This document shows, in pieces, positions 1-64,000 of a stretch of 64,000 bases of DNA. Each line of letters begins with the position of its first letter. The stretch's first letter is position 1. The notes beneath the pieces are model-generated. The model was not told the DNA's origin. It searched no databases and saw only the letters and a program-made list of their open reading frames with translations. A program made the position numbers and the translations under genes. This DNA comes from a virus: positions 1 to 64,000 of the IMG/VR virus record IMGVR_UViG_3300032240_000688, one strand, 5' to 3'.

Positions 1-1
1 C

Positions 2-925
2 GCTATCCGTAAAAGTCAGTCCCGCGATCGAGTTGCTCTTGCCAAAGACATTGAAGCCAACCAGAAGCTCGTTATACAACTTAACGACGAGGCCGCACCA
101 ATTCGTGCAGAAGTACGCAAAGTAGAAGCAGACGTTGGCCCTATCAAATATATTGCGGCATTTTTATATGGATCTAATCCAGATGCTGATATACTAGAAA
201 AGGCAGTAACTTGGATTACAGTTCTTATCGTTATTGTGCTAGATCCGTTGGCCGTTGTGTTGCTATTAGCAAGCCAATATAGTTTTCAATGGGCTAAAGA
301 AGAAAAAGAACGCACTTGGGTTGACGACCAGGTAGATGATTTAAATGAGTCGGCTTTTGTTGCTGATGAAATCCTAAAAGCAGGGGTTACTAATAGTAAT
401 CCAGAAGATAATGTACCAGTTGTTGAAGAAGGCTTTGAAGGAGTTAGAGATCCCAAGACTGGCGAATGGATTCAAACAGGTCCTAGTTTTACCTACGAAG
501 TCCATCCCGACGAAGGAGCCGCACCTACATACAGTAGTGAAGCAACTGCCGAAGAGGATGAAGCGTTCAATGAACTTGCAAAACGTCAAGAATTCAAACC
601 TGCCACAGTGGAATATCAGATTCTTGAAGATGTTCAAGACGAAGAGCCTGATGTTACTGCCTACGTAGCACCGCCAGTAATAACTACAGCAACAACATTT
701 GTTCCTCCAGCATCTGGATACTACGAAGTGACACATACTGATAATGGTGTTATACTTAAAGACAGAGATGGGGCAGAAACTCATGTGGCCTTGGACATAG
801 CAGAACCTACTCCTACTTATGTTCAAAATGAAGAACAGAAAGAAGGCGGTCTTTGGCAAAGCATAGTGCATCCTATCACTCCAGAAGAATATCAACAAAA
901 GGCCAAGAAGAATGACAACGGGTAA
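2..925 (+). CDS. Membrane-anchored coiled-coil protein, 5' end outside window
   Basis: The frame is open from the left edge of the window, so the start is missing. The visible N-terminal part is charged and helical (probable coiled coil, ending near base 135). It is followed by a stretch with GPIKYIAAFLYG and then a hydrophobic segment (about bases 200-285, TVLIVIVLDPLAVVLLLA) that looks like one or two membrane helices. The C-terminal 200 residues are acidic and rich in E, D, P and T, with low complexity. Nothing catalytic is seen. Proteins of this shape occur in T4-like marine phages, but I cannot name a family. A GTG at 236 could serve as an internal start, but continuous coding upstream argues against it. 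Confidence 0.7.
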   Translation, partial: AIRKSQSRDRVALAKDIEANQKLVIQLNDEAAPIRAEVRKVEADVGPIKYIAAFLYGSNPDADILEKAVTWITVLIVIVLDPLAVVLLLASQYSFQWAKEEKERTWVDDQVDDLNESAFVADEILKAGVTNSNPEDNVPVVEEGFEGVRDPKTGEWIQTGPSFTYEVHPDEGAAPTYSSEATAEEDEAFNELAKRQEFKPATVEYQILEDVQDEEPDVTAYVAPPVITTATTFVPPASGYYEVTHTDNGVILKDRDGAETHVALDIAEPTPTYVQNEEQKEGGLWQSIVHPITPEEYQQKAKKNDNG

Positions 926-1304
926 AATTACTCTAATAACACCGCCAGACTTTTACGAAAACGAAAACCTTAGCATACTATTAATTGGACTCGATGAAGA
1001 TGAGCAAACAAGTTCTACTGAATGGCTAGGCTCTGCTGAAATACAAACCAACACCAATCTTTATTACTATCAAAACGAAGATGCAATCGAATGGTTGCTT
1101 TATGCGATAGCAAGAAGTGATGCGGTATATGTAAATGCAGATGCTGACAGCTATATTGTTCAAGCCATGTTAAGTTACATGATTGGCAAATCTCACGTAT
1201 ATTTTAGTTCCAATGATGAGAATAAAATTCGCTTATTCTCTTGTATTAGCGGACATCGCGTAAATAATATTACAGAATTTTTACAAGGCGTATTCAGTGA
1301 TTAA
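912..1304 (+). CDS. Conserved hypothetical, possibly nucleoside 2-deoxyribosyltransferase-like
   Basis: A 130-residue protein whose ATG overlaps the end of the upstream gene by 14 bases and whose end overlaps the ClpX start by 8, so the three are probably translated as one unit. Alternating hydrophobic strands and the pattern ...LLYAIARSDAVYVNAD... resemble the Rossmann-like fold of nucleoside 2-deoxyribosyltransferase-related phage proteins. I do not see a convincing catalytic Glu motif, so the assignment is weak. Confidence 0.55.
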   Translation: MTTGKITLITPPDFYENENLSILLIGLDEDEQTSSTEWLGSAEIQTNTNLYYYQNEDAIEWLLYAIARSDAVYVNADADSYIVQAMLSYMIGKSHVYFSSNDENKIRLFSCISGHRVNNITEFLQGVFSD

Positions 1305-2535
1305 AGACAAACACTCCTGCGATTTTTGCGGGAAAAGTAAAGAAGAAGTTGAAAAACTCATTGTCGGGAATGACGTTGGTATATGCAACGAGTGTATTGA
1401 TTTATGCTCAAATATTTTGACTGACGAAAAAGTCAAAGACTTTCCTGATGAGAAAGAACTACAGTCAAAATACAATCCCAGTAAAATCAAAGATTACCTA
1501 GACCAATACGTTATTGGTCAAGACCATGCAAAAATAAGTCTTAGTGTTGCAGTCAATCAACACTACAAACGCATCAATAATCCAAGTGCAGATATCAAGT
1601 TAGAAAAATCAAACGTCTTACTGTTAGGCCCAACTGGTTGCGGTAAGACTATGATGGCTAAGAAAATTGCAGAGTTCCTAGATCTGCCATTTGCGGTGTG
1701 TGATGCCACAGGCCTAACAGAAGCAGGCTATGTAGGCGATGACGTTGAAAGTATCCTTACTCGACTGGTTGCTATTGCAGATGGAGATGTAAAGAAAGCC
1801 CAACGTGGAATTGTCTACATTGACGAAATTGATAAGATCAGTCGCAAGGGCGAGAATGTCAGCATCACTCGTGACGTAAGTGGCGAAGGCGTACAACAGG
1901 CTCTTCTCAAAATGGTTGAGGGAAGTGTTATGCGATTGCCAACTGGTGATAAGCGTAAGCACCCTGGTAAAGAAGTCCTGGAAATTGACACCAGCGAAAT
2001 ACTCTTTATCTGCGGTGGCGCATTTGTCGGTCTTGACAAAGTTATTGATCGCAGGGTAAACAGTAACTCTATTGGATTCAGCAGTAAGGTACACAGCAAA
2101 AGCGAAATCAAAAATGTACACAAAGACGTTACTACCAAGGACATTATTACCTACGGAATGATCCCAGAATTTGTTGGTCGATTTGGTATCATTACTCATG
2201 TTAATGAATTAAGTGTCAAGGACCTAGTGACTATTCTTAAAGAGCCAAAAAATAGCTTGATTAGACAATATCAGTATCTTTTTGAGTTAGAAGGTGTTGA
2301 CTTATCATTTGATAGTGATGCACTTGAAATTATAGCAGAACAAGCCAAAGAATTGGAAACCAATGCTCGTGGACTTAAAAATTGCCTAGAAAAAGTACTT
2401 TTAAAGTACCAGTTTGAAGTTACTGATTTAGTAGCCCGTGGTTTGACAGGACTTAGAATAAGTAAAGATACAGTTAAAGGCGGAACTGCCGCACTTATTT
2501 TTGAAGAGAAAAATGGCAAAAAATCACAACAGTAA
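1297..2535 (+). CDS. clpX: ClpX, ATP-dependent unfoldase of the Clp protease
   Basis: A 412-residue AAA+ protein of normal ClpX length. In order: N-terminal zinc-binding domain with cysteines at 8, 11, 30 and 33; Walker A GPTGCGKT (111-118); pore loop GYVG (144-147); Walker B VYIDEIDK (173-180); an RKH pore motif; and an IGF tripeptide after the RRVNSNS stretch, the loop that docks ClpX onto ClpP. It should unfold tagged substrates and feed them to ClpP; a phage ClpP is encoded at 61182. The start is GTG at 1297, overlapping the gene before it. Keeping the IGF loop suggests real docking to a ClpP, viral or host. Confidence 0.95.
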   Translation: MIKDKHSCDFCGKSKEEVEKLIVGNDVGICNECIDLCSNILTDEKVKDFPDEKELQSKYNPSKIKDYLDQYVIGQDHAKISLSVAVNQHYKRINNPSADIKLEKSNVLLLGPTGCGKTMMAKKIAEFLDLPFAVCDATGLTEAGYVGDDVESILTRLVAIADGDVKKAQRGIVYIDEIDKISRKGENVSITRDVSGEGVQQALLKMVEGSVMRLPTGDKRKHPGKEVLEIDTSEILFICGGAFVGLDKVIDRRVNSNSIGFSSKVHSKSEIKNVHKDVTTKDIITYGMIPEFVGRFGIITHVNELSVKDLVTILKEPKNSLIRQYQYLFELEGVDLSFDSDALEIIAEQAKELETNARGLKNCLEKVLLKYQFEVTDLVARGLTGLRISKDTVKGGTAALIFEEKNGKKSQQ

Positions 2536-2746
2536 ACGAGGCTTGGTAGTAGAAGTAGGAGACAATTTTAATGCTTCGCTTAGAAAATTTAAGAAAAAAG
2601 TAGACGATAGCGGACTATTGATGACCGTGCTATCCAAACAGTTTTACGAAAAACCCACCACTGAACGTAAGCGCAAAAAAGGTGCCGCAAAGGCCCGTTG
2701 GAAAAAGCATTTACGCAATCAACAACTTCCACCAAAACTATACTAA
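2513..2746 (+). CDS. rpsU: Ribosomal protein bS21 homologue
   Basis: A 77-residue basic protein starting at ATG 2513 inside the end of clpX. It carries the bS21 signature: VEVGDNFNASLRKFKKK near the N-terminus, then FYEKPTTERKRKKGAAKARWKK. bS21 joins the 30S subunit near the mRNA exit/anti-Shine-Dalgarno region and affects initiation. Viral copies are known from large phages and may bias host ribosomes towards phage mRNA. A TTG at 2501 is in frame, but the ATG gives the conserved N-terminus. Confidence 0.9.
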   Translation: MAKNHNSKRGLVVEVGDNFNASLRKFKKKVDDSGLLMTVLSKQFYEKPTTERKRKKGAAKARWKKHLRNQQLPPKLY

Positions 2747-2763
2747 TTTACCTTAGATGATGT

Positions 2764-2769
2764 TATACT
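2764..2769 (+). promoter_or_regulatory. -10 box placing the transcript start at the exonuclease ATG
   Basis: TATACT ends 7 bases before the ATG at 2776, so a transcript from it would be leaderless. No good -35 hexamer lies 17 bases upstream, so this is a weaker call than other promoters here. Confidence 0.4.
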
Positions 2770-2775
2770 ATAGGT

Positions 2776-3303
2776 ATGACAAAACACTTAATGGTAGACT
2801 TAGAAACGATGGCTATCACGCCACGTACAGTTGTGCTGACTCTTGGCGCAGTTACATTCAATCCGTTTAATAACGATATCTATGACGAGTTGTATTTCAA
2901 ACTCAATTTAGATGATCAGGATGCATTGAACCGCGAGATTGATCCAAACACATTAGATTGGTGGGCTAAACAAAATCCAGAAGTGATGGAAGAAGCGTTT
3001 AGTCCAGATGGTCGTATTGGTCTTGCCGACGGTATTGACCAGTTCCATAAGTTTGCTTGGGGGTGTGACAAGATTTGGAGTCACGGTGCTGTGTTTGATA
3101 TTATCATCCTTGAGGATATCTATCGACAGCTTAACAGACCTATTCCTTGGGAATTTTGGAGGTGCCGTGATACACGCACCTTGTTTGACCTAGCTGATCC
3201 AGAGATGGAAAAAAGCGCCGAACAACATAATGCGCTATTCGACGCTATTCGTCAAGCAAAGGGTGTGCAGACTGTTTATCGTAAACTAGGTAAGTCTACT
3301 TAA
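2776..3303 (+). CDS. DEDD-family 3'-5' exonuclease (Rv2179c-like/DexA-type)
   Basis: A 175-residue nuclease. The first exonuclease motif is VDLETMA (Asp8, Glu10), a central Asp follows in SHGAVFDIII, and a late H-x4-D motif sits in EQHNALFDAIRQA. This is the pattern of the PF16473 3'-5' exoribonuclease/exonuclease family, common in T4-like phages. It would trim 3' ends of RNA or DNA using two metal ions. No Shine-Dalgarno lies before the ATG, in keeping with a leaderless message. Confidence 0.85.
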   Translation: MTKHLMVDLETMAITPRTVVLTLGAVTFNPFNNDIYDELYFKLNLDDQDALNREIDPNTLDWWAKQNPEVMEEAFSPDGRIGLADGIDQFHKFAWGCDKIWSHGAVFDIIILEDIYRQLNRPIPWEFWRCRDTRTLFDLADPEMEKSAEQHNALFDAIRQAKGVQTVYRKLGKST

Positions 3304-3721
3304 ACCAACCAATCTTTTCACCAGCGGCCTTTCTACGGTCGCTTTCTTCTTTTGTAGTTGGGTAACGGCTTGCCCAGATTAAGATCAATGCAAAGAACAC
3401 ACTCATACCTGCAACCGCTTTCCAGTTCTGTGTAGCGAACCACAAGATAATCAAACTCATGTCCATGCATATAAACATGATCCATTTTACTTTAGCAGGG
3501 TAAACTCTGCCATCGTTCCAGTTCTTAATAAATGGTCCAAACAGTTTGTGATTCATCATGTAGTTGTGGAATCGTTCGCTACTACGAGCAAAACAGTAGG
3601 TAGCAATTAAGCTAGGTGTTGACCAAGGAATACCTGGCACAATAACTCCGATATATGCTACTCCTAAGAATAGTATACCTGCTGTGAACCACAAATACTT
3701 TTTAATTTTTGTAAACATCAA
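3296..3721 (-). CDS. DUF454 (YbaN-like) inner-membrane protein
   Basis: A 141-residue membrane protein with an N-terminal helix pair (YLWFTAGILFLGVAYIGVIV), the family motif GVIVPGIPWSTPSLIATYCFARSS, and two further helices around residues 80-115. DUF454 proteins are inner-membrane proteins of unknown role. The gene overlaps the end of hemA by 20 bases on the same strand, so the two are probably co-translated. In some bacteria DUF454 genes lie near heme genes, but a direct role in heme metabolism is only inferred. Confidence 0.8.
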   Translation of the reverse strand: MMFTKIKKYLWFTAGILFLGVAYIGVIVPGIPWSTPSLIATYCFARSSERFHNYMMNHKLFGPFIKNWNDGRVYPAKVKWIMFICMDMSLIILWFATQNWKAVAGMSVFFALILIWASRYPTTKEESDRRKAAGEKIGWFK

Positions 3722-4916
3722 ATGCCTCTTTAAGTGAACGAGCTAGATAGTCAATATCTGCCTCGGTATGATTGGGCGTTGGTGTAAAGCGCAATCTTTC
3801 AGTACCCCACGGAACGGTTGGGTAGTTGATGGGTTGTACGTACAATGCTTTTTCTTCTAACAGCCAATCTGAGATTGCTTTAGTTTTCTTAGCATCACGT
3901 ACCATAACAGGAACAATATGTCCGTTCTCTGATAATGGGTTAATTTCTAATCCTGTAGCACGTAAATGTTCTCTTGTACTGTGTGCTACTTCAAATATCT
4001 TAGCACGAAGTTCTGGATGGTCTTGCACGTACTTGACACTGGCCAACGCACCAGCACACAGCACAGGACTCATACTTGTTGAAAAGATAAAGCCGTCTGC
4101 ATAACTTCGTACCATGTCAACTAGGTCACGGCTTCCGGCAATGTATCCGCCTTGAACACCAAATGCTTTGGCCAGCGTACCTTGTATGATATCTACCCCA
4201 TCAACGCAGAACTGTTCTTCAGCAACACCTGCGCCTCGAGCTCCGTACAAGCCAACAGCATGTACTTCGTCTACATAAACCATAGCACCATGCAAGCGAG
4301 CAATTTCGCAAACATCGCTGACTAAGCCTTTATCACCGTCCATGGAGTAGACTCCCTCTAGAGCAATAATAGGTTGTGTATCAATTGGTAAGTCTTTTAG
4401 GATTTCACGTAAGTGATCTAGATCATTATGCTTCCAAACTGTGCGATTTACTTTGGTACTCTTAATACCTACAATCATACTATTGTGATTGTGCTTGTCG
4501 CTTATGTAATGTACATTTGGAATCATACGTCCCAGGACACTGAGTGTAGCTTGATTGGCTACATAGCCGCTGGTAAAAGTTAGCGCACTGGTCTTATCGT
4601 GTAGTTTGGCAAGTTCGTGTTCTAGAGCAACGTGATAGTGAGTTGTTCCGCTAATGTTGCGGGTGCCGCCGGCACCTGCACCTGCGGTATCTAATGCGGT
4701 GTGCATAGCATCGACTACTACTTTATGCTGACCCATGCCTAGATAGTCGTTTGAACACCAGTTGGTAATATGTTTGATGTTGTATTTTCCGTACCAAATG
4801 GCTTTTGGAAAGTCACCCCGCTGTCGCAGGATGTCTGTGAATACTCTGTAATTGCCTTCAGTTTTGAGTTTCTCTAGACTTTTGGCAATCGCATCTTGTG
4901 TTTTTGGCTTAATCAT
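3702..4916 (-). CDS. hemA: 5-aminolevulinate synthase (Shemin/C4 pathway)
   Basis: A 404-residue alpha-oxoamine synthase. PLP-binding features are present: a Gly-rich segment GAGAGGTRNISG (80-90), SDKHNHNSMIVGI (139-151), Asp216 and His219 in VYVDEVHA, and the Schiff-base lysine Lys250 in GTLAKAFGVQGGYIA. It condenses glycine and succinyl-CoA to 5-aminolevulinate, the first heme precursor in alphaproteobacteria. Size and motifs fit ALAS better than KBL or BioF. Aquatic phage genomes with this gene are known. Heme oxygenase and bilin reductases lie 6.5 kb away on the other strand, giving the enzyme a pathway context. Confidence 0.93.
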   Translation of the reverse strand: MIKPKTQDAIAKSLEKLKTEGNYRVFTDILRQRGDFPKAIWYGKYNIKHITNWCSNDYLGMGQHKVVVDAMHTALDTAGAGAGGTRNISGTTHYHVALEHELAKLHDKTSALTFTSGYVANQATLSVLGRMIPNVHYISDKHNHNSMIVGIKSTKVNRTVWKHNDLDHLREILKDLPIDTQPIIALEGVYSMDGDKGLVSDVCEIARLHGAMVYVDEVHAVGLYGARGAGVAEEQFCVDGVDIIQGTLAKAFGVQGGYIAGSRDLVDMVRSYADGFIFSTSMSPVLCAGALASVKYVQDHPELRAKIFEVAHSTREHLRATGLEINPLSENGHIVPVMVRDAKKTKAISDWLLEEKALYVQPINYPTVPWGTERLRFTPTPNHTEADIDYLARSLKEAFDVYKN

Positions 4917-4940
4917 AGCATTATTTATGTGGTAATTTAA

Positions 4941-4969
4941 TTGACAGGTTTACCATTTGAGTGTATAAT
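4941..4969 (+). promoter_or_regulatory. Consensus sigma70 promoter
   Basis: TTGACA (4941-4946), 17-base spacer, TATAAT (4964-4969) preceded by TG. It reads rightward into the gene at 5000 and diverges from hemA. Confidence 0.85.
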
Positions 4970-4999
4970 AGTTGTTATACCATTCAGAAAGACACTATT

Positions 5000-5425
5000 A
5001 TGAAAATCGGATTAAGTTACAGCCGTTGCATTAGAGACATTGTCGACGGTACTATAGATATTAATGAAGTACTCGTTCTCATCACTCGCACAGATTTTGA
5101 TCCGCACAATGACGAGCAGTGGTCAGGTATTTGGGAAGGGTACGGCGGCGGCCAGAATTTTGGAGGACTGTGGAGTAATCCAGAATGGGCAGGATATAAT
5201 GATGAGGCTAAGTTCCGTGCAATAAGTATCGAACTGTATGATACAGGTAAGATGCACCAACCGCGCCAGTTCGGAGCTCATCCCCGCAGGATGCCGTACA
5301 TTTGGTTGGAAGCAGTATTGCCTAACACAGAGTTAGACTCTAACCCAACCTTAAAAAGAGCTTGGGAAGGATTTCAAACTATCGCGGGGTTGAGTGGAGT
5401 AACATTAGATAAGGAAGCACAATGA
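5000..5425 (+). CDS. Conserved phage hypothetical protein
   Basis: A 141-residue soluble protein starting MKIGLSYSRCIRDIVDG, about 30 bases after a consensus promoter. It has a Gly/Trp-rich middle (WEGYGGGQNFGGLWSNPEW) and ends 4 bases inside the next gene, a probable translational coupling. An in-frame GTG at 4961 lies within the promoter and is rejected as the start. I recognise no enzyme motif. Confidence 0.75.
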   Translation: MKIGLSYSRCIRDIVDGTIDINEVLVLITRTDFDPHNDEQWSGIWEGYGGGQNFGGLWSNPEWAGYNDEAKFRAISIELYDTGKMHQPRQFGAHPRRMPYIWLEAVLPNTELDSNPTLKRAWEGFQTIAGLSGVTLDKEAQ

Positions 5426-6249
5426 AAATTAATTTAGTCAGCGACATGCATCTTAACTTTGCAGACATTGAAATGCCCGGTGGTGATGTGTTGATTATGG
5501 CTGGCGACATTATTGAAGCTGGTGGTCTGCGCCGTGCTGACAATGCAAAGAAAGATACTTTCTTGGCTGATCGCTATCGCCGTTTCTTCAAGGAAGAAAT
5601 GCCCAAGTACCGCAAGGTGATTTACATTATGGGTAATCACGAGCATTATAACAACAGCTACGACGACACCGCAGATCGTATTCGCAGAGAACTGCCAGAC
5701 AATGTTCACTTCCTTGAACAAGAGGGTGTGCAGATCGATGATGTGTGGTTCTTTGGTGGTACCTTCTGGACTGACATGAACAAGGGTAATCCAACCAGCA
5801 TGCAGATCATTAAAGAAAGCATGAACGACTTTAAGATCATCAAGTTTGGGCATGGTGTTAAGATTGAAAATTACGGCAACAGCTATTGGACTAATCACTT
5901 CACCCCTGCCTATGCGGCCAGTGTTTTTAAGGATACTGTAGACAAGCTCAAGGTATTCTTAGACGAACACAAAGACGACAAGGTAGTTGTGGTCAGTCAT
6001 CATGCGCCCAGTGCTATGAGTATTGATCCTATGTTCAAAGATGACCATCACATGAACGGTGCATACTACAGTGACCTAAGCGAATTGATTTTAGATAACC
6101 CTCAAATCAAAACTTGGGTGCATGGACACATGCACAATCAAAGTGACTACATGATTGGCGAGACTCGTGTGCTAACTAACCCTCGTGGTTACCTAGGATA
6201 CGAAACTATTGCCAACACATTTGACCCTGGATTCAGTTTTGAAGTATGA
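5422..6249 (+). CDS. Calcineurin-like metallophosphoesterase
   Basis: A 275-residue enzyme with the full metallophosphoesterase motif set: SDMHLN (Asp8, His10), MAGDII, GNHEH, SHHAP and GHMH. These ligate two metal ions and hydrolyse phosphomonoesters or diesters. The substrate cannot be told from sequence; DNA, RNA or small nucleotides are all possible. It overlaps both neighbours by 4 bases. Confidence 0.88.
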   Translation: MKINLVSDMHLNFADIEMPGGDVLIMAGDIIEAGGLRRADNAKKDTFLADRYRRFFKEEMPKYRKVIYIMGNHEHYNNSYDDTADRIRRELPDNVHFLEQEGVQIDDVWFFGGTFWTDMNKGNPTSMQIIKESMNDFKIIKFGHGVKIENYGNSYWTNHFTPAYAASVFKDTVDKLKVFLDEHKDDKVVVVSHHAPSAMSIDPMFKDDHHMNGAYYSDLSELILDNPQIKTWVHGHMHNQSDYMIGETRVLTNPRGYLGYETIANTFDPGFSFEV

Positions 6250-6455
6250 TAGTAAGGTCCTACGATTCGAAGACTGTTCGACTCTCTTGGGAGTCTAAAG
6301 ACGACAATCGCACATGGGACAAGGCTTGTATCTACGCAGTTGAAAACTTTGGACTTCCGGGAGATCGTTTTGAGTGCCACTCAAACGAAGAATGGATGGA
6401 CTTTGAATTTAAGGACGACAAGGATGCACTCATGTTTTTAATGGGTGTTTCTTGA
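6246..6455 (+). CDS. Small LRW-family protein 1
   Basis: A 69-residue protein, first of four tandem genes with overlapping stop and start codons. All share a C-terminal pattern: aromatic-rich strand, then F.FKDDKDALMFLMGVS here, matching F.D.....FVLRWS in its neighbours. Function unknown. Confidence 0.7.
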   Translation: MIVRSYDSKTVRLSWESKDDNRTWDKACIYAVENFGLPGDRFECHSNEEWMDFEFKDDKDALMFLMGVS

Positions 6456-6649
6456 ACTCTATAACCTTTGGCAAAGACCAATATCATCTTAATGGTGCCA
6501 TGGAAGCCTGGTGCCGAGAAAACATCGGCGACGGTGGCTGGGGTGGCATGGACGGAGAGTTCTGGTATATCAAAAGCATGTTTGGCAATACCACATTTAC
6601 ATTTAGAGATCCAAAACACCTAACCTTATTTGTGCTGAGGTGGTCATGA
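6452..6649 (+). CDS. Small LRW-family protein 2
   Basis: A 65-residue protein starting at TTG 6452, overlapping the stop of the previous gene (TTGA). It has AMEAWCRENIGDGG in the middle and ends FRDPKHLTLFVLRWS. Same family as its neighbours and as a copy at 50088. Function unknown. Confidence 0.65.
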   Translation: MNSITFGKDQYHLNGAMEAWCRENIGDGGWGGMDGEFWYIKSMFGNTTFTFRDPKHLTLFVLRWS

Positions 6650-6933
6650 CAGGTTGGCAAAGCAAAAAGGCTATGAAAAGTCTTGAACAGGAAATAGCTA
6701 ACAAGATGGGCAATGACATGTCCCGTGAGATCGATCGCAAAGTGCTCTGGGGTATGCTTAAAGGCATAGGATGGACTCGTGTCATGCTGGATCGACTACA
6801 GGATAACAAACACGCTATTGATATTACCATTTGGCTAGAGGAAAATATTAAAAATCCTTTTGAGCGCAATGGCAGAGATTTTATCTTTGAAGATCCAAAA
6901 GATGCTACCATGTTTATATTGCGATGGGTATGA
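6646..6933 (+). CDS. Small LRW-family protein 3
   Basis: A 95-residue protein. The start is the ATG at 6646 within ATGA, chosen over the GTG at 6640. A longer helical N-terminal part precedes the family tail FEDPKDATMFILRWV. Function unknown. Confidence 0.68.
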   Translation: MTGWQSKKAMKSLEQEIANKMGNDMSREIDRKVLWGMLKGIGWTRVMLDRLQDNKHAIDITIWLEENIKNPFERNGRDFIFEDPKDATMFILRWV

Positions 6934-7112
6934 TAAAAGTCGACGAAGATTACTTTGCCGTTGAATTGAATTGGCGCCCTTCCAAAGAAATACTAAATTG
7001 GTGTCGCAGTACTTTTGGTGACGGAGAAGATGGTAGATGGCATTATCTGCATCCTAATATATGTTTTACCAGTGAGTCAGATCGACTGCTGTTTATACTG
7101 AGATGGTCATAA
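6930..7112 (+). CDS. Small LRW-family protein 4
   Basis: A 60-residue protein starting at ATG 6930 (ATGA overlap; an ATG at 6924 is also possible). It has EILNWCRSTFGDGEDG, matching AWCRENIGDGG of copy 2, and ends FTSESDRLLFILRWS. Function unknown. Confidence 0.68.
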   Translation: MIKVDEDYFAVELNWRPSKEILNWCRSTFGDGEDGRWHYLHPNICFTSESDRLLFILRWS

Positions 7113-7162
7113 GTAAAAAACAGACACACAGAGAGAATTAAGTCTTAAACAAAGGAGAAAAA

Positions 7163-8209
7163 ATGGACTTTATAACAAACGTCTTACTAAAAGACATTTC
7201 GTATCTATGGATGATCTTCTTCATTATGATCACCGCTGGATTAGCAAAAGAGTACGCTCTATTCGCCCCAGCGTTTGCCTATGTAAGAAATACATTCCGT
7301 AGTAATAAATTCGTAGTTGTACTTCTAAGTGCAATTGGTGGAATTCTGCCAATTGAAGGCCGAGTAACAGTTTCAGCAGGTCTGCTGGATACTGTAGCAC
7401 CTAAAGACGGTCCAGGCCGTGAGAAATTAGGTATTGTTGATTATCTAAGTACGCACCATTATTATATGTGGTCGCCATTAGAAAAAACAGTAATCCTACC
7501 TATCGCGGCATTTGGCTTGTCATACGGAGCATTCATCGGTCTAGTTGCACCCTTGTTAATTGTTAGCTTGCTGTTCATCAGCATCTACATCTGGACGCAA
7601 GTTAAAGATGAAGATCTAACAATCACACCAGGAAACTTCAAATTGAGTGCAGTCATGCGCAATGTGTTACCAATGTTTGTTGCCCTAGGCACCTACATCG
7701 GTCTCGGCGGCGAAGGACATGTATTTCCAATTTTTGGTTTGCTAACTCTATACTATGTGATCATCACACAGCAGTGGAGCCCTAAGAAATTATTGGGTTA
7801 CATTCGTTGGGATGTTCTAGCATGGGTTGGTGCAGTTATTATCTTAGGCAACTATTTCAAATCCTACAATAGTGAGTTCCTAACTATGATCAAAGGTGTT
7901 GGACTAGATCCTCACACGTTTGTTGGTATGTTAGCAATTTCAGTTATTGGATTTGTGGTTAGTTTCTTAATGGGCAGTTCAGGCAAGTTTATTGCCGTGG
8001 CAGTATTAATGGCGCAGGTCTTTGGAGTTGAATACTTCATATGGTTCTTTGCTATTGACTTTGCTGGCTATCTATTAAGTCCAACGCATAAGTGTGTTAT
8101 GATTGGTAATCGCTATTTTGGTACACCAGTCGCCACTTATTACAAGGCGCTAGGAACCTGGGCCTTGCTATTGTTAGCAGTTTCTGCTACAATAACATTT
8201 TTAATATAA
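7163..8209 (+). CDS. Polytopic membrane protein, DUF401/permease-like
   Basis: A 348-residue protein with about nine hydrophobic helices. Two motifs recall the DUF401 and gluconate-permease type transporters: GGILPIEGRVTVSAGLLDTV near residue 60 and LSPTHKCVMIGNRYFG near residue 300. It has a strong ribosome site (AAAGGAG) and an extended leader after the small-gene array. It may move an organic acid across the inner membrane. A transporter of this kind is unusual in a phage; the family call is tentative. Confidence 0.6.
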   Translation: MDFITNVLLKDISYLWMIFFIMITAGLAKEYALFAPAFAYVRNTFRSNKFVVVLLSAIGGILPIEGRVTVSAGLLDTVAPKDGPGREKLGIVDYLSTHHYYMWSPLEKTVILPIAAFGLSYGAFIGLVAPLLIVSLLFISIYIWTQVKDEDLTITPGNFKLSAVMRNVLPMFVALGTYIGLGGEGHVFPIFGLLTLYYVIITQQWSPKKLLGYIRWDVLAWVGAVIILGNYFKSYNSEFLTMIKGVGLDPHTFVGMLAISVIGFVVSFLMGSSGKFIAVAVLMAQVFGVEYFIWFFAIDFAGYLLSPTHKCVMIGNRYFGTPVATYYKALGTWALLLLAVSATITFLI

Positions 8210-8220
8210 GGAAATAAAAA

Positions 8221-8811
8221 ATGAAGAAAATCTTCGCAATCTTGGCTTTGGCCACAACCGCATCAGCGTTTGCACAAAGTGGTGTGCAGTTTGAATTTGA
8301 AAGAGAGCGTGGTACTACAGGTAGTAACACAATGTCAAACACAGTCAAAGTAGCACCATATGTCAAACTCGACAACGGTATTAAACTTGACCTTCAATTC
8401 GGCGGTAGCCGTGATGACGGAACAGTTAGCGGTAACAACAACGCTCTTGAGAACACAGTAGAAGCTCGTGCTCAAAAGATGTTTGAAGTTGCTCCTGGTC
8501 TAAAGTTAGGCGCACGAGTTGGCCTTGGACAAGTGTTTAATGGTACTAACTCAGCTGGTAAAACAGTTGATTTTGGCTACTACACATTTACACCGAAGGC
8601 TGAATATGCAATCAATGACAAGTTGAGTGCATTGGCTTCGTTCCGTTTCCGTAACGGTTTCAGCGACAGCGACAACTATTTGACACGCACTTATAAAGCT
8701 GGTCTAGGTTATAACTTAACCAAGAAAGACACAGTTGAAGTTCAGTACTTTGAAAAGCGCGGTGATTCAAACGTCAACGGCGTTGAATTAGCTTACTCAC
8801 GTAGTTTCTAA
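8221..8811 (+). CDS. Outer-membrane beta-barrel (porin-like) protein
   Basis: A 196-residue protein with a signal peptide (MKKIFAILALATTASAFAQ, cleavage after about residue 19). Alternating amphipathic strands follow throughout the mature part, ending with Phe in AYSRSF, as in BAM-assembled barrels. It should be exported and inserted in the host outer membrane. The start lies 11 bases after the upstream transporter, so the two may form a transport unit. Its signal peptide looks host-derived. It could change permeability or mask receptors against superinfection; both are inference. Confidence 0.75.
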   Translation: MKKIFAILALATTASAFAQSGVQFEFERERGTTGSNTMSNTVKVAPYVKLDNGIKLDLQFGGSRDDGTVSGNNNALENTVEARAQKMFEVAPGLKLGARVGLGQVFNGTNSAGKTVDFGYYTFTPKAEYAINDKLSALASFRFRNGFSDSDNYLTRTYKAGLGYNLTKKDTVEVQYFEKRGDSNVNGVELAYSRSF

Positions 8812-8818
8812 TCAAACT

Positions 8819-9439
8819 ATGGAAATGTTGGAACTTTTTCCGACAGTAGTTGGTACTACACAACGGAATGATCTTAACGACCATTCCGTTGTTTTTTCTG
8901 CGCTACAAAATGAGTGGGCAGGAGATCCAATTGAGAATCTTCTTTGCCAGACTCATAACAGTATCCACAAAATAAAAGAGCTAAATCCAATTACTGAATT
9001 CGTAACACAATCAGTTGTAGAATATCTTCAACAACATCAATTTACTTTTGACCCAGCAGATTTATACGTTGCCAGTTGCTGGGCCAATGCAGGCAACACA
9101 ACAAGTAAAACACACGAAACACACTATCATTTTAACAGTTTTGTCAGTGCTGTATATTATCTATCTGCTCCAGAAGGATCGGGAGCATTATATTTCCCTC
9201 ACCCTAATGTACCTTTATATTTGTTACAACCTAATGTAGCAAAATCAAATAATCTCAACAGCATAGGTTTTCAAATTAGACCACAAGCAGGCAAATGCAT
9301 AATTTTTAGAAGTAGCACCGCTCACGGAGTACGTCAAAATAACCTTAAGCCTGATACTACAAGAATAAGTATTGGGTACACGTTTAACATTAAACGTATT
9401 GGCGAAAACAGTCATTCAAGCAATTACGAGGAATTATGA
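8819..9439 (+). CDS. 2-oxoglutarate/Fe(II) oxygenase, TIGR02466-like
   Basis: A 206-residue double-stranded beta-helix enzyme. The metal site is His102-x-His104 in THYHFNSFVSAVYYL with a distal His in STAHGVRQN; an Arg in TRISIGYTFN would bind 2-oxoglutarate. The family is abundant in marine T4-like phages and its substrate is unknown. It overlaps the next gene by 4 bases. Four other 2OG oxygenases lie in the window. Confidence 0.85.
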   Translation: MEMLELFPTVVGTTQRNDLNDHSVVFSALQNEWAGDPIENLLCQTHNSIHKIKELNPITEFVTQSVVEYLQQHQFTFDPADLYVASCWANAGNTTSKTHETHYHFNSFVSAVYYLSAPEGSGALYFPHPNVPLYLLQPNVAKSNNLNSIGFQIRPQAGKCIIFRSSTAHGVRQNNLKPDTTRISIGYTFNIKRIGENSHSSNYEEL

Positions 9440-10476
9440 AAAAAGTTTTAATCTTAGGTGTTAACGGTTTTATCGGTCATCATTTGACCAAACGAATTTT
9501 AGAAACCACAGACTGGGAAGTCTATGGTATGGATATGTCTAGTGACAAACTAGGCGATATGGTTAATAACAAGCGTGTTCATTTCGTCGAGGGCGACATT
9601 ACTATCAATAAAGAATGGGTAGCCTATCACGTTAAAAAGTGCGATACCATTCTACCGTTAGTCGCGGTCGCAACTCCCGCGACCTATGTACAAAATCCGC
9701 TTCGCGTGTTTGAACTAGACTTTGAAGCAAACTTGCCAATCATTAAAGATGCTGTCAAATATAAGAAGCACTTGATTTGGCCAAGTACAAGTGAAGTGTA
9801 TGGCATGAGCAAAGACACACCATTTGATCCATATGAGTCAGAATTAACTTACGGTCCTATCAACAAGCAACGTTGGATCTATGCCTGTGCTAAACAGATG
9901 ATGGATCGTGTGATTGCCGCTTACGGACAAGAGCAAGGATTTAACTATACTCTATTCCGTCCATTCAATTGGGTCGGCCCTGGTTTAGATAAAATCAGCA
10001 CACAGAAGGAAGGTAGCCCACGTGTTATTACTCAGTTCTTGAGTAACATTGTGTTTGGCAATGACCTACAGTTAGTAGATGGTGGAGAGCAGAGACGTTG
10101 CTTTACCTACATTGACGATGGTATCTCAGCTCTAATGAAAATCATCGAAAACAAGGACGGTATTGCTACGGGCAAGATCTACAATATTGGCAATCCAGTA
10201 GAAGATCACTCAATTTCTGCTCTAGCAGGAATGATGTTAGATTTGGCTAGAAAATATCCTGCATACTCAAATGCACACAAGGTTAATATTGTTGGCACAC
10301 TGAGCAGTGACTTCTACGGCAAGGGCTATCAAGATGTGCAAAGTCGTGTTCCTAAGATCACTAACACACAAGAAGAACTGGGTTGGACTCCTACAGTGAC
10401 CCTAGTAGATGCTCTAGATAAGATTTTTGAATTTTATCAAGATCACGCCCGTGAGCTATCAGATTTGACAGAGTAA
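9436..10476 (+). CDS. NAD-dependent sugar-nucleotide decarboxylase/epimerase (ArnA C-domain type)
   Basis: A 346-residue extended SDR. The NAD-binding loop is GVNGFIGHHL; then come ILPLVAVATPATYVQNPLRVFELDFEAN (in pieces), STSEVYG and the Y-x3-K pair in IYACAKQ. The long match to the dehydrogenase half of ArnA (RPFNWVGPGLD, DGGEQRRCFTYIDDGI) points to UDP-glucuronate oxidation and decarboxylation or a close relative. The product would feed surface-sugar modification. No formyltransferase domain is present. Confidence 0.85.
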   Translation: MKKVLILGVNGFIGHHLTKRILETTDWEVYGMDMSSDKLGDMVNNKRVHFVEGDITINKEWVAYHVKKCDTILPLVAVATPATYVQNPLRVFELDFEANLPIIKDAVKYKKHLIWPSTSEVYGMSKDTPFDPYESELTYGPINKQRWIYACAKQMMDRVIAAYGQEQGFNYTLFRPFNWVGPGLDKISTQKEGSPRVITQFLSNIVFGNDLQLVDGGEQRRCFTYIDDGISALMKIIENKDGIATGKIYNIGNPVEDHSISALAGMMLDLARKYPAYSNAHKVNIVGTLSSDFYGKGYQDVQSRVPKITNTQEELGWTPTVTLVDALDKIFEFYQDHARELSDLTE

Positions 10477-10493
10477 GTGGATTCGTGTATAAT
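10465..10493 (+). promoter_or_regulatory. Consensus sigma70 promoter of hsp20
   Basis: TTGACA (10465-10470), 17 bases, TATAAT (10488-10493) with extended TG. The -35 overlaps the end of the upstream epimerase gene. An AATAAATA late-type box (10491-10498) overlaps the -10, so early and late use are both possible. Confidence 0.85.
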
Positions 10494-10533
10494 AAATAAA
10501 GTAGTAGGAAATGCCGATTGGGTTTCTTACTCC

Positions 10534-10571
10534 GGGCACAATGCCCATTTATGTCTTGCTTATTAAAGGAG
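10534..10571 (+). promoter_or_regulatory. ROSE-like RNA thermometer in the hsp20 leader
   Basis: The leader folds as a GC-rich hairpin GGGCA-CAA-TGCCC (10534-10546), then UUGCU (10556-10560) facing the Shine-Dalgarno AGGAG (10567-10571) across a 6-base loop. UUGCU paired to AGGAG with one G-G mismatch is the known core of ROSE heat-shock thermometers. The same 23-base string, including UUGCU and AGGAG, precedes dnaK at 45058-45080. Confidence 0.6.
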
Positions 10572-10577
10572 AAAAAC

Positions 10578-11042
10578 ATGACACAATATCGTATCGATTC
10601 GGCTAACTTAGGCCGCGCACTAATTGGTTTTGACGAGCTTTTTAATTCATTTGAAAATCGTCTTGCAGGCCAAATTCACAACAACTATCCCCCATTTAAT
10701 GTTATTCAGCTCGATGAAAGCAACTACGAGATCGAAATCGCAGTAGCTGGATTTAAGAAGTCTGAAATCGACATTGAGCTGAATCAGCAACAGTTGATCG
10801 TTAGCGGGGAACATGAGGATGACGACAAGGAAAACCGAGTTTATCATCACCGTGGGTTGGCCGCACGTAACTTTGAACGTAGCTGGACTCTTGAACAGTA
10901 TGTTGAAGTACGTGGTGCAGAAATCAAAGATGGTATTTTAACAATCAAACTTGAGCGTGTGCTTCCAGAAGCAATGAAACCACGCAAGATCGCGATTGCT
11001 GACACTATCGAAACGACACAACCTAAAATCAAGGTTGCCTAA
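10578..11042 (+). CDS. Small heat-shock protein Hsp20 (IbpA-type)
   Basis: A 154-residue alpha-crystallin-domain protein starting at ATG 10578 behind AAAGGAG. The core runs from about residue 33 (YPPFNVIQLDESNYEIEIAV in pieces) to LERVLPEA, with the family motif AAGF-like AVAGFKKSEI and GILTIKLERVLPE. It should hold unfolding proteins for refolding by DnaK, which this phage also encodes. An ATG at 10518 in the leader is rejected because it lies upstream of the thermometer. Confidence 0.92.
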   Translation: MTQYRIDSANLGRALIGFDELFNSFENRLAGQIHNNYPPFNVIQLDESNYEIEIAVAGFKKSEIDIELNQQQLIVSGEHEDDDKENRVYHHRGLAARNFERSWTLEQYVEVRGAEIKDGILTIKLERVLPEAMKPRKIAIADTIETTQPKIKVA

Positions 11043-11047
11043 AAACC

Positions 11048-11065
11048 GGGAGGGGAAACCCTCCC
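11048..11065 (+). terminator. GAAA-tetraloop hairpin between hsp20 and clpS
   Basis: GGGAGGG-GAAA-CCCTCCC is a perfect 7-bp stem. It is followed by ACTTTATAT rather than a T-run, so it may stabilise or process the message more than terminate it. Confidence 0.55.
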
Positions 11066-11087
11066 ACTTTATATAAACGGATACACA

Positions 11088-11390
11088 ATGGCTGAGACCC
11101 TAACAAAAACTCGATCAACTACAGAGATTGAAATAGTAAAACCTAGCAAATACAAAGTCATTGTGTTCAACGATGACAAGACTCCGGTTGATTTTGTTAT
11201 TGCTATGTTAATAAAAATCTTCTATCACAGTCCGACCAGTGCAGAAAATATTACCTTAAAGATCCACAATGAAGGATCTGGTGTTGCTGGAATTTACAGT
11301 TATGAAATTGCAGAACAAAAAGTTGTAGAAGCTACTGCCCTAGCACGTGAGCATGGCTTTCCATTAATACTCAAAGCGGAGGCAGAATGA
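11088..11390 (+). CDS. clpS: ClpS, N-degron adaptor
   Basis: A 100-residue protein with the ClpS core: FNDDKTPVDFVIAML (Asn28-Asp29-Asp30 would bind an N-terminal amino group) and His60 in KIHNEGSGVAGIYSYEIAEQK. ClpS normally hands N-degron substrates to ClpAP. No ClpA is seen in this window, while ClpX and ClpP are present, so it may redirect host ClpA or act with the phage ClpX. It overlaps heme oxygenase by 4 bases. Confidence 0.9.
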   Translation: MAETLTKTRSTTEIEIVKPSKYKVIVFNDDKTPVDFVIAMLIKIFYHSPTSAENITLKIHNEGSGVAGIYSYEIAEQKVVEATALAREHGFPLILKAEAE

Positions 11391-11935
11391 GCTTAAAAGA
11401 ACTTACTTGGGATAATCATCAACGAGCAGAAGCCACACCATTCATGGAGGCTGTTTTTAAAAAACGCATGCCAACTGAACTGTGGGCTGATCTTATGTTT
11501 CAGAAGTCTTCAATATACAACACTATTGAAAACATTGCACGTCATGAAAAGCTAACACTGGACATGCTAGAGATAGAACGTAGCATCTTGCTTTATCTAG
11601 ATGCCAAAGAGTTAGCAGGCGCCCAATTACCAAAGATGCGTCCAGTAACAGCACAATACTGTTATTATCTTTTAGGTCTAATTGGACACCCAGAACGTAT
11701 CATGGCCCATCTTTATGTATGGCACATGGGTGACCTATTTGGCGGACAGATGATCAAGAAGATCATGCCTGGCCCGCATCGTAATCTAGAGTTTGACAAT
11801 CCAGATGAACTCAAAGTTAAGATCCGTAGTAAACTAAACGACAGCATGGCTGATGAAGCTAATGTAGCCTTTGAGTGGGCAATTAAACTAATGGAAACCT
11901 ATACAGATGAGCTTGATCTGGAATACATTGGTTGA
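11387..11935 (+). CDS. Heme oxygenase (HO-1 family)
   Basis: A 182-residue all-helical enzyme. The proximal heme ligand is His11 in WDNHQRAEATPF, and the distal helix carries GDLFGGQM (115-122), the flexible Gly-rich turn of the family. It opens heme to biliverdin, CO and iron with reduced ferredoxin. Placement directly before two bilin reductases defines a heme-to-bilin operon; the last 29 bases overlap the first reductase. Confidence 0.93.
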   Translation: MSLKELTWDNHQRAEATPFMEAVFKKRMPTELWADLMFQKSSIYNTIENIARHEKLTLDMLEIERSILLYLDAKELAGAQLPKMRPVTAQYCYYLLGLIGHPERIMAHLYVWHMGDLFGGQMIKKIMPGPHRNLEFDNPDELKVKIRSKLNDSMADEANVAFEWAIKLMETYTDELDLEYIG

Positions 11936-12581
11936 CATTCAACAGGCCTTTGAAAATCGATTCAACAACACCGGCACAGAAATACAAGAGCCTGGTCTAG
12001 AAAGATTCAACTGGTACAACAAGGTTTGGACCAGTGACCATTATCGCAGAGCGCACATTGATGTAGTAGATGCTAGAGAAACAAAAGGTCTCTGGATGAT
12101 GCATTGCTGTGTATTCCCCCATACAAATAACTCTGCTCCTATCTTTGGTTACGATGTTATAGCTGGTAAAAATAAAATAACAGGTTGCTTTCACGACTTT
12201 AGTCCTATAGTCAAAGATCATCCTCTACTAGACGAGTTCCACGAAAGCGTTAAAGGGCTAGAATGGAAACGCACTAGAGAACTACCTGAGTGGGCAGAAC
12301 TGATATTCAGCGGCAACATGATAGCGGCCAGTAATGTCAAAGAAGAACAAGAACTTGATCAAATCAAAACAGTGGTCTTAGACAATCTAGATTTATATCT
12401 ATCTCGTGTTGCTGAGACAAACGGTCAAGTTGAAAATGTTACAGAACAGCAGAACTATTACTGCGCCAACCAACAGCGAAATCCCCACACACCTAAGGTA
12501 ATGACCAGCTTGGGGTTGAACGAGGAAGACGTTCGTGTGTTCATACAAGAATGTCTATTTCCCAAGATAGGAGGCCAGTGA
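11907..12581 (+). CDS. pcyX: Ferredoxin-dependent bilin reductase 1 (PcyX-like)
   Basis: A 224-residue FDBR. Seen: WTSDHYRRAHIDVVDARE, the catalytic stretch MMHCCVFPH with His66 (PcyA His88 position), FGYDVIAGKNKI with Asp83 (PcyA Asp105), FHDFSP, and the C-terminal YYCANQQRNPHTPKVMTSLG pattern. PebS has Asn at the His66 site, so this enzyme is closer to PcyA/PcyX. Phage PcyX makes phycoerythrobilin from biliverdin by a four-electron reduction; that product is inferred here. The start overlaps heme oxygenase, and its stop overlaps the second reductase. Confidence 0.88.
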   Translation: MSLIWNTLVDIQQAFENRFNNTGTEIQEPGLERFNWYNKVWTSDHYRRAHIDVVDARETKGLWMMHCCVFPHTNNSAPIFGYDVIAGKNKITGCFHDFSPIVKDHPLLDEFHESVKGLEWKRTRELPEWAELIFSGNMIAASNVKEEQELDQIKTVVLDNLDLYLSRVAETNGQVENVTEQQNYYCANQQRNPHTPKVMTSLGLNEEDVRVFIQECLFPKIGGQ

Positions 12582-13252
12582 TGAGCCTAGTATGGGATAA
12601 GATTGAAGCACTGGCTAAACATTTTGAGCAAGAGTTTAATCGTACAGGTACTGCAATAGAAGGTACACTCAATAATGATTACGAATGGCATAACCAGTTA
12701 TGGACCAGTGACAACTATCGCAGAGCCCACCTAGAAGTTGTTGATCATAGAGAAAGCCACAAGCTCTATATAGTTCACTGTACGGTGTTCCCACATTTTA
12801 ACGATCCCAGTCCTATTTGGGGGTTTGATGCTGTCTGCGGCAAGAACAAGATCACAGGAGCCTTCCATGATTTTAGCATCAGCGGAGATCCCACCAGCCC
12901 TATGTATCTTTGGTTTAAAGCCCAAGTAAATGGCCTAGAGTGGAATAAACCTAGAGAGCTACCTGAATGGGCTCAACACATATTCAGTCCTGCAATGGTT
13001 GCCGCGGGTAATTTACAGGAAATAGATGAAATAGATCAGCTATGCAATACTGCTAAAACTACTTTAGATTTTTATCTTAAAACTGTAGGGATTGATCAGC
13101 AGAGCGGATTTAACTTCCATATGGCGCAGAACAAGTACTGTTACTGGCAAAAGCAGAATCCGCACGTAATACGTAGCATGGTCAGTATGGGCATAGATGA
13201 AGCTAAAATGAAGCGATTCGTAGATGAAGTTCTGTTCCCGGAGTTCTACTAA
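12581..13252 (+). CDS. Ferredoxin-dependent bilin reductase 2
   Basis: A 223-residue FDBR starting at ATG 12581 in a TGATG overlap, behind AGGAGG. It is colinear with reductase 1: WTSDNYRRAHLEVVD, IVHCTVFPH (His66), WGFDAVCGKNKI (Asp83), FHDFS, and YCYWQKQNPHVIRSM at the C-terminus. The two share most of their core but differ in many pocket-side residues (for example HFNDPSPIW against HTNNSAPIF). They could act in sequence, as PebA and PebB do, or form a dimer. Tandem FDBRs behind one heme oxygenase are unusual for a phage. Confidence 0.87.
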   Translation: MSLVWDKIEALAKHFEQEFNRTGTAIEGTLNNDYEWHNQLWTSDNYRRAHLEVVDHRESHKLYIVHCTVFPHFNDPSPIWGFDAVCGKNKITGAFHDFSISGDPTSPMYLWFKAQVNGLEWNKPRELPEWAQHIFSPAMVAAGNLQEIDEIDQLCNTAKTTLDFYLKTVGIDQQSGFNFHMAQNKYCYWQKQNPHVIRSMVSMGIDEAKMKRFVDEVLFPEFY

Positions 13253-13255
13253 ATA
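13249..13255 (+). promoter_or_regulatory. T4-late-like promoter box CTAAATA
   Basis: CTAAATA ends 6 bases before the A of the ATG at 13261, the normal distance from a T4 late box to the transcript start. The message would be leaderless. Confidence 0.55.
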
Positions 13256-13260
13256 GTGCT

Positions 13261-14400
13261 ATGCGAGCAAAAGAATTTTTATCCGAAAAAGCAGATCCAA
13301 ATGTAAATTCTAAGTTACAGTTCATACGGTCTAAAATAGATGCTGGGGAACTAACTGATCCGAAAACTGTTGACTATATCTATAAGATTATTCAAAAGCC
13401 AGAACTACAGGCCGCTATCAGTTCTTACTTAGGAACGGTGCAATCTAATGACGCAGACGTAGCGGCATTCCAAAAACGTAATAATGACATGTTAGCGGAT
13501 ATTATTCGCAAACTTCCTGTGCAAAAGGAAAAGCTAGATCAATTTATCAAACGTTGGGCAAGTGGAAAAGGCTTTGTAAATGTTGATTTATTAGTGTCCG
13601 GAAATAAGGGCACATTACAACAATTAATACCAGATCCAACAGCTTTTATTGCCTTTGAAACTTTTGAAAAAATACGTTCTCAAGTTAGCCTACATAAAAA
13701 AGGCACAGCAGGTTACGGTGAATTCGGTATGGCCATGCTCAGCCCTTTGGTATCATTAAAAGCTCCTGGTGATATTCAGGTGAATGGACAACCAATAGAA
13801 GTTAAAGGTAATGATGCCCGACTATACGCAGATGAAAGAGCAGGCCTTGAGGAAGATTTAGATGAAGCTCCTAAGCCTATACAATCCCCGGGCCTAGCAA
13901 AAAATAATGTTCGACAACCTAATCAGCTAAATCAAAATCCTAATCCTTTACAAAAACCTACTGCTAAACTCCAACAGCAGGTTCCGGCAGAAAAAACAGT
14001 CAAGCGAGGAGCTTCTCCGGGGGCATTGAATAATGTATTAGCAGGTATTCTAAATAATGATCCTGATACTATCTCTAATGTAACTGATGCATTCAGTAGC
14101 AGAGGAGTAAAAAATGCCCAAAAAATTATTAAGACAATACAGAAGCAGGGCGAAGAAGGATTAGAGACACTTAAGATCGAATGGTGGAAGGCTGGTTTTA
14201 ATTCATATTATCAAGCCATTAAGATGCCTATTATGGTAATTGGGTTTGGCCAATTCCTTATCAGCGACAGTCCCGACGATTTTATTTCCTGGGGATGTTT
14301 GCCTAGATCTATTACAAATTACGGATATATGTTTGGCAGACAGGTAGGACAAAGTCGAGAAACTTATCCAAAAATATTTGTTCCGGGCCACAACAAATAA
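13261..14400 (+). CDS. Phage protein with possible PD-(D/E)xK-like core
   Basis: A 379-residue protein starting MRAKEFLSEK, an opening common among T4-like marine phage proteins. A helical N-terminal half leads to SLKAPGDIQVNGQPIEVKG near residues 170-190, where GD...IEVK resembles the core of PD-(D/E)xK nucleases. A Pro/Asn/Gln-rich linker follows (about 205-250), then a helical C-terminal domain. The motif is suggestive only. The upstream late-type box implies late expression, so a virion or packaging role is also possible. Confidence 0.65.
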   Translation: MRAKEFLSEKADPNVNSKLQFIRSKIDAGELTDPKTVDYIYKIIQKPELQAAISSYLGTVQSNDADVAAFQKRNNDMLADIIRKLPVQKEKLDQFIKRWASGKGFVNVDLLVSGNKGTLQQLIPDPTAFIAFETFEKIRSQVSLHKKGTAGYGEFGMAMLSPLVSLKAPGDIQVNGQPIEVKGNDARLYADERAGLEEDLDEAPKPIQSPGLAKNNVRQPNQLNQNPNPLQKPTAKLQQQVPAEKTVKRGASPGALNNVLAGILNNDPDTISNVTDAFSSRGVKNAQKIIKTIQKQGEEGLETLKIEWWKAGFNSYYQAIKMPIMVIGFGQFLISDSPDDFISWGCLPRSITNYGYMFGRQVGQSRETYPKIFVPGHNK

Positions 14401-14452
14401 TAGCTTATTTGTAATATCAATAAACACCCACTAAATTCCCCTTTCTCTCCCG

Positions 14453-14459
14453 TTAAATA
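14453..14459 (+). promoter_or_regulatory. T4-late-like box before the curli cluster
   Basis: TTAAATA lies 22 bases upstream of csgF, leaving a short leader containing the purine-rich GGGGGGGAG ribosome site. Confidence 0.4.
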
Positions 14460-14481
14460 TTAATAACCGGGGGGGAGCCTG

Positions 14482-14955
14482 ATGAAATACATCATCAAGG
14501 CATTAGTAGGCACTACCTTAATCGTAGTACTTAATTCAAATGCCGCACCATTAGCAGATTATACATTTAAAAGCCCGGCCTTTAACGGCTCTGGTTACAG
14601 TTCTCACGTACTAACAATAGAAAACCAAGAATACACACGACAGAAAGCTGTTCGTGATCAAATACAGGCGGCCCTAGATAAAGCTAAATCTGATGCCGCT
14701 AATACCAATATGTCTAAGTTCTTAAGCAATTTAGAATCACGTATATATGCACAAGTTAGCCAAAATTTAGCCGCGGCAATGTTTAAGGATGGTGGCAGTA
14801 CAGAAGGTCGCTTTGTTATGACCAAAGACTCAAATGGCAATCCATTGACGTATATGGATTGGTACAAAAGCCTAGAAGGTATAGTTGTCACTGTAAATCA
14901 GCCAGGACAGCCGCCAACAACAATCACTGTGCCACTTGGCCAGTTCCAGTTTTAA
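14482..14955 (+). CDS. csgF: CsgF-like curli assembly factor
   Basis: A 157-residue exported protein. After the signal peptide (ending ...NSNA), LADYTFKSPAFNGSG matches the CsgF N-terminal peptide that plugs into CsgG (FxNPxFGG pattern). A helical middle and a beta C-terminus follow. CsgF tunes the CsgG pore and holds the nucleator at the surface. It sits 9 bases before csgG. Confidence 0.82.
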   Translation: MKYIIKALVGTTLIVVLNSNAAPLADYTFKSPAFNGSGYSSHVLTIENQEYTRQKAVRDQIQAALDKAKSDAANTNMSKFLSNLESRIYAQVSQNLAAAMFKDGGSTEGRFVMTKDSNGNPLTYMDWYKSLEGIVVTVNQPGQPPTTITVPLGQFQF

Positions 14956-14964
14956 AGGTAGAGC

Positions 14965-16182
14965 ATGAAAAAAAATCTAATAGCTCTTTCAATACTTTTA
15001 GCATTAAGTGGTTGTGCTGTAATACAAAGTTCAGGATTGAGTGAGACTGAACCAGAAGTAACAACACAGATGAAGAATGTCAAAAAAGAATTTGATTCTA
15101 TTCCAGGCCCTGCTGTTGGTAAACAAGTTAGTGTTGCAGTTTATAGTTTTGCAGACAAGACAGGACAACGCCGCCCACAGGCCAACGTAGCAAGTTTATC
15201 AACTGCCGTTACACAAGGCGCCGAAACATTCCTAATACAGGCTCTACAAAATGTAGGTCAAGGTCGATGGTTCGAAGTTGTTGAACGTGTAGGCATTGAT
15301 AATCTAACTAAAGAACGTCTAATCATCCGTCAGATGCGTGAAGCTTATGAAGGTTCAAATGCCAAACCTCTTATGCCAATGCAGTTTGCAGGCATGATCA
15401 TCGAAGGTGGTATCGTAGGTTACGATTCTAGTACAACCAGCGGTGGCGCTGGTATGCGCATCTTTGGTATTGGAAAACAAACACAATGGTCAACTGATAC
15501 TGTTACTGTAAGTTTGCGAGCAATCAGTGTAAACACAGGCAAAGTTTTAATGACAGTGGTTGTACAAAAAACTATCCTAAGTACAGCAGACTCTGCTACT
15601 GCATTGAAATTCTTTGACCAAGCAACTCAAGCGTTTGAAGCTGAAGCAGGATTGACAATTAACGAGCCAGGCACCTATGCAGTTAAAGCCGCAACAGAAA
15701 TGGCAGTTGTTGAATTAATAAAAGAAGGACAGCGTAAAGGTGTTTGGGATTACAAACAAGAAGCACCTAAACCTGCGCCAGTAGTTGTTCCAGAAATAAA
15801 GAAAGAAGAAGTCAAAGTAGAGGAGAAGAAAGATGTCGTGGTTCAACCGGAAGCCCAGCCCGAAACCAAAACAGAAACCTTACCCCCTGCCCCCGCAGAA
15901 GTAAAGGTTGAAGAAAAGAAAGTAGAAATACAAAAAGACAACGATAAACCAAATGAAAGCAAAATGGCACAAGTTACTGCAAGGCCGTTATTTGGTGAGA
16001 GGAAGCTACGAGAAGGATCGTACTTGTACGCTACTGAAAATGAAGCAGGTACGAAGAAATGGTGGTTTCCCAAAGGTAGCATAGTAAGTGTAAGACAACC
16101 TGGAAGTGAGGGTTGGTGGAGAGTAATGATAACAGACGGTACTGAGCGAGGTGGTTGGATTCGTTCTAGTCAGTTAGAATAA
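14965..16182 (+). CDS. csgG: CsgG-like curli secretion channel with C-terminal SH3-like extension
   Basis: A 405-residue lipoprotein: lipobox LSGC with Cys17, then the CsgG core (VAVYSFADKTGQRRP, ERVGIDNLTKERLIIRQ, MIIEGGIVGYDSST) to about residue 275. It then differs from classical CsgG: a Pro/Glu/Lys-rich linker (about 275-340) leads to an SH3-like module (YLYATENEAGTKKWW...GGWIRSSQLE). The core should form the nonameric outer-membrane pore for curlin. The extension may bind peptidoglycan or another wall part. Confidence 0.87.
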   Translation: MKKNLIALSILLALSGCAVIQSSGLSETEPEVTTQMKNVKKEFDSIPGPAVGKQVSVAVYSFADKTGQRRPQANVASLSTAVTQGAETFLIQALQNVGQGRWFEVVERVGIDNLTKERLIIRQMREAYEGSNAKPLMPMQFAGMIIEGGIVGYDSSTTSGGAGMRIFGIGKQTQWSTDTVTVSLRAISVNTGKVLMTVVVQKTILSTADSATALKFFDQATQAFEAEAGLTINEPGTYAVKAATEMAVVELIKEGQRKGVWDYKQEAPKPAPVVVPEIKKEEVKVEEKKDVVVQPEAQPETKTETLPPAPAEVKVEEKKVEIQKDNDKPNESKMAQVTARPLFGERKLREGSYLYATENEAGTKKWWFPKGSIVSVRQPGSEGWWRVMITDGTERGGWIRSSQLE

Positions 16183-16184
16183 GG

Positions 16185-16221
16185 TGTTGGTTTTCCAACA
16201 TGTTGTTTTTTTAACATGTTG
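16185..16221 (+). terminator. Overlapping alternative hairpins between csgG and curlin
   Basis: Hairpin A: TGTTGG-TTTT-CCAACA (16185-16200). Hairpin B: CAACATGTT (16196-16204) pairs perfectly with AACATGTTG (16213-16221). They share CAACA, so they exclude each other. A T7 run (16206-16212) follows A by a few bases and forms the loop of B. This looks like a terminator/antiterminator switch. Confidence 0.5.
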
Positions 16222-16238
16222 TAAAAATAACAGCATAG

Positions 16239-16244
16239 TATAAT
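16239..16244 (+). promoter_or_regulatory. TATAAT -10 box of the curlin unit
   Basis: TATAAT without a good -35. It would give a leader of about 120 bases holding GGTCATTGACC and a perfect 8-bp hairpin GTTTGTAA-ACAA-TTACAAAC (16326-16345) before the curlin ATG. Confidence 0.4.
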
Positions 16245-16373
16245 AGAGAGGTAAGAGTGTTTAAATAAAATAGCAGTACACTATATGGTCATTGACCAAG
16301 GAGCTAAATTGGGGTAGAACTAAGCGTTTGTAAACAATTACAAACAAGGTGTTGCAACTCAATTTATTAAAGT

Positions 16374-17225
16374 ATGAAAACAAGTATAAAAGGCGGTGGT
16401 AAGTTGTCGAGAAAATTACTTACAATTCTAATGACAGTTGGAATGCTGTCATCGGGTTCACTGTTAGCGGCTGATAACAGTATCTATATTGATCAATCTG
16501 GCGATTTCGCTAATGTCACGATTAACCAAGATGGTGCAGGTAACCAAGTACGGGGTTTGCAGGCTAACGGTGGTGATGACAAGACCATAGCTTCTGTAAT
16601 TAGGGGTAACGGTGTTAACGTAAACATTAATCAAGTCGGTGGTTCAAACAAACTAGATTTGGGCATCAATGCTATCATGGCTGGAAATAAGAGTGTTGAT
16701 TTTACGTATTCTACTGTGAACGCAGGAAATTTGACAGGTAATAACAACACTGGTATATTCCAACTTGGTAATGGTAGTGCAACATTAGCCAACTCAATCG
16801 TTAGCGTAGTTCAGGTTAACGGAAACAACTATGCCGAAGTTAGAATGCAAGGGTCCGACAATACATTAAATGCACTACAAAGTGGTGGTAACGCCAGTTT
16901 AATTTCTTCGGTTAATGCCAGTGGAACTAATCAACAGATTACAACTGCCGGTGGTACTGGTAACTCAGTTAGTACAACATTAACTGGGCAAAACGGCCAG
17001 GTGTATGTCAATGTAATGGGCGCATCTAATACCGTTGCTATTGCACAAGATGGTACAGGTGGTCTGACTGGTCATCAAGCAACTATGGATATTAATGGTA
17101 CAGGCAACTCAGTAAATCTAGCACAGGCAGGATCGCCAGCGGCTAACGTTTTTAACTTGCGAGTTGGTAGCGCAGGATCTGCGGCAAGTACTAATACCTA
17201 TAACATAACACAGACAACACGATAA
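16374..17225 (+). CDS. Curlin-repeat amyloid subunit 1
   Basis: A 283-residue exported protein (signal peptide ending LLAADN). The mature part is Asn/Gly/Ser/Gln-rich with repeated N-x-(V/I)-x-(I/V)-x-Q-x-G units such as SIYIDQSGDFANVTINQDGA and NVNINQVGGSNK, the CsgA/CsgB pattern. It should pass through CsgG and polymerise as a surface amyloid. The repeats are less regular than in E. coli CsgA and the protein is about twice as long. It may coat the infected cell or act with the virion. Confidence 0.8.
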   Translation: MKTSIKGGGKLSRKLLTILMTVGMLSSGSLLAADNSIYIDQSGDFANVTINQDGAGNQVRGLQANGGDDKTIASVIRGNGVNVNINQVGGSNKLDLGINAIMAGNKSVDFTYSTVNAGNLTGNNNTGIFQLGNGSATLANSIVSVVQVNGNNYAEVRMQGSDNTLNALQSGGNASLISSVNASGTNQQITTAGGTGNSVSTTLTGQNGQVYVNVMGASNTVAIAQDGTGGLTGHQATMDINGTGNSVNLAQAGSPAANVFNLRVGSAGSAASTNTYNITQTTR

Positions 17226-17226
17226 T

Positions 17227-18330
17227 ATGAATTTTCGCACAGCAATATTGTTATGGTTGCTGAGTATTACGTACAGTTACGGTGCCGTCGGCACTGTGAC
17301 TGAACAAGTCAACACACCAGCCAGCATACAAAGAGACAAACAAACACTCACGGGCAACAAAGGCACGGGGGTGGAGATGAACGATTCAATCAGAACACAA
17401 GCAGGTAAGGTAGGAATAACATTCCAAGATGACACACGAGTACAGGTTAACGAAAACAGTAAACTTGTAATTGACGATTTTGTATATGACCCAAAAAGTA
17501 AAAGCGGTAAACTAAGCGCCAAGATGGCACTTGGTACCGTTCGTTATGCCAGCGGACAGATTGCAAAAAATTCACCACAAAATGTAGCACTGAATACACC
17601 AACAGCAACTATTAGTGTGCGTGGTACAGACTTTACAGCGTCAGTGGACGAGCTAGGACAATCAACAGTTATATTATTGCCTAGCTGTCCTACTGATCGA
17701 CGCACAAGATCAATTAAAGACATTGAATCAACTTGCCACACAGGTGAGATCAGTGTAGAAACAGATGCAGGTATTGTTATACTTAATCAACCTTTTCAAG
17801 CTACAAAAGTAAACAGCAGAAGTGCGCCCCCAAGTAAGCCAGTTGTGCTCAATCTTAGCGAGAATGCAATTGAAAGTTTGTTATTGTCTACTCCAGAAGA
17901 AATGAAAGGAAACAAACAAGATCAGCGACAGACTATGCGTGGTGCTTTAGACGTTGACTTTTTAAAAGAGCAAGGGCTCACTAATGCACTTGATGATAGT
18001 TCTAAACAGTTCTTCCAGGACAAGCTCAGTCGTAATTTTTTAGACAGCAATTTCCTTGGCAATATGTTTGATATGGTAGGCAACGGACTTGATGCTAAAT
18101 TCTTAGAAGAAGTTGACAGCATGTTACCTGACTATAAAAAGTCTAGTGGCATCATCGTAACCAAAGACGATCCGACTATTACTCTATGTCGTGATAACGG
18201 CAGTGACATACAATGTGCAACAACACCCATGACACAGAACTCGACCCTGTATATGACGCAGAATAATATTGAGTTTAAAAATCGTGTCAACCAGGGCGGC
18301 AACACTATTATTACACTAACACAAAAATAA
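17227..18330 (+). CDS. Exported FecR-domain protein
   Basis: A 367-residue protein with a signal peptide (ending YSYG). A FecR beta-domain covers about residues 25-140: MNDSIRTQAGKVGITFQDDTRV, LGTVRYASGQ and TPTATISVRGTDF. The C-terminal half is unassigned and contains cysteines that may form disulfides (LPSCP, ESTCHTG, TLCRDN, IQCATT). It begins 1 base after curlin 1 and ends 1 base into curlin 2, so it belongs to this operon; a scaffold or assembly role is likely. Confidence 0.8.
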   Translation: MNFRTAILLWLLSITYSYGAVGTVTEQVNTPASIQRDKQTLTGNKGTGVEMNDSIRTQAGKVGITFQDDTRVQVNENSKLVIDDFVYDPKSKSGKLSAKMALGTVRYASGQIAKNSPQNVALNTPTATISVRGTDFTASVDELGQSTVILLPSCPTDRRTRSIKDIESTCHTGEISVETDAGIVILNQPFQATKVNSRSAPPSKPVVLNLSENAIESLLLSTPEEMKGNKQDQRQTMRGALDVDFLKEQGLTNALDDSSKQFFQDKLSRNFLDSNFLGNMFDMVGNGLDAKFLEEVDSMLPDYKKSSGIIVTKDDPTITLCRDNGSDIQCATTPMTQNSTLYMTQNNIEFKNRVNQGGNTIITLTQK

Positions 18331-19700
18331 TGAAAGCAATAATTCTATTCTTTACAATATTAGTTGCAGGATTTGGCTCATGTAGTAATGCTCGTGCTGT
18401 GGGTTTGGCTGATTTAAAATTCGGACAATATCAGATAGCCGACAGTCAATGGAATGTTCAGGCATGTACACAAACACCAACCTGTCAAATATACAGTAAG
18501 AATCCAGGAACAGCTTATAAGATACCTTGGTGGAGTGGACAATTAAATTGGGCCGCAGGAGACTATGTTGCGTTTGTACTAACTGGTGATGCCACTAACC
18601 CATGGAACGCAATTCAATATACTTCTAACGGAACACAGAAAGCAGTAATGGGCACTGGACATATTATTAACATGGGCTCGGACTATTTCTTCTTTGTGGG
18701 TAATGATAATGATACCGGACAACTGTTCAGTATGACCAGCGGATTCAGCGATAACAATGGGGTATCGTGGACTGGAACATTAAATCCAACTACAACAGAA
18801 GTTAATACCTACGCCTCTGGCGGAAGTACAGCACCATTGAGTCCTGGACAAACATATAGTGGCTCGTCTGCTAATACTTCTAGTCCTAGTCAGCCCTCTG
18901 CACCATCATATCCTGCGTATGTTACTATTGGAAGTGGTACTCCTGGAACTATGGAATTTGGGTCTAGCGCCGGTCCAAGATTACCGCAACAAACCAACAT
19001 TGATGTTTGGACCAATCGTACAGTCACAGATGGCAATCAAATCTATATCCAACAGGTCAGCGGAAATAACAACACCGTTACTATGAATCAAGAAGGTAAT
19101 AAGAATTTAATCAGATCTAGAATAGAAGGTAATACTAATTCTATCACAGTCAATCAAGGTGTGCAAGGAATTGGACAGAACGAGATTAAAACTAACACAG
19201 TTGGAGACAATAATACGCTTAATTTAAATCAAGCACGAACAACACAGGGAATGGCCATAGGCACTAACGGACACTATCAAGCAGTGGACATCAACGGCTC
19301 TTACAACACACTGACCACACAGCAAAGCAACAGCGGAGGCGTTGGTGGCCAATATATGGAAACAACTATTAGCGGTAATCAAAATAGTGTTACTGCTCGA
19401 CAAACTGATAATGGTAACAAAATAATGTTTACCACAATCGCAGGTAACAACAATACTGTAGAGGCTGTACAAAAAGGTACAGGACAGCATTACTTAGAAA
19501 GTAAATTAACTGGCAATGGCAATAGTGTTAGTGCAGTACAAGAAGGAAATCTTGCTAACCGTGCTACATTAGATCTAACCAATGCCGGAGGTCCGGCCAG
19601 TGTGATATTACAACAGAATGGCGGACAGAACGTAAGTGTTACTACAACATGTGCCACAGCAGGAGGCTGTGCGCCTATTACAGTAAGACAAGGATATTAA
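18330..19700 (+). CDS. Curlin-repeat amyloid subunit 2 with N-terminal domain
   Basis: A 456-residue exported protein. Residues about 25-160 form a separate domain with two cysteines (ACTQTPTCQ). A Ser/Pro linker (about 165-220) leads to curlin repeats from about 230 to 420 (QIYIQQVSGNNNTVTMNQEG, NSITVNQG, NTLNLNQA, NSVTARQT). It ends with a Cys pair in TTCATAGGCAP. The non-amyloid head suggests an adhesin or nucleator carried on the fibre. Confidence 0.8.
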   Translation: MKAIILFFTILVAGFGSCSNARAVGLADLKFGQYQIADSQWNVQACTQTPTCQIYSKNPGTAYKIPWWSGQLNWAAGDYVAFVLTGDATNPWNAIQYTSNGTQKAVMGTGHIINMGSDYFFFVGNDNDTGQLFSMTSGFSDNNGVSWTGTLNPTTTEVNTYASGGSTAPLSPGQTYSGSSANTSSPSQPSAPSYPAYVTIGSGTPGTMEFGSSAGPRLPQQTNIDVWTNRTVTDGNQIYIQQVSGNNNTVTMNQEGNKNLIRSRIEGNTNSITVNQGVQGIGQNEIKTNTVGDNNTLNLNQARTTQGMAIGTNGHYQAVDINGSYNTLTTQQSNSGGVGGQYMETTISGNQNSVTARQTDNGNKIMFTTIAGNNNTVEAVQKGTGQHYLESKLTGNGNSVSAVQEGNLANRATLDLTNAGGPASVILQQNGGQNVSVTTTCATAGGCAPITVRQGY

Positions 19701-19701
19701 C

Positions 19702-19860
19702 ATGTATTCAACACAACGACAAATAGACTATGAAAGACAAAGAAGACAAGAACGCGAAACAGAACAACGAACTAAACTCATACAGGGCATGATATTAGCA
19801 CCTATTATGTTTTTAGGTTGGTTTCCTATATTATGGATAGTCGCAAAGATTTTTAAATGA
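19702..19860 (+). CDS. Small single-helix membrane protein
   Basis: A 52-residue protein. A charged Arg/Gln/Glu-rich N-terminus (ERQRRQERETEQRTK) precedes one hydrophobic helix (ILAPIMFLGWFPILWIVAKI). The stop overlaps the next ATG (ATGA). It closes the curli cluster; function unknown. Confidence 0.65.
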   Translation: MYSTQRQIDYERQRRQERETEQRTKLIQGMILAPIMFLGWFPILWIVAKIFK

Positions 19861-20054
19861 TAGCAATCTTTAGTCTAGAGTTATACACTCCTGAATATAA
19901 ACAGTATGCAGATGAAGTAGGATTTTATGTACAGGACCTCGGCGGAGAGATTGCTGTACGCAGACATGATGTTGAATTTACTGTACCAATACAGCATCAG
20001 CTTTTTGTGTTGATAAAGTATCCATTCTTGAAAATGATACCATTAATTTATTAA
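19857..20054 (+). CDS. Small hypothetical protein
   Basis: A 65-residue protein coupled to the previous gene by ATGA. No recognisable motif; beta-rich by eye (GEIAVRRHDVEFTVP). Confidence 0.5.
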   Translation: MIAIFSLELYTPEYKQYADEVGFYVQDLGGEIAVRRHDVEFTVPIQHQLFVLIKYPFLKMIPLIY

Positions 20055-20060
20055 TAAATA
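20053..20060 (+). promoter_or_regulatory. T4-late-like box AATAAATA
   Basis: AATAAATA lies 21 bases before the ATG at 20082, which has its own AAGGAGG ribosome site. Confidence 0.45.
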
Positions 20061-20081
20061 CTTGTCAAGGAGGACAAAGCC

Positions 20082-20240
20082 ATGAAACAACAAAAGTTAA
20101 TTCGTAAGTTGTACAAGGCCTGCTTCCGACACGATGAAGATGCAATTATGGATTTGCGTAAAGAAGAATTCCGTAAGATACTAAAGCACCGCGCCGAAGG
20201 TAAGCCATTTGATACAAAATGGACCGTGGTAAGGATTTAA
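20082..20240 (+). CDS. Small basic hypothetical protein
   Basis: A 52-residue protein ([20 protein letters not shown]...) with a strong AAGGAGG site. It is helical and basic, with many Arg and Lys. No family recognised. Confidence 0.65.
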
Positions 20241-20280
20241 GTTTGTAATACAACTGCAATCTTTGTAACACAATGCTACG

Positions 20281-20287
20281 ATAAATA
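20281..20287 (+). promoter_or_regulatory. T4-late-like box ATAAATA of plcP
   Basis: ATAAATA ends exactly 6 bases before the A of the ATG at 20293, so the predicted transcript start is the start codon. Confidence 0.55.
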
Positions 20288-20292
20288 CTGCT

Positions 20293-21066
20293 ATGCAGAA
20301 AACTTATCGTAGCATTTTTATTTCTGACGTACACTTAGGCACACGAGACTGTCAAGCAGACAAGCTCAACAATTTCCTCAAACACAATACATGCGAAACA
20401 CTCTACATGGTAGGGGACATCATCGACGCATGGCGCATACAACAAAACAAATGGCGATGGAAACAAAGCCACACTAATGTAGTACGTAGAGTTATGGGGC
20501 ACGCCAAACGTGGTACGCGAGTAATATATGTCGCAGGAAATCATGACGAATTCCTAAGACCCTTAATGCCTTACGGTATTAATTTTGGCAACATAGAAGT
20601 AGTTAATCAATTTGAACACATAGGTGCAGATGGTAAACACTATCTGGTCACACACGGCGACTTGTTTGATGGCATCACACGTTTGGCGCCATGGATCGCT
20701 TTCCTAGGAGACAAGGCCTACGATTTTATTCTTGCTCTTAATGGTAAGTTTAATTGGCTACGCCATCGTATGGGGTTTGGTTATTGGAGCCTTAGCAAAT
20801 ATCTCAAAGGCAGAGTCAAGAAGGCAGTAGATTTTATATTTCAATTTGAAAAGAATCTAGCGGCATACTGTAAGAAGCGTGGCTTCGATGGTGTAATATG
20901 TGGACATATACATCATGCAGAGATCAAGACCATAGATGGCATTATCTATATGAATGACGGAGACTGGGTAGAAAGCTGTACAGCACTTGTAGAATATCAT
21001 GATGGTACATGGGAAATCATAACATGGACAAAATCAAATGACAAAGACGATACTTATAGTAACTGA
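20293..21066 (+). CDS. plcP: PlcP-like phospholipase C (LpxH-family metallophosphoesterase)
   Basis: A 257-residue phosphoesterase with SDVHLGTRDCQADKL, VGDIIDAW, AGNHDEFLRP, THGDLFDG, CGHIHHAE and MNDGDWVESCTALVE. The order and wording match the proteins annotated as UDP-2,3-diacylglucosamine hydrolase in alphaproteobacteria and shown in several of them to be PlcP, which strips head groups from phospholipids under phosphate limitation. A true LpxH role in lipid A remains possible. The Agt-like glycosyltransferase next door, its known partner, favours PlcP. The start is the ATG 6 bases after a late-type promoter box. Confidence 0.8.
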   Translation: MQKTYRSIFISDVHLGTRDCQADKLNNFLKHNTCETLYMVGDIIDAWRIQQNKWRWKQSHTNVVRRVMGHAKRGTRVIYVAGNHDEFLRPLMPYGINFGNIEVVNQFEHIGADGKHYLVTHGDLFDGITRLAPWIAFLGDKAYDFILALNGKFNWLRHRMGFGYWSLSKYLKGRVKKAVDFIFQFEKNLAAYCKKRGFDGVICGHIHHAEIKTIDGIIYMNDGDWVESCTALVEYHDGTWEIITWTKSNDKDDTYSN

Positions 21067-22033
21067 TAATTTACCGGAGCAGATCAATGGCGTGGTTACG
21101 ACCTACAAAAATATTGAGGCTTGTGCGATTCTGGACAACTATCGTGTTGTATATCTTGATCCCGGGAGGTTCCGCTATGTTGATTGCCCTGGCTACAACG
21201 AAGTCAAGATTGCCTTTCCCCGGAAGGTGGGCAAGATACTTGAGGAGATCAATCCGGATTATATCCACATCGCCACAGAGGGTCCTATTGGTCTGCGTGT
21301 TAGACAATATCTTGACAAACACGGTTATCGCTACAATACTGCTTATCATACTAAGTTTCCAGAAGGACTTAGAGCCCTATTTGGAATCCCTGAAGCTCTT
21401 ACTTGGCCTATAGTACGTTGGTTTCACAAGCATAGCGGTAAGGTGTTGACCACTACAGATACAATGGTTAAGGAGTTACGTGATCATGGGTTTGATGGAG
21501 ATGTTATCCCTTGGACTAGGGGAGTGGATAGAACTATTTTTAAACCTAGTGATAGGAATCCTAGTGTTGATCGTGTGTTGGTCTGTGTGAGCCGTGTTAG
21601 CAAAGAAAAGAACTTAGAAGACTTTTTTAATTTAGATTACCCGGGACGTAAGATCATGGTGGGCGGAGGCCCCATGTTAGAAGAATATCAAGCAAAATAT
21701 CCTAGCGTTGAGTTTGTAGGATTTAAAACAGGTAAAGATCTAGCCGAATATTATCAAATGGCAGATGTGTTTGTATTTCCAAGCCGTTGGGAAACATTTG
21801 GTATTGTCATGATCGAAGCCATGGCCTGCGGTACTCCAGTGGCGGCTTATCCCTGCCAAGGACCGTTAGATGTAATCGATGAAGGCGTTACTGGCTGTAT
21901 GAATGACGAACTTAAACAAGCTGTCAAAGATGCCCTGATGCTGTCAAGAGGTCTAGTATATCAAGGCAGTCAACGATGGACTTGGGAACGAGCCTGGCAC
22001 ATATTCCGTGACAACCTTGTAACGAAATTGTAA
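21038..22033 (+). CDS. agt: Agt-like glycolipid glycosyltransferase (GT4)
   Basis: A 331-residue GT-B enzyme. N-terminal features: VTDNLPEQINGVVTTYKN, PDYIHIATEGPIGLRVR, YHTKFPE, PWTRGVD. C-terminal nucleotide-sugar site: VCVSRVSKEKNLEDF and the E-x7-E pattern FPSRWETFGIVMIEAMACG. The family transfers sugars to diacylglycerol, replacing phospholipids with glycolipids. It starts 29 bases inside plcP, so the two are translationally coupled. Substrate sugar (Glc, GlcA or Gal) is unknown. Confidence 0.8.
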   Translation: MTKTILIVTDNLPEQINGVVTTYKNIEACAILDNYRVVYLDPGRFRYVDCPGYNEVKIAFPRKVGKILEEINPDYIHIATEGPIGLRVRQYLDKHGYRYNTAYHTKFPEGLRALFGIPEALTWPIVRWFHKHSGKVLTTTDTMVKELRDHGFDGDVIPWTRGVDRTIFKPSDRNPSVDRVLVCVSRVSKEKNLEDFFNLDYPGRKIMVGGGPMLEEYQAKYPSVEFVGFKTGKDLAEYYQMADVFVFPSRWETFGIVMIEAMACGTPVAAYPCQGPLDVIDEGVTGCMNDELKQAVKDALMLSRGLVYQGSQRWTWERAWHIFRDNLVTKL

Positions 22034-22097
22034 TCGTTATTGATTTAAATAATATTACTCGCCCGCTGACGGCGTACAATGAGATAAGTAGTCAGTA

Positions 22098-22121
22098 ATA
22101 GGGACTTAGGTTCCTATTTTT
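22098..22121 (+). terminator. Probable intrinsic terminator after agt
   Basis: ATAGGGA (22098-22104) pairs with TTCCTAT (22111-22117) around a 6-base loop and is followed by a short T-run. Confidence 0.5.
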
Positions 22122-22130
22122 ACGGTTATG

Positions 22131-22137
22131 CTAAATA
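22131..22137 (+). promoter_or_regulatory. T4-late-like box CTAAATA
   Basis: CTAAATA lies after the terminator and 29 bases before the ATG at 22167, which has a GAAAGG ribosome site. Confidence 0.4.
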
Positions 22138-22166
22138 ATATTAGCAGTTAATGAAAGGACACAAAC

Positions 22167-22301
22167 ATGGGAATACTAGAAGTTGTAGTATATGGATTTT
22201 TCACAGCATTTGGCTGGTGGGGTGCTAATCACTATGTAATCGAACCATACTTTCCGCCATCCATAGAGCGCAAAGAAGAAAAGAAATCTGAGAAGCAGTA
22301 A
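22167..22301 (+). CDS. Small membrane protein
   Basis: A 44-residue protein with a hydrophobic helix (VVVYGFFTAFGWWGANHYVI) and a Lys/Glu-rich tail. Its TAA overlaps the next ATG by one base. Conserved-looking small phage membrane gene; role unknown. Confidence 0.7.
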   Translation: MGILEVVVYGFFTAFGWWGANHYVIEPYFPPSIERKEEKKSEKQ

Positions 22302-22540
22302 TGATAGATTTTGTTGTAACATTCTTTGCTGTATTTTTTACAGACATTTTCTATACCTACTATCTAAAATCAATACAAGAGGAACGAGTAATGCAGGCAA
22401 GTTTATGGGCAACTGTTGTGTTCCTTATTGCTTGCGTGGCAGTTATTAATTACACAACCAATTATTGGTTGTTGGTCCCCGCAGGCTTTGGTGCTTTTTG
22501 CGGAACCTGGGTAGGGATGAAACTAAGAAACAAGAAGTAA
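22301..22540 (+). CDS. Small two- to three-helix membrane protein
   Basis: A 79-residue protein with helices around residues 2-18, 33-50 and 55-73, ending in basic residues (KLRNKK). It is coupled to the preceding small membrane gene, and the two may act together. No family recognised with confidence. Confidence 0.7.
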   Translation: MIDFVVTFFAVFFTDIFYTYYLKSIQEERVMQASLWATVVFLIACVAVINYTTNYWLLVPAGFGAFCGTWVGMKLRNKK

Positions 22541-22541
22541 A

Positions 22542-23180
22542 ATGAAACCTACTATTGCCCTATTTTTGTACGATCCTAAGTGTAGCGTACAGTCGGGCAA
22601 TGGTGTCATCAAAGCATTAGAATCCCAATATAATTTTAAAATTTTCAGCATCAACTCGTTAGAAGATAATTTCTTTGATGATGTAGATATCGTAGCTGTG
22701 CCTGGAGGGTTTGGAGACGCTAACAGTTTTGATAAGGCGTTCAGACACAACGGTAAACGAGTTAAAGAATTTGTCCAGAATGGAGGCAAGTACTTGGGTA
22801 TTTGCATGGGTGCTTACTGGACTGGTAAACACTATCTTAATATGTTAAATGACATAGACGCCGTACAATATATAACACGCCCTAAAACAGATACAAGGAG
22901 ACCTCATGCTAAAGACCTTAAAATCAATTGGAATGGACTTAACACAACGATGTTTTTTTACGATGGTTGTGCTTTGGTTGGTAACGGTAAGTTCAATACC
23001 ATCGCTACGTATGCCAACGGTGATCCGATGGCTATCATTCAGGGCCGAATAGGATTAATCGGTTGTCATCCAGAGGCTGAACAATTTTGGTACGATAGTT
23101 ACAGTTGGATGCGTGGCAAATACGTCAGTAAACATAACTTGCTTTTAGACTTTGTGAACCAGCTAAATACTGGATGCTAA
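22542..23180 (+). CDS. Class I glutamine-amidotransferase-like protein (BPL_N type)
   Basis: A 212-residue flavodoxin-like GATase fold. The nucleophile elbow is GICMGAYW (Cys near 89) and a catalytic-type His lies in GCHPEAEQFW. The opening ALFLYDPKC and VAVPGGFGDA match the biotin-protein-ligase N-terminal family (PF09825), whose role is poorly known. No synthetase domain is attached. Coupled to the cyclase downstream by a 7-base overlap. Confidence 0.75.
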   Translation: MKPTIALFLYDPKCSVQSGNGVIKALESQYNFKIFSINSLEDNFFDDVDIVAVPGGFGDANSFDKAFRHNGKRVKEFVQNGGKYLGICMGAYWTGKHYLNMLNDIDAVQYITRPKTDTRRPHAKDLKINWNGLNTTMFFYDGCALVGNGKFNTIATYANGDPMAIIQGRIGLIGCHPEAEQFWYDSYSWMRGKYVSKHNLLLDFVNQLNTGC

Positions 23181-25219
23181 AAAAGATCCTATTAAGCCCA
23201 TGGACTGCTCTATTAACCTTAGCGTTAGTAGTGGGCATACGTATTGCAGATCTCTCATTTGTTGAAAGCGTAAGACTACGCTACTTTGATACGCTGATTA
23301 CAGCCAAAGCTCCTACAGAAAATAATATCTATACGGTCAACATAGATGAAGCCGCATTAGACAAATATGGCCAATGGCCACTACCGAGGGTTAACTATGC
23401 TGAAATTATTGAAGACCTTTATCATCGTCATGCTGGCCTTGTTGTGCTTAACGTGCTCATGGCTGAGCGTGATCGTACTGGTGGAGATGGGGATCTATCT
23501 GCCGCTCTTAAACATTATCCAGTAGTACTAGGATCAGTACCTAGCAACAAAACAAAGAATACCCCACGTGTTCCTGGGAGTGCCGTTTTAGGTCCAGAGT
23601 GGTTAGATCAAATAGTTACATATCCTGGACTCATTGCCAACGTTCCGCAACTAGAAAAGAATGCCGCTGGTGTAGGTATTGTAAACACACTTCCAGAAAT
23701 TGACGGTGTTAATCGTCGTGTGCCTTTAATTGTTACAGTTGATGGCAAATTGTATCCTGGACTTGCACTAGAAACATTGCGTGTTGCTACAGGCAACGAC
23801 ACATTCCAAGTTAAACTCAATGAAGGTGGTGTTGAGAAGATGCGCTTACCCGGAGAGGTTGGAATCGTTAACACAGACAATCTTGGCCGTATATGGATTG
23901 ACTGGAGTCAGAAATCAAGATCAATTAGTCTATCTAACTTGCCAAAAGACTTTGGTGGTGCTATTGTTGTAGTGGGACCAACCGCGGCAGGTATAAGTAA
24001 TCCAGTGCCAACAAGCATAGGAGCAGTATTTCCCCATGATGTGCAGGCCGCAGTTATAGCCACTATTGCTAACGGTGTAGTTATACAACGACCTGATTGG
24101 GCAGATGGTGCAGAGATATTAGGCGTATTAGCCGCAGGAATTTTATTACTATTTTTAACAAGGTGGACTTATGTTGGTATCGTTTCAGGTGTTGTTATTA
24201 TTGGCTCTATTTTACCTTTATGTGGATACGCATATAGCAGTGGCCTACAGCTCGTGGACGCGACTCTTCCGATCGGGGGTCTTGTTTTGGTTATGCTTCA
24301 CGCTTATGGTGTTAAGTTTGTAAGCGAGTTCTTGCAGAAGCAGGCTATAAAGAAACAGTTTGCAGGCTACTGCTCTAAAGAAGTAGTTGAACTGCTACAA
24401 AAAGATCCGGACTTAATCAAGCGTGGGGTGCGTAAAGACGTAAGTGTTATGTTCAGTGACCTACGTGGATTTACTCCCATTGGCGAACACTACGGCGATG
24501 ATGTCGCTGGTCTTGGCAAGTACATGAACGGCTATATGGATGCTATCAGTCAGCCAATGCTAGATAACAAAGGTATGGTTATTAAGTATGTGGGTGATGC
24601 ATCAATGCACATACATGGTGCTCCTATTGAAGATCCCAATCATGCTCGTACTATCGTTAAGGTAGGACTTGAGATGTTGGACAAAGTAGATGAATATACC
24701 AAGCTAATGGAAGCACAAGGTTTACCGCCTGCCGCAATGGGTTGGGGTTGTAACAGTGGTATTGGTTTTATTGGTGAAATGGGTTCAACAGAACGACACA
24801 GTTATGATATCTTAGGTGACATGGTGTCAACTGCGGCACGACTAGAAGCACGTTGTAAAGCCTACGGTGTACTATGTATTATTGGTGCTGAGACATACAA
24901 TCGTACCAAAGACGATTTCTTCTACCTAATGCTAGACAACTTACAACCAAAAGGCAAGACTGTAGCAGATTTGATCTATACAGCATTACGCACACGCGGT
25001 GTTGATTATAGCAAGGACAAAGAGCAACACGAAGCGATGCATGCCTTGTATCGTGCTAAGAAGTTTGACGAAGCCGCCGCAATGTGTAAAAAGCTAAAGG
25101 GCAACTTTGGCGGACAGATGGACAAGTACTATAAGATCTGGATCGAGCGTTGCGACTTTATGAAGCAACAGGATCTAGGTGACAACTGGAATGGTGAGTT
25201 CGTAGCTCACGAGAAGTAA
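23174..25219 (+). CDS. CHASE2-domain class III nucleotide cyclase
   Basis: A 681-residue membrane signalling protein. An N-terminal anchor is followed by a CHASE2 extracytoplasmic sensor (about 30-310: RYFDTLI, VNIDEAALDKYGQWPLPR), three helices (about 313-380) and a class III cyclase domain (about 420-610). Metal-binding Asp429 (MFSDLRGFT) and Asp475 (KYVGDA) are present. Lys471 and Asp545 favour ATP. The transition-state Arg556 is kept, but the usual Asn is Ser552 (GDMVSTAAR). It would make cAMP in response to an outside signal if still active. A full sensor cyclase is rare in phages. Confidence 0.9.
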   Translation: MLKKILLSPWTALLTLALVVGIRIADLSFVESVRLRYFDTLITAKAPTENNIYTVNIDEAALDKYGQWPLPRVNYAEIIEDLYHRHAGLVVLNVLMAERDRTGGDGDLSAALKHYPVVLGSVPSNKTKNTPRVPGSAVLGPEWLDQIVTYPGLIANVPQLEKNAAGVGIVNTLPEIDGVNRRVPLIVTVDGKLYPGLALETLRVATGNDTFQVKLNEGGVEKMRLPGEVGIVNTDNLGRIWIDWSQKSRSISLSNLPKDFGGAIVVVGPTAAGISNPVPTSIGAVFPHDVQAAVIATIANGVVIQRPDWADGAEILGVLAAGILLLFLTRWTYVGIVSGVVIIGSILPLCGYAYSSGLQLVDATLPIGGLVLVMLHAYGVKFVSEFLQKQAIKKQFAGYCSKEVVELLQKDPDLIKRGVRKDVSVMFSDLRGFTPIGEHYGDDVAGLGKYMNGYMDAISQPMLDNKGMVIKYVGDASMHIHGAPIEDPNHARTIVKVGLEMLDKVDEYTKLMEAQGLPPAAMGWGCNSGIGFIGEMGSTERHSYDILGDMVSTAARLEARCKAYGVLCIIGAETYNRTKDDFFYLMLDNLQPKGKTVADLIYTALRTRGVDYSKDKEQHEAMHALYRAKKFDEAAAMCKKLKGNFGGQMDKYYKIWIERCDFMKQQDLGDNWNGEFVAHEK

Positions 25220-25220
25220 T

Positions 25221-25403
25221 TTATTTTTCGTTAGACCAAATTAATTCATTATTGTTATTGTAAATTAATTTTGTATCTGCTGTGGTATTTTGAACAAAAT
25301 GAAATGCATCTTCGTACGATTTAAAATCATACTCTGCTGTGTTTAGTACACCTTCAACTACTTGTTTGATAACTGCTTTGTGATGTTTAGGTTCGTATGC
25401 CAT
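25221..25403 (-). CDS. Small hypothetical protein
   Basis: A 60-residue soluble protein (MAYEPKHHKAVIKQVVEGVL...). It is convergent with the cyclase gene, 1 base away. Its start is separated from the desaturase by 20 bases, so the two minus-strand genes probably share a message. No motif seen. Confidence 0.6.
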   Translation of the reverse strand: MAYEPKHHKAVIKQVVEGVLNTAEYDFKSYEDAFHFVQNTTADTKLIYNNNNELIWSNEK

Positions 25404-25423
25404 ATTATTCTCCGTACTGATAT

Positions 25424-26128
25424 TTATTGCCTAATTTTTGCAAGTCTAATTTTTGATAGGATAGTAAGGTACATCCATCCAATATCAAATTCAAACCAAC
25501 GACGACTTAGTTTAACGCTTGCTGGATCAAGATGATGGTTGTTATGAAGTTCTTCACCGCCCACCACAATACCCCAAGGAACAATGTTGCGACTGCTATC
25601 ACGAGTAGTTCCGTTTTTGTAACCATACCAATGTCCTATTCCGTTAATAACTCCAGCGGCCCAAAATGGAATCCATATCATTTGGATTCCCCATATTAAC
25701 CAGCCCCATAATCCAAATAAGCAGAGGTTAACAATGAGCATTATTAGTATGCCTAGCCTACTGTGAGCAGAGTAGACATTCTTTTCAACCCAATCATCCG
25801 GAGTACCTACACCAAATTGTTCAATCATCTTGACATCTTTACTGGCTTTGTTATATAATAAAGCACCTTTAAAGAAAACAGTCCATAGTCCAAATACATG
25901 CGGGCTGTGTGGATCACCTTCTTGATCGGATCGTTGATGATGTTTACGATGTATTGCTACCCATTGTTTTGTAACCATGCCTGTGGTCAGCCACAGCCAG
26001 AGTCGCATAAAGTGTTGTAATATAGGATTAAACGTTATCCCTCTATGTGCCTGACCTCTATGCAAGAATAATGTTACGCAGACTATAGTAATGTGTGTAG
26101 TTATTAAGGTGTATATAATTGGATTCAT
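25424..26128 (-). CDS. Fatty-acid desaturase (delta-9, DesC/OLE1-like)
   Basis: A 234-residue membrane di-iron enzyme with the three histidine boxes HRGQAH, HRKHHQ and ELHNNHH in the right order and four hydrophobic helices. It introduces a double bond into acyl-CoA or acyl-lipid chains. It is slightly shorter than bacterial homologues (about 280-300), mainly at the N-terminus. Lying near plcP and agt, it supports a membrane-remodelling theme. Confidence 0.88.
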   Translation of the reverse strand: MNPIIYTLITTHITIVCVTLFLHRGQAHRGITFNPILQHFMRLWLWLTTGMVTKQWVAIHRKHHQRSDQEGDPHSPHVFGLWTVFFKGALLYNKASKDVKMIEQFGVGTPDDWVEKNVYSAHSRLGILIMLIVNLCLFGLWGWLIWGIQMIWIPFWAAGVINGIGHWYGYKNGTTRDSSRNIVPWGIVVGGEELHNNHHLDPASVKLSRRWFEFDIGWMYLTILSKIRLAKIRQ

Positions 26129-26141
26129 TGTAATACTTAGC

Positions 26142-26148
26142 TTAAATA
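26142..26148 (+). promoter_or_regulatory. T4-late-like box TTAAATA
   Basis: TTAAATA ends 5 bases before the A of the ATG at 26153; a message starting there would be leaderless or nearly so. Confidence 0.45.
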
Positions 26149-26152
26149 GTAC

Positions 26153-26860
26153 ATGTTCAAAACAATTCTAATCATTTTTGCCCTATTTGCAAACATAGCC
26201 TTTGCCAAAGATATAACAGCAACCAGCTGGTTAGTTGCAGATTATAAAGGTAAAATAATTGACGGTGAAAACTACAATGAAGTTAGGCCCATTGCCAGCG
26301 TTACTAAACTGATGACTGCAATGGTTATACTTGATGCAGGACAGAGATTAGATGAGCGCATTAAGAACTATACTCGCAGTGAGCTGATAAATCTCACAAT
26401 AACCCATTCGGACAATAGAGCCGCAATAGCATTATGTGATAATTATCCAGGCGGTAAACATGAGTGTGTAAGAGCAATGAATCATAAAGCTCATATGTTA
26501 GGATTAAGTCATACTCAATATCATGACCCTACAGGACTAAGTGTGTTCAATGTGAGCACAGCAGATGAGTTAGTCGATATTATTCTAGAAGCCAGCAAGT
26601 ATCCAGAGATTGTTGCCGCAAGTAAATCAACGACCACAGTCCATAATAAGAAAAGGGTAGTAGCTGTTAATAACACTAATCCCATTACTCGTAAGCGTGA
26701 TGATATTATTGTAAGCAAGACAGGTTGGATTCGAGCCAGCGGCGGTTGTCTTGTTATGTTAGTTGACACCGAAGAAGGTCAACGTGTAGTTGTTGTGTTG
26801 AACAGTAAAACTATCAAAACCCGTATTCCAGATGCGGAATACATCCTATCTAAGTATTAA
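26153..26860 (+). CDS. Periplasmic D,D-peptidase (PBP7/DacA-like, S11 family)
   Basis: A 235-residue exported protein with a signal peptide (ending NIAFAK). All three penicillin-binding motifs are present: SVTK (Ser49, Lys52), SDN (86-88) and KTG in SKTGWIRASGG. It should cut D-Ala cross-links or pentapeptide ends in peptidoglycan. It may loosen the wall for exit or change it during infection. No C-terminal membrane anchor is seen. Confidence 0.87.
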   Translation: MFKTILIIFALFANIAFAKDITATSWLVADYKGKIIDGENYNEVRPIASVTKLMTAMVILDAGQRLDERIKNYTRSELINLTITHSDNRAAIALCDNYPGGKHECVRAMNHKAHMLGLSHTQYHDPTGLSVFNVSTADELVDIILEASKYPEIVAASKSTTTVHNKKRVVAVNNTNPITRKRDDIIVSKTGWIRASGGCLVMLVDTEEGQRVVVVLNSKTIKTRIPDAEYILSKY

Positions 26861-27231
26861 GAGCTTCCGCCAGCGGCTTCTTTTTTGTCGCTTGGATCAA
26901 TCTTCTTGGCAATTGAATCAGCTTCGTCCATAGCATCGTGGAATTTCTTGTTAGCCTGCGCTTCAACTACGGCTGTTTCCATAACACGATCACTTTCGAT
27001 CATCTTGCCACGGATGGTCAACACAGTATTAACTTTCTGATTTAGACGAATTAAATCGTTGTCCAACATACGGATACGATCGATAAGAGCAATCAATACC
27101 GTGTTGGCCTCTGAGATAACAGGCTTAACTTCTTTTGTTGCCCATTCCCAAACGTATTTGATAATGAAGCCCATTCCAACCGCCATAACGATTGGAAAGC
27201 CATACTTATTGACTAACTCTACTACATCCAT
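26857..27231 (-). CDS. Membrane-anchored helical protein A
   Basis: A 124-residue protein with an N-terminal membrane helix (GFPIVMAVGMGFIIKYVWEW) and a long amphipathic region (LIDRIRMLDNDLIRLNQKV) likely to form a coiled coil. Layout matches the protein at 27572-27853, so they may be paralogues. Holin-like or membrane-organising roles are possible but unproven. Its end overlaps the convergent peptidase gene by 4 bases. Confidence 0.65.
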   Translation of the reverse strand: MDVVELVNKYGFPIVMAVGMGFIIKYVWEWATKEVKPVISEANTVLIALIDRIRMLDNDLIRLNQKVNTVLTIRGKMIESDRVMETAVVEAQANKKFHDAMDEADSIAKKIDPSDKKEAAGGSS

Positions 27232-27241
27232 ATCGTACTCC

Positions 27242-27388
27242 TTAAAATAGCAAGCCGATTAGGAATCCAACAACGGCTCCAACAGCCGCCGCTTTGGCTA
27301 AATCGATATCATGCCACAATGGCTGATTCTTTAAATATTCCTGTGTACTCGGGCTTAAACTATCAAACCATTCATTCCATTTGTTCAC
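27242..27388 (-). CDS. Small one-helix membrane protein, GTG start
   Basis: A 48-residue protein starting at GTG 27388, overlapping the upstream gene by 17 bases. A soluble N-terminus (NKWNEWFDSLSPSTQEYL) is followed by a Gly/Ala helix (AAAVGAVVGFLIGLLF). It ends 10 bases before the next minus-strand gene. Function unknown. Confidence 0.6.
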   Translation of the reverse strand: MNKWNEWFDSLSPSTQEYLKNQPLWHDIDLAKAAAVGAVVGFLIGLLF

Positions 27389-27572
27389 GTGCTGTTCTCC
27401 CGTCTTTTAAAAATTTAACCAACGGATCGCACTTAACTAATTGTGCCCGGCCGTTAATATTTGTAAGTCTAAAATAATCTCCGCCTTTCCAGCCTAGTTT
27501 ATCGATGTCTAGTTCTGGATCAAACTTAATTCCTTCTGGTTCTAGGTCCCAGTCATAATCATAATGTCTCAT
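27372..27572 (-). CDS. Small acidic hypothetical protein
   Basis: A 66-residue protein (MRHYDYDWDLEPEG...). Its ATG overlaps the stop of the gene before it by one base (TAATG). No motif recognised. Confidence 0.6.
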   Translation of the reverse strand: MRHYDYDWDLEPEGIKFDPELDIDKLGWKGGDYFRLTNINGRAQLVKCDPLVKFLKDGRTAREQME

Positions 27573-27853
27573 TAATCGCGTCTCGCATCATTCTTACCGT
27601 CTGCTCGTGCAATACGGTCAACGTCTGGGCGCAGGCCAAGAGCGTTGCTTACGATGGTGTCAATACGGACAACATCGTGATTCATGGTTTTTACACGGTT
27701 ATCAAGAGCAATGATAATGCCCTTCATTCCGTTGATGGAACCAAGTACACCTTGTAATAGTAGTTTGATTGTTAGATATACAAAGTACCCACCGGCTAAT
27801 GCGGCAGCAACTGGCATACCCAGATCACCAATAATTTTAAAAATCTCGCCCAT
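27572..27853 (-). CDS. Membrane-anchored helical protein B
   Basis: A 93-residue protein with an N-terminal helix (GMPVAAALAGGYFVYLTIKLL) followed by an amphipathic segment (IIALDNRVKTMNHDVVRIDTIV). This resembles protein A at 26857-27231. Possibly a pair of membrane-associated or holin-like proteins. Confidence 0.65.
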   Translation of the reverse strand: MGEIFKIIGDLGMPVAAALAGGYFVYLTIKLLLQGVLGSINGMKGIIIALDNRVKTMNHDVVRIDTIVSNALGLRPDVDRIARADGKNDARRD

Positions 27854-27910
27854 ATAAACACCCCTGTTATGGAGTATTTACTGAGCAGTTAATTCTTTTA
27901 AACTTGGTGT

Positions 27911-28726
27911 TTAATTGCTGTTTGTATAGCGTTTGAATGCCACTTCTATACTTTCAACCCTATCATGGCTATAGGAATTCCAGCGAGTAAAATCGCCGGT
28001 GTAATGTTTAGTGCCCTTTGAACCAACAATGATTTCTCTATCAACATTGTTAACTTCACAAAATTTTCTAGCAAGTTCGCCCATCCAATACTTTTGCTCG
28101 TAGACTAGATTAATATCTTTATGGTTAAGATCGCCTTGAATAGCAAGATCAAACATTGGATATGTGTCATCTAGATAAACGAAATCAAACAGACAATCTT
28201 CACCAATAGTAAAAGGTCCTGTGCCTGTTTGTAGTTTTGTAAAGAATCTTATAGCAGGTTGATCTTCGTGGAACATACCAAATAATCTTAAATTAACAAA
28301 ATTATCAGTTAAATGTACACAGCGACTTACAAAGTTTTTGCCCATACCGTAGCCAGGCATAGGAATAACACTATTGATATCATCCTCTTTGACTAGGTCA
28401 ATTGGCCTAGTATGATCAAACTCGTAGCCACTTGCAATATTCACTAATCTTTTAAACTTATGTTTGTTAGAATATAAGTTACGGAACATTGTTACAGTTT
28501 CGCCAACGATTGAAATATCTTGTGTAACCATATTAGTGCGACCTGCAACTGCACAATGCACTACTACATCTATATTTTGTTCATCAAAAAACTTATTAAC
28601 AGCTTCGTGATTTGTTAAATCTAATTCAGATCGGACCGGATGTACAACATCATGCCCCTTCGACTTAAAATATGTTACTAATTTGCCACCGATGAATCCG
28701 GCACTACCTGTGACAAATACTTTCAT
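27911..28726 (-). CDS. NAD(P)-dependent sugar epimerase/reductase (extended SDR)
   Basis: A 271-residue SDR with the dinucleotide loop TGSAGFIGGKL, the SDR acid pattern VRSELDLTN, and an active-site Tyr-x3-Lys in GYGMGKN. RmlD and GDP-fucose synthase are the closest types by eye. It overlaps the GT34 gene by 4 bases and lies in a surface-glycan cassette with rmlC. Confidence 0.8.
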   Translation of the reverse strand: MKVFVTGSAGFIGGKLVTYFKSKGHDVVHPVRSELDLTNHEAVNKFFDEQNIDVVVHCAVAGRTNMVTQDISIVGETVTMFRNLYSNKHKFKRLVNIASGYEFDHTRPIDLVKEDDINSVIPMPGYGMGKNFVSRCVHLTDNFVNLRLFGMFHEDQPAIRFFTKLQTGTGPFTIGEDCLFDFVYLDDTYPMFDLAIQGDLNHKDINLVYEQKYWMGELARKFCEVNNVDREIIVGSKGTKHYTGDFTRWNSYSHDRVESIEVAFKRYTNSN

Positions 28727-29391
28727 TCAATCACCATCTGCATAAACTGAGGAATCATAGCCATACGCAACTGCATAGGAGTGCCTGGCCAGTGCAACAA
28801 GAAGTCACCCGGTTGCCATTGTCCGTCATTGCCCAAGTAGTCATGTGTACCTGTAATGTAGTGCTGTGGATAAACTTCACGGTACAGGTAACTGTTCATA
28901 TGACGTTGTGGAACAAACTTCCAAAGATGTCTGTACTCAGCAATGGTATCAATAAGAGCCTGCTGTTCCCAAGTTCCGCTAGGGTGATTGTTATACTTAG
29001 GTGCTAGATCACAGATGTGTTTCCAATAGGCACGGGCTTCTGGTGAGTTTCTAATAACATAACTGTCAGCATTGATGTTCAATCGATCAGTAGCCATGAC
29101 AATATGGTAGTCTTCATCAATGAATGTTTCTAAAGGAATGTTGAAGTTAGTGATGATACTGTCAGCACCTGACCAATATAACCATTCGTGTTCTGGATGT
29201 TCTTCTAATAATTGTAGTTGAAAGAAGATCTTTTCATAGCTAGGATGCCATTCCATTGTACTTTCTGTACGAACGTATGTATCGTAACCCCATTTCTTTG
29301 CATATCTTACTTTATTGCCTTCCCAAGTCATGTCACTCATTGGCTTGATGTGATGTGTATGGATGGCGGTCATTGCGATTTTACTTGCCAT
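28723..29391 (-). CDS. Galactosyltransferase-like protein (GT34, GMA12/MNN10)
   Basis: A 222-residue GT-A enzyme. It begins MTAIHTHHIKPMSDMTWEGN. A metal-site-like LYWSGADSIITNFN, the acceptor-side GTWEQQALID and the C-terminal GDFLLHWPG fit GT34. Such genes recur in T4-like marine phages. Probably adds hexose to host or virion glycan. Confidence 0.75.
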   Translation of the reverse strand: MASKIAMTAIHTHHIKPMSDMTWEGNKVRYAKKWGYDTYVRTESTMEWHPSYEKIFFQLQLLEEHPEHEWLYWSGADSIITNFNIPLETFIDEDYHIVMATDRLNINADSYVIRNSPEARAYWKHICDLAPKYNNHPSGTWEQQALIDTIAEYRHLWKFVPQRHMNSYLYREVYPQHYITGTHDYLGNDGQWQPGDFLLHWPGTPMQLRMAMIPQFMQMVIE

Positions 29392-29400
29392 TTTGTCCTC

Positions 29401-29946
29401 TTAGAATTTTGTTGCGTCTGCCCAAGATTTTTGTGCAGAGTCTTTTGGTGAAATAATTGGCACAGCTTGTCCTAGCTTCCAGTCAATTCCGATTGTTGAG
29501 TCGTTCCACAGTAAGCCATGTTCGCTTGCTGGAGTAAAGAATTCATCTTGTTGATAGTTTACGATCACATCATCCGATAGTGTCATATACCCGTGATAGA
29601 ATCCCTGTGGTACGTACAACACTTGTGGAATACTTTCATCTAGGGTAACACTAAACCATTTACCAAATGTGTCAGAGTCTTTTCTTGCATCTACAAATAC
29701 ATCTAGTATTCTGCCCTTGATCACCTGTAGCATCTTGGCCACTTGATGCGGTTCTGATTGGGCATGCAAGCCCCTAATTGTGTTTTTACGTTCTGTCCAA
29801 ACAGTATTGGATTGCACAAACGGACGGGATAATCCCATTTCTGTCATCCATTTGTCCGACCAACTTTCGCTGAACCACCCTCGGTTATCTGAAAACCGAT
29901 TAAATGAAACTACCTGAGCTCCGCCATCAATTTTTTGTATGTTCAT
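29401..29946 (-). CDS. rmlC: dTDP-4-dehydrorhamnose 3,5-epimerase-like protein
   Basis: A 181-residue cupin. RmlC signatures: DNRGWFSESW, catalytic-type NTIRGLHAQ with His, KMLQVIKGRILDVFVDAR, VPQGFYHGYMTLSDD. It is the usual length for RmlC. It converts the keto-sugar intermediate for deoxysugar synthesis; other Rml genes are not in this window. Confidence 0.86.
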   Translation of the reverse strand: MNIQKIDGGAQVVSFNRFSDNRGWFSESWSDKWMTEMGLSRPFVQSNTVWTERKNTIRGLHAQSEPHQVAKMLQVIKGRILDVFVDARKDSDTFGKWFSVTLDESIPQVLYVPQGFYHGYMTLSDDVIVNYQQDEFFTPASEHGLLWNDSTIGIDWKLGQAVPIISPKDSAQKSWADATKF

Positions 29947-29997
29947 GTTGTATCCTTTGCAGTATTTACGGTGCAGTCAATTCCTAGACTATTGATC

Positions 29998-30025
29998 TTG
30001 ACTCACTTGTAAATATCATTATAAC
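29998..30025 (+). promoter_or_regulatory. Sigma70-like promoter
   Basis: TTGACT (29998-30003), 16 bases, TATAAC (30020-30025), reading into the methyltransferase gene and divergent from rmlC. Confidence 0.6.
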
Positions 30026-30064
30026 AGAAATACTCGAACATTACAATCATTTTAAAGGAAACAC

Positions 30065-30754
30065 ATGGACAAGTTAGAAGTTTTTATGGACGGCGATTGG
30101 ACGACTCCTGAATCGAAAAAATTAAAAGATGCATACGATAAAGCAGTTGCTGGCCAACACAAACTAAGCGACTTTGTTCGTTGGATTCCGGGTATGAGTG
30201 GCTACAACTATCGTTATCTGATCAACAACCTAATGGAAACAGTCGACGATGCTCGCTATCTTGAGATTGGTAGCTGGAAAGGTTCAACCGCTTGCTCTGC
30301 AATGTATGGTAATACCTGTAAGGTTGTTTGTGTGGACAACTGGGCCGAGTTCTTTAGAGGTAGTCATGCCAAGGCAGACTTCCACACCAACACTGAAGCA
30401 GTAGTAACTGATGCAGTTGACTTCCATTTTATCGAAGATGACTTCCGTAAACTTGATCATTCCGCCCTGGGCAAGTTCAACGTCTATCTGTTTGACGGCC
30501 CACATGAAGAACAAGACCAGTACGATGGCTTGGCATTGATGCTTGATGTCCTAGACGACACGTTTACATTCATTGTCGATGACTGGAACGATGTTGATCG
30601 TGTACAGGCAGGAACTAAACGAGCCCTTGCTGAGTTCAATTTAGAGGTTGTGGCAAAGATAGAAATACTATACAATAGTCCAGTTGACTGTGAGAATAGT
30701 CCTTGGCACAACGGATATTTCATCGCTGTTGTAAAAAAGCCACAAGTAAAATAA
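30065..30754 (+). CDS. Class I SAM-dependent methyltransferase
   Basis: A 229-residue protein with the SAM motif YLEIGSWKGST, an acidic strand end VVCVDNWAEF, and FNVYLFDGPHEEQDQYDGL, as in the Methyltransf_24 group. Likely methylates a sugar or other small surface group, given the glycan genes next to it. Ribosome site AAAGGAA. Confidence 0.82.
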   Translation: MDKLEVFMDGDWTTPESKKLKDAYDKAVAGQHKLSDFVRWIPGMSGYNYRYLINNLMETVDDARYLEIGSWKGSTACSAMYGNTCKVVCVDNWAEFFRGSHAKADFHTNTEAVVTDAVDFHFIEDDFRKLDHSALGKFNVYLFDGPHEEQDQYDGLALMLDVLDDTFTFIVDDWNDVDRVQAGTKRALAEFNLEVVAKIEILYNSPVDCENSPWHNGYFIAVVKKPQVK

Positions 30755-30758
30755 GAGA

Positions 30759-30787
30759 TTGACAAGAGACGTAAATAGTCATACAAT
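30759..30787 (+). promoter_or_regulatory. Sigma70 promoter upstream of the tRNA array (distal)
   Basis: TTGACA (30759-30764), 17 bases, TACAAT (30782-30787). Confidence 0.75.
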
Positions 30788-30861
30788 AGAGACAAGTTAG
30801 AAACACTTCTAGCAACAAAGACAAAAAGATTAAAATTTTTTGTCAAAGATGCAAAAAGAGG

Positions 30862-30890
30862 TTGACAACGAGACTAAATAACTGTATAAT
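30862..30890 (+). promoter_or_regulatory. Consensus sigma70 promoter upstream of the tRNA array (proximal)
   Basis: TTGACA (30862-30867), 17 bases, TATAAT (30885-30890) with extended TG. The early transcript carries a small hairpin ACAGCA-AGA-TGCTGT (30901-30915). Confidence 0.85.
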
Positions 30891-30948
30891 AAACACATAG
30901 ACAGCAAGATGCTGTTTATATTAACTGAAAGAGAAACTGGAAACAGAA

Positions 30949-31095
30949 ATGAAAAGCGTAATTAATTTTAGACAACATTGCTCGATAGCCAAACAGGTCG
31001 GCATGCCTACCTATTGGTCTGCGAATAATAGTCTATCATTGGATCGCACACCAGAGGGGATTACCCCGGGGTTCTTAGGAGGATCGTGTAGTTAA
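30949..31095 (+). CDS. Possible 48-residue leader protein
   Basis: ATG 30949 opens a frame (MKSVINFRQHCSIAKQVGMP...) that ends just before a strong terminator. No clear Shine-Dalgarno lies before it. It may be a real small gene expressed from the promoter at 30862, or part of a noncoding leader. Low confidence. Confidence 0.35.
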   Translation: MKSVINFRQHCSIAKQVGMPTYWSANNSLSLDRTPEGITPGFLGGSCS

Positions 31096-31124
31096 CAAAT
31101 AATTACACAAACTTACCAAAAGGA

Positions 31125-31157
31125 CCCCAGGACTAAACACCCTGGGGTTTTTGTTTT
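31125..31157 (+). terminator. Intrinsic terminator before the tRNA array
   Basis: CCCCAGG (31125-31131) pairs with CCTGGGG (31141-31147), followed by TTTTTGTTTTT. A textbook terminator. Confidence 0.85.
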
Positions 31158-31171
31158 TCGAGTGTGAATAT

Positions 31172-31345
31172 GTGGAAACGAGGTCCACGTCCTGCACTAT
31201 AAACATGGGACAAACGGGCGGCCTAGGCGATGGAGCATCGGGAGATGTGTCGAAAAACCCTAGCGTATTAAAGCATTCTCAGGCCGCAGGGCAAGTGGGT
31301 TCATCCATGTAGAGTGCTTTAATACACACATTCGAAAGAGTGTGT
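31172..31345 (+). ncRNA. Structured leader RNA upstream of tRNA-Tyr
   Basis: No gene is seen between the terminator and the first tRNA. Hairpins include GTGGA/TCCAC (31172-31188), CGATG-GAG-CATCG (31228-31240) and a 15-bp helix (31265-31279 with 31311-31325, one G-T wobble) capping a 31-base loop. A further hairpin, ACACAC/GTGTGT (31324-31345), shares two bases with that helix. It may be a processing signal or a small stable RNA. Family unknown. Confidence 0.45.
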
Positions 31346-31349
31346 TAAT

Positions 31350-31438
31350 GGAGATGCGGCTACGATGGTGGAGTGGCCCCGGACTGTAAATCCGGTACTT
31401 AAGAAACGCAATAGGTTCGAATCCTATCATCTCCACCA
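31350..31438 (+). tRNA. tRNA-Tyr(GTA)
   Basis: Acceptor GGAGATG/CATCTCC, anticodon loop CTGTAAA, long variable arm, T-loop TTCGAAT, encoded ACCA. Confidence 0.93.
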
Positions 31439-31443
31439 AATAT

Positions 31444-31518
31444 GCCGTAGTAGTTCTCTGGGAGAGCACTGGATTGTCTATCCAACTAAGGCGGGTTCGA
31501 TTCCCGTCTACGGCGCCA
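31444..31518 (+). tRNA. tRNA-Asp(GTC) copy 1
   Basis: Acceptor GCCGTAG/CTACGGC, anticodon loop TTGTCTA, encoded GCCA. One C-A mismatch at the base of the anticodon stem. Confidence 0.9.
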
Positions 31519-31524
31519 ATTTAT

Positions 31525-31600
31525 TCCCTAGTAGCACAGCGGTAGTTGCACTTGACTGTTAATCAAGGTGTCCGTGGTTCGATCCCACGCTGGGGAGCCA
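31525..31600 (+). tRNA. tRNA-Asn(GTT)
   Basis: Acceptor TCCCTAG/CTGGGGA, anticodon loop CTGTTAA, encoded GCCA. Confidence 0.93.
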
Positions 31601-31605
31601 ATTTT

Positions 31606-31680
31606 GGGGGATTCATATACTGGGTATTATGCCTGCCTTGCACGTAGGTCAAAAGAGTTCGATTCTCTTATCCTCCACCA
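31606..31680 (+). tRNA. tRNA-Ala(TGC)
   Basis: Acceptor GGGGGAT/ATCCTCC, anticodon loop CTTGCAC, encoded ACCA. The G3-T70 wobble is where alanyl-tRNA synthetase expects G3-U70. Confidence 0.92.
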
Positions 31681-31686
31681 AATTAT

Positions 31687-31760
31687 TCCTCTGTAGTTAA
31701 ATGGTCTAACAATCGGCTGATAACCGGTCATTACAAGTTCGATTCTTGTCGGAGGAACCA
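31687..31760 (+). tRNA. tRNA-Ile(GAT)
   Basis: Acceptor TCCTCTG/CGGAGGA, anticodon loop CTGATAA, encoded ACCA. Confidence 0.92.
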
Positions 31761-31765
31761 ATTTT

Positions 31766-31820
31766 AGGATACTAACAGCAAATCTAATTTCAACTATTAT
31801 GGAAAAAGAAAATGTATCCT
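31766..31820 (+). ncRNA. CAGCAA-box RNA element, copy 1
   Basis: A 55-base element closed by AGGATAC/GTATCCT. Just inside the 5' strand is AACAGCAA; GTTTTA follows the 3' strand. It fills the gap between tRNA-Ile and tRNA-Gln. The same layout recurs at 32964, 35397, 35537 and 35658. Confidence 0.6.
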
Positions 31821-31830
31821 GTTTTATTGT

Positions 31831-31904
31831 TGGGGGATAGTGTAGCGGTAACACAACAGACTTTGACTCTGTTAGCCTAGGTTCGATCCCTAGTGCCCCT
31901 GCCA
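31831..31904 (+). tRNA. tRNA-Gln(TTG)
   Basis: Anticodon loop CTTTGAC; acceptor TGGGGGA/TGCCCCT with an unpaired first position, as GlnRS tolerates, and one G-G mismatch; encoded GCCA. Confidence 0.9.
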
Positions 31905-31910
31905 AGTTTT

Positions 31911-31985
31911 ACTCCGGTCGTCTAGTGGCTAGGACGCCAGCCTTTCAAGTTGGAGAAGCGGGATCGAAACCCGTTCGGAGTACCA
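31911..31985 (+). tRNA. tRNA-Glu(TTC) copy 1
   Basis: Acceptor ACTCCGG/TCGGAGT, anticodon loop CTTTCAA, encoded ACCA. Confidence 0.92.
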
Positions 31986-31989
31986 ATCA

Positions 31990-32069
31990 TGTTGTATTGC
32001 TGGTTCGAAGCCAGCTTGTAGTCAAGACTAAGAATCAGCTACAATAGTTTAACTGGTAAAACTACAACA
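31990..32069 (+). ncRNA. Circularly permuted tRNA-like gene
   Basis: tRNA parts occur in permuted order. First a T-arm (GCTGG-TTCGAAG-CCAGC, 31999-32015), then a 3' acceptor strand TTGTAGT (32016-32022) and a 15-base linker. Next come the 5' acceptor strand GCTACAA (32038-32044), TA, and a D-arm (GTTT-AACTGGTA-AAAC, 32047-32062). The ends TGTTGTA (31990-31996) and TACAACA (32063-32069) pair as an anticodon-type stem. No CCA is encoded and the anticodon cannot be assigned. A six-T run (32071-32076) follows one base after the end. Confidence 0.55.
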
Positions 32070-32078
32070 ATTTTTTAT

Positions 32079-32157
32079 CTCGGTGTAGCTTAGTCCGGTT
32101 TAAAGCGCCTGGTTTGGGACCAGGAGATCGTGAGTTCGAATCCCACTTCCGAGACCA
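32079..32157 (+). tRNA. tRNA-Pro(TGG)
   Basis: Anticodon arm CCTGG-TTTGGGA-CCAGG; acceptor CTCGGTG/TTCCGAG with one mismatch; encoded ACCA. Confidence 0.9.
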
Positions 32158-32164
32158 ATTTAAT

Positions 32165-32238
32165 GCGGGTATGATGTAATGGTAACCTGAAACCTTGCCA
32201 AGGTTTATTCGCGAGTTCGATTCTCGCTACCCGCTCCA
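32165..32238 (+). tRNA. tRNA-Gly(GCC)
   Basis: Acceptor GCGGGTA/TACCCGC, anticodon loop TTGCCAA, encoded TCCA. Confidence 0.93.
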
Positions 32239-32243
32239 GTTTT

Positions 32244-32318
32244 GCCCCTTTCGTATAATGGATAATATACAAGCCTACGAAGTTTGGGATAGTGGTTCGA
32301 TTCCATTAGGGGGCGCCA
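32244..32318 (+). tRNA. tRNA-Arg(ACG)
   Basis: Acceptor GCCCCTT/AGGGGGC, anticodon loop CTACGAA, encoded GCCA. An A at position 34 implies editing to inosine by host TadA. Confidence 0.92.
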
Positions 32319-32339
32319 AGTTTTTTAAAGGGTAGTTGT

Positions 32340-32567
32340 ATGACAAAGAAAGAAAGCCGTAGTAGCGAAATTGACACTGACAAATGTGTTGAGCTTGCTG
32401 GTAATAACCGTTATAATCTAGTGCTAATGGCATCAGCTCGCTCACGTGAGATCAGTAGACGTAACAAAGAAAGCATGCGGCATGAACACCTGCATCCAAA
32501 TATAACTGCTATTCTTGAAATCCAAGATGGCAAGATTGGTACAGAGTACCTTAAGAAAGTAAATTAA
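32340..32567 (+). CDS. rpoZ: RNA polymerase omega subunit-like protein
   Basis: A 75-residue protein inside the tRNA array. The omega core is clear: NRYNLVLMASARSREISRR (N-R-x-x-L-V-x-x-A-x-x-R pattern) and ITAILEIQDGKIG (A-x-x-E-I-x-x-G-x-I). Omega binds beta-prime, helps polymerase assembly and carries part of a ppGpp site in many bacteria. The family's C-terminal tail is absent. A phage omega could swap with the host subunit to tune transcription or blunt the stringent response; this is inference. Confidence 0.8.
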   Translation: MTKKESRSSEIDTDKCVELAGNNRYNLVLMASARSREISRRNKESMRHEHLHPNITAILEIQDGKIGTEYLKKVN

Positions 32568-39222: not shown

Positions 39223-39228
39223 TATAAT
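39200..39228 (+). promoter_or_regulatory. Promoter for tRNA-Leu and the large structured RNA
   Basis: TTGCAG (39200-39205), 17 bases, TATAAT (39223-39228). The transcript would start near the tRNA 5' end. It overlaps the end of the kinase gene. Confidence 0.55.
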
Positions 39229-39237
39229 AACAGCTAC

Positions 39238-39321
39238 GCGAGAGTGGAGAAATGGTATACTCAGGAGACTTAAAATCTCCCGTCGCAAGGCATGCGGGTT
39301 CGAGTCCCGCCTCTCGTACCA
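39238..39321 (+). tRNA. tRNA-Leu(TAA)
   Basis: Acceptor GCGAGAG/CTCTCGT, anticodon arm GGAGA-CTTAAAA-TCTCC, long variable arm, encoded ACCA. Confidence 0.92.
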
Positions 39322-39658
39322 GAAAACCCGGGCACCCTTGCCCGTTATACAAAGGGGGTGGGGCAGTCACCATAAAGAGTGCTAGGCGTGTAGTGCATCG
39401 GCCATCCGTACTCTGTGGTGGAGTGGCGGGAACGCATTAGGTGAGGTTTAACACCTTTCCAAAAGAATAAATGTTATGGACGGGGTAACCACCCAGTCTA
39501 GGGCCTATGTGGTGTAGGTAGCTAGACACTTTATATGTGCTCTTTGAGTAGCTACAGTGGAACACCGAAATACCGGTCAATGTCGACCATGTACCGGGAC
39601 CGGCCATGAAGAGTTGGGCTACCGCGAATTCAAGCGTCACAGAGAGCACCTATAAAGT
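39322..39658 (+). ncRNA. Large unassigned structured RNA between two tRNAs
   Basis: About 337 gene-free bases, rich in stems. CGGGCA/TGCCCG (39329-39344). A two-part helix CACCA+AGAGT with ACTCT+TGGTG (39368-39420). AGGTG/CACCT near 39440-39457. GAC-GGG/CCC-GTC near 39480-39500. Nested TCTAG..CCTA/TAGG..CTAGA (near 39498-39526). A long-range helix pairs 39528-39546 with 39640-39658 (18 of 19 pairs, including one wobble), ending exactly where tRNA-Gly begins. No match to RNase P or tmRNA is visible. GOLLD and ROOL also sit near phage tRNAs but are larger. Confidence 0.65.
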
Positions 39659-39732
39659 GCGGGATTAGTTTAATGGTAAAACAGCAGATTTCCAATCTTC
39701 GGTCGGGGGTTCGATTCCCCCATCCCGCTCCA
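39659..39732 (+). tRNA. tRNA-Gly(TCC)
   Basis: Acceptor GCGGGAT/ATCCCGC, anticodon loop TTTCCAA, encoded TCCA. Confidence 0.92.
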
Positions 39733-39747
39733 TTTTAACAGCAGACA

Positions 39748-39755
39748 GATAAATA
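39748..39755 (+). promoter_or_regulatory. T4-late-like box GATAAATA
   Basis: GATAAATA ends 6 bases before the A of the ATG at 39761, giving a leaderless message. Confidence 0.55.
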
Positions 39756-39760
39756 ATTAT

Positions 39761-40213
39761 ATGCTAACATTTATAACAGACATTGCCAGTCCTTTACTAC
39801 AGTTCATCAAGGATGATCCAGTACGTCCTGAGATTCCTGCAGAGTTTCGTGTTAGCAATAACAGATTTGTTAGCAGTATTGTTGACGGTGAAGATCCTAA
39901 AGCAATGGTCTGCGTAAGTCTTTGCGATCAAGTACCTGCTTCCGTAGCAGAACTAACACAGGATGCTCTTGCACCTACAACAGCAATTTTCTATACAATT
40001 TGGAGTTATGCTCCGGGTGCTGGCAAAGAGTTGTTAATGCAGACTGTAGACGAGATCAAGAAGCAATTCCCCGGAGTTACTCGTTTTGTAACACTAAGTC
40101 CCAAGTCAGAAATGGCCAAGCGATTCCATCTTAAGAATGGTGCTGAGATTTTTAGAGAAAACGAAGATACTATAAACTACGAATACAAAGTTTTACAGTC
40201 TGACGCCGCTTAG
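39761..40213 (+). CDS. GNAT-like protein
   Basis: A 150-residue protein. The second half (AIFYTIWSYAPGAGKELLMQ, FVTLSPKSEMAKRFHLKNGAEI) has the strand-helix order of a GNAT acyltransferase, with APGAGKEL near the acetyl-CoA turn and the Phe/His-Leu-x-NGA ending of the fold. The substrate is unknown. No ribosome site, in keeping with the late box 6 bases upstream. Its end overlaps the convergent gene by 21 bases. Confidence 0.65.
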   Translation: MLTFITDIASPLLQFIKDDPVRPEIPAEFRVSNNRFVSSIVDGEDPKAMVCVSLCDQVPASVAELTQDALAPTTAIFYTIWSYAPGAGKELLMQTVDEIKKQFPGVTRFVTLSPKSEMAKRFHLKNGAEIFRENEDTINYEYKVLQSDAA

Positions 40214-40831
40214 ACTTTCTGCGTGTCCAACGTAGCCCCTAATCATTATGTTGAATGAGAGTGAAATTCTATTATTTTCACTCTCATTCTTTTTGACCCC
40301 GTGTACCATAGGGCTTAACCAAAGCATGAGTTCGCTAGGGTTAGGAGTAACATAGATACAGTTCTTGCTGATCATGCTTACAGGGTTTTGATTAGATTCG
40401 TCTACGTTAGGTACAAATTGGAATGTGTTGGGATTATGGAATACGATAGGACTTTGATCAACACCGAATGGATAATAGGTGCCACTAATGATACTGTTGG
40501 TGTGTCTATGGATATGATGGTGCTGACCAGGTACTGTAACGTTGATCCAACTTTGGGTTAGTTCTATTTCAATATCTTGGTAGGCAAGTACATCACGAGC
40601 ATAAAAACTAACATGCTCAAGGATATCATCTTTAAGAGGTTTCAGCTCTGGGCGTTCCAAAATATCAATTGCGTTGTGTATTAGGTTACCCTGGTTATCA
40701 CGCAATGGTTCATTTTGAACAATGGTTAAAAGTGTTTGATTAACACCCTGTTTGTTTTCTAACATGTGGCGCATTAGGGGCCAAGCAAACAGTGGAAAAA
40801 GTCCGATATCTTTAGTATTCATAGTAGACAT
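40193..40831 (-). CDS. 2OG-Fe(II) oxygenase, TIGR02466-like
   Basis: A 212-residue enzyme with QHHHIHRHTNSIISGTYYPF (metal site and strand), a distal His in SPMVHGVKKNES and Arg in NRISLSFNIMIRG. Same family as the genes at 8819 and 44359. Confidence 0.85.
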   Translation of the reverse strand: MSTMNTKDIGLFPLFAWPLMRHMLENKQGVNQTLLTIVQNEPLRDNQGNLIHNAIDILERPELKPLKDDILEHVSFYARDVLAYQDIEIELTQSWINVTVPGQHHHIHRHTNSIISGTYYPFGVDQSPIVFHNPNTFQFVPNVDESNQNPVSMISKNCIYVTPNPSELMLWLSPMVHGVKKNESENNRISLSFNIMIRGYVGHAESLSGVRL

Positions 40832-40853
40832 ATTTAAAATACTATGTTATAAT
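40825..40853 (+). promoter_or_regulatory. Sigma70 promoter of hldD
   Basis: TAGACA (40825-40830), 17 bases, TATAAT (40848-40853). Confidence 0.7.
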
Positions 40854-40879
40854 AACAAGCAAATATGAAAGAGGTTTAA

Positions 40880-41764
40880 ATGATTATAGTTACGGGCGGT
40901 GGAGGTTTTATTGGAAGTGCCATGGTTGGCTACTTAAACAGTATCGGGCGTACTGATGTGATGGTCATTGACGATATGCCTCATGCAGATCAGTATAAGA
41001 ATCTCGTAGGTAAGAAATTTTCCATTATGGAGCAAGATGAACAGGGACTACTGTCGCATTATAGTCCTGGGGATATTGAAGCAGTTATACATTTAGGTGC
41101 TATCACTAACACCTTGCACAATGATTGGGCATCGCTTTACAAACACAACGTCCGCCCAACAAGACAACTATCAGGTCTTTGTAGGGAACTACGCATACCA
41201 ATGGTGTTCGCCAGCTCGGCGGCTACCTATGGCAACGGCAATGGTCCATTAAATCAATACGCATTAAGCAAACAAATTAGCGAAACAGAAATTAGCCAGC
41301 ACTCGGCCTGCTTGAAATTCTTTAACGTGTACGGTCCTAACGAATATCATAAAGGACGTATGGCAAGTACTATCCTACATTGGTACAATCAAATTCAAGA
41401 CACTGGCAGTATTAAGATCTTTGAAGACAGCGATCAATACTACAGAGACTTTATCTACGTCGAGGATGTGTGTCGTGCTTGTTGGCATATGGTTGAGAAC
41501 TATAAGCCGGGTGTCTACGATCTAGGCACAGGTAAGAGTGTTAACTTTGAACGTGTTGCCAAAGAGTTGGCCAAACATGTTGATCAAGAAGTTTACTTTG
41601 ACTACATTCCGATGCCGGCTGATCTTAAGGCGCAGTATCAAACAGATACAAAAGCTGATACAACAGCCATTGCGACAACTGGTTTTGACGTGGACTTGTG
41701 CAGATCAGTGGTAGAAGGGGTTGAAGATTATGCGGAATACTTAAAAGGACATAGCTATCTATGA
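40880..41764 (+). CDS. hldD: ADP-glyceromanno-heptose 6-epimerase (HldD/RfaD)
   Basis: A 294-residue SDR with VTGGGGFIGSAM, SSAATYG, Tyr/Lys pair in QYALSKQ and the HldD hallmark FFNVYGPNEYHKGRMAS. It inverts C6 of ADP-heptose for LPS inner core. Length is slightly short of the E. coli enzyme (310). It may adapt host LPS or supply heptose for phage glycans. Overlaps the next gene by 4 bases. Confidence 0.9.
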   Translation: MIIVTGGGGFIGSAMVGYLNSIGRTDVMVIDDMPHADQYKNLVGKKFSIMEQDEQGLLSHYSPGDIEAVIHLGAITNTLHNDWASLYKHNVRPTRQLSGLCRELRIPMVFASSAATYGNGNGPLNQYALSKQISETEISQHSACLKFFNVYGPNEYHKGRMASTILHWYNQIQDTGSIKIFEDSDQYYRDFIYVEDVCRACWHMVENYKPGVYDLGTGKSVNFERVAKELAKHVDQEVYFDYIPMPADLKAQYQTDTKADTTAIATTGFDVDLCRSVVEGVEDYAEYLKGHSYL

Positions 41765-42360
41765 TAGGCGAAATATATGTATTAGATGATGTGATATCTC
41801 CCGGGTATCAGGATCTTGTAGAAAGAGAACTAATGAGCAAAAATGCTCCGTGGCATTATCAGCGGGACATTGCACTCGATGTTGAGGATCCTGATGCAAA
41901 AGTAAACGGTCGTACTCCCGGACTTAGTCATGTATTCTTTGACGTAGACTCGGGCGGTATCCGCAGTCCCATGATGCATTACATGACCATGCCGATTATG
42001 TTTGAAGCTGTTCATAGGATAGGGTATAACGCACAGGGTCTTATCCAGAGCCGTAGTTTTATGCATTTTCCAATAGCTGACAAACTGCGAAAACCCTACG
42101 ACAATGTCCATGTCGACTATGGCATCAATCACCTAGTTTGTCTCTACTATGTAAATGACACAGACGGTGACACATTTATTTTTGATAAAAAGTTTAATAA
42201 ACAAGATCCTAATCCAGATTTTTCCAAAATAAATTTAAAGGTAAAAGATCGTATTACCCCAAAGAAGGGTCGCTGTATCCTATTTGATGGGGACTGGTAT
42301 CACAGCAGTTCGGGCCCTACAGAGGACGTTCGCTGTATCATTAACTTTGATGTTGTTTGA
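41761..42360 (+). CDS. 2OG-Fe(II) oxygenase, prolyl-4-hydroxylase-like
   Basis: A 199-residue protein with the metal pair in NVHVDYGINHLVCLYYVND (H-x-D), a distal His in DGDWYHSSSGP and the 2OG Arg in EDVRCIINFDVV. It is coupled to hldD by a 4-base overlap. The substrate could be a sugar or peptide. Confidence 0.83.
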   Translation: MIGEIYVLDDVISPGYQDLVERELMSKNAPWHYQRDIALDVEDPDAKVNGRTPGLSHVFFDVDSGGIRSPMMHYMTMPIMFEAVHRIGYNAQGLIQSRSFMHFPIADKLRKPYDNVHVDYGINHLVCLYYVNDTDGDTFIFDKKFNKQDPNPDFSKINLKVKDRITPKKGRCILFDGDWYHSSSGPTEDVRCIINFDVV

Positions 42361-42372
42361 ACGATATTGTTC

Positions 42373-42401
42373 TTGCATGGTTTTCTTATATCTGCTATAA
42401 T
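42373..42401 (+). promoter_or_regulatory. Promoter for the tRNA-like gene at 42408
   Basis: TTGCAT (42373-42378), 17 bases, TATAAT (42396-42401) with extended TG. The start point would be at the first tRNA base. Confidence 0.65.
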
Positions 42402-42407
42402 TACATA

Positions 42408-42509
42408 GCGGCTGTAAGCAAATTAGCAAAGCTCTCGCCATTTATGGTGTAGGATAGGGCAACGACTTAGTCATCGCTCTTGGTGGTTCGAATCCACCCA
42501 GCCGCACCA
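42408..42509 (+). tRNA. Atypical 102-nt tRNA-like gene, anticodon uncertain
   Basis: Acceptor GCGGCTG/CAGCCGC, T-arm GGTGG-TTCGAAT-CCACC and encoded ACCA are perfect. The D-region lacks GG, and an extra hairpin CGCCA-TTTA-TGGTG sits where the anticodon arm should be. The best anticodon-like hairpin (AACGA-CTTAGTCA-TCGCT) has an 8-base loop and a mismatch. It may contain an insertion of about 26 bases. Confidence 0.55.
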
Positions 42510-42533
42510 TATTCTCATAGTAAATAACAGCAG

Positions 42534-42609
42534 GCCCATTTGGCACAGCTGGTAGCGCAACTGATTTGTAATCAGTAGGTCGGGAGTTCGAATCTCTCAA
42601 TGGGCACCA
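42534..42609 (+). tRNA. tRNA-Thr(TGT) copy 2
   Basis: Acceptor GCCCATT/AATGGGC, anticodon arm ACTGA-TTTGTAA-TCAGT, encoded ACCA. All stems intact, unlike copy 1. Confidence 0.93.
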
Positions 42610-42626
42610 TAATAATAAAGGATTAT

Positions 42627-43226
42627 ATGTTTAATACTATTGAAGAACTAAAAACTCATGTTGAGCATTTAAAAACAGCACCCCCATACGAAATCAATGA
42701 GCATCTTGCAACATTGCAAAGATTCGCATCAGAGTGCGAAACTATCTGCGAGTTTGGTGTTGGTTGGTTTACCAGCACATGGTCATTGTTGTCCACTCAA
42801 CCTAAATGGATGAGAAGCTACGATTACAATCCACAATACGAAGAAGTAGGACACAAGGCAAAGGAAGCCGCAGATTCTGTTCATGCGGCCGCTGCCACGC
42901 TAGGAATAGATTTCAAACTGACTATACAGGATACAGGTGCTGATGGCTTTGTCATCGACGACTGCGATTTGCTGTTTATTGACAGCTTACATAATGGTTG
43001 GCATCTCAAAAAAGAACTAACTAATAATGGTCATAAAGTAAGAAAGTATATCATATTCCACGATACTGAAAAGTATGGTTGGTTAGGGCAAGATCATGTC
43101 CGCGATCTGCATCCAGATGTTCCTGGTTTGAATGGCGCCATCGATGAGTTTTTAGCAAACAATCCCCAGTGGCAAATTAAAGAACGCTACTCTAACTGTA
43201 ACGGACTAACAGTCATTGGAAAATGA
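42627..43226 (+). CDS. SAM-dependent methyltransferase-like protein
   Basis: A 199-residue protein starting at ATG 42627 behind AAAGGA; an in-frame ATG at 42600 lies in tRNA-Thr and is rejected. CEFGVGWFTS is a SAM motif I variant, followed by YDYNPQ and CDLLFIDSLHNGWHL. It overlaps the next gene by 4 bases. Likely modifies a sugar or small molecule. Confidence 0.72.
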   Translation: MFNTIEELKTHVEHLKTAPPYEINEHLATLQRFASECETICEFGVGWFTSTWSLLSTQPKWMRSYDYNPQYEEVGHKAKEAADSVHAAAATLGIDFKLTIQDTGADGFVIDDCDLLFIDSLHNGWHLKKELTNNGHKVRKYIIFHDTEKYGWLGQDHVRDLHPDVPGLNGAIDEFLANNPQWQIKERYSNCNGLTVIGK

Positions 43227-44080
43227 TTTCTGATCTAACTATCGTTGTAATTGACAGCCTCAATTACAACGCTTCTGTTATAGCGTTAGACCAAACCAAA
43301 AAAATACTTCCTCAGGCTAAGGTATTGATCATAAGTGATAAAGAATTTTATCCTTGTGATAAGTTCCAATACGTTGATAAATTTGACGGTACAGAACATT
43401 CTAGAATCTGCCTGCAGGAAGTACACAAACATGTAGACACATCACACGCATTGTTTATTCAATACGATGGATTCCCTACCCAACCTCAATACTGGACTGA
43501 TGAATTTTTAAAGTACGACTACATCGGTTCTCCGTGGATCAAGAACGATCAATGGAGGGTAGGCAATGGTGGCTTCAGTTTACGCAGTAAAAAACTACTA
43601 GAGTTAACGCAATATACTCCGCAGGTGTTTGATGGTGATATTGGTCACCTAGAAGATCAAGTTATTAGTATTAGTAGTCGTGTTTGGCTAGAAGCTAGAG
43701 GAATCCGCTATCCGTCTATCGAGTTAGCCGCGCAGTTTGGTACTGTTGAACCATTCATGTTAAAACCCTCTTTTGGTTTTCACGGACATGGATTAGTAGC
43801 AGAGTATTTAGGAAAAGAAAAAACCCTAGAGTGGCTTGATGCTATAGACAACGACTTTAGTGTGTATCATAGGAATTTGTTTACCATTCCCTATTACCTG
43901 TGGAAATGGAATGAGCTGGACCGTCTAAGAAGTTTTATGCTACGGGCTAACGAAGTTTTTCCAGGATATACAGAAAAGTGCTGGAGCGAATGTAGATGGC
44001 GCATTGGCCTAGCTTACCCAGATCAAGATCCCTGGGAGTTGCAAAAAATGATATTTGTCTACGGATATACGGGTCCTTAG
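43223..44080 (+). CDS. DUF5672-type glycosyltransferase-like protein
   Basis: A 285-residue protein with LFIQYDGFPT, YDYIGSPW and the DUF5672 motif VGNGGFSLRSKKLLE, then HLEDQVISISSR. The family has a GT-A-like fold and lies among glycan genes. The last 10 bases run into tRNA-Arg(TCG). Confidence 0.78.
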   Translation: MISDLTIVVIDSLNYNASVIALDQTKKILPQAKVLIISDKEFYPCDKFQYVDKFDGTEHSRICLQEVHKHVDTSHALFIQYDGFPTQPQYWTDEFLKYDYIGSPWIKNDQWRVGNGGFSLRSKKLLELTQYTPQVFDGDIGHLEDQVISISSRVWLEARGIRYPSIELAAQFGTVEPFMLKPSFGFHGHGLVAEYLGKEKTLEWLDAIDNDFSVYHRNLFTIPYYLWKWNELDRLRSFMLRANEVFPGYTEKCWSECRWRIGLAYPDQDPWELQKMIFVYGYTGP

Positions 44081-44145
44081 TTCAATGGATAGAATACGAG
44101 TCTTCGAAACTTGCGATGTAGGTTCGATTCCTACAGGGCCCGCCA
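44071..44145 (+). tRNA. tRNA-Arg(TCG)
   Basis: Acceptor GGGTCCT/AGGGCCC, anticodon loop CTTCGAA, encoded GCCA. The upstream gene's stop lies inside it. Confidence 0.92.
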
Positions 44146-44167
44146 ACACATAAAGATAATTACTCAT

Positions 44168-44362
44168 ATGAACAGAGAACAAATTATTCACTCAATGTGT
44201 ATGACTTTCAGACATGATTATGGACTGCTAAGTGCAGACGAACGTGCAGGATTACATCGAACAATGAGCCAAATCTTTGACAATGATATTGCACCTCACA
44301 TGTCGTTCAAACCAAGTCAGCTAGATCAATATTGGGCTAATCAACACCAATACTCAGAATGA
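44168..44362 (+). CDS. Small hypothetical protein
   Basis: A 64-residue helical protein (MNREQIIHSMCMTFRHDYG...). It ends 4 bases inside the next gene. No motif recognised. Confidence 0.62.
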   Translation: MNREQIIHSMCMTFRHDYGLLSADERAGLHRTMSQIFDNDIAPHMSFKPSQLDQYWANQHQYSE

Positions 44363-44985
44363 AAGCAATAGAACAAGAACTGCGTCAGTTATTTCCCACC
44401 CCTATGTTTGTTGCTAGATTAGACAGCACAGATATTTGCGATCGCATAATTTTAGAATTAGAAAAACTCAAATCTGCGGGAACAGGGCACGGCAATGACT
44501 TTGCATGGACTACTGACGATAACCTACATACCTTACCTCAGTTCAAAGAACTTACAGAATTTTTATACAAAGAAGCAGGTGAAGTTTTAGACGTCATGGG
44601 CATTAAAAGAAGATTTCACGAAATCACCTGTATGTGGTGCAATGTAGCAGAAGTAGGGCATCAGCATATTATCCATGCTCATTCAAACAGTTTTTTAAGC
44701 GGGCTGTTATATTTGCAAGCACCGGAAGGATCTGGAGCAACAGTTTTCATGGACCCCCGTCCGGCGGCAGTTATGTGGGATCCAGATTATCTTGACCAAG
44801 AGTCATTTAAAACAGCCTATGTGAGCAACAGAGCGGAAAAGGGTGTTTTAACGTTCTTTCCAAGTTGGCTGACCCACGGAGTTGATGTGGGTCGTAAACG
44901 GCCGGAAGAAAAGCGAATAGTTTTAAGTTTTAATGTAATGATACGTGGTCCTATGACCCAGCATTCAAAGAGGCTTGATTTATAA
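44359..44985 (+). CDS. 2OG-Fe(II) oxygenase, TIGR02466-like
   Basis: A 208-residue enzyme: HQHIIHAHSNSFLSGLLYL (metal site), SWLTHGVDVG (distal His), RIVLSFNVMIRG (Arg). Coupled to the small gene before it. Third member of this family in the window. Confidence 0.85.
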   Translation: MKAIEQELRQLFPTPMFVARLDSTDICDRIILELEKLKSAGTGHGNDFAWTTDDNLHTLPQFKELTEFLYKEAGEVLDVMGIKRRFHEITCMWCNVAEVGHQHIIHAHSNSFLSGLLYLQAPEGSGATVFMDPRPAAVMWDPDYLDQESFKTAYVSNRAEKGVLTFFPSWLTHGVDVGRKRPEEKRIVLSFNVMIRGPMTQHSKRLDL

Positions 44986-45012
44986 TTTTACAGGGTTTAT
45001 AATGTATAAATA
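44974..45012 (+). promoter_or_regulatory. Overlapping sigma70-like and late promoters of dnaK
   Basis: TTGATT (44974-44979), 18 bases, TATAAT (44998-45003). Two bases on lies TATAAATA (45005-45012), a perfect T4 late box. Confidence 0.65.
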
Positions 45013-45025
45013 TCATGTCAACTGT

Positions 45026-45075
45026 GCCGAACGGGCAGTGACATTAGTTTATAAAAATCTTGCTTATTAAAGGAG
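45026..45075 (+). promoter_or_regulatory. ROSE-like RNA thermometer in the dnaK leader
   Basis: Hairpin TGCC-GAACG-GGCA (from about 45026), then UUGCU (45060-45064) facing AGGAG (45071-45075) across a 6-base loop. The string from 45058 to 45080 is identical to the hsp20 leader. Confidence 0.6.
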
Positions 45076-45081
45076 AAAAAT

Positions 45082-47007
45082 ATGTCAAAGATTATCGGTA
45101 TCGACTTAGGTACAACCAATTCGTGTGTAGCCATTATTGAAAATGGTGTTGCAAAAGTTCTAGAGAACGCAGAAGGCGCTCGCACTACCCCAAGTATTAT
45201 TGCTTATGGCGATGAAATTCTAGTAGGTGCACCAGCAAAGCGTCAAGCAGTAACTAACCCAAAAAATACTATCTATGCGGCCAAGCGTTTGATTGGTCGT
45301 AAGTTCAGTGAGAAAGAAGTACAAAAAGACATCGACCTGATGCCGTACAAAATCATTCAAGCAGATAACGGCGATGCTTGGATCGAAGCTAATAACGACA
45401 AATTGGCACCCCCACAAATTTCAGCAGAAGTTCTTCGCAAGATGAAAAAGACTGCGGAAGATTATCTGGGCTCAGAAGTAACACAGGCCGTTATTACAGT
45501 TCCTGCTTACTTCAATGACGCACAACGTCAAGCTACTAAAGATGCAGGTAAGATCGCAGGACTAGAAGTACTACGTATTATCAACGAGCCAACAGCGGCC
45601 GCACTTGCATATGGAGTAGATAAAAATGATAAAAGAGATCGTAAGATTGCTGTGTATGACCTTGGTGGCGGTACTTTTGATGTGTCTATCATTGAAATTG
45701 CTTCAGTCGACGGTGATAAACAAATTGAAGTTCTCTCTACCAACGGTGACACATTCCTCGGCGGTGAAGACTTTGACCAACGTATTATGGATTTCTTAGT
45801 TGACGAATTCCGTAAAGACAACGGTGTTGACCTTAAGAAAGATGTTCTAGCACTACAGCGTTTGAAAGAAGCCTCTGAAAAAGCCAAGATTGAATTGTCA
45901 AGTTCAGCACAAACAGATGTTAACTTGCCTTACATCACAGCAGACGCCTCGGGTCCTAAACACATGAATGTCAAGTTGACTCGTGCTAAGTTAGAAGACC
46001 TAGTAGCAGAGTTAATTGAGCGATCAGTACAGCCTTGCAAAACTGCTATGAAAGATGCAGGCTGTGACGCTTCTGATATTGATGAAGTTATTCTAGTCGG
46101 CGGTATGACCCGCATGCCAAAGGTACAGGAAACTGTAGAGAAGTTGTTTGGTAAGGCTCCACGTAAAGATGTAAATCCAGACGAAGCAGTTGCCGCAGGT
46201 GCCGCTATCCAAGGTGACGTGTTAGGCGGTGGACGCAATGACGTTCTATTGCTAGACGTAACACCTTTGAGCTTGGGCATCGAAACACAAGGTGGTGTTA
46301 TGACTAAGATGATTAGAAAGAACACTACAATTCCTACAAAGTTTAGCCAAACATATTCAACTGCTGATGACAACCAACCAGCAGTTACTATCAAAGTCTA
46401 CCAAGGCGAACGTGAGTTAGTGATAGGTAACAAGTTGTTGGGCGAATTTAATCTTGAAGGTATCGATCCTGCACCACGCGGTACTCCACAAATTGAAGTA
46501 ACATTTGACATTGATGCCAACGGTATCCTTGACGTACATGCTAAGGACAAGAAAACTGGCAAAGAAAAGAAAATTACTATCAAAGCAAGTTCTGGTCTGA
46601 GCGAAGCTGAAATTGAAAAGATGGTACAAGACGCTGAAGCCAATGCAGAGGAAGATAAAAAGACTCTAGAATTGATCAACGTTAGAAACGAAAGTGATTC
46701 AGTTATTGCCCAGACTGAAAGACAGATGAAGGATCTAGGCCATTTGGTATCCGACGATGAACGTGCTCTAGCAGAAGGCTTGATTGCTAAATCCAAAGAA
46801 GCCAATATAGGAACTGATAAACAAGCTATTGTAGAAGCATCAACTGCACTTAAAGATATCCTTGGTAAATTCCTGCAAAAATCTGCAGAAGTTAAGGAAT
46901 CAACTAAGCAAGAAAATGAAATGGACAAGGGCAAGCGTCCAGAAGTTGATGATATGCATGCCGGTCAGGACAGCGTAGTTGATGCTGATTTTACCGAAGT
47001 TAAATGA
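45082..47007 (+). CDS. dnaK: DnaK (Hsp70) chaperone
   Basis: A 641-residue full-length DnaK. The ATPase domain has [29 protein letters not shown] and VGGMTRMP; the linker [15 protein letters not shown] follows; then the substrate-binding domain and a helical lid ending DADFTEVK. It refolds proteins with DnaJ and GrpE, which are not in this window and may come from the host. Expressed from stacked early and late promoters through a thermometer-like leader. Confidence 0.97.
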
Positions 47008-47170
47008 TAAGCTAAAAAGACTCTGGCGTTTGTGGGCGAAAAGTCTGGGCGAAAAGTCCGGAACCACTAACGCCGAGGCCGATATGATTGCTATAATTAG
47101 AACTGTAATAGTGCTAACTTATATCGTAACCAATTTCTTTATTGTTGCAGGTGTAATTAGGCACTGGTAG
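46979..47170 (+). CDS. Small membrane protein overlapping dnaK
   Basis: A 63-residue protein in another frame. [18 protein letters not shown] precedes a hydrophobic helix ([18 protein letters not shown]) and ends RHW. Similar LWRLWAKxLGEK proteins recur in T4-like marine phages. The start may lie at ATG 46979 within dnaK or slightly further in. Confidence 0.55.
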
Positions 47171-47210
47171 TACATTAAGTACCAACTTAATGGTTTTATT
47201 TACCGACTGG

Positions 47211-47216
47211 TAAATA
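47211..47216 (+). promoter_or_regulatory. T4-late-like box TAAATA
   Basis: GGTAAATA ends 21 bases before the GTG start at 47237, with CGGAG as ribosome site. Confidence 0.4.
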
Positions 47217-47236
47217 TAGTATATCGGAGTTCAATC

Positions 47237-47968
47237 GTGACAACAGCTTCTTCATTCGACTGGAGTGAGTGGGACAAAGAATCCATTATAGACATGGTCT
47301 ATATGGCTCGAGGTCTTGTTGTCGATCAAACCTTAACAATAACAGAATTCAACAAACGTCTAACCAAACATATCAAATATTGGTTGCCTGTGAGAAGTCG
47401 TAAAAGCCTTGAACCACAAGTAGACCAAGGTCACGTGTGGATTGGGGGCATGTATTATACAGAATACGATCAAAAAAAACAAAAAAGTATTGAGTTAGCC
47501 CTAGCATATCACAAGGGCGATAGAGTTATAACTATGACAGCTCGTAGATTTACTAGAATCTGTCATAGGATTGCCGATGTGTTACTGCATGAAATTATCC
47601 ATATGCGCCAAGCCCGCAAGCGAAATTTTAAAAATTTACCTGGTTACAGCTCTACAGCTGAATCTACCAAATCAAGACAAGAACAAGAATACCTAGGCGA
47701 TCCTGATGAAATCGATGCTTATGCATTTAACATGGCCTGCGAACTGCACTCAAAGTTTGATGGTGATATAAAACAAATTGTCAACTATTTTAACGAACCC
47801 CAAAAAGGTAAAAGACGTTATTTCAATACATGGCGCATGTATCTCAAAGCATTCAATTGGGACAGCGATCATCGTATCATTAGACGCATCAAAAAGCGTT
47901 GCATCTACTACCTAAGCCGTAGTCAAATCTCCAAACCCTATCATTCTAAAGACTGGATTCATCGATAG
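47237..47968 (+). CDS. Zinc-metalloprotease-like phage protein
   Basis: A 243-residue protein starting at GTG. HEIIHMRQ (H-E-x-x-H) near residue 118 and DPDEIDAYAFNMACEL further on (possible third ligand) match a SprT/peptidase-like phage family. A basic C-terminus (RRIKKRCIYYL) may bind nucleic acid. Substrate unknown. Confidence 0.72.
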   Translation: MTTASSFDWSEWDKESIIDMVYMARGLVVDQTLTITEFNKRLTKHIKYWLPVRSRKSLEPQVDQGHVWIGGMYYTEYDQKKQKSIELALAYHKGDRVITMTARRFTRICHRIADVLLHEIIHMRQARKRNFKNLPGYSSTAESTKSRQEQEYLGDPDEIDAYAFNMACELHSKFDGDIKQIVNYFNEPQKGKRRYFNTWRMYLKAFNWDSDHRIIRRIKKRCIYYLSRSQISKPYHSKDWIHR

Positions 47969-47988
47969 CATTTTGGCACAATAATGTC

Positions 47989-48017
47989 TTGTTATTGAGA
48001 CAACATTGTGTTACAAT
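47989..48017 (+). promoter_or_regulatory. Sigma70-like promoter
   Basis: TTGTTA (47989-47994), 17 bases, TACAAT (48012-48017), about 30 bases before the lipoprotein gene. Confidence 0.5.
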
Positions 48018-48046
48018 TAATGTATGAATTTACAGGAATTGTCAAA

Positions 48047-48325
48047 ATGAAAGATAGAACCATATTTCTTTTATTTCTATGCATTGTTGCCGTTGGGCTA
48101 TTTTCATGCTCGGACGACTTCGAAAGTTCTGCTAGGAAAATAAAAGACAAGATGTCTATTAAAGTGCTACAAACATCTGACGCTGATCCGGATAGTGATT
48201 TACCAGCTGATTATACTTTACTGTGTATTGATGGTGTAAAATATATCAAAACCAAAGAAGGCGGGATCAGTGTAAAATACCAAGCCAATGAGAGTGGTGA
48301 CCCGAGTGCAGAAGAATGCGATTAA
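48047..48325 (+). CDS. Probable lipoprotein
   Basis: A 92-residue protein. The N-terminus MKDRTIFLLFLCIVAVGLFSC is a lipoprotein signal with lipobox VGLFSC. The mature part is acidic. Start ATG 48047 fits the promoter; upstream in-frame starts are rejected. It could act in superinfection exclusion, but nothing proves it. Confidence 0.62.
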   Translation: MKDRTIFLLFLCIVAVGLFSCSDDFESSARKIKDKMSIKVLQTSDADPDSDLPADYTLLCIDGVKYIKTKEGGISVKYQANESGDPSAEECD

Positions 48326-48462
48326 CACATCTACCACACACTCTAACTTTGTCTTTGAGGAAATTTTTTCTGATAAATTAGAGAGTGGTGGTCCTGTTTT
48401 ATTAAGTCAAAGCCAAAACAAACTTTTAAGCCGCCAAAGATTAAAATCACAAAAGGATAAAA

Positions 48463-49212
48463 ATGAAAAAAAATAAGTTGAATATTAATGTTAAGCCTCA
48501 AGCGGCTCCGGTAGCGGCACCTGCCGTACAACCACAACAGGCTCAGCAAGCTCAACCAGCACAAAAAGTTGCACAGCCTGCAGGCAAAACTCCAAGCGTA
48601 ATGATCTTGGTTCCAGCAATGGAAATGGTTAATGCAGAATTTGCACAACACTTGGCTATGGCCGCCGCTAATATGGTTGCTAATGGTATTAAGATTAACT
48701 GTGCGTTCAACATTGGTAGTGTTATCACTATCGCCCGTCGTAACCTAACTGACATCTTCCTTAAGAGTGATTTTGATTATGCATGGTGGGTCGACTCAGA
48801 TATGAAGTTCCCAATCGATGCTCCAATTAAATTGTTGAAGCGCGGTGTTCCATTAGTTGGCGCAAACTATCGCAGACGTCGTTTCCCGAATCCAGGCTTC
48901 ACTGGCATGATGGGACAAGCTGGAAACTTCACAGAGTTGGTAACGGATGACAATAGTCCTCCTATGCAACAGGTTGATGTACTACCACATGGTATGATGT
49001 TGGTGCATCGTTCAGTATACGAAAAAGTTCCACAGCCACATTACCTACAAGATTATGTTCCAGAAATTAATCTTGAAATTGGTGAGGACATTTATTTTTG
49101 TAACAAGGCTAAAGCGGCAGGATTTACACCATATTGCGATCACGAGTTAAGCCGTGAAATTGCACATATTGGTATCTTCCACTTTAACTATAATTTATCA
49201 GTTCCACAATAA
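48463..49212 (+). CDS. GT-A fold glycosyltransferase-like protein
   Basis: A 249-residue protein. A Pro/Ala/Gln-rich N-terminus (residues 10-42) is low complexity. Then SVMILVPAMEMVNAEFA, RRNLTDIFLKS, YAWWVDSDMKFP with a DxD-like DSDM, and LEIGEDIYFCNKAKAAGF complete a GT2-like enzyme common in T4-like marine phages. Probably glycosylates virion or host surface. The DSDM motif supports metal-dependent transfer. Confidence 0.75.
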   Translation: MKKNKLNINVKPQAAPVAAPAVQPQQAQQAQPAQKVAQPAGKTPSVMILVPAMEMVNAEFAQHLAMAAANMVANGIKINCAFNIGSVITIARRNLTDIFLKSDFDYAWWVDSDMKFPIDAPIKLLKRGVPLVGANYRRRRFPNPGFTGMMGQAGNFTELVTDDNSPPMQQVDVLPHGMMLVHRSVYEKVPQPHYLQDYVPEINLEIGEDIYFCNKAKAAGFTPYCDHELSREIAHIGIFHFNYNLSVPQ

Positions 49213-49224
49213 CCCGGAGGTCCT

Positions 49225-49398
49225 ATGGACAATTTTGATTCAATCGAATTACGAAAAGTAAAAAATGGTGTAATCGTCGCACTACGCACTGACGAAGAAG
49301 ATTCTGAATACATCTTTGATACTAATCGCAAGGCATTGAAATTTGTCAAGGACCTACTGGAAGGAAAAGTTCTCTTAACTAAAGAAGATGAAGAATGA
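49225..49398 (+). CDS. Small acidic hypothetical protein
   Basis: A 57-residue protein (MDNFDSIELRKVKNGVIVAL...) with a CGGAGG site. The stop overlaps the next ATG (ATGA). Beta then helix by eye. No family recognised. Confidence 0.7.
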   Translation: MDNFDSIELRKVKNGVIVALRTDEEDSEYIFDTNRKALKFVKDLLEGKVLLTKEDEE

Positions 49399-49772
49399 TT
49401 GAAACGGCATTAGTGTTTCTAGCGTTACTGCAAATTAAACATTGGTATATTGATTTTGTAAATCAAAGCAATATCGAAGTAGCAAGTAAAGGTATCTATG
49501 GAGATTTCCATGGTATCATGCACTCAGCAAAACATGGCGCTGGTACAGTATTATGTACCTGGTTAGCTTTTGGATGGTCATACATCTTCTTTTGTTTGGT
49601 GCTTGGAATAATTGATTTTATTGCCCACTATCATATCGATTGGGCAAAAATGAACATCAATAGAAAACAAGGTTACACTATTGATATGCCCCAATTTTGG
49701 GCATGGTTGGGTGCAGATCAATTAGCACACCAATTAACATATATTGGATTAGTATGGTTAGCCGTAGCGTAA
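49395..49772 (+). CDS. DUF3307 family membrane protein
   Basis: A 125-residue protein with four hydrophobic helices. Family features: QIKHWYIDFVNQS, IDFIAHYHIDWAK, WAWLGADQLAHQLTYIGL. DUF3307 genes are common in phages and bacteria; role unknown. Confidence 0.78.
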   Translation: MIETALVFLALLQIKHWYIDFVNQSNIEVASKGIYGDFHGIMHSAKHGAGTVLCTWLAFGWSYIFFCLVLGIIDFIAHYHIDWAKMNINRKQGYTIDMPQFWAWLGADQLAHQLTYIGLVWLAVA

Positions 49773-50119
49773 AAAAAGAATATAACGTAGGTGACAGCGC
49801 CTGGATATACGGGATTGCCGCAGGTGCTGGATATAATCGTTTGGTCGAAGGTACAGTCGTACACAGCATGGAGATTCCTAATTATTCAGGAACACACTAT
49901 GTAATAGCCATATCAAACGGAATAGAAGATTTACTTGAAATTCGGTCTTGGGGTAGTATGAGTCAAGACGATACTGGACCAGTTGGTTCTTTTAGAGAAC
50001 TGTTAATGAACCGTCCTGCAGAACAAAAAATGCTACTTCGAACAGGCATGCGATTGCCCGATATTGAATTGAATCCGGAGTTTGTAGATGAGCCAGAATC
50101 TAATCAAGATCAAGATTAG
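49754..50119 (+). CDS. Hypothetical protein
   Basis: A 121-residue soluble protein (start ATG 49754, overlapping the membrane gene by 19 bases). Beta-rich, small-barrel-like opening: YNVGDSAWIYGIAAGAGYNRLVEGTVV. The C-terminus is acidic. No enzyme motif. Confidence 0.65.
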   Translation: MVSRSVKKEYNVGDSAWIYGIAAGAGYNRLVEGTVVHSMEIPNYSGTHYVIAISNGIEDLLEIRSWGSMSQDDTGPVGSFRELLMNRPAEQKMLLRTGMRLPDIELNPEFVDEPESNQDQD

Positions 50120-50285
50120 AGGAGCCCAAGCAGGCTACGAAGCAGGCGAGTGGTGCCGTGTCAATATCGATCAAGATCACTGGGACCTCTGGATGGATAA
50201 TATAGGGTTTGCCATTTATACTTTTGAATTCAAACGTAAACAAGACGCAACAATCTTTGCATTAAAATGGGCAGAGTACGCATAA
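50088..50285 (+). CDS. Small LRW-family protein 5
   Basis: A 65-residue protein related to the tandem genes at 6246-7112: AGEWCRVNIDQDHWD in the middle and FKRKQDATIFALKWAEYA at the end. Overlaps both neighbours. Confidence 0.68.
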   Translation: MSQNLIKIKIRGAQAGYEAGEWCRVNIDQDHWDLWMDNIGFAIYTFEFKRKQDATIFALKWAEYA

Positions 50286-50563
50286 ACTTTAATAAAGAGG
50301 GGTTAGGGAACACAATGTTCAACAACATACTCAACGCCTTTGAAAAAGAAAACGGATACTCAGCCGAGGCATATGACGGATATTATAAAAAGTCAAAGTA
50401 TTGGGAAAGTGAGTTAAGCGAATGGCTATCAGTAAAAGGGTTTCCATGTTTGATGTATTCAGAACGGAAAGATTTCCCTCCCCCACTTACCACGGCGTAC
50501 AACCATATAGGAGTGGAAATGGACGAAGACATCGCTACCGCGTTCATAATAACATGGTCATAG
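50267..50563 (+). CDS. Small LRW-family protein 6 (divergent)
   Basis: A 98-residue protein. Only its end (MDEDIATAFIITWS) keeps the family pattern; the N-terminal part (FNNILNAFEKENGYSAEAYDG) is new. Membership is tentative. Confidence 0.6.
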   Translation: MGRVRINFNKEGLGNTMFNNILNAFEKENGYSAEAYDGYYKKSKYWESELSEWLSVKGFPCLMYSERKDFPPPLTTAYNHIGVEMDEDIATAFIITWS

Positions 50564-50835
50564 AATCTAAGCAAATTATCGTGCATACCATTACCATGGG
50601 AGATGTTGAAGACCCGGACTTGATGGTAGCTGAGCCAATTTATAAATGGCAACAGACCGACCACGGAAAATGGGTTATGGAAAATGCTGTTCCGGAAAGT
50701 GCGATGTGGAATAGGTATTTGGATCCAATGTCCTACGGACACAAGTATATGATATCCGCAGTATTTGAAGGGTCCAAAATAACAGAGTACTACTTACGTT
50801 TTGGCGATTCTGCCCAGAAAAGAGTTCCTTTATAG
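50554..50835 (+). CDS. Conserved phage hypothetical protein
   Basis: A 93-residue protein starting at ATG 50554 within the end of the previous gene. It opens IIVHTITMGDVEDPDLMVAE and has YKWQQTDHGKWV. The segment resembles a short protein widespread in T4-like marine phages. Function unknown. Confidence 0.7.
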   Translation: MVIESKQIIVHTITMGDVEDPDLMVAEPIYKWQQTDHGKWVMENAVPESAMWNRYLDPMSYGHKYMISAVFEGSKITEYYLRFGDSAQKRVPL

Positions 50836-50864
50836 TTGACAAAACCAACTTGTGATGTTATAAT
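50836..50864 (+). promoter_or_regulatory. Consensus promoter producing a leaderless message
   Basis: TTGACA (50836-50841), 17 bases, TATAAT (50859-50864). The start point 7 bases on is the A of the ATG at 50871. Confidence 0.82.
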
Positions 50865-50870
50865 TGTATT

Positions 50871-51407
50871 ATGAAAATAACATCACTTGATTTAGAACTA
50901 AACCAACCTTCAGGAAAAATTATCCAGATTGGCGCTGTAATTGGCGATACCCAAACAGGAGAAGTTTCACAACGGTTGCGTATCTATGTAGACCCCCAAG
51001 AACAACTGAGTGATTTTATTATTGAGTTAACTGGGATTTCAGAAACAGACATTAAAGAAAAAGGTACTACACTAAAAGAAGCATATCTTCAACTGAGAGA
51101 ATTCCATCTTAGACACTCAACATTTATCAATCCCTTAACGTGGGGCGGTGGCGATAGTCAAGAAATTTTCAATCAACTTGCACCCGAGGATAGAGTAGAA
51201 TGGCCGTTTGGTCGCAGATGGGTAGATGCTAAGACGTTATATGTAAGTGAGTGTATTGCTCGAGGACTTCCCGTTCAAGGTGGACTGAGTAAAGTGATGA
51301 ATAAGTACAGTATGAATTTCAAGGGGCGCAAACATGATGCCCAAGATGATGCGGAAAATACATTTAAATTGTATCACGAAATGTTAGTAAGAATAAGGAA
51401 CAAATGA
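50871..51407 (+). CDS. DEDDh 3'-5' exonuclease (DnaQ/ERI-like)
   Basis: A 178-residue nuclease with motif I SLDLELNQ, exo II around LTWGGGDSQEIF, and exo III GRKHDAQDDAENTFKLY (His/Asp). It may degrade RNA or proofread. The message is probably leaderless. Overlaps the next gene by 4 bases. Confidence 0.82.
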   Translation: MKITSLDLELNQPSGKIIQIGAVIGDTQTGEVSQRLRIYVDPQEQLSDFIIELTGISETDIKEKGTTLKEAYLQLREFHLRHSTFINPLTWGGGDSQEIFNQLAPEDRVEWPFGRRWVDAKTLYVSECIARGLPVQGGLSKVMNKYSMNFKGRKHDAQDDAENTFKLYHEMLVRIRNK

Positions 51408-52243
51408 TGAGATCACACTATTGGACAATCAGTAAGTTTGCAGGATGGATTCGCGGTACTCCTAGTCCCGGTGCCCTTACATCCGAAGGTTGGGATGAGT
51501 GGCATGAAAAGGCCAGCAAACTGCATCCCGTTCGATATTGGATTGCTGAAGAAGGTTTAGACTATCTTCAGAAGTTCGTTTACTATGTTCCGGATAAATT
51601 AAATGATGTTAGATATTATATTAATAATCGTTGGGTTAGCCGCAGTCATAGTCTCACTGCTCACCCTCGTGATATTCGTCCTGGCGACTGGTGCGATGTT
51701 GGGAATCGATTCCTGCCATGCCTATTTAATGAGCTTCAAGACTTTGTTGAAATAGAGCAAGCATGGCATCACTGTATTTGGAGTGACGAAGCCAAAACCA
51801 AATTTGAAGTGCCTTGGTACCGTAGTGGTTGGTTACGCTGGCGCACTTGGCGCTGTCCAGAAGCAGGTATGGAATATCTAACTTGGGCCAGTGGGCTAAC
51901 TGTTGGTGAAGACATGGGCGCCGAACCAGGTAGTAAAGGATTTGGTGAACCAACTTATCAAGCCAAGGCCGCTAAGGAAATTATTGAGCTTTACACTTGG
52001 TGGACTGTTACCTACCGTAATCGTCCTGATCCATATGAAGCAAGTGGTTGGACTGCGGCATGCGAAGCAAGTCGTTTGGCAAATGGTGGACGACTAAGTT
52101 TCAGCGGAGACAAGACTCCTGAAATGCGTAAGATGAGTGACAAGGCACATAAGCTATTGCGTAAAATTGAAGCCGCTTATGAAAAAGAAGATGAACAGAT
52201 GATGATCCGTTTAATTAAGATAAGACAATCACTATGGACTTGA
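51404..52243 (+). CDS. Conserved phage hypothetical protein, Trp-rich
   Basis: A 279-residue protein rich in Trp and Arg (YRSGWLRWRTWRCPEAG, ASGLTVGED). The N-terminus YWTISKFAGWIRGTPSPGAL looks conserved in T4-like marine phages. A helical charged C-terminus follows. Function unknown. Confidence 0.7.
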   Translation: MMRSHYWTISKFAGWIRGTPSPGALTSEGWDEWHEKASKLHPVRYWIAEEGLDYLQKFVYYVPDKLNDVRYYINNRWVSRSHSLTAHPRDIRPGDWCDVGNRFLPCLFNELQDFVEIEQAWHHCIWSDEAKTKFEVPWYRSGWLRWRTWRCPEAGMEYLTWASGLTVGEDMGAEPGSKGFGEPTYQAKAAKEIIELYTWWTVTYRNRPDPYEASGWTAACEASRLANGGRLSFSGDKTPEMRKMSDKAHKLLRKIEAAYEKEDEQMMIRLIKIRQSLWT

Positions 52244-53010
52244 AAGGCACAGTTAAAGTTGGGTGGACTCCGTTTGTCCATAATGAGGGTCAACCTAGCG
52301 ACAGCTTTGGGTATTTTTCAGAGTGGCAAAACGTAGCAGTACAACCGCCCGAACTTGCATACAAAACTATTGCGGGAGAAAGAGAAGGTAGTGATATCCT
52401 TCCTTGCCCTGCTATACAGGGATATTTTAAGAATACATATCTGATTCGCTGTCCTGTAGACTTTACCATTACTCCAAAACCAAATGCCAAGACCTACAGT
52501 ATTGACCGATTTGATCAAAAGTTTTTTAACGAGTGGTGTATTCGCAGGCCTAACGATTTTGTAAACCCCAATCGTCCAATATGTACACTAGGTCCTAAAA
52601 TGGTGTTTGTTGCTGACGAAGATGTTATTATTGAATCGTTACCTGCCATGATGCATGATAGTCCTACCCTAAGAAACATTAGAGTTATTCCCGGCACATA
52701 CAATATCCATCGTTGGATACGCCCGTTGGACTTTACATTTGAAATTTTAGATCCTAGCCAACCGCTGGAATTTAAAAGAGGTGATCCATTGTTTTATGTC
52801 CGCTTTATTGATCCAAAGGGCCGTAAGGTAGAATTGGAAAGAATAGAACAGTCTAATGATCTGCTGAAAACCATGTACGGAATGATTGTTGTAAAAAATT
52901 ACATTCAAAAGCTAGGTCTTGAAAAGATGTACGAAATGGCCCACGATTGGATTAAAAACCGCAAGTGGTTGAGTAAAACTAAAAAATGTCCAATTGATTG
53001 GAGAAAGTAA
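52234..53010 (+). CDS. Conserved phage hypothetical protein
   Basis: A 258-residue beta-rich protein with Pro-rich turns (LPCPAIQGYFKNTYLIRCP, GDPLFYVRFIDPKGRKVEL). It overlaps the previous gene by 10 bases and ends 1 base before the next. Similar proteins recur in T4-like marine phages; function unknown. Confidence 0.7.
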   Translation: MDLKGTVKVGWTPFVHNEGQPSDSFGYFSEWQNVAVQPPELAYKTIAGEREGSDILPCPAIQGYFKNTYLIRCPVDFTITPKPNAKTYSIDRFDQKFFNEWCIRRPNDFVNPNRPICTLGPKMVFVADEDVIIESLPAMMHDSPTLRNIRVIPGTYNIHRWIRPLDFTFEILDPSQPLEFKRGDPLFYVRFIDPKGRKVELERIEQSNDLLKTMYGMIVVKNYIQKLGLEKMYEMAHDWIKNRKWLSKTKKCPIDWRK

Positions 53011-53367
53011 ATGGAAGAAGTTGTTAGTATTTTGGTATATGCCTTTGTGGCGTTGTTCTTCTATGGAATACTCAAAAGTGTTGTAAATTACATACTTCAT
53101 CAAGAAGTTAGATCCCATCTTAAAGAAGTGCTGTCTGACATGGTGCATGAAGTTAAAGTTGAGGATCACGGAACAATGAAGTATTGGTTTGACTCAGACT
53201 CAAATATATTTTTAGGGCAAGGTAAAACTGACTCTGAAATTATTGAACATGTAAAGGCACGATTCCCTACACACATATTCATTGTTCCAGATAAGGGATT
53301 ACTGACTCGACCAGATTGGGTTTTTAAAACTGAAATTAGTGAAATTCTTAATGTTGACAAATCATAA
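53011..53367 (+). CDS. Membrane-anchored hypothetical protein
   Basis: A 118-residue protein with an N-terminal helix (VSILVYAFVALFFYGILK) and a soluble C-terminal part (YWFDSDSNIFLGQGKTDSEI). Function unknown. Confidence 0.65.
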   Translation: MEEVVSILVYAFVALFFYGILKSVVNYILHQEVRSHLKEVLSDMVHEVKVEDHGTMKYWFDSDSNIFLGQGKTDSEIIEHVKARFPTHIFIVPDKGLLTRPDWVFKTEISEILNVDKS

Positions 53368-53383
53368 AATAGAAAGTAAAATC

Positions 53384-53617
53384 ATGGCTAAGAAAAAACT
53401 TAAACTAGAATTTGCACCTGGTTGCTTTGATCACTTTGACGGCACCCAAGAAGAACTGGATGAAATGGTTGCTGAGATCCAACGTATGTTCGAAAGCGGC
53501 GACATGGAAAAATTAGCCAAGCCAGTTGATCTAGATGATCTATCTAACGAAGAAGCAGAAATACTGGCCCGTGCATTTGAAAATGAAGTCAACCCAGAAA
53601 AAAGGAATTTACAATGA
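53384..53617 (+). CDS. Conserved small acidic phage protein
   Basis: A 77-residue protein starting at ATG 53384. LKLEFAPGCFDHFDGTQEEL followed by EIQRMFESGD is a pattern I associate with T4-like cyanophage-type genomes. Function unknown. Confidence 0.7.
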   Translation: MAKKKLKLEFAPGCFDHFDGTQEELDEMVAEIQRMFESGDMEKLAKPVDLDDLSNEEAEILARAFENEVNPEKRNLQ

Positions 53618-54045
53618 AGCCACAACTACCAGCAGAAGGTATTTTAAAAACACACGATTGGGGCGACTCAAAAGTTTATAAAGTTACCTGCGACTGCGGC
53701 CAGCCAGATCACGAACACAATGTTTGGATTGAAGCAGACGAGTGTGGCGTAAATGTCAACATCTATACAACAGTTAAAACTGACTGTTGGAGTGAAGAAT
53801 TAAAGCCCAAGTATGACGTTGACAATGTTTGGTTACAAGAGTTCGATTGGTATTGGAAAGGACTATATAACAGTCTTGCCCGAAAACTAAAACTTACAAA
53901 GTCTATTTGGAGCAAGGGCTATGTTGATTTTGAAACTACAATTAGTATGAGTGAACAGGCCGCACTAAACTATTCAACAACTTTAAAGAACGCAATCGCA
54001 GATGTCAAAGAATTCAAAAAACCCAAAGGTGGCCAGCAGTCCTGA
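53614..54045 (+). CDS. Hypothetical protein with metal-binding-like N-terminus
   Basis: A 143-residue protein. CDCGQPDHEHNVWIEADECG could bind zinc (Cys/His cluster). Trp-rich middle. Coupled to its neighbours by overlaps of 4 and 44 bases. Confidence 0.65.
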   Translation: MKPQLPAEGILKTHDWGDSKVYKVTCDCGQPDHEHNVWIEADECGVNVNIYTTVKTDCWSEELKPKYDVDNVWLQEFDWYWKGLYNSLARKLKLTKSIWSKGYVDFETTISMSEQAALNYSTTLKNAIADVKEFKKPKGGQQS

Positions 54046-54577
54046 ACGTCATACTTTCCAAATGGAAGGGTATGTCAAGCGCAAGGAAGAAGAAGGACTA
54101 GAACCTCTCGAAGAATATATTGAGATGTTCAAAACTTGGCGTCAGCAGGATGAGGCTAATCTTGTAGATCCAGTGTGGCAAAAAGACAACATGGAGTACG
54201 ATCTCCGTAGCACCAAATGGATCTGCGATAAAGTCAAGGCCAGTGAAAACTATGCCCAAAATCTGTATGCGGCCATGTGCAATATGCAGTTTACAAAATT
54301 AGCAGTTATTCCAATTCTAAAAGAACAACGATGGAGTCGCAGTTGGCGTAGTGCAGGCGGTATTATTGCCAACATGCGTGAAGAGGGCGACTACATTGAT
54401 TGGTATTGTAGTGGCATCCGTAACGAAGAATTGGGTAACGGGCTAGATGGGACACGCCCAGTTTTGGACGAAGATGGCAGAGATTACGTTCCGGAAGGCG
54501 TTGTAACTGAAGAAATTCGGGCAGATCTCCAAAAATTAGGTTGGTTTCCCGTGCCTTGGGACGATGACGACTCTTGA
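54002..54577 (+). CDS. Conserved phage hypothetical protein
   Basis: A 191-residue protein: helical Glu-rich N-terminus, then LRSTKWICDKVKASENYAQN and WSRSWRSAGGIIANMREEGD, and an acidic tail. No enzyme motif seen. Confidence 0.68.
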   Translation: MSKNSKNPKVASSPERHTFQMEGYVKRKEEEGLEPLEEYIEMFKTWRQQDEANLVDPVWQKDNMEYDLRSTKWICDKVKASENYAQNLYAAMCNMQFTKLAVIPILKEQRWSRSWRSAGGIIANMREEGDYIDWYCSGIRNEELGNGLDGTRPVLDEDGRDYVPEGVVTEEIRADLQKLGWFPVPWDDDDS

Positions 54578-54602
54578 CAAAACCAAATAAAGACTGTATA
54601 AT
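54574..54602 (+). promoter_or_regulatory. Consensus sigma70 promoter
   Basis: TTGACA (54574-54579), 17 bases, TATAAT (54597-54602) with extended TG, 31 bases before the ATG at 54634. Confidence 0.85.
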
Positions 54603-54633
54603 ATATACATATTGAAACACTAAGGAGTGGTAA

Positions 54634-55839
54634 ATGGCAACAAAAGCACCAGTAGCAAAGAAGACTCGCGTGACCAAAGCACAGGTTACTGCACATCGCG
54701 TGAACGCAAAGAAAGATCATAGTCCAACTTGGAATGATGTTGAAGGCTTGACTGGCGAACAGTTTGGCGCAAAGTATCGTGAAGCGATGAAGTGGTATCG
54801 TTTGGAAGGTTCAGCTAAGGATCTCAAGCCAAAAGTCATTGACTGGATGGGTCGTGCTGGTATGGGCAAGAATGAAATTACCGCTTTTAAGAAAACCAAA
54901 GACTGGCGTTGCAATTTGACCATGGGTGCGATTGCATCATGCTTGATCAAGGGCATGCCAGACAGCCACAAAGATTGGAACAAGGGTCGTAGTTTTTCAG
55001 ACTACCTAAAGAAAAGTATTAAGGAAGTTGTTGAGTCTGGCAAGAATGACGTTGAAGAAGTAGAAGAAATCAAAGCGGTTAAGGCTGTGGCTCCTGTGGT
55101 CACTATCCAAGATCGTTTGAAAGATGCCGCAGGTGACATGAGTGAAGAAATTGACTATGCCATTGACACTTGGATTACTGATCCAGATGCGTTTGACCCA
55201 AAAGCATTTAAGATGACAAACTTGTTGCGTGGCAAGGGTGCCAAGGCCGCTCATGCTCGTTTTATCAAGGCATACTTTAAACGTGGTCAGGACGAGTTGT
55301 TAGAGCTTGCCAGTGGTAATGCTGATGAACAGTTGCGTGAAGCATATAGCCATGTGGCTCGTAAAAATGTCAAGAAGTTGATTGAATTCTACGAAAGCAT
55401 TATGACAGCATGTGACCAAATTGCGGCAGAGGCTAAACTTAACAAGAAGCCACGTGCTAAGAAGATTGTACCTGCTGAGAAGTTGGTTGCTAAACTTAAA
55501 TTCAAAGCCAGTGACGACAAGCTAGGACTTACTTCAGTGCCTCCTGCACAATTAGTTGGTGCCCAAGGTGCTGTAGTGTACAATGCCAAGACACGTAAAA
55601 TTGGTATCTATACTGCAAAAACCAGTGCTGGACTTGCTATCAAAGGTACAAGTATCCTAGAGTTTACTGTAAAGAGCACACAGAAAACTCTGCGTAAGCC
55701 AGAAGTTCAATTGCGTGAGTTCAAAGAGCAGAACACTAACAAGAGAATTGAAACTTGGTTTGCCAAGATCAAGGCTACTGAGACAGTGATGAATGGACGC
55801 ATGAACGAAGAAATTATGATTTTAAAGGTATTCAAATGA
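54634..55839 (+). CDS. Conserved Lys/Ala-rich phage protein
   Basis: A 401-residue basic protein. A Lys/Thr/Ala-rich N-terminus (KAPVAKKTRVTKAQVTAHRV) could bind nucleic acid. A helical middle (residues 150-280) and a beta-rich C-terminal domain (GAQGAVVYNAKTRKIGIY) follow. Strong promoter and AAGGAG site suggest early, high expression. Function unknown. Confidence 0.72.
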   Translation: MATKAPVAKKTRVTKAQVTAHRVNAKKDHSPTWNDVEGLTGEQFGAKYREAMKWYRLEGSAKDLKPKVIDWMGRAGMGKNEITAFKKTKDWRCNLTMGAIASCLIKGMPDSHKDWNKGRSFSDYLKKSIKEVVESGKNDVEEVEEIKAVKAVAPVVTIQDRLKDAAGDMSEEIDYAIDTWITDPDAFDPKAFKMTNLLRGKGAKAAHARFIKAYFKRGQDELLELASGNADEQLREAYSHVARKNVKKLIEFYESIMTACDQIAAEAKLNKKPRAKKIVPAEKLVAKLKFKASDDKLGLTSVPPAQLVGAQGAVVYNAKTRKIGIYTAKTSAGLAIKGTSILEFTVKSTQKTLRKPEVQLREFKEQNTNKRIETWFAKIKATETVMNGRMNEEIMILKVFK

Positions 55840-56027
55840 GTGAAGAACATGACAAGGCTATCGCAGAGTTCCTAGCCAACGGTGGCAAGATACAATACGG
55901 TGCATATAGAGAAAGTGGCCGTGTTGAGGGTGCGGTGCCAACAAGCCCTTGGGGTGCCAAGAAGGCAGGGCGCCCGCCAGCAAGTGCCGAAGTTGATACT
56001 ACTGTAGAGATTGATGACGAAGAATGA
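55836..56027 (+). CDS. Small hypothetical protein
   Basis: A 63-residue protein (EEHDKAIAEFLANGGKIQYG...RPPASAEV). An AEFLANGGKI-type opening followed by a Pro-rich tail occurs in small phage proteins. Coupled by 4-base overlaps on both sides. Confidence 0.65.
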   Translation: MSEEHDKAIAEFLANGGKIQYGAYRESGRVEGAVPTSPWGAKKAGRPPASAEVDTTVEIDDEE

Positions 56028-56536
56028 AATCACATTACACCTGCGGGAAATGTAAATTATTACTAGAAGCCAATGAAGGATTCTTCTTCCCTCATAGTCT
56101 TAAAAAGGTAGCTGGTAATCCTAATCTAACTGCAATTAGTCAATGCAAAGCCTGTGGTAATCAATATTCTACAGATCGTCGTAATAGCATCAAGGCTAGG
56201 GGATTAGTTCGTAGTCAAAAAACTACTCTTGCATTGGCAGGCGCAGTAGTTGGCTCTGTTTATATTATTGGTCCAGATACTCCTGGAACTCCTTATAAAA
56301 TAGGACTGACTTCAGGGTCGGATACAAGGAAAAGAAAAGCGGCACTACAGACTGCACATTGGATGGATCTTAAAGAAGTTTGGAAATCAAATTTGTTAGA
56401 TCGAGCAGACATCGTTGAAAAGAGATTACATAAGCATTTTGAAAAGAAATGGGTGCGCGGAGAATGGTACAACATTACTAAAGATGATATCGCCAATATC
56501 CCAGAATTGATAAAACAGTTTGAATTTGAAAAATGA
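56024..56536 (+). CDS. GIY-YIG-like (T5orf172) protein with zinc ribbon
   Basis: A 170-residue protein. N-terminal CGKCKLLLEANEGFF...CKACGNQY forms a zinc ribbon. The C-terminal part, VYIIGPDTPGTPYKIGLTSG with ALQTAH, VEKRLHKHFEKKWVRGEWY, matches the T5orf172 branch of GIY-YIG nucleases. It may be a homing-like or regulatory nuclease. Confidence 0.8.
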   Translation: MKSHYTCGKCKLLLEANEGFFFPHSLKKVAGNPNLTAISQCKACGNQYSTDRRNSIKARGLVRSQKTTLALAGAVVGSVYIIGPDTPGTPYKIGLTSGSDTRKRKAALQTAHWMDLKEVWKSNLLDRADIVEKRLHKHFEKKWVRGEWYNITKDDIANIPELIKQFEFEK

Positions 56537-56709
56537 AAGTAGGTGGCATCAATCCAGCCATAGCTCACAAGATTGAGTTGCAGAAACTTGCACAGCAAGA
56601 AACAATCAAGCAACAACAGATCAAAGCTATTAAAGAGCGTCAAAAAGAAATAGAACGTATCAGGCCCCAAGACTTAGACAAGGGCCAGAACATTGACAAA
56701 ATGGTTTAG
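56533..56709 (+). CDS. Small coiled-coil protein
   Basis: A 58-residue protein, Gln/Lys/Ile-rich (KIELQKLAQQETIKQQQIKA), almost certainly one long helix. ATGA overlap with the gene before it. Function unknown. Confidence 0.68.
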   Translation: MKVGGINPAIAHKIELQKLAQQETIKQQQIKAIKERQKEIERIRPQDLDKGQNIDKMV

Positions 56710-56711
56710 TA

Positions 56712-57179
56712 ATGACAGAAAAAACTATATTCTATAAAAAGGTAGGCCGTAGGTATGTACCCGTATCTGAGTATGACAGCCAACACCTAGATAGTTTTCC
56801 CAAAGGTAGCCATTTAGTCATGTGTTATCCTGGGGGACAAAGTCGTAGGTTTAATATCGAGCCTGCTTATGCTCCTATGATTGCCGCGGGTCGTGTTGCT
56901 GAAGATGCTATATCATCTGCTATTGTAAAGGCCAGTGAGATGCGCCCACACAACAAGCCTATTACCGAGAAGCAACAAAAGGCTTGGAAGGCCTTGGCTA
57001 AGTCATTTGGTGACGATCGCTACTATGTAGAGATTCCGAGTGCCAGGGAGATCGCTGAAGCCGGGCTTAAGGCTATGGCTGAAGAAGCAGATAAGTTGTT
57101 GAAAAACGAAGCAGTCCGAAAGGCCTACGAACATTTTTTATTGTTGTGTGAACTAACCAAAGAAAGAGATACAGTATGA
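56712..57179 (+). CDS. Conserved phage hypothetical protein
   Basis: A 155-residue protein. A beta N-terminus (FYKKVGRRYVPVSEYDSQHL) and a Gly-rich CYPGGQSRRF precede a helical C-terminus (ITEKQQKAWKALAKSFGDD). Recurs in T4-like marine phages as far as I recall; function unknown. Confidence 0.7.
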   Translation: MTEKTIFYKKVGRRYVPVSEYDSQHLDSFPKGSHLVMCYPGGQSRRFNIEPAYAPMIAAGRVAEDAISSAIVKASEMRPHNKPITEKQQKAWKALAKSFGDDRYYVEIPSAREIAEAGLKAMAEEADKLLKNEAVRKAYEHFLLLCELTKERDTV

Positions 57180-57265
57180 AATGGTTACTACCTATTGCCC
57201 TTGTTTGTTTTGGACATTTTTTCTGGGCCATGTTTTTTTCAATAGTTTTTATACTAACTGAATAA
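57176..57265 (+). CDS. 29-residue membrane peptide
   Basis: MKWLLPIALVCFGHFF... is essentially one membrane helix. Its ATG lies in ATGA with the previous stop and its TAA overlaps the next ATG, which supports translation. Confidence 0.55.
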   Translation: MKWLLPIALVCFGHFFWAMFFSIVFILTE

Positions 57266-57468
57266 TGAAGAAAATTCTAATCAACTTTTTCTTTTTAATT
57301 GGAGTTGCAGGAATACTATTGTCTATGGTCGCTCTAATTGTGTTTGGTAATCAATTAGTTGACAAAAATACGCCTAGACTGTATAATTGTAGTATAGCAG
57401 AGATAAGTCCAGACTTTACTCATGCTATGCGTGAAGAATGTCGTAAACAAAGAAAGTTAACCACATGA
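57265..57468 (+). CDS. Small membrane protein
   Basis: A 67-residue protein with an N-terminal helix (INFFFLIGVAGILLSMVALIV) and two cysteines in the soluble tail. A promoter lies inside its coding region at 57359. Confidence 0.65.
   Translation: MKKILINFFFLIGVAGILLSMVALIVFGNQLVDKNTPRLYNCSIAEISPDFTHAMREECRKQRKLTT
57359..57387 (+). promoter_or_regulatory. Consensus promoter within a coding region
   Basis: TTGACA (57359-57364), 17 bases, TATAAT (57382-57387) with extended TG. It drives the genes from 57465 on. Confidence 0.75.
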
Positions 57469-57719
57469 GCAAGGCAAAACACAAACCCTATCAATGGATA
57501 GATGGTGAAACTGCGGATCGTATCACCAGCATGAACCTAAAAGACTACCGTGCGTATCTTAAAAAAGAATTGAAACAATGGAAGAAGAATCCAAAGAGCG
57601 AATCTAATCCCAACGGTTACTGGATGCATCCTGAAGATGTAGGACTTAATATACAGACCATTGCGGCATTAGATTTGATTATCAGTCACTTTCCAGAAAC
57701 ATCGGATGAAATAAAATGA
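57465..57719 (+). CDS. Small hypothetical protein
   Basis: An 84-residue charged protein (KDYRAYLKKELKQWKKNPKS, NGYWMHPEDVG). Overlaps both neighbours by 4 bases. Function unknown. Confidence 0.68.
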   Translation: MSKAKHKPYQWIDGETADRITSMNLKDYRAYLKKELKQWKKNPKSESNPNGYWMHPEDVGLNIQTIAALDLIISHFPETSDEIK

Positions 57720-58072
57720 GCGGTTGGAACACTATTCAAAGAATTCGACGCATGGAAGAAGAAATCGACAAGCTCGGTTTTAAATTTAAACAGCCCAAGC
57801 ACGGTGACTGGGAGCGTCAAGAACAGAGCATTAGCCTTGTGCCAAAAGATGCAACAGTATTACCAATTTACAGTCGAGATGCAGAATTGTTTGTTGGTAG
57901 TTTAGAAACCCTCGAAACATGGTTGCACGGTGTCCGCTGGGCACGTGAATACGATATGATGCTGAGATTGAGTGACGATGACAAACGTTCTAGAGCAGAA
58001 CAAAAGGAACGCAATAAAAACCTAATGCGTACTATCAAAGAAGGTAAACTTGTAACTGGGGACGAAAAATGA
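57716..58072 (+). CDS. Hypothetical protein
   Basis: A 118-residue protein: helical N-terminus, a beta middle (ISLVPKDATVLPIYSRDAEL) and ETWLHGVRWAREYDMML. Pattern recurs in T4-like marine phages. Function unknown. Confidence 0.7.
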   Translation: MSGWNTIQRIRRMEEEIDKLGFKFKQPKHGDWERQEQSISLVPKDATVLPIYSRDAELFVGSLETLETWLHGVRWAREYDMMLRLSDDDKRSRAEQKERNKNLMRTIKEGKLVTGDEK

Positions 58073-58632
58073 TTACGATGAAAGAATGGATGGAATTGGT
58101 TGACTATAAGATTACTGAGGGCAGTGATTATGGTTGGTCGTGTTACGGCCCTAATGCCTATTGCTTAGATAGCTGGAATGGCGTCCATGGTAAAGGTGGA
58201 TATAGTTTTAGTATTGTGTTCAGTACTAAGACGCAAAAGGTCTATGAAGTGTCAGTATGCGACTATACCAATGATCGTGCCTATCGTATGATTGCAGAGA
58301 ACAAGCGTAAAAAACACGGTGAAGAAGCATTTCTGCGTAATGTTGATTTGAACGAAGCGTGGGATGGTGTCGACTATGTGGATTTGGAAATTGATGATGA
58401 CTTTATCCAAAAGTGTCTTGCCATTAAGGCAGGCGAACCCTACTCAACTGATGTAAGTATTCCCCTAGACTTGCCAGATGACTTGCTGTTGTTTGCTTTC
58501 AAAGCCGCACACGAAGCCGATATGACATTTAATGAATATGTCAATCAAGCTCTGCGTGGACTGATTGATAAGGTTAACAGTGGTGAGTTTACTAAAGAAG
58601 ATGCACAACAATGGTTGGAAGAAACCAAATGA
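58069..58632 (+). CDS. Hypothetical protein with ribbon-helix-helix-like C-terminus
   Basis: A 187-residue protein. The C-terminal part (VSIPLDLPDDLLLFAFKAAH then MTFNEYVNQALRGLI) has the strand-helix-helix layout of RHH/Arc-type DNA binders. The N-terminal 120 residues form a separate unassigned domain. Confidence 0.68.
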   Translation: MITMKEWMELVDYKITEGSDYGWSCYGPNAYCLDSWNGVHGKGGYSFSIVFSTKTQKVYEVSVCDYTNDRAYRMIAENKRKKHGEEAFLRNVDLNEAWDGVDYVDLEIDDDFIQKCLAIKAGEPYSTDVSIPLDLPDDLLLFAFKAAHEADMTFNEYVNQALRGLIDKVNSGEFTKEDAQQWLEETK

Positions 58633-59096
58633 AACTGTTTGGACGTAGTGGTGGATACTACTTATTCTGGACAGGCTTTGTCTATTTCTGGGTTGGCATG
58701 TACCTTGCATTCACGCACTATGCCCGCCCAGAATTTGCCACACTAGGATTTGTACTGGCTCTTAGTGTACCTCTTTGGTGTCCGCCAGTTGCTCGTTATT
58801 TTAATATGGAGCCTTTGATGTTTGATTTATTTAAGAAAAAGAAAATGCCCGAAAACGTAGTTCCTTTTCCTGCTCCGGCACCCAAGCTGGTAGAACCACC
58901 TAAGCCTCCTCCGGAGCCAGAAAAGCCTGCTACTACATATTACCGTTTGGGTATTACTACCAATGGTCGTGTTAGTTTCCAAATGGGCTATAGTGAAATT
59001 ACTATGAATGCCGGCGGCATTGATAACATGATTGCACAGTTAGAATGTTTTAGAGATCAAATTCTTAAATATGAAAACGACAAGGAAGAAGAATGA
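58629..59096 (+). CDS. Membrane protein with Pro-rich linker
   Basis: A 155-residue protein (start ATG 58629 in ATGA). Two hydrophobic helices lie in residues 8-52, a Pro-rich linker (KPPPEPEKP) follows, then a small soluble domain. Function unknown. Confidence 0.66.
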   Translation: MKLFGRSGGYYLFWTGFVYFWVGMYLAFTHYARPEFATLGFVLALSVPLWCPPVARYFNMEPLMFDLFKKKKMPENVVPFPAPAPKLVEPPKPPPEPEKPATTYYRLGITTNGRVSFQMGYSEITMNAGGIDNMIAQLECFRDQILKYENDKEEE

Positions 59097-59509
59097 AATT
59101 CTTTGAGCCGTTGCGTGATGACCTAATGGTCCAGCAACAGATCTCTAATAGCTGGGAGCATATGGTTGGTGTCATCATGCTTAACCAAACTGGTCGCAAA
59201 CCAGTCAAGATGACCTTACCAGAATTCCTTTATTGGTTTCCCACACCACAGGCATTGATAGCCGCCGATGAAGAATTTGTCAAAAGCATTATACAACCAT
59301 TAGGTATGACTAATGTCCGCTACAAGCGTCTGGTAGGTATGAGCTATGATTATTTGACTTGGGATGGCGATGATGCTACAATGTTGTATGGGATAGGAAA
59401 ATATGGTTCAGATAGTTACGAAATATTTTTCAAGCAGAACTATAGTGTAGTACCCACAGATAAAGAATTGAAACGTTATTTAGAAGAGGAAGTTTATGAA
59501 TCCGTTTAG
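59093..59509 (+). CDS. HhH-GPD DNA glycosylase-like protein (EndoIII/MBD4 type)
   Basis: A 138-residue protein with WEHMVGVIMLNQT, FPTPQALIAADEEFVKSIIQ, LGMTNVRYKRLVGMSYDYL and LYGIGKYGSDSYEIFF. The last matches the MBD4/EndoIII hairpin region with the catalytic Asp (GIGKYGxDSY). It would remove damaged or mismatched bases. It is short for the family and lacks an Fe-S cluster. Confidence 0.82.
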   Translation: MKFFEPLRDDLMVQQQISNSWEHMVGVIMLNQTGRKPVKMTLPEFLYWFPTPQALIAADEEFVKSIIQPLGMTNVRYKRLVGMSYDYLTWDGDDATMLYGIGKYGSDSYEIFFKQNYSVVPTDKELKRYLEEEVYESV

Positions 59510-59858
59510 AGATCAAGAAAAGTTTATGAAGGCCTGCGATCAAACAGTGGGCGAATTTAATGTAGAACAGTTTAATCTGTACACTAAGCTGATTGAAGAA
59601 GAATTTAAAGAACTTAAGGTAGCAATTGACAATGTTGACCGAGTAGAAACACTTGATGCGCTCGTTGACATTATTGTTGTTACTATTGGGGCATTACACA
59701 GCATGGGTGCAGATGTTGAGGGCGCATGGCACGAAGTCATGTCAACTAACTTTGCCAAGATCGATAAAGATACTGGCAAGGTACGTAAGCGTGAAGACGG
59801 CAAAGTATTGAAACCAGTGGGCTGGACTCCTCCAAATTTAAAACCTTTCGTAAAATAA
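59496..59858 (+). CDS. MazG-like nucleotide pyrophosphohydrolase
   Basis: A 120-residue all-alpha NTP-PPase. EEEFKELKVAI and ALVDIIVVTIGALHSMG give the E-x-x-E...D-x-x-D metal site. The tail DTGKVRKREDGKVLKPVGW is typical of the PF01503-like phage proteins. It may hydrolyse dNTPs or ppGpp-like nucleotides. Overlaps the glycosylase by 14 bases. Confidence 0.85.
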   Translation: MNPFRDQEKFMKACDQTVGEFNVEQFNLYTKLIEEEFKELKVAIDNVDRVETLDALVDIIVVTIGALHSMGADVEGAWHEVMSTNFAKIDKDTGKVRKREDGKVLKPVGWTPPNLKPFVK

Positions 59859-60079
59859 TGTATAAAACAATTTACACAGAAGTTGAAGTAGATGTTGACT
59901 TGTCAGAATTTGACACAGACGACCTGATTGAAGAATTAGAGTCGCGTGGTGCTGGTGCCACTGACTACGGTGATGGTAAAGAAGTACTAGAATCCATTTA
60001 CCAAAAACGTAGACTAGGTCAAGATTACCAAACAGAATTAGAAGCATTAATCTATTTAGGATTAGGAAAAATTATATGA
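59858..60079 (+). CDS. Small acidic hypothetical protein
   Basis: A 73-residue protein (YTEVEVDVDLSEFDTDDLIE...). TAATG overlap with the gene before and ATGA with the next. The LSEFDTDDLIEEL opening recurs in phage proteins. Function unknown. Confidence 0.7.
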   Translation: MYKTIYTEVEVDVDLSEFDTDDLIEELESRGAGATDYGDGKEVLESIYQKRRLGQDYQTELEALIYLGLGKII

Positions 60080-60528
60080 AACAAGAACTCGACGAATACC
60101 TGTGCAAGACCTATCCAAAGATGATGGTCAACCGTAACCTACACATGACCGAAACTGCTATGTGTTGGGGCTTCGAATGTGGTGATGGGTGGTTTGATAT
60201 CCTTAGAACACTCATGGGTAATATCCAGCATCGCATCGATTGGAACAACAGTAATTTTGAAAAAGGTTACACACAGTACCAACAGATTCCACAAGTAACT
60301 CTTGACCAAGTTAAAGAAAAGTTTGGCACACTACGGTTTTACTACTCAGGTGGCGATGACTATATCAGCGGTATGGTAGCTATGGCAGAAAGCATGAGCG
60401 CCATTACTTGTGAAACCTGCGGCAAGCCTGGTACACAAACCCGTGGTGGTTGGATCAAGACCGCATGTGTAGAGCACGGCGGTCAAGATTACAGTACTCC
60501 AGAAGAGGAACTAGATGACGCTACCTGA
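60076..60528 (+). CDS. Conserved phage protein with possible zinc site
   Basis: A 150-residue protein. ECGDGWFDILRTLMGNIQ, VTLDQVKEKFGTLRFYYSGG and a late CETCGKPGTQTRGGWIKTAC that could bind zinc. Widespread in phages to my knowledge; function unknown. Confidence 0.75.
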   Translation: MKQELDEYLCKTYPKMMVNRNLHMTETAMCWGFECGDGWFDILRTLMGNIQHRIDWNNSNFEKGYTQYQQIPQVTLDQVKEKFGTLRFYYSGGDDYISGMVAMAESMSAITCETCGKPGTQTRGGWIKTACVEHGGQDYSTPEEELDDAT

Positions 60529-60775
60529 TGAACGCTATCGTGCTGTGATGTGGGCAAAGAGCTTTTGCGAAGACCTATTGGATTCTAAGAAAACTCCTAG
60601 GGTTCCAAAAGAGATTCGGCGCAGAGCCTATGGTGTGTTGCGTCACTTTCCAGATGACTATTACCTAAGTATGCTTGCAGATGCTCGTCCGGATATTTTA
60701 GAACGTAAAGGGGAACCTTTTGATCCTCTTTACAAAATGGTTAAAGAGTACGACTTACAAAAGGAAAAGGATTAA
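60515..60775 (+). CDS. Hypothetical protein
   Basis: An 86-residue protein, helical and basic (IRRRAYGVLRHFPDDYYLSM). Coupled by overlap to both neighbours. The motif set recurs in T4-like marine phages; function unknown. Confidence 0.68.
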   Translation: MTLPDERYRAVMWAKSFCEDLLDSKKTPRVPKEIRRRAYGVLRHFPDDYYLSMLADARPDILERKGEPFDPLYKMVKEYDLQKEKD

Positions 60776-61173
60776 TGTTAGATTGTTTAATTATGGGTGA
60801 CAGTATTGCAGTAGGCACCGCCCAGGTGCGACAAGAATGTGTTTCATATTCTAAAGGCGGCATTAACAGTTATCAATGGTTAAACGCTAACGTAGGTAAA
60901 AGTCCTTACGTTGCCAAAACTGTTATTATCAGTTTGGGATCAAATGATCACAAGTATGTTAAAACCCTGTCAGAGTTGCGTAACATTCGCGAGCTGACTA
61001 AGGCAGAACGAGTCTATTGGATTTTACCCGCTATTAAACCCGATGTTCAAGAAATGGTTAAAAAGGTAGCGGCAGAGTGGGGCGATACAGTATTGCCAAT
61101 GACTCGACTACAAAAAGATGGCGTCCACCCAAGTTGGGCTGGTTATAAAGAGTTAGCAGAAAATACAAAATAA
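60775..61173 (+). CDS. SGNH/GDSL-like hydrolase
   Basis: A 132-residue protein with block I GDSIAVG (Ser), block [13 protein letters not shown] and block [11 protein letters not shown] (Asp/His). It is short for the family. It could be an esterase acting on lipids or glycans. Starts at the last base of the upstream stop. Confidence 0.8.
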
Positions 61174-61181
61174 GGAAAATT

Positions 61182-61769
61182 ATGTTAGTACCAATGGTAA
61201 TTGAAAAGTCCAGCAATGGCGAACGTGCTTATGACATTTACAGCAGACTTTTAAAAGAACGTATTGTGTTCTTAAATGGTCCTGTACATGACGATTCAGC
61301 TAACTTGATCGTGGCACAGATGCTGTTTTTAGAGTCAGAAGACCCAGATAAAGACATTAATTTTTATATCAATAGCCCGGGCGGTGTTGTTACCGCAGGT
61401 ATGAGCATTTATGATGTAATGCAGTTTGTCAAGTGTGATGTAGCAACCTATGTGATGGGGCAGGCCTGTTCAATGGGTAGTTTGTTAGCCAATTCAGGGA
61501 GTGCCGGAAAACGCTATATGTTGCCTCAAGCACGTCACATGATCCATCAGCCTAGCGGCGGCGCTGGTGGGCAGGCTACAGACATGGAAATCCAAGTAAA
61601 AGAGATCTTAAAAATGAAGAAAACTCTTACAGAAATCTATGTTGCACACAACAGCAAAGGTAAAACTTATGAAGATTTTGCACGTGATATGGAGCGAGAT
61701 TTCTTCATGAGCGCACAAGAAGCCTGCGATTATGGCCTTGTAGACACAGTTGTAAGCAAGCACGAATAA
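61182..61769 (+). CDS. clpP: ClpP, serine protease subunit of Clp
   Basis: A 195-residue protein with the complete triad: Ser97 in [11 protein letters not shown], His122 in [10 protein letters not shown] and Asp173 in MERDFFMS. The handle helix region is present. Active ClpP forms a 14-mer fed by ClpX. With clpX at 1297 and clpS at 11088 the phage carries an almost full Clp system. The N-terminal loop starts [10 protein letters not shown], close to bacterial mature ClpP. Confidence 0.95.
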
Positions 61770-61776
61770 ACTACAA

Positions 61777-61835
61777 CGTATTCCGCTAAATAGTAGGTAC
61801 AGCCCAAAGACGGGCTTATCTACTACTGGAATACG
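61777..61835 (+). promoter_or_regulatory. Nested long hairpin with late-type box before the fibre gene
   Basis: Three stacked stems: CGTATTCC/GGAATACG (61777-61784, 61828-61835), TAGTAG/CTACTA (61791-61796, 61820-61825), AGCCC/GGGCT (61801-61805, 61812-61816). CTAAATA (61786-61792) lies in the 5' arm. The ATG is 3 bases after the stem, with no clear ribosome site. Confidence 0.6.
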
Positions 61836-61838
61836 CTA

Positions 61839-62744
61839 ATGTCAATACTCGATGTCTTAACCCTAGAAAACGGCAAAATAGTCGCTCGTAGCGACCTAAA
61901 TGTCTACGGTCAACTGACTGTAAACAAACTAATCACCCACGAATTAGTAGCTCATACCAAGTATGACGCACCGTTCTTTGAGTTCTCAAAAAATAACGAA
62001 TCAGGCACAAATGCAGGCCACGGATTAATTTGGCCGCAGGCGGACTATGCTAGACAGTTGATCTGGCGTGATGACCCAAGTCGTTTTTGGTTCACAGACA
62101 GCGTGGACCTAGCACCAGACCGTGCTTATCATATTGCAGGTGCTCCTATACTAAGCCAACATACCCTAGGTGGTAGCGTTACAGTATCCAACTTACAGAC
62201 CGTGGGTGTATTAGAAAGCCTAACAGTTAGTGGTAATGTAAACTTTGGTGAAGAAGTATTCTTCAATGCTACTTCTGGAAAACTAAGCATTGGTACAGAA
62301 GCCGCAACTGGTGTGCTAACAGTTTACGATACTGTTAATGATGTAGAATTAGTATTGACTGGCGGTACCAATAGTCGTGGACGCATTGGTACAGTACAGA
62401 CCAAAAACATAGATATCATCACAGATGATCAAGCTAGAATTAGTGTAGAGTACAATGGTGATGTTACAATCAGTAACGAAACAGATCGCACAGTCACTAC
62501 ACGCATCTATGGCCAAGTTGGTGTTAATGTAAAAAATCCACGCGAAGATTTTGAAGTTGCAGGAAATATCCGTTGGGGTAATAAATTATTTGCAACAGGT
62601 AATGGCGCTCCTACAAATGGCCAATACATGAAAGGCGATGTAATTTGGAACGACGATCCAAAGAGCATGAGCTACATTGGTTGGGTATGCACCCAATCAG
62701 GTAATCCCGGAGACTGGAAACCGTTTGGTTTAATCGGCAGTTAA
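61839..62744 (+). CDS. Probable tail-fibre or virion-surface protein
   Basis: A 301-residue beta-rich protein with repeated short strands (LGGSVTVSNLQTVGVLESLT, VSGNVNFGEEVFFN), NVYGQLTVNKL at the start and a C-terminal QYMKGDVIWNDDPKSMSYIG head. The layout resembles phage fibre or whisker proteins of marine T4-like viruses. It is the only likely virion gene in the window. Confidence 0.7.
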   Translation: MSILDVLTLENGKIVARSDLNVYGQLTVNKLITHELVAHTKYDAPFFEFSKNNESGTNAGHGLIWPQADYARQLIWRDDPSRFWFTDSVDLAPDRAYHIAGAPILSQHTLGGSVTVSNLQTVGVLESLTVSGNVNFGEEVFFNATSGKLSIGTEAATGVLTVYDTVNDVELVLTGGTNSRGRIGTVQTKNIDIITDDQARISVEYNGDVTISNETDRTVTTRIYGQVGVNVKNPREDFEVAGNIRWGNKLFATGNGAPTNGQYMKGDVIWNDDPKSMSYIGWVCTQSGNPGDWKPFGLIGS

Positions 62745-62773
62745 TTGACAGTCTAGCCAAGATAAGTAATTAG

Positions 62774-62789
62774 ACAAGGGAAACCTTGT
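62774..62789 (+). terminator. GAAA-tetraloop hairpin after the fibre gene
   Basis: ACAAGG-GAAA-CCTTGT is a perfect 6-bp stem followed by TTTAGG. It may be a terminator or message-stabilising hairpin. Confidence 0.5.
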
Positions 62790-62825
62790 TTAGGCAACTA
62801 TCTTTTGGCACATTAGGGGATTACT

Positions 62826-63140
62826 ATGAAAGACAAACTCAATCAGATAAACTGGCACATTAAACTTTGGCTCTGGTACGGCAGACTCAGCCCGATACTA
62901 TTCCTAATTGGAGCATATTCGCTCTATCAAATTCTCAACACGGACATACCACTCATTTTTTACGCGGCTTGGACAATTTTTGTCGCAACCGGAATCGTAT
63001 GGTGGGCCTGGGTGATTAAGGTACTATTGGATATGGTAAATTTGTTCATCCAAGTGAGCGAACACGTTGAATCAATCCAACACACTATCAAAGAAGTCAA
63101 AGAGGATGTAAAATCTCTCGACCCCACTAGGAACGATTAA
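62826..63140 (+). CDS. Two-helix membrane protein with coiled-coil tail
   Basis: A 104-residue protein with hydrophobic helices (LSPILFLIGAYSLYQIL; LIFYAAWTIFVATGIVWWAW) and an amphipathic tail (VSEHVESIQHTIKEVKEDV). Possibly holin-like; unproven. Confidence 0.65.
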   Translation: MKDKLNQINWHIKLWLWYGRLSPILFLIGAYSLYQILNTDIPLIFYAAWTIFVATGIVWWAWVIKVLLDMVNLFIQVSEHVESIQHTIKEVKEDVKSLDPTRND

Positions 63141-63145
63141 ATAAA

Positions 63146-63169
63146 GATGCTATAATAACTTATAGCATC
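63146..63169 (+). promoter_or_regulatory. Perfect 10-bp inverted repeat over a TATAAT box
   Basis: GATGCTATAA-TAAC-TTATAGCATC. The TATAAT (63151-63156) lies in it, so a protein bound here, or an RNA hairpin, could control the queD transcript. Confidence 0.5.
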
Positions 63170-63256
63170 AAAACTTAGTCGACTCCTATGGCATTCATCC
63201 GACTCTAAAAATTCTGCATGTCATCAAACTTGCTACCTATATAAAGGAGACTAGAG

Positions 63257-63706
63257 ATGGCAAAATTTTATTCAACAAAACACTACGGACACAACATTGG
63301 TCTGTCAGCGGTATTCCGTCAACCTAACGCAGATCACAGTCACTGTCATCTGCTACACGGTTACAGTCTAGCGTTTACATTCACATTTGGCTGTGATACT
63401 CTAGACAACAAGAACTGGGCAGTGGACTTTGGCGGTCTCAAACCGCTCAAAGCCTGGCTAGAAGATCACTTTGATCACAAGCTGGCTTTGGATAAGGCAG
63501 ATCCACATCTAGCCAAATTCCAAGAACTAGAAGCACTAGACCTAGCAGAGATTCGTATCTTTGATGGTGTGGGCGCAGAGAAGTTTGCCGAACATGCTTT
63601 TAACTTTGCCGATCAGTTGATCCGTGAAAAGACCGATAATCGTTGCTATTGCGTTCGAGTAGAGTGCGCCGAGCACGGTGCTAATTCAGCTATATTTGAA
63701 GGTTGA
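63257..63706 (+). CDS. queD: QueD-like 6-carboxytetrahydropterin synthase
   Basis: A 149-residue T-fold protein. Zinc ligands lie in SHCHLLHGYSL, DFGGLKPLKAWLEDHFDH follows, then EHAFNFADQLI and VRVECAEHGANSAIF. It makes the pterin precursor of 7-deazaguanines used for queuosine tRNA or modified phage DNA. Its partner enzymes (FolE, QueE, QueC) are not in this window. Confidence 0.9.
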   Translation: MAKFYSTKHYGHNIGLSAVFRQPNADHSHCHLLHGYSLAFTFTFGCDTLDNKNWAVDFGGLKPLKAWLEDHFDHKLALDKADPHLAKFQELEALDLAEIRIFDGVGAEKFAEHAFNFADQLIREKTDNRCYCVRVECAEHGANSAIFEG

Positions 63707-63731
63707 CTTTTTCCAAACAATCTGCTATAAT
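63703..63731 (+). promoter_or_regulatory. Sigma70 promoter producing a leaderless message
   Basis: TTGACT (63703-63708), 17 bases, TATAAT (63726-63731) with extended TG. The ATG at 63738 is 7 bases after the -10 box. Confidence 0.75.
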
Positions 63732-63737
63732 ATTGTT

Positions 63738-64000: not shown

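Follow-up and report, generated by a model that had tools for sequence, protein, structure and literature searches.

The tRNA array and the unit at 31990–32069

The window, that is, the whole stretch of DNA analysed here, comprises 64,000 bases of a viral record that is 66,198 bases long and holds, between positions 31350 and 34637, 28 tRNA genes which according to ARAGORN cover all 20 amino acids. Within this array a unit of 80 bases (31990–32069, plus strand) sits between a tRNA-Glu gene (31911–31985) and a tRNA-Pro gene (32079–32157). ARAGORN and Rfam detect both flanking genes, and neither reports a tRNA gene over the unit itself. Direct reading of the sequence gives, in this order, a closing strand, a T arm, the 3′ acceptor strand, a 15-nt loop, the 5′ acceptor strand, the dinucleotide TA, a D arm and a second closing strand, in agreement with the initial annotation, which had placed the T arm and the 3′ acceptor before the 5′ acceptor and the D arm. 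All of these parts lie on the plus strand. The 5′ strand of the closing stem (TGTTGTA, 31990–31996) pairs in the centroid fold with its 3′ strand (TACAACA, 32063–32069), behind which come an A and a T run. The T arm (GCTGG-TTCGAAG-CCAGC, 31999–32015), recognised by sequence reading and in covariance searches, is followed by the 3′ acceptor strand (TTGTAGT, 32016–32022), by an acceptor-tip loop of 15 nt (CAAGACTAAGAATCA, 32023–32037) with the motif form UCAAGxCUAAxAAxCAG, and by the 5′ acceptor strand (GCTACAA, 32038–32044), which pairs with the 3′ one. The segment 32045–32062 then supplies U8-A9 (TA, 32045–32046) and the D arm (GTTT-AACTGGTA-AAAC, 32047–32062). The two 7-bp pairings claimed earlier are both found: the acceptor strands pair at seven of seven positions, one of them a G.U, and the outer closing strands also at seven of seven, all Watson-Crick.

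The bases required for a tRNA elbow are all there, namely U8, A14, A15 with U48, G18-G19, U54-U55-C56 and A58, and the unit RNA may form tRNA-elbow contacts. Its centroid fold is the permuted structure, with a minimum energy of −20 kcal/mol and a z value of −2.15. Within the acceptor loop a 2-bp GA/UC mini-stem around CUAAGAA is possible, and to see in CUAAGAA an anticodon loop would be speculation.

Elsewhere in the tRNA region, the segment 33187–33275, unreported by ARAGORN, looks by eye like a tRNA-Ser gene (anticodon UGA) with a long variable arm, and hairpins of the type AACACATTC...GAGTGTGTT recur between tRNA genes (32822–32878, 31325–31350 and 34006–34036).

Recurrence of the unit in other viral contigs

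The same order of parts could be found in a non-functional relic of two tRNAs, broken or duplicated in tandem, as tandem duplication followed by loss of the outer halves yields a permuted order and the unit is located in a tRNA array. We consider this improbable for the following reasons. The fetched loci contain about 615 further junctions between a T arm and a D arm; seven-of-seven pairing in the acceptor register is observed in five, four of which are by inspection framed elements (permuted cores within a basal stem, described below) that had been missed by the filter, leaving a single case. The seven Watson-Crick pairs of the closing stem add a chance which we estimate at about 6e-5. Moreover, the unit is found in three further viral contigs (L002, L017 and L018); L017 and L018 are nearly one phage, so that it is known from four contigs representing three lineages, the window included. 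Its core, the unpaired loop among it, is 100% identical in L002 and L017/L018, whereas in the same comparison the adjoining tRNAs are only about 76–94% identical and matched coding DNA 66–74%. The neighbouring genes differ between contigs. A unit which recurs with an identical core and changing neighbours is thus not a debris junction; the identity reflects either conservation or recent transfer, and the latter would also be transfer of an intact unit, so that both speak against debris. In addition, every stem is intact, and the loop motif is shared with the framed elements. The initial annotation had held that a lack of conservation in relatives would indicate a chance remnant, and with the unit present in these three contigs that ground falls away.

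Further searches delimit the distribution of the unit. R1, a covariance model built on the core, puts the unit at the top of the window with 40.7 bits; an ordinary tRNA–tRNA junction scores 40.1 bits, so that R1 alone is not decisive, and the model was set aside as a detector since such junctions score nearly as high. BLAST against isolated phages returned no homologue across most of the unit length, and the exact loop and D-arm patterns, sought in viral and genome collections, gave beyond L002, L017 and L018 only protein-coding or unrelated matches (L106, L128 and L129). A 19-nt match in a Burkholderiales MAG was discarded, being near chance level by our own estimate (about two expected). The complement of the loop, sought in the window as an antisense target, has no occurrence there apart from the loop itself.

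It is similarly improbable that the unit is a cis element, meaning an RNA-processing or termination structure of the tRNA operon. Its intergenic position and the T run behind the closing stem would suit such a role; however, the closing stem is A/U-rich, neighbouring tRNAs also have T-rich spacers behind them, and a tRNA elbow with GG and TTCGA would be unnecessary for it.

Framed relatives and the comparison with YrlA

Relatives were fetched via the Ro60-like gene of the window (35730–37133, see below) and scanned for permuted cores. Permuted cores of this kind, differing in sequence, occur in dozens of RNAs of related phages. Most of these cores lie within a common frame, or basal stem, in which a short G-initiated stem strand is followed by a motif with CAGCAA at its end (commonly ACTAACAGCAA or GTTAACAGCAA), then by a middle part that varies, and finally by the complementary strand and TG or TGT; the motif ACAGCAA is conserved in the basal stem of the framed elements. 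The framed core shows strong covariation, with changes on both sides of a pair for 13 of 15 pairs, in a set of sequences partly picked by pairing. The unit of the window has beside its core just the 7-bp closing stem and no basal stem with ACAGCAA, unlike the framed relatives. Longer elements are also seen, at 5536–5750 of L032 and around 5186 of L048, both with a fully paired permuted core and lacking the usual CTG end, the former with a GTCAGCAA motif.

The initial annotation had suggested covariance models for the locus. These gave no tRNA match over the unit, the best Rfam match being YrlA (RF02553; 20.9 bits, E 0.012, model positions 25–83), at a score far below the YrlA gathering score of 69 bits. 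Framed relatives with a permuted core match YrlA at 27–44 bits, likewise below 69, and some do so end to end over positions 1–114 (L115 with 39.3 bits, L132 with 43.7 and L149 with 39.5); the framed elements of L168 and L206 also match over the full model, the end-to-end scores of these five ranging from 29 to 44 bits. The acceptor loop TCAAGCCTAAAAAGCAG, or a near-copy of it, is present in framed elements of L093, L137, L149, L168 and L186, and the unit loop (TCAAGACTAAGAATCAG) is identical to it at 14 of 17 positions, with an inner C-G pair replaced by A-U. By this common loop the unit is connected with the framed family, although it has no frame itself. Most framed relatives have shorter acceptor loops of 4–9 nt, or UUCG or GAAA caps.

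These loops bear on a reading to which we assign slight probability, according to which RNase P and tRNase Z would remove the acceptor loop, CCA would be added and the resulting nicked tRNA-like RNA would be charged as a two-piece RNA. Permuted tmRNAs do function as two-piece RNAs, and a normal acceptor plus T arm could be an RNase P substrate. However, the loop of the unit is conserved rather than free to vary, the short or capped loops of most framed relatives do not fit, and about 80 nt leave no space for a tag reading frame. No tmRNA match to the unit slice was obtained with Rfam at E up to 10, and ARAGORN reports no tmRNA. The permuted tmRNA (RF04321) is alike in having its 3′ half ahead of the 5′ half, but differs from the unit, which is about 80 nt long, lacks a tag frame and has a D stem.

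As to decoding, the 5′ flank outside the closing stem varies between the contigs that carry the unit (ATCA, TTTA), so that these contigs share no anticodon. Behind the 3′ acceptor strand of the unit there is no CCA, whereas the neighbouring tRNAs that were checked do encode it, and in related elements the capping of the acceptor stem by UUCG or GAAA leaves no free tRNA end. Since nothing is conserved as an anticodon and no CCA stands behind the acceptor, the unit very probably does not decode. A genuine permuted tRNA gene, whose ends would be joined in the anticodon loop and whose acceptor loop would be excised before CCA addition to give a working tRNA, is therefore hardly credible: the order of parts and the complete acceptor and closing pairing agree with it, and a phage or host RNA ligase could perhaps circularise the unit, but beyond the missing anticodon and CCA the window tRNAs already serve all 20 amino acids, the loop to be discarded is identical in all copies and common to framed elements, and the bulge-helix-bulge endonuclease of archaea and algae is not known from bacteria or phages. 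Of the permuted tRNA proposed initially, then, the order of a circularly permuted tRNA-like fold stands, and the algal or archaeal type of gene yielding a tRNA finds no support; the likeness to the archaeal and algal genes lies in the order of the halves, and the unit departs from them by lacking an anticodon and CCA and by having a closed acceptor.

YrlA offers a closer parallel in its tRNA-like module, whose acceptor stem is also closed by a loop. With YrlA the unit has in common a permuted module of T arm, looped acceptor stem and D arm, and it differs in its long acceptor-tip loop and in the lack of the basal Ro-binding stem. The unit is most likely not a working tRNA and rather a look-alike of the Y RNA type. 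Our best reading is thus that of a real, conserved, permuted tRNA-like RNA, a variant of the YrlA-type mimics and not a decoding tRNA; stated more specifically, 31990–32069 probably encodes a small non-coding RNA which mimics the upper half of a tRNA in permuted form and is a free-standing relative of the YrlA-type module.

Such an RNA would consist of acceptor stem, T arm and D arm, with the acceptor closed by the conserved loop motif of 17 nt and with pairing of the chain ends at the place of the anticodon stem. It is probably cut from the tRNA transcript by the processing of the flanking tRNAs, at the 3′ end of tRNA-Glu and by RNase P at tRNA-Pro, and once freed it would remain a closed elbow that does not decode. 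YrlA is marked by binding of Rsr and PNPase and by modification by DusA and TruB; its basal stem tethers the Ro protein while its tRNA-like module binds PNPase and tRNA enzymes modify it (PMC8394870), and a role as competitor against a tRNA-cutting nuclease has been suggested (PMC7790460). By analogy, the framed relatives may serve as tethers between the phage Ro60-like protein and an effector, and the frameless unit, without the tethering stem, may bind a protein that recognises the tRNA elbow, for which PNPase, a tRNA-modifying enzyme or a tRNA-cutting defence nuclease are our guesses. The unit would then act as a competitor or as an adaptor.

Basal-stem RNAs and the Ro60-like gene

Besides the unit, the window has five basal-stem RNAs, all on the plus strand and none with a recognisable tRNA core. 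Three are short frame RNAs, located at 31767–31821 (GGATAC-TAACAGCAA...GTATCC-TGTT), 32965–33019 and 35398–35457; a longer one (35538–35644) carries a structured insert, and the fifth (35659–35717) forms part of the Ro60-like gene's leader and has its 3′ end (CCTGAAAGGA) at the likely ribosome-binding site. In a short slice, the element at 31767 matches the Class I RNA family of Rfam (RF01414) with E 0.011. Matches to this family are obtained in 12 of 12 phage records, reaching 34.1 bits, and in the window up to 25.4 bits, none above the gathering cut-off of 41.5; seven of 14 control genomes also match at E up to 1. Class I RNAs are characterised by a variable stem initiated by G, an 11-nt motif in which T, C, C, A and A are nearly invariant, and a CUGU end (PMC7919456). 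The element at 31767 has all of these marks, with a G-initiated stem of about 6 bp, T3, C6, C9, A10 and A11 in ACTAACAGCAA, and the CUGU end; T3 is replaced by G in 32965 and by C in 35398, and varies in other phages too. The frame elements of the window are like the Dictyostelium RNAs in terminal stem, 11-nt motif (with all five bases in 31767), CUGU end and variable middle, whereas the AA ahead of the 5′ G of Class I RNAs is not conserved in the phage elements. Class I RNAs are reported only from dictyostelids, where they are known to be bound by the RRM protein Rnp1A (PMC7919456). The elements at 31767, 32965 and 35398 appear to resemble Class I RNAs, by homology or by convergence. A wider proposal, which we regard as unlikely, is that the phage basal-stem RNAs, with or without a permuted tRNA module, and the Class I RNAs belong together as RNP RNAs of a single family, whose common protein-binding frame would be recognised by Ro60-like proteins; in this view the frameless unit is a tRNA mimic which split off with its own conserved acceptor-tip loop.

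The gene at 35730–37133 (plus strand) encodes a protein of 467 aa with matches to Pfam DUF2828 and DUF7788 and to PHROG 850 ('RNA-binding protein'); its mycobacteriophage homologues are annotated as 'Ro-like RNA binding protein'. The AF2 model of the product has a mean pLDDT of 70.8, and structure comparison over 353–383 residues ranks Ro60 proteins first: 9kop with Z 16.5, 9l5y (Thermus phage phiLo Ro60) with 14.9, D. radiodurans Rsr (2nvo) with 12.5, human Ro60 with 12.2 and Xenopus Ro60 with 12.0. Foldseek gives E 8.7e-8 for the same model. The product is thus predicted to have the Ro60 fold, TROVE plus vWA.

In 80 Ro-like loci, 293 frame elements are found on the strand of the gene and six on the other, against 3.6 expected, and [AT]CAGCAA occurs in 79 of 80 Ro-gene leaders as compared with 17 of 1200 leaders of other ORFs. 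The leader stems fit their own partner strand, with six of six Watson-Crick pairs in 38 of 48 distinct leaders, and not the strands of other leaders (0.3%). In relatives the frame element occupies the same leader position as 35659–35717 in the window, and this leader RNA suggests autoregulation of the Ro60-like gene by feedback on its own mRNA. In the opposite direction, with the RNA motif as the starting point, GTATCCTG closes 81 of 88 copies; of 16 large contigs examined that were retrieved through the RNA alone, 14 contain a Ro-like match, which is full length in 12. In the other contigs that carry the unit, all of them fragments, searches over 60 of 62 kb, over 53 kb and over 29 kb detected neither a convincing frame element nor a Ro-like gene. 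Among isolated phages, MsGreen, LMTA-57, SEP9, CP81, BUCT-ZZ01, TP1, KVP40, Milchi and S13 have the gene together with elements near it or in the tRNA region, and phiAS5 and Ci1 gave no convincing frame element. The Ro-gene leader itself lacks a clean stem-plus-motif element in S13, phiAS5, TP1, MsGreen, SEP9, Milchi and Ci1, most of these seven having such elements elsewhere in the fetched stretch.

Y RNAs have been proposed in phages before. In Listeria phage CKA15, which is P100-like, three highly transcribed putative non-coding regions lie within 2 kb upstream of an Rsr-like gene, the Rsr-like protein is found in particles and the authors proposed Y RNAs (PMC12282133). These proposals, for mycobacteriophages and, by description, for CKA15, have in common with the window a phage, a tRNA region and a nearby Ro-like gene; the window differs in having several elements per array, one element in the Ro-gene leader and a variant that lacks the frame. 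In Listeria phage LMTA-57, three tandem frame RNAs (L114, 3664–3926) are located just upstream of a DUF2828 gene, and these are possibly the counterpart of the abundant CKA15 transcripts.

A phage tRNA array can hence hold permuted tRNA mimics and several Y-RNA-like RNAs beside a Ro60-like gene, one of them in its leader, which makes the function of phage Ro60 and Y RNAs testable. The frame elements also provide a concrete sequence link to the Class I RNAs of social amoebae. RNAs of this kind are overlooked by annotation pipelines that consider tRNAs only. Outside the tRNA region, the window carries further unusual phage cargo at 1297–2535, 14965–19700 and 61182–61769, namely ClpX-like and ClpP-like proteins and, close together, CsgG, FecR and curlin-repeat matches.
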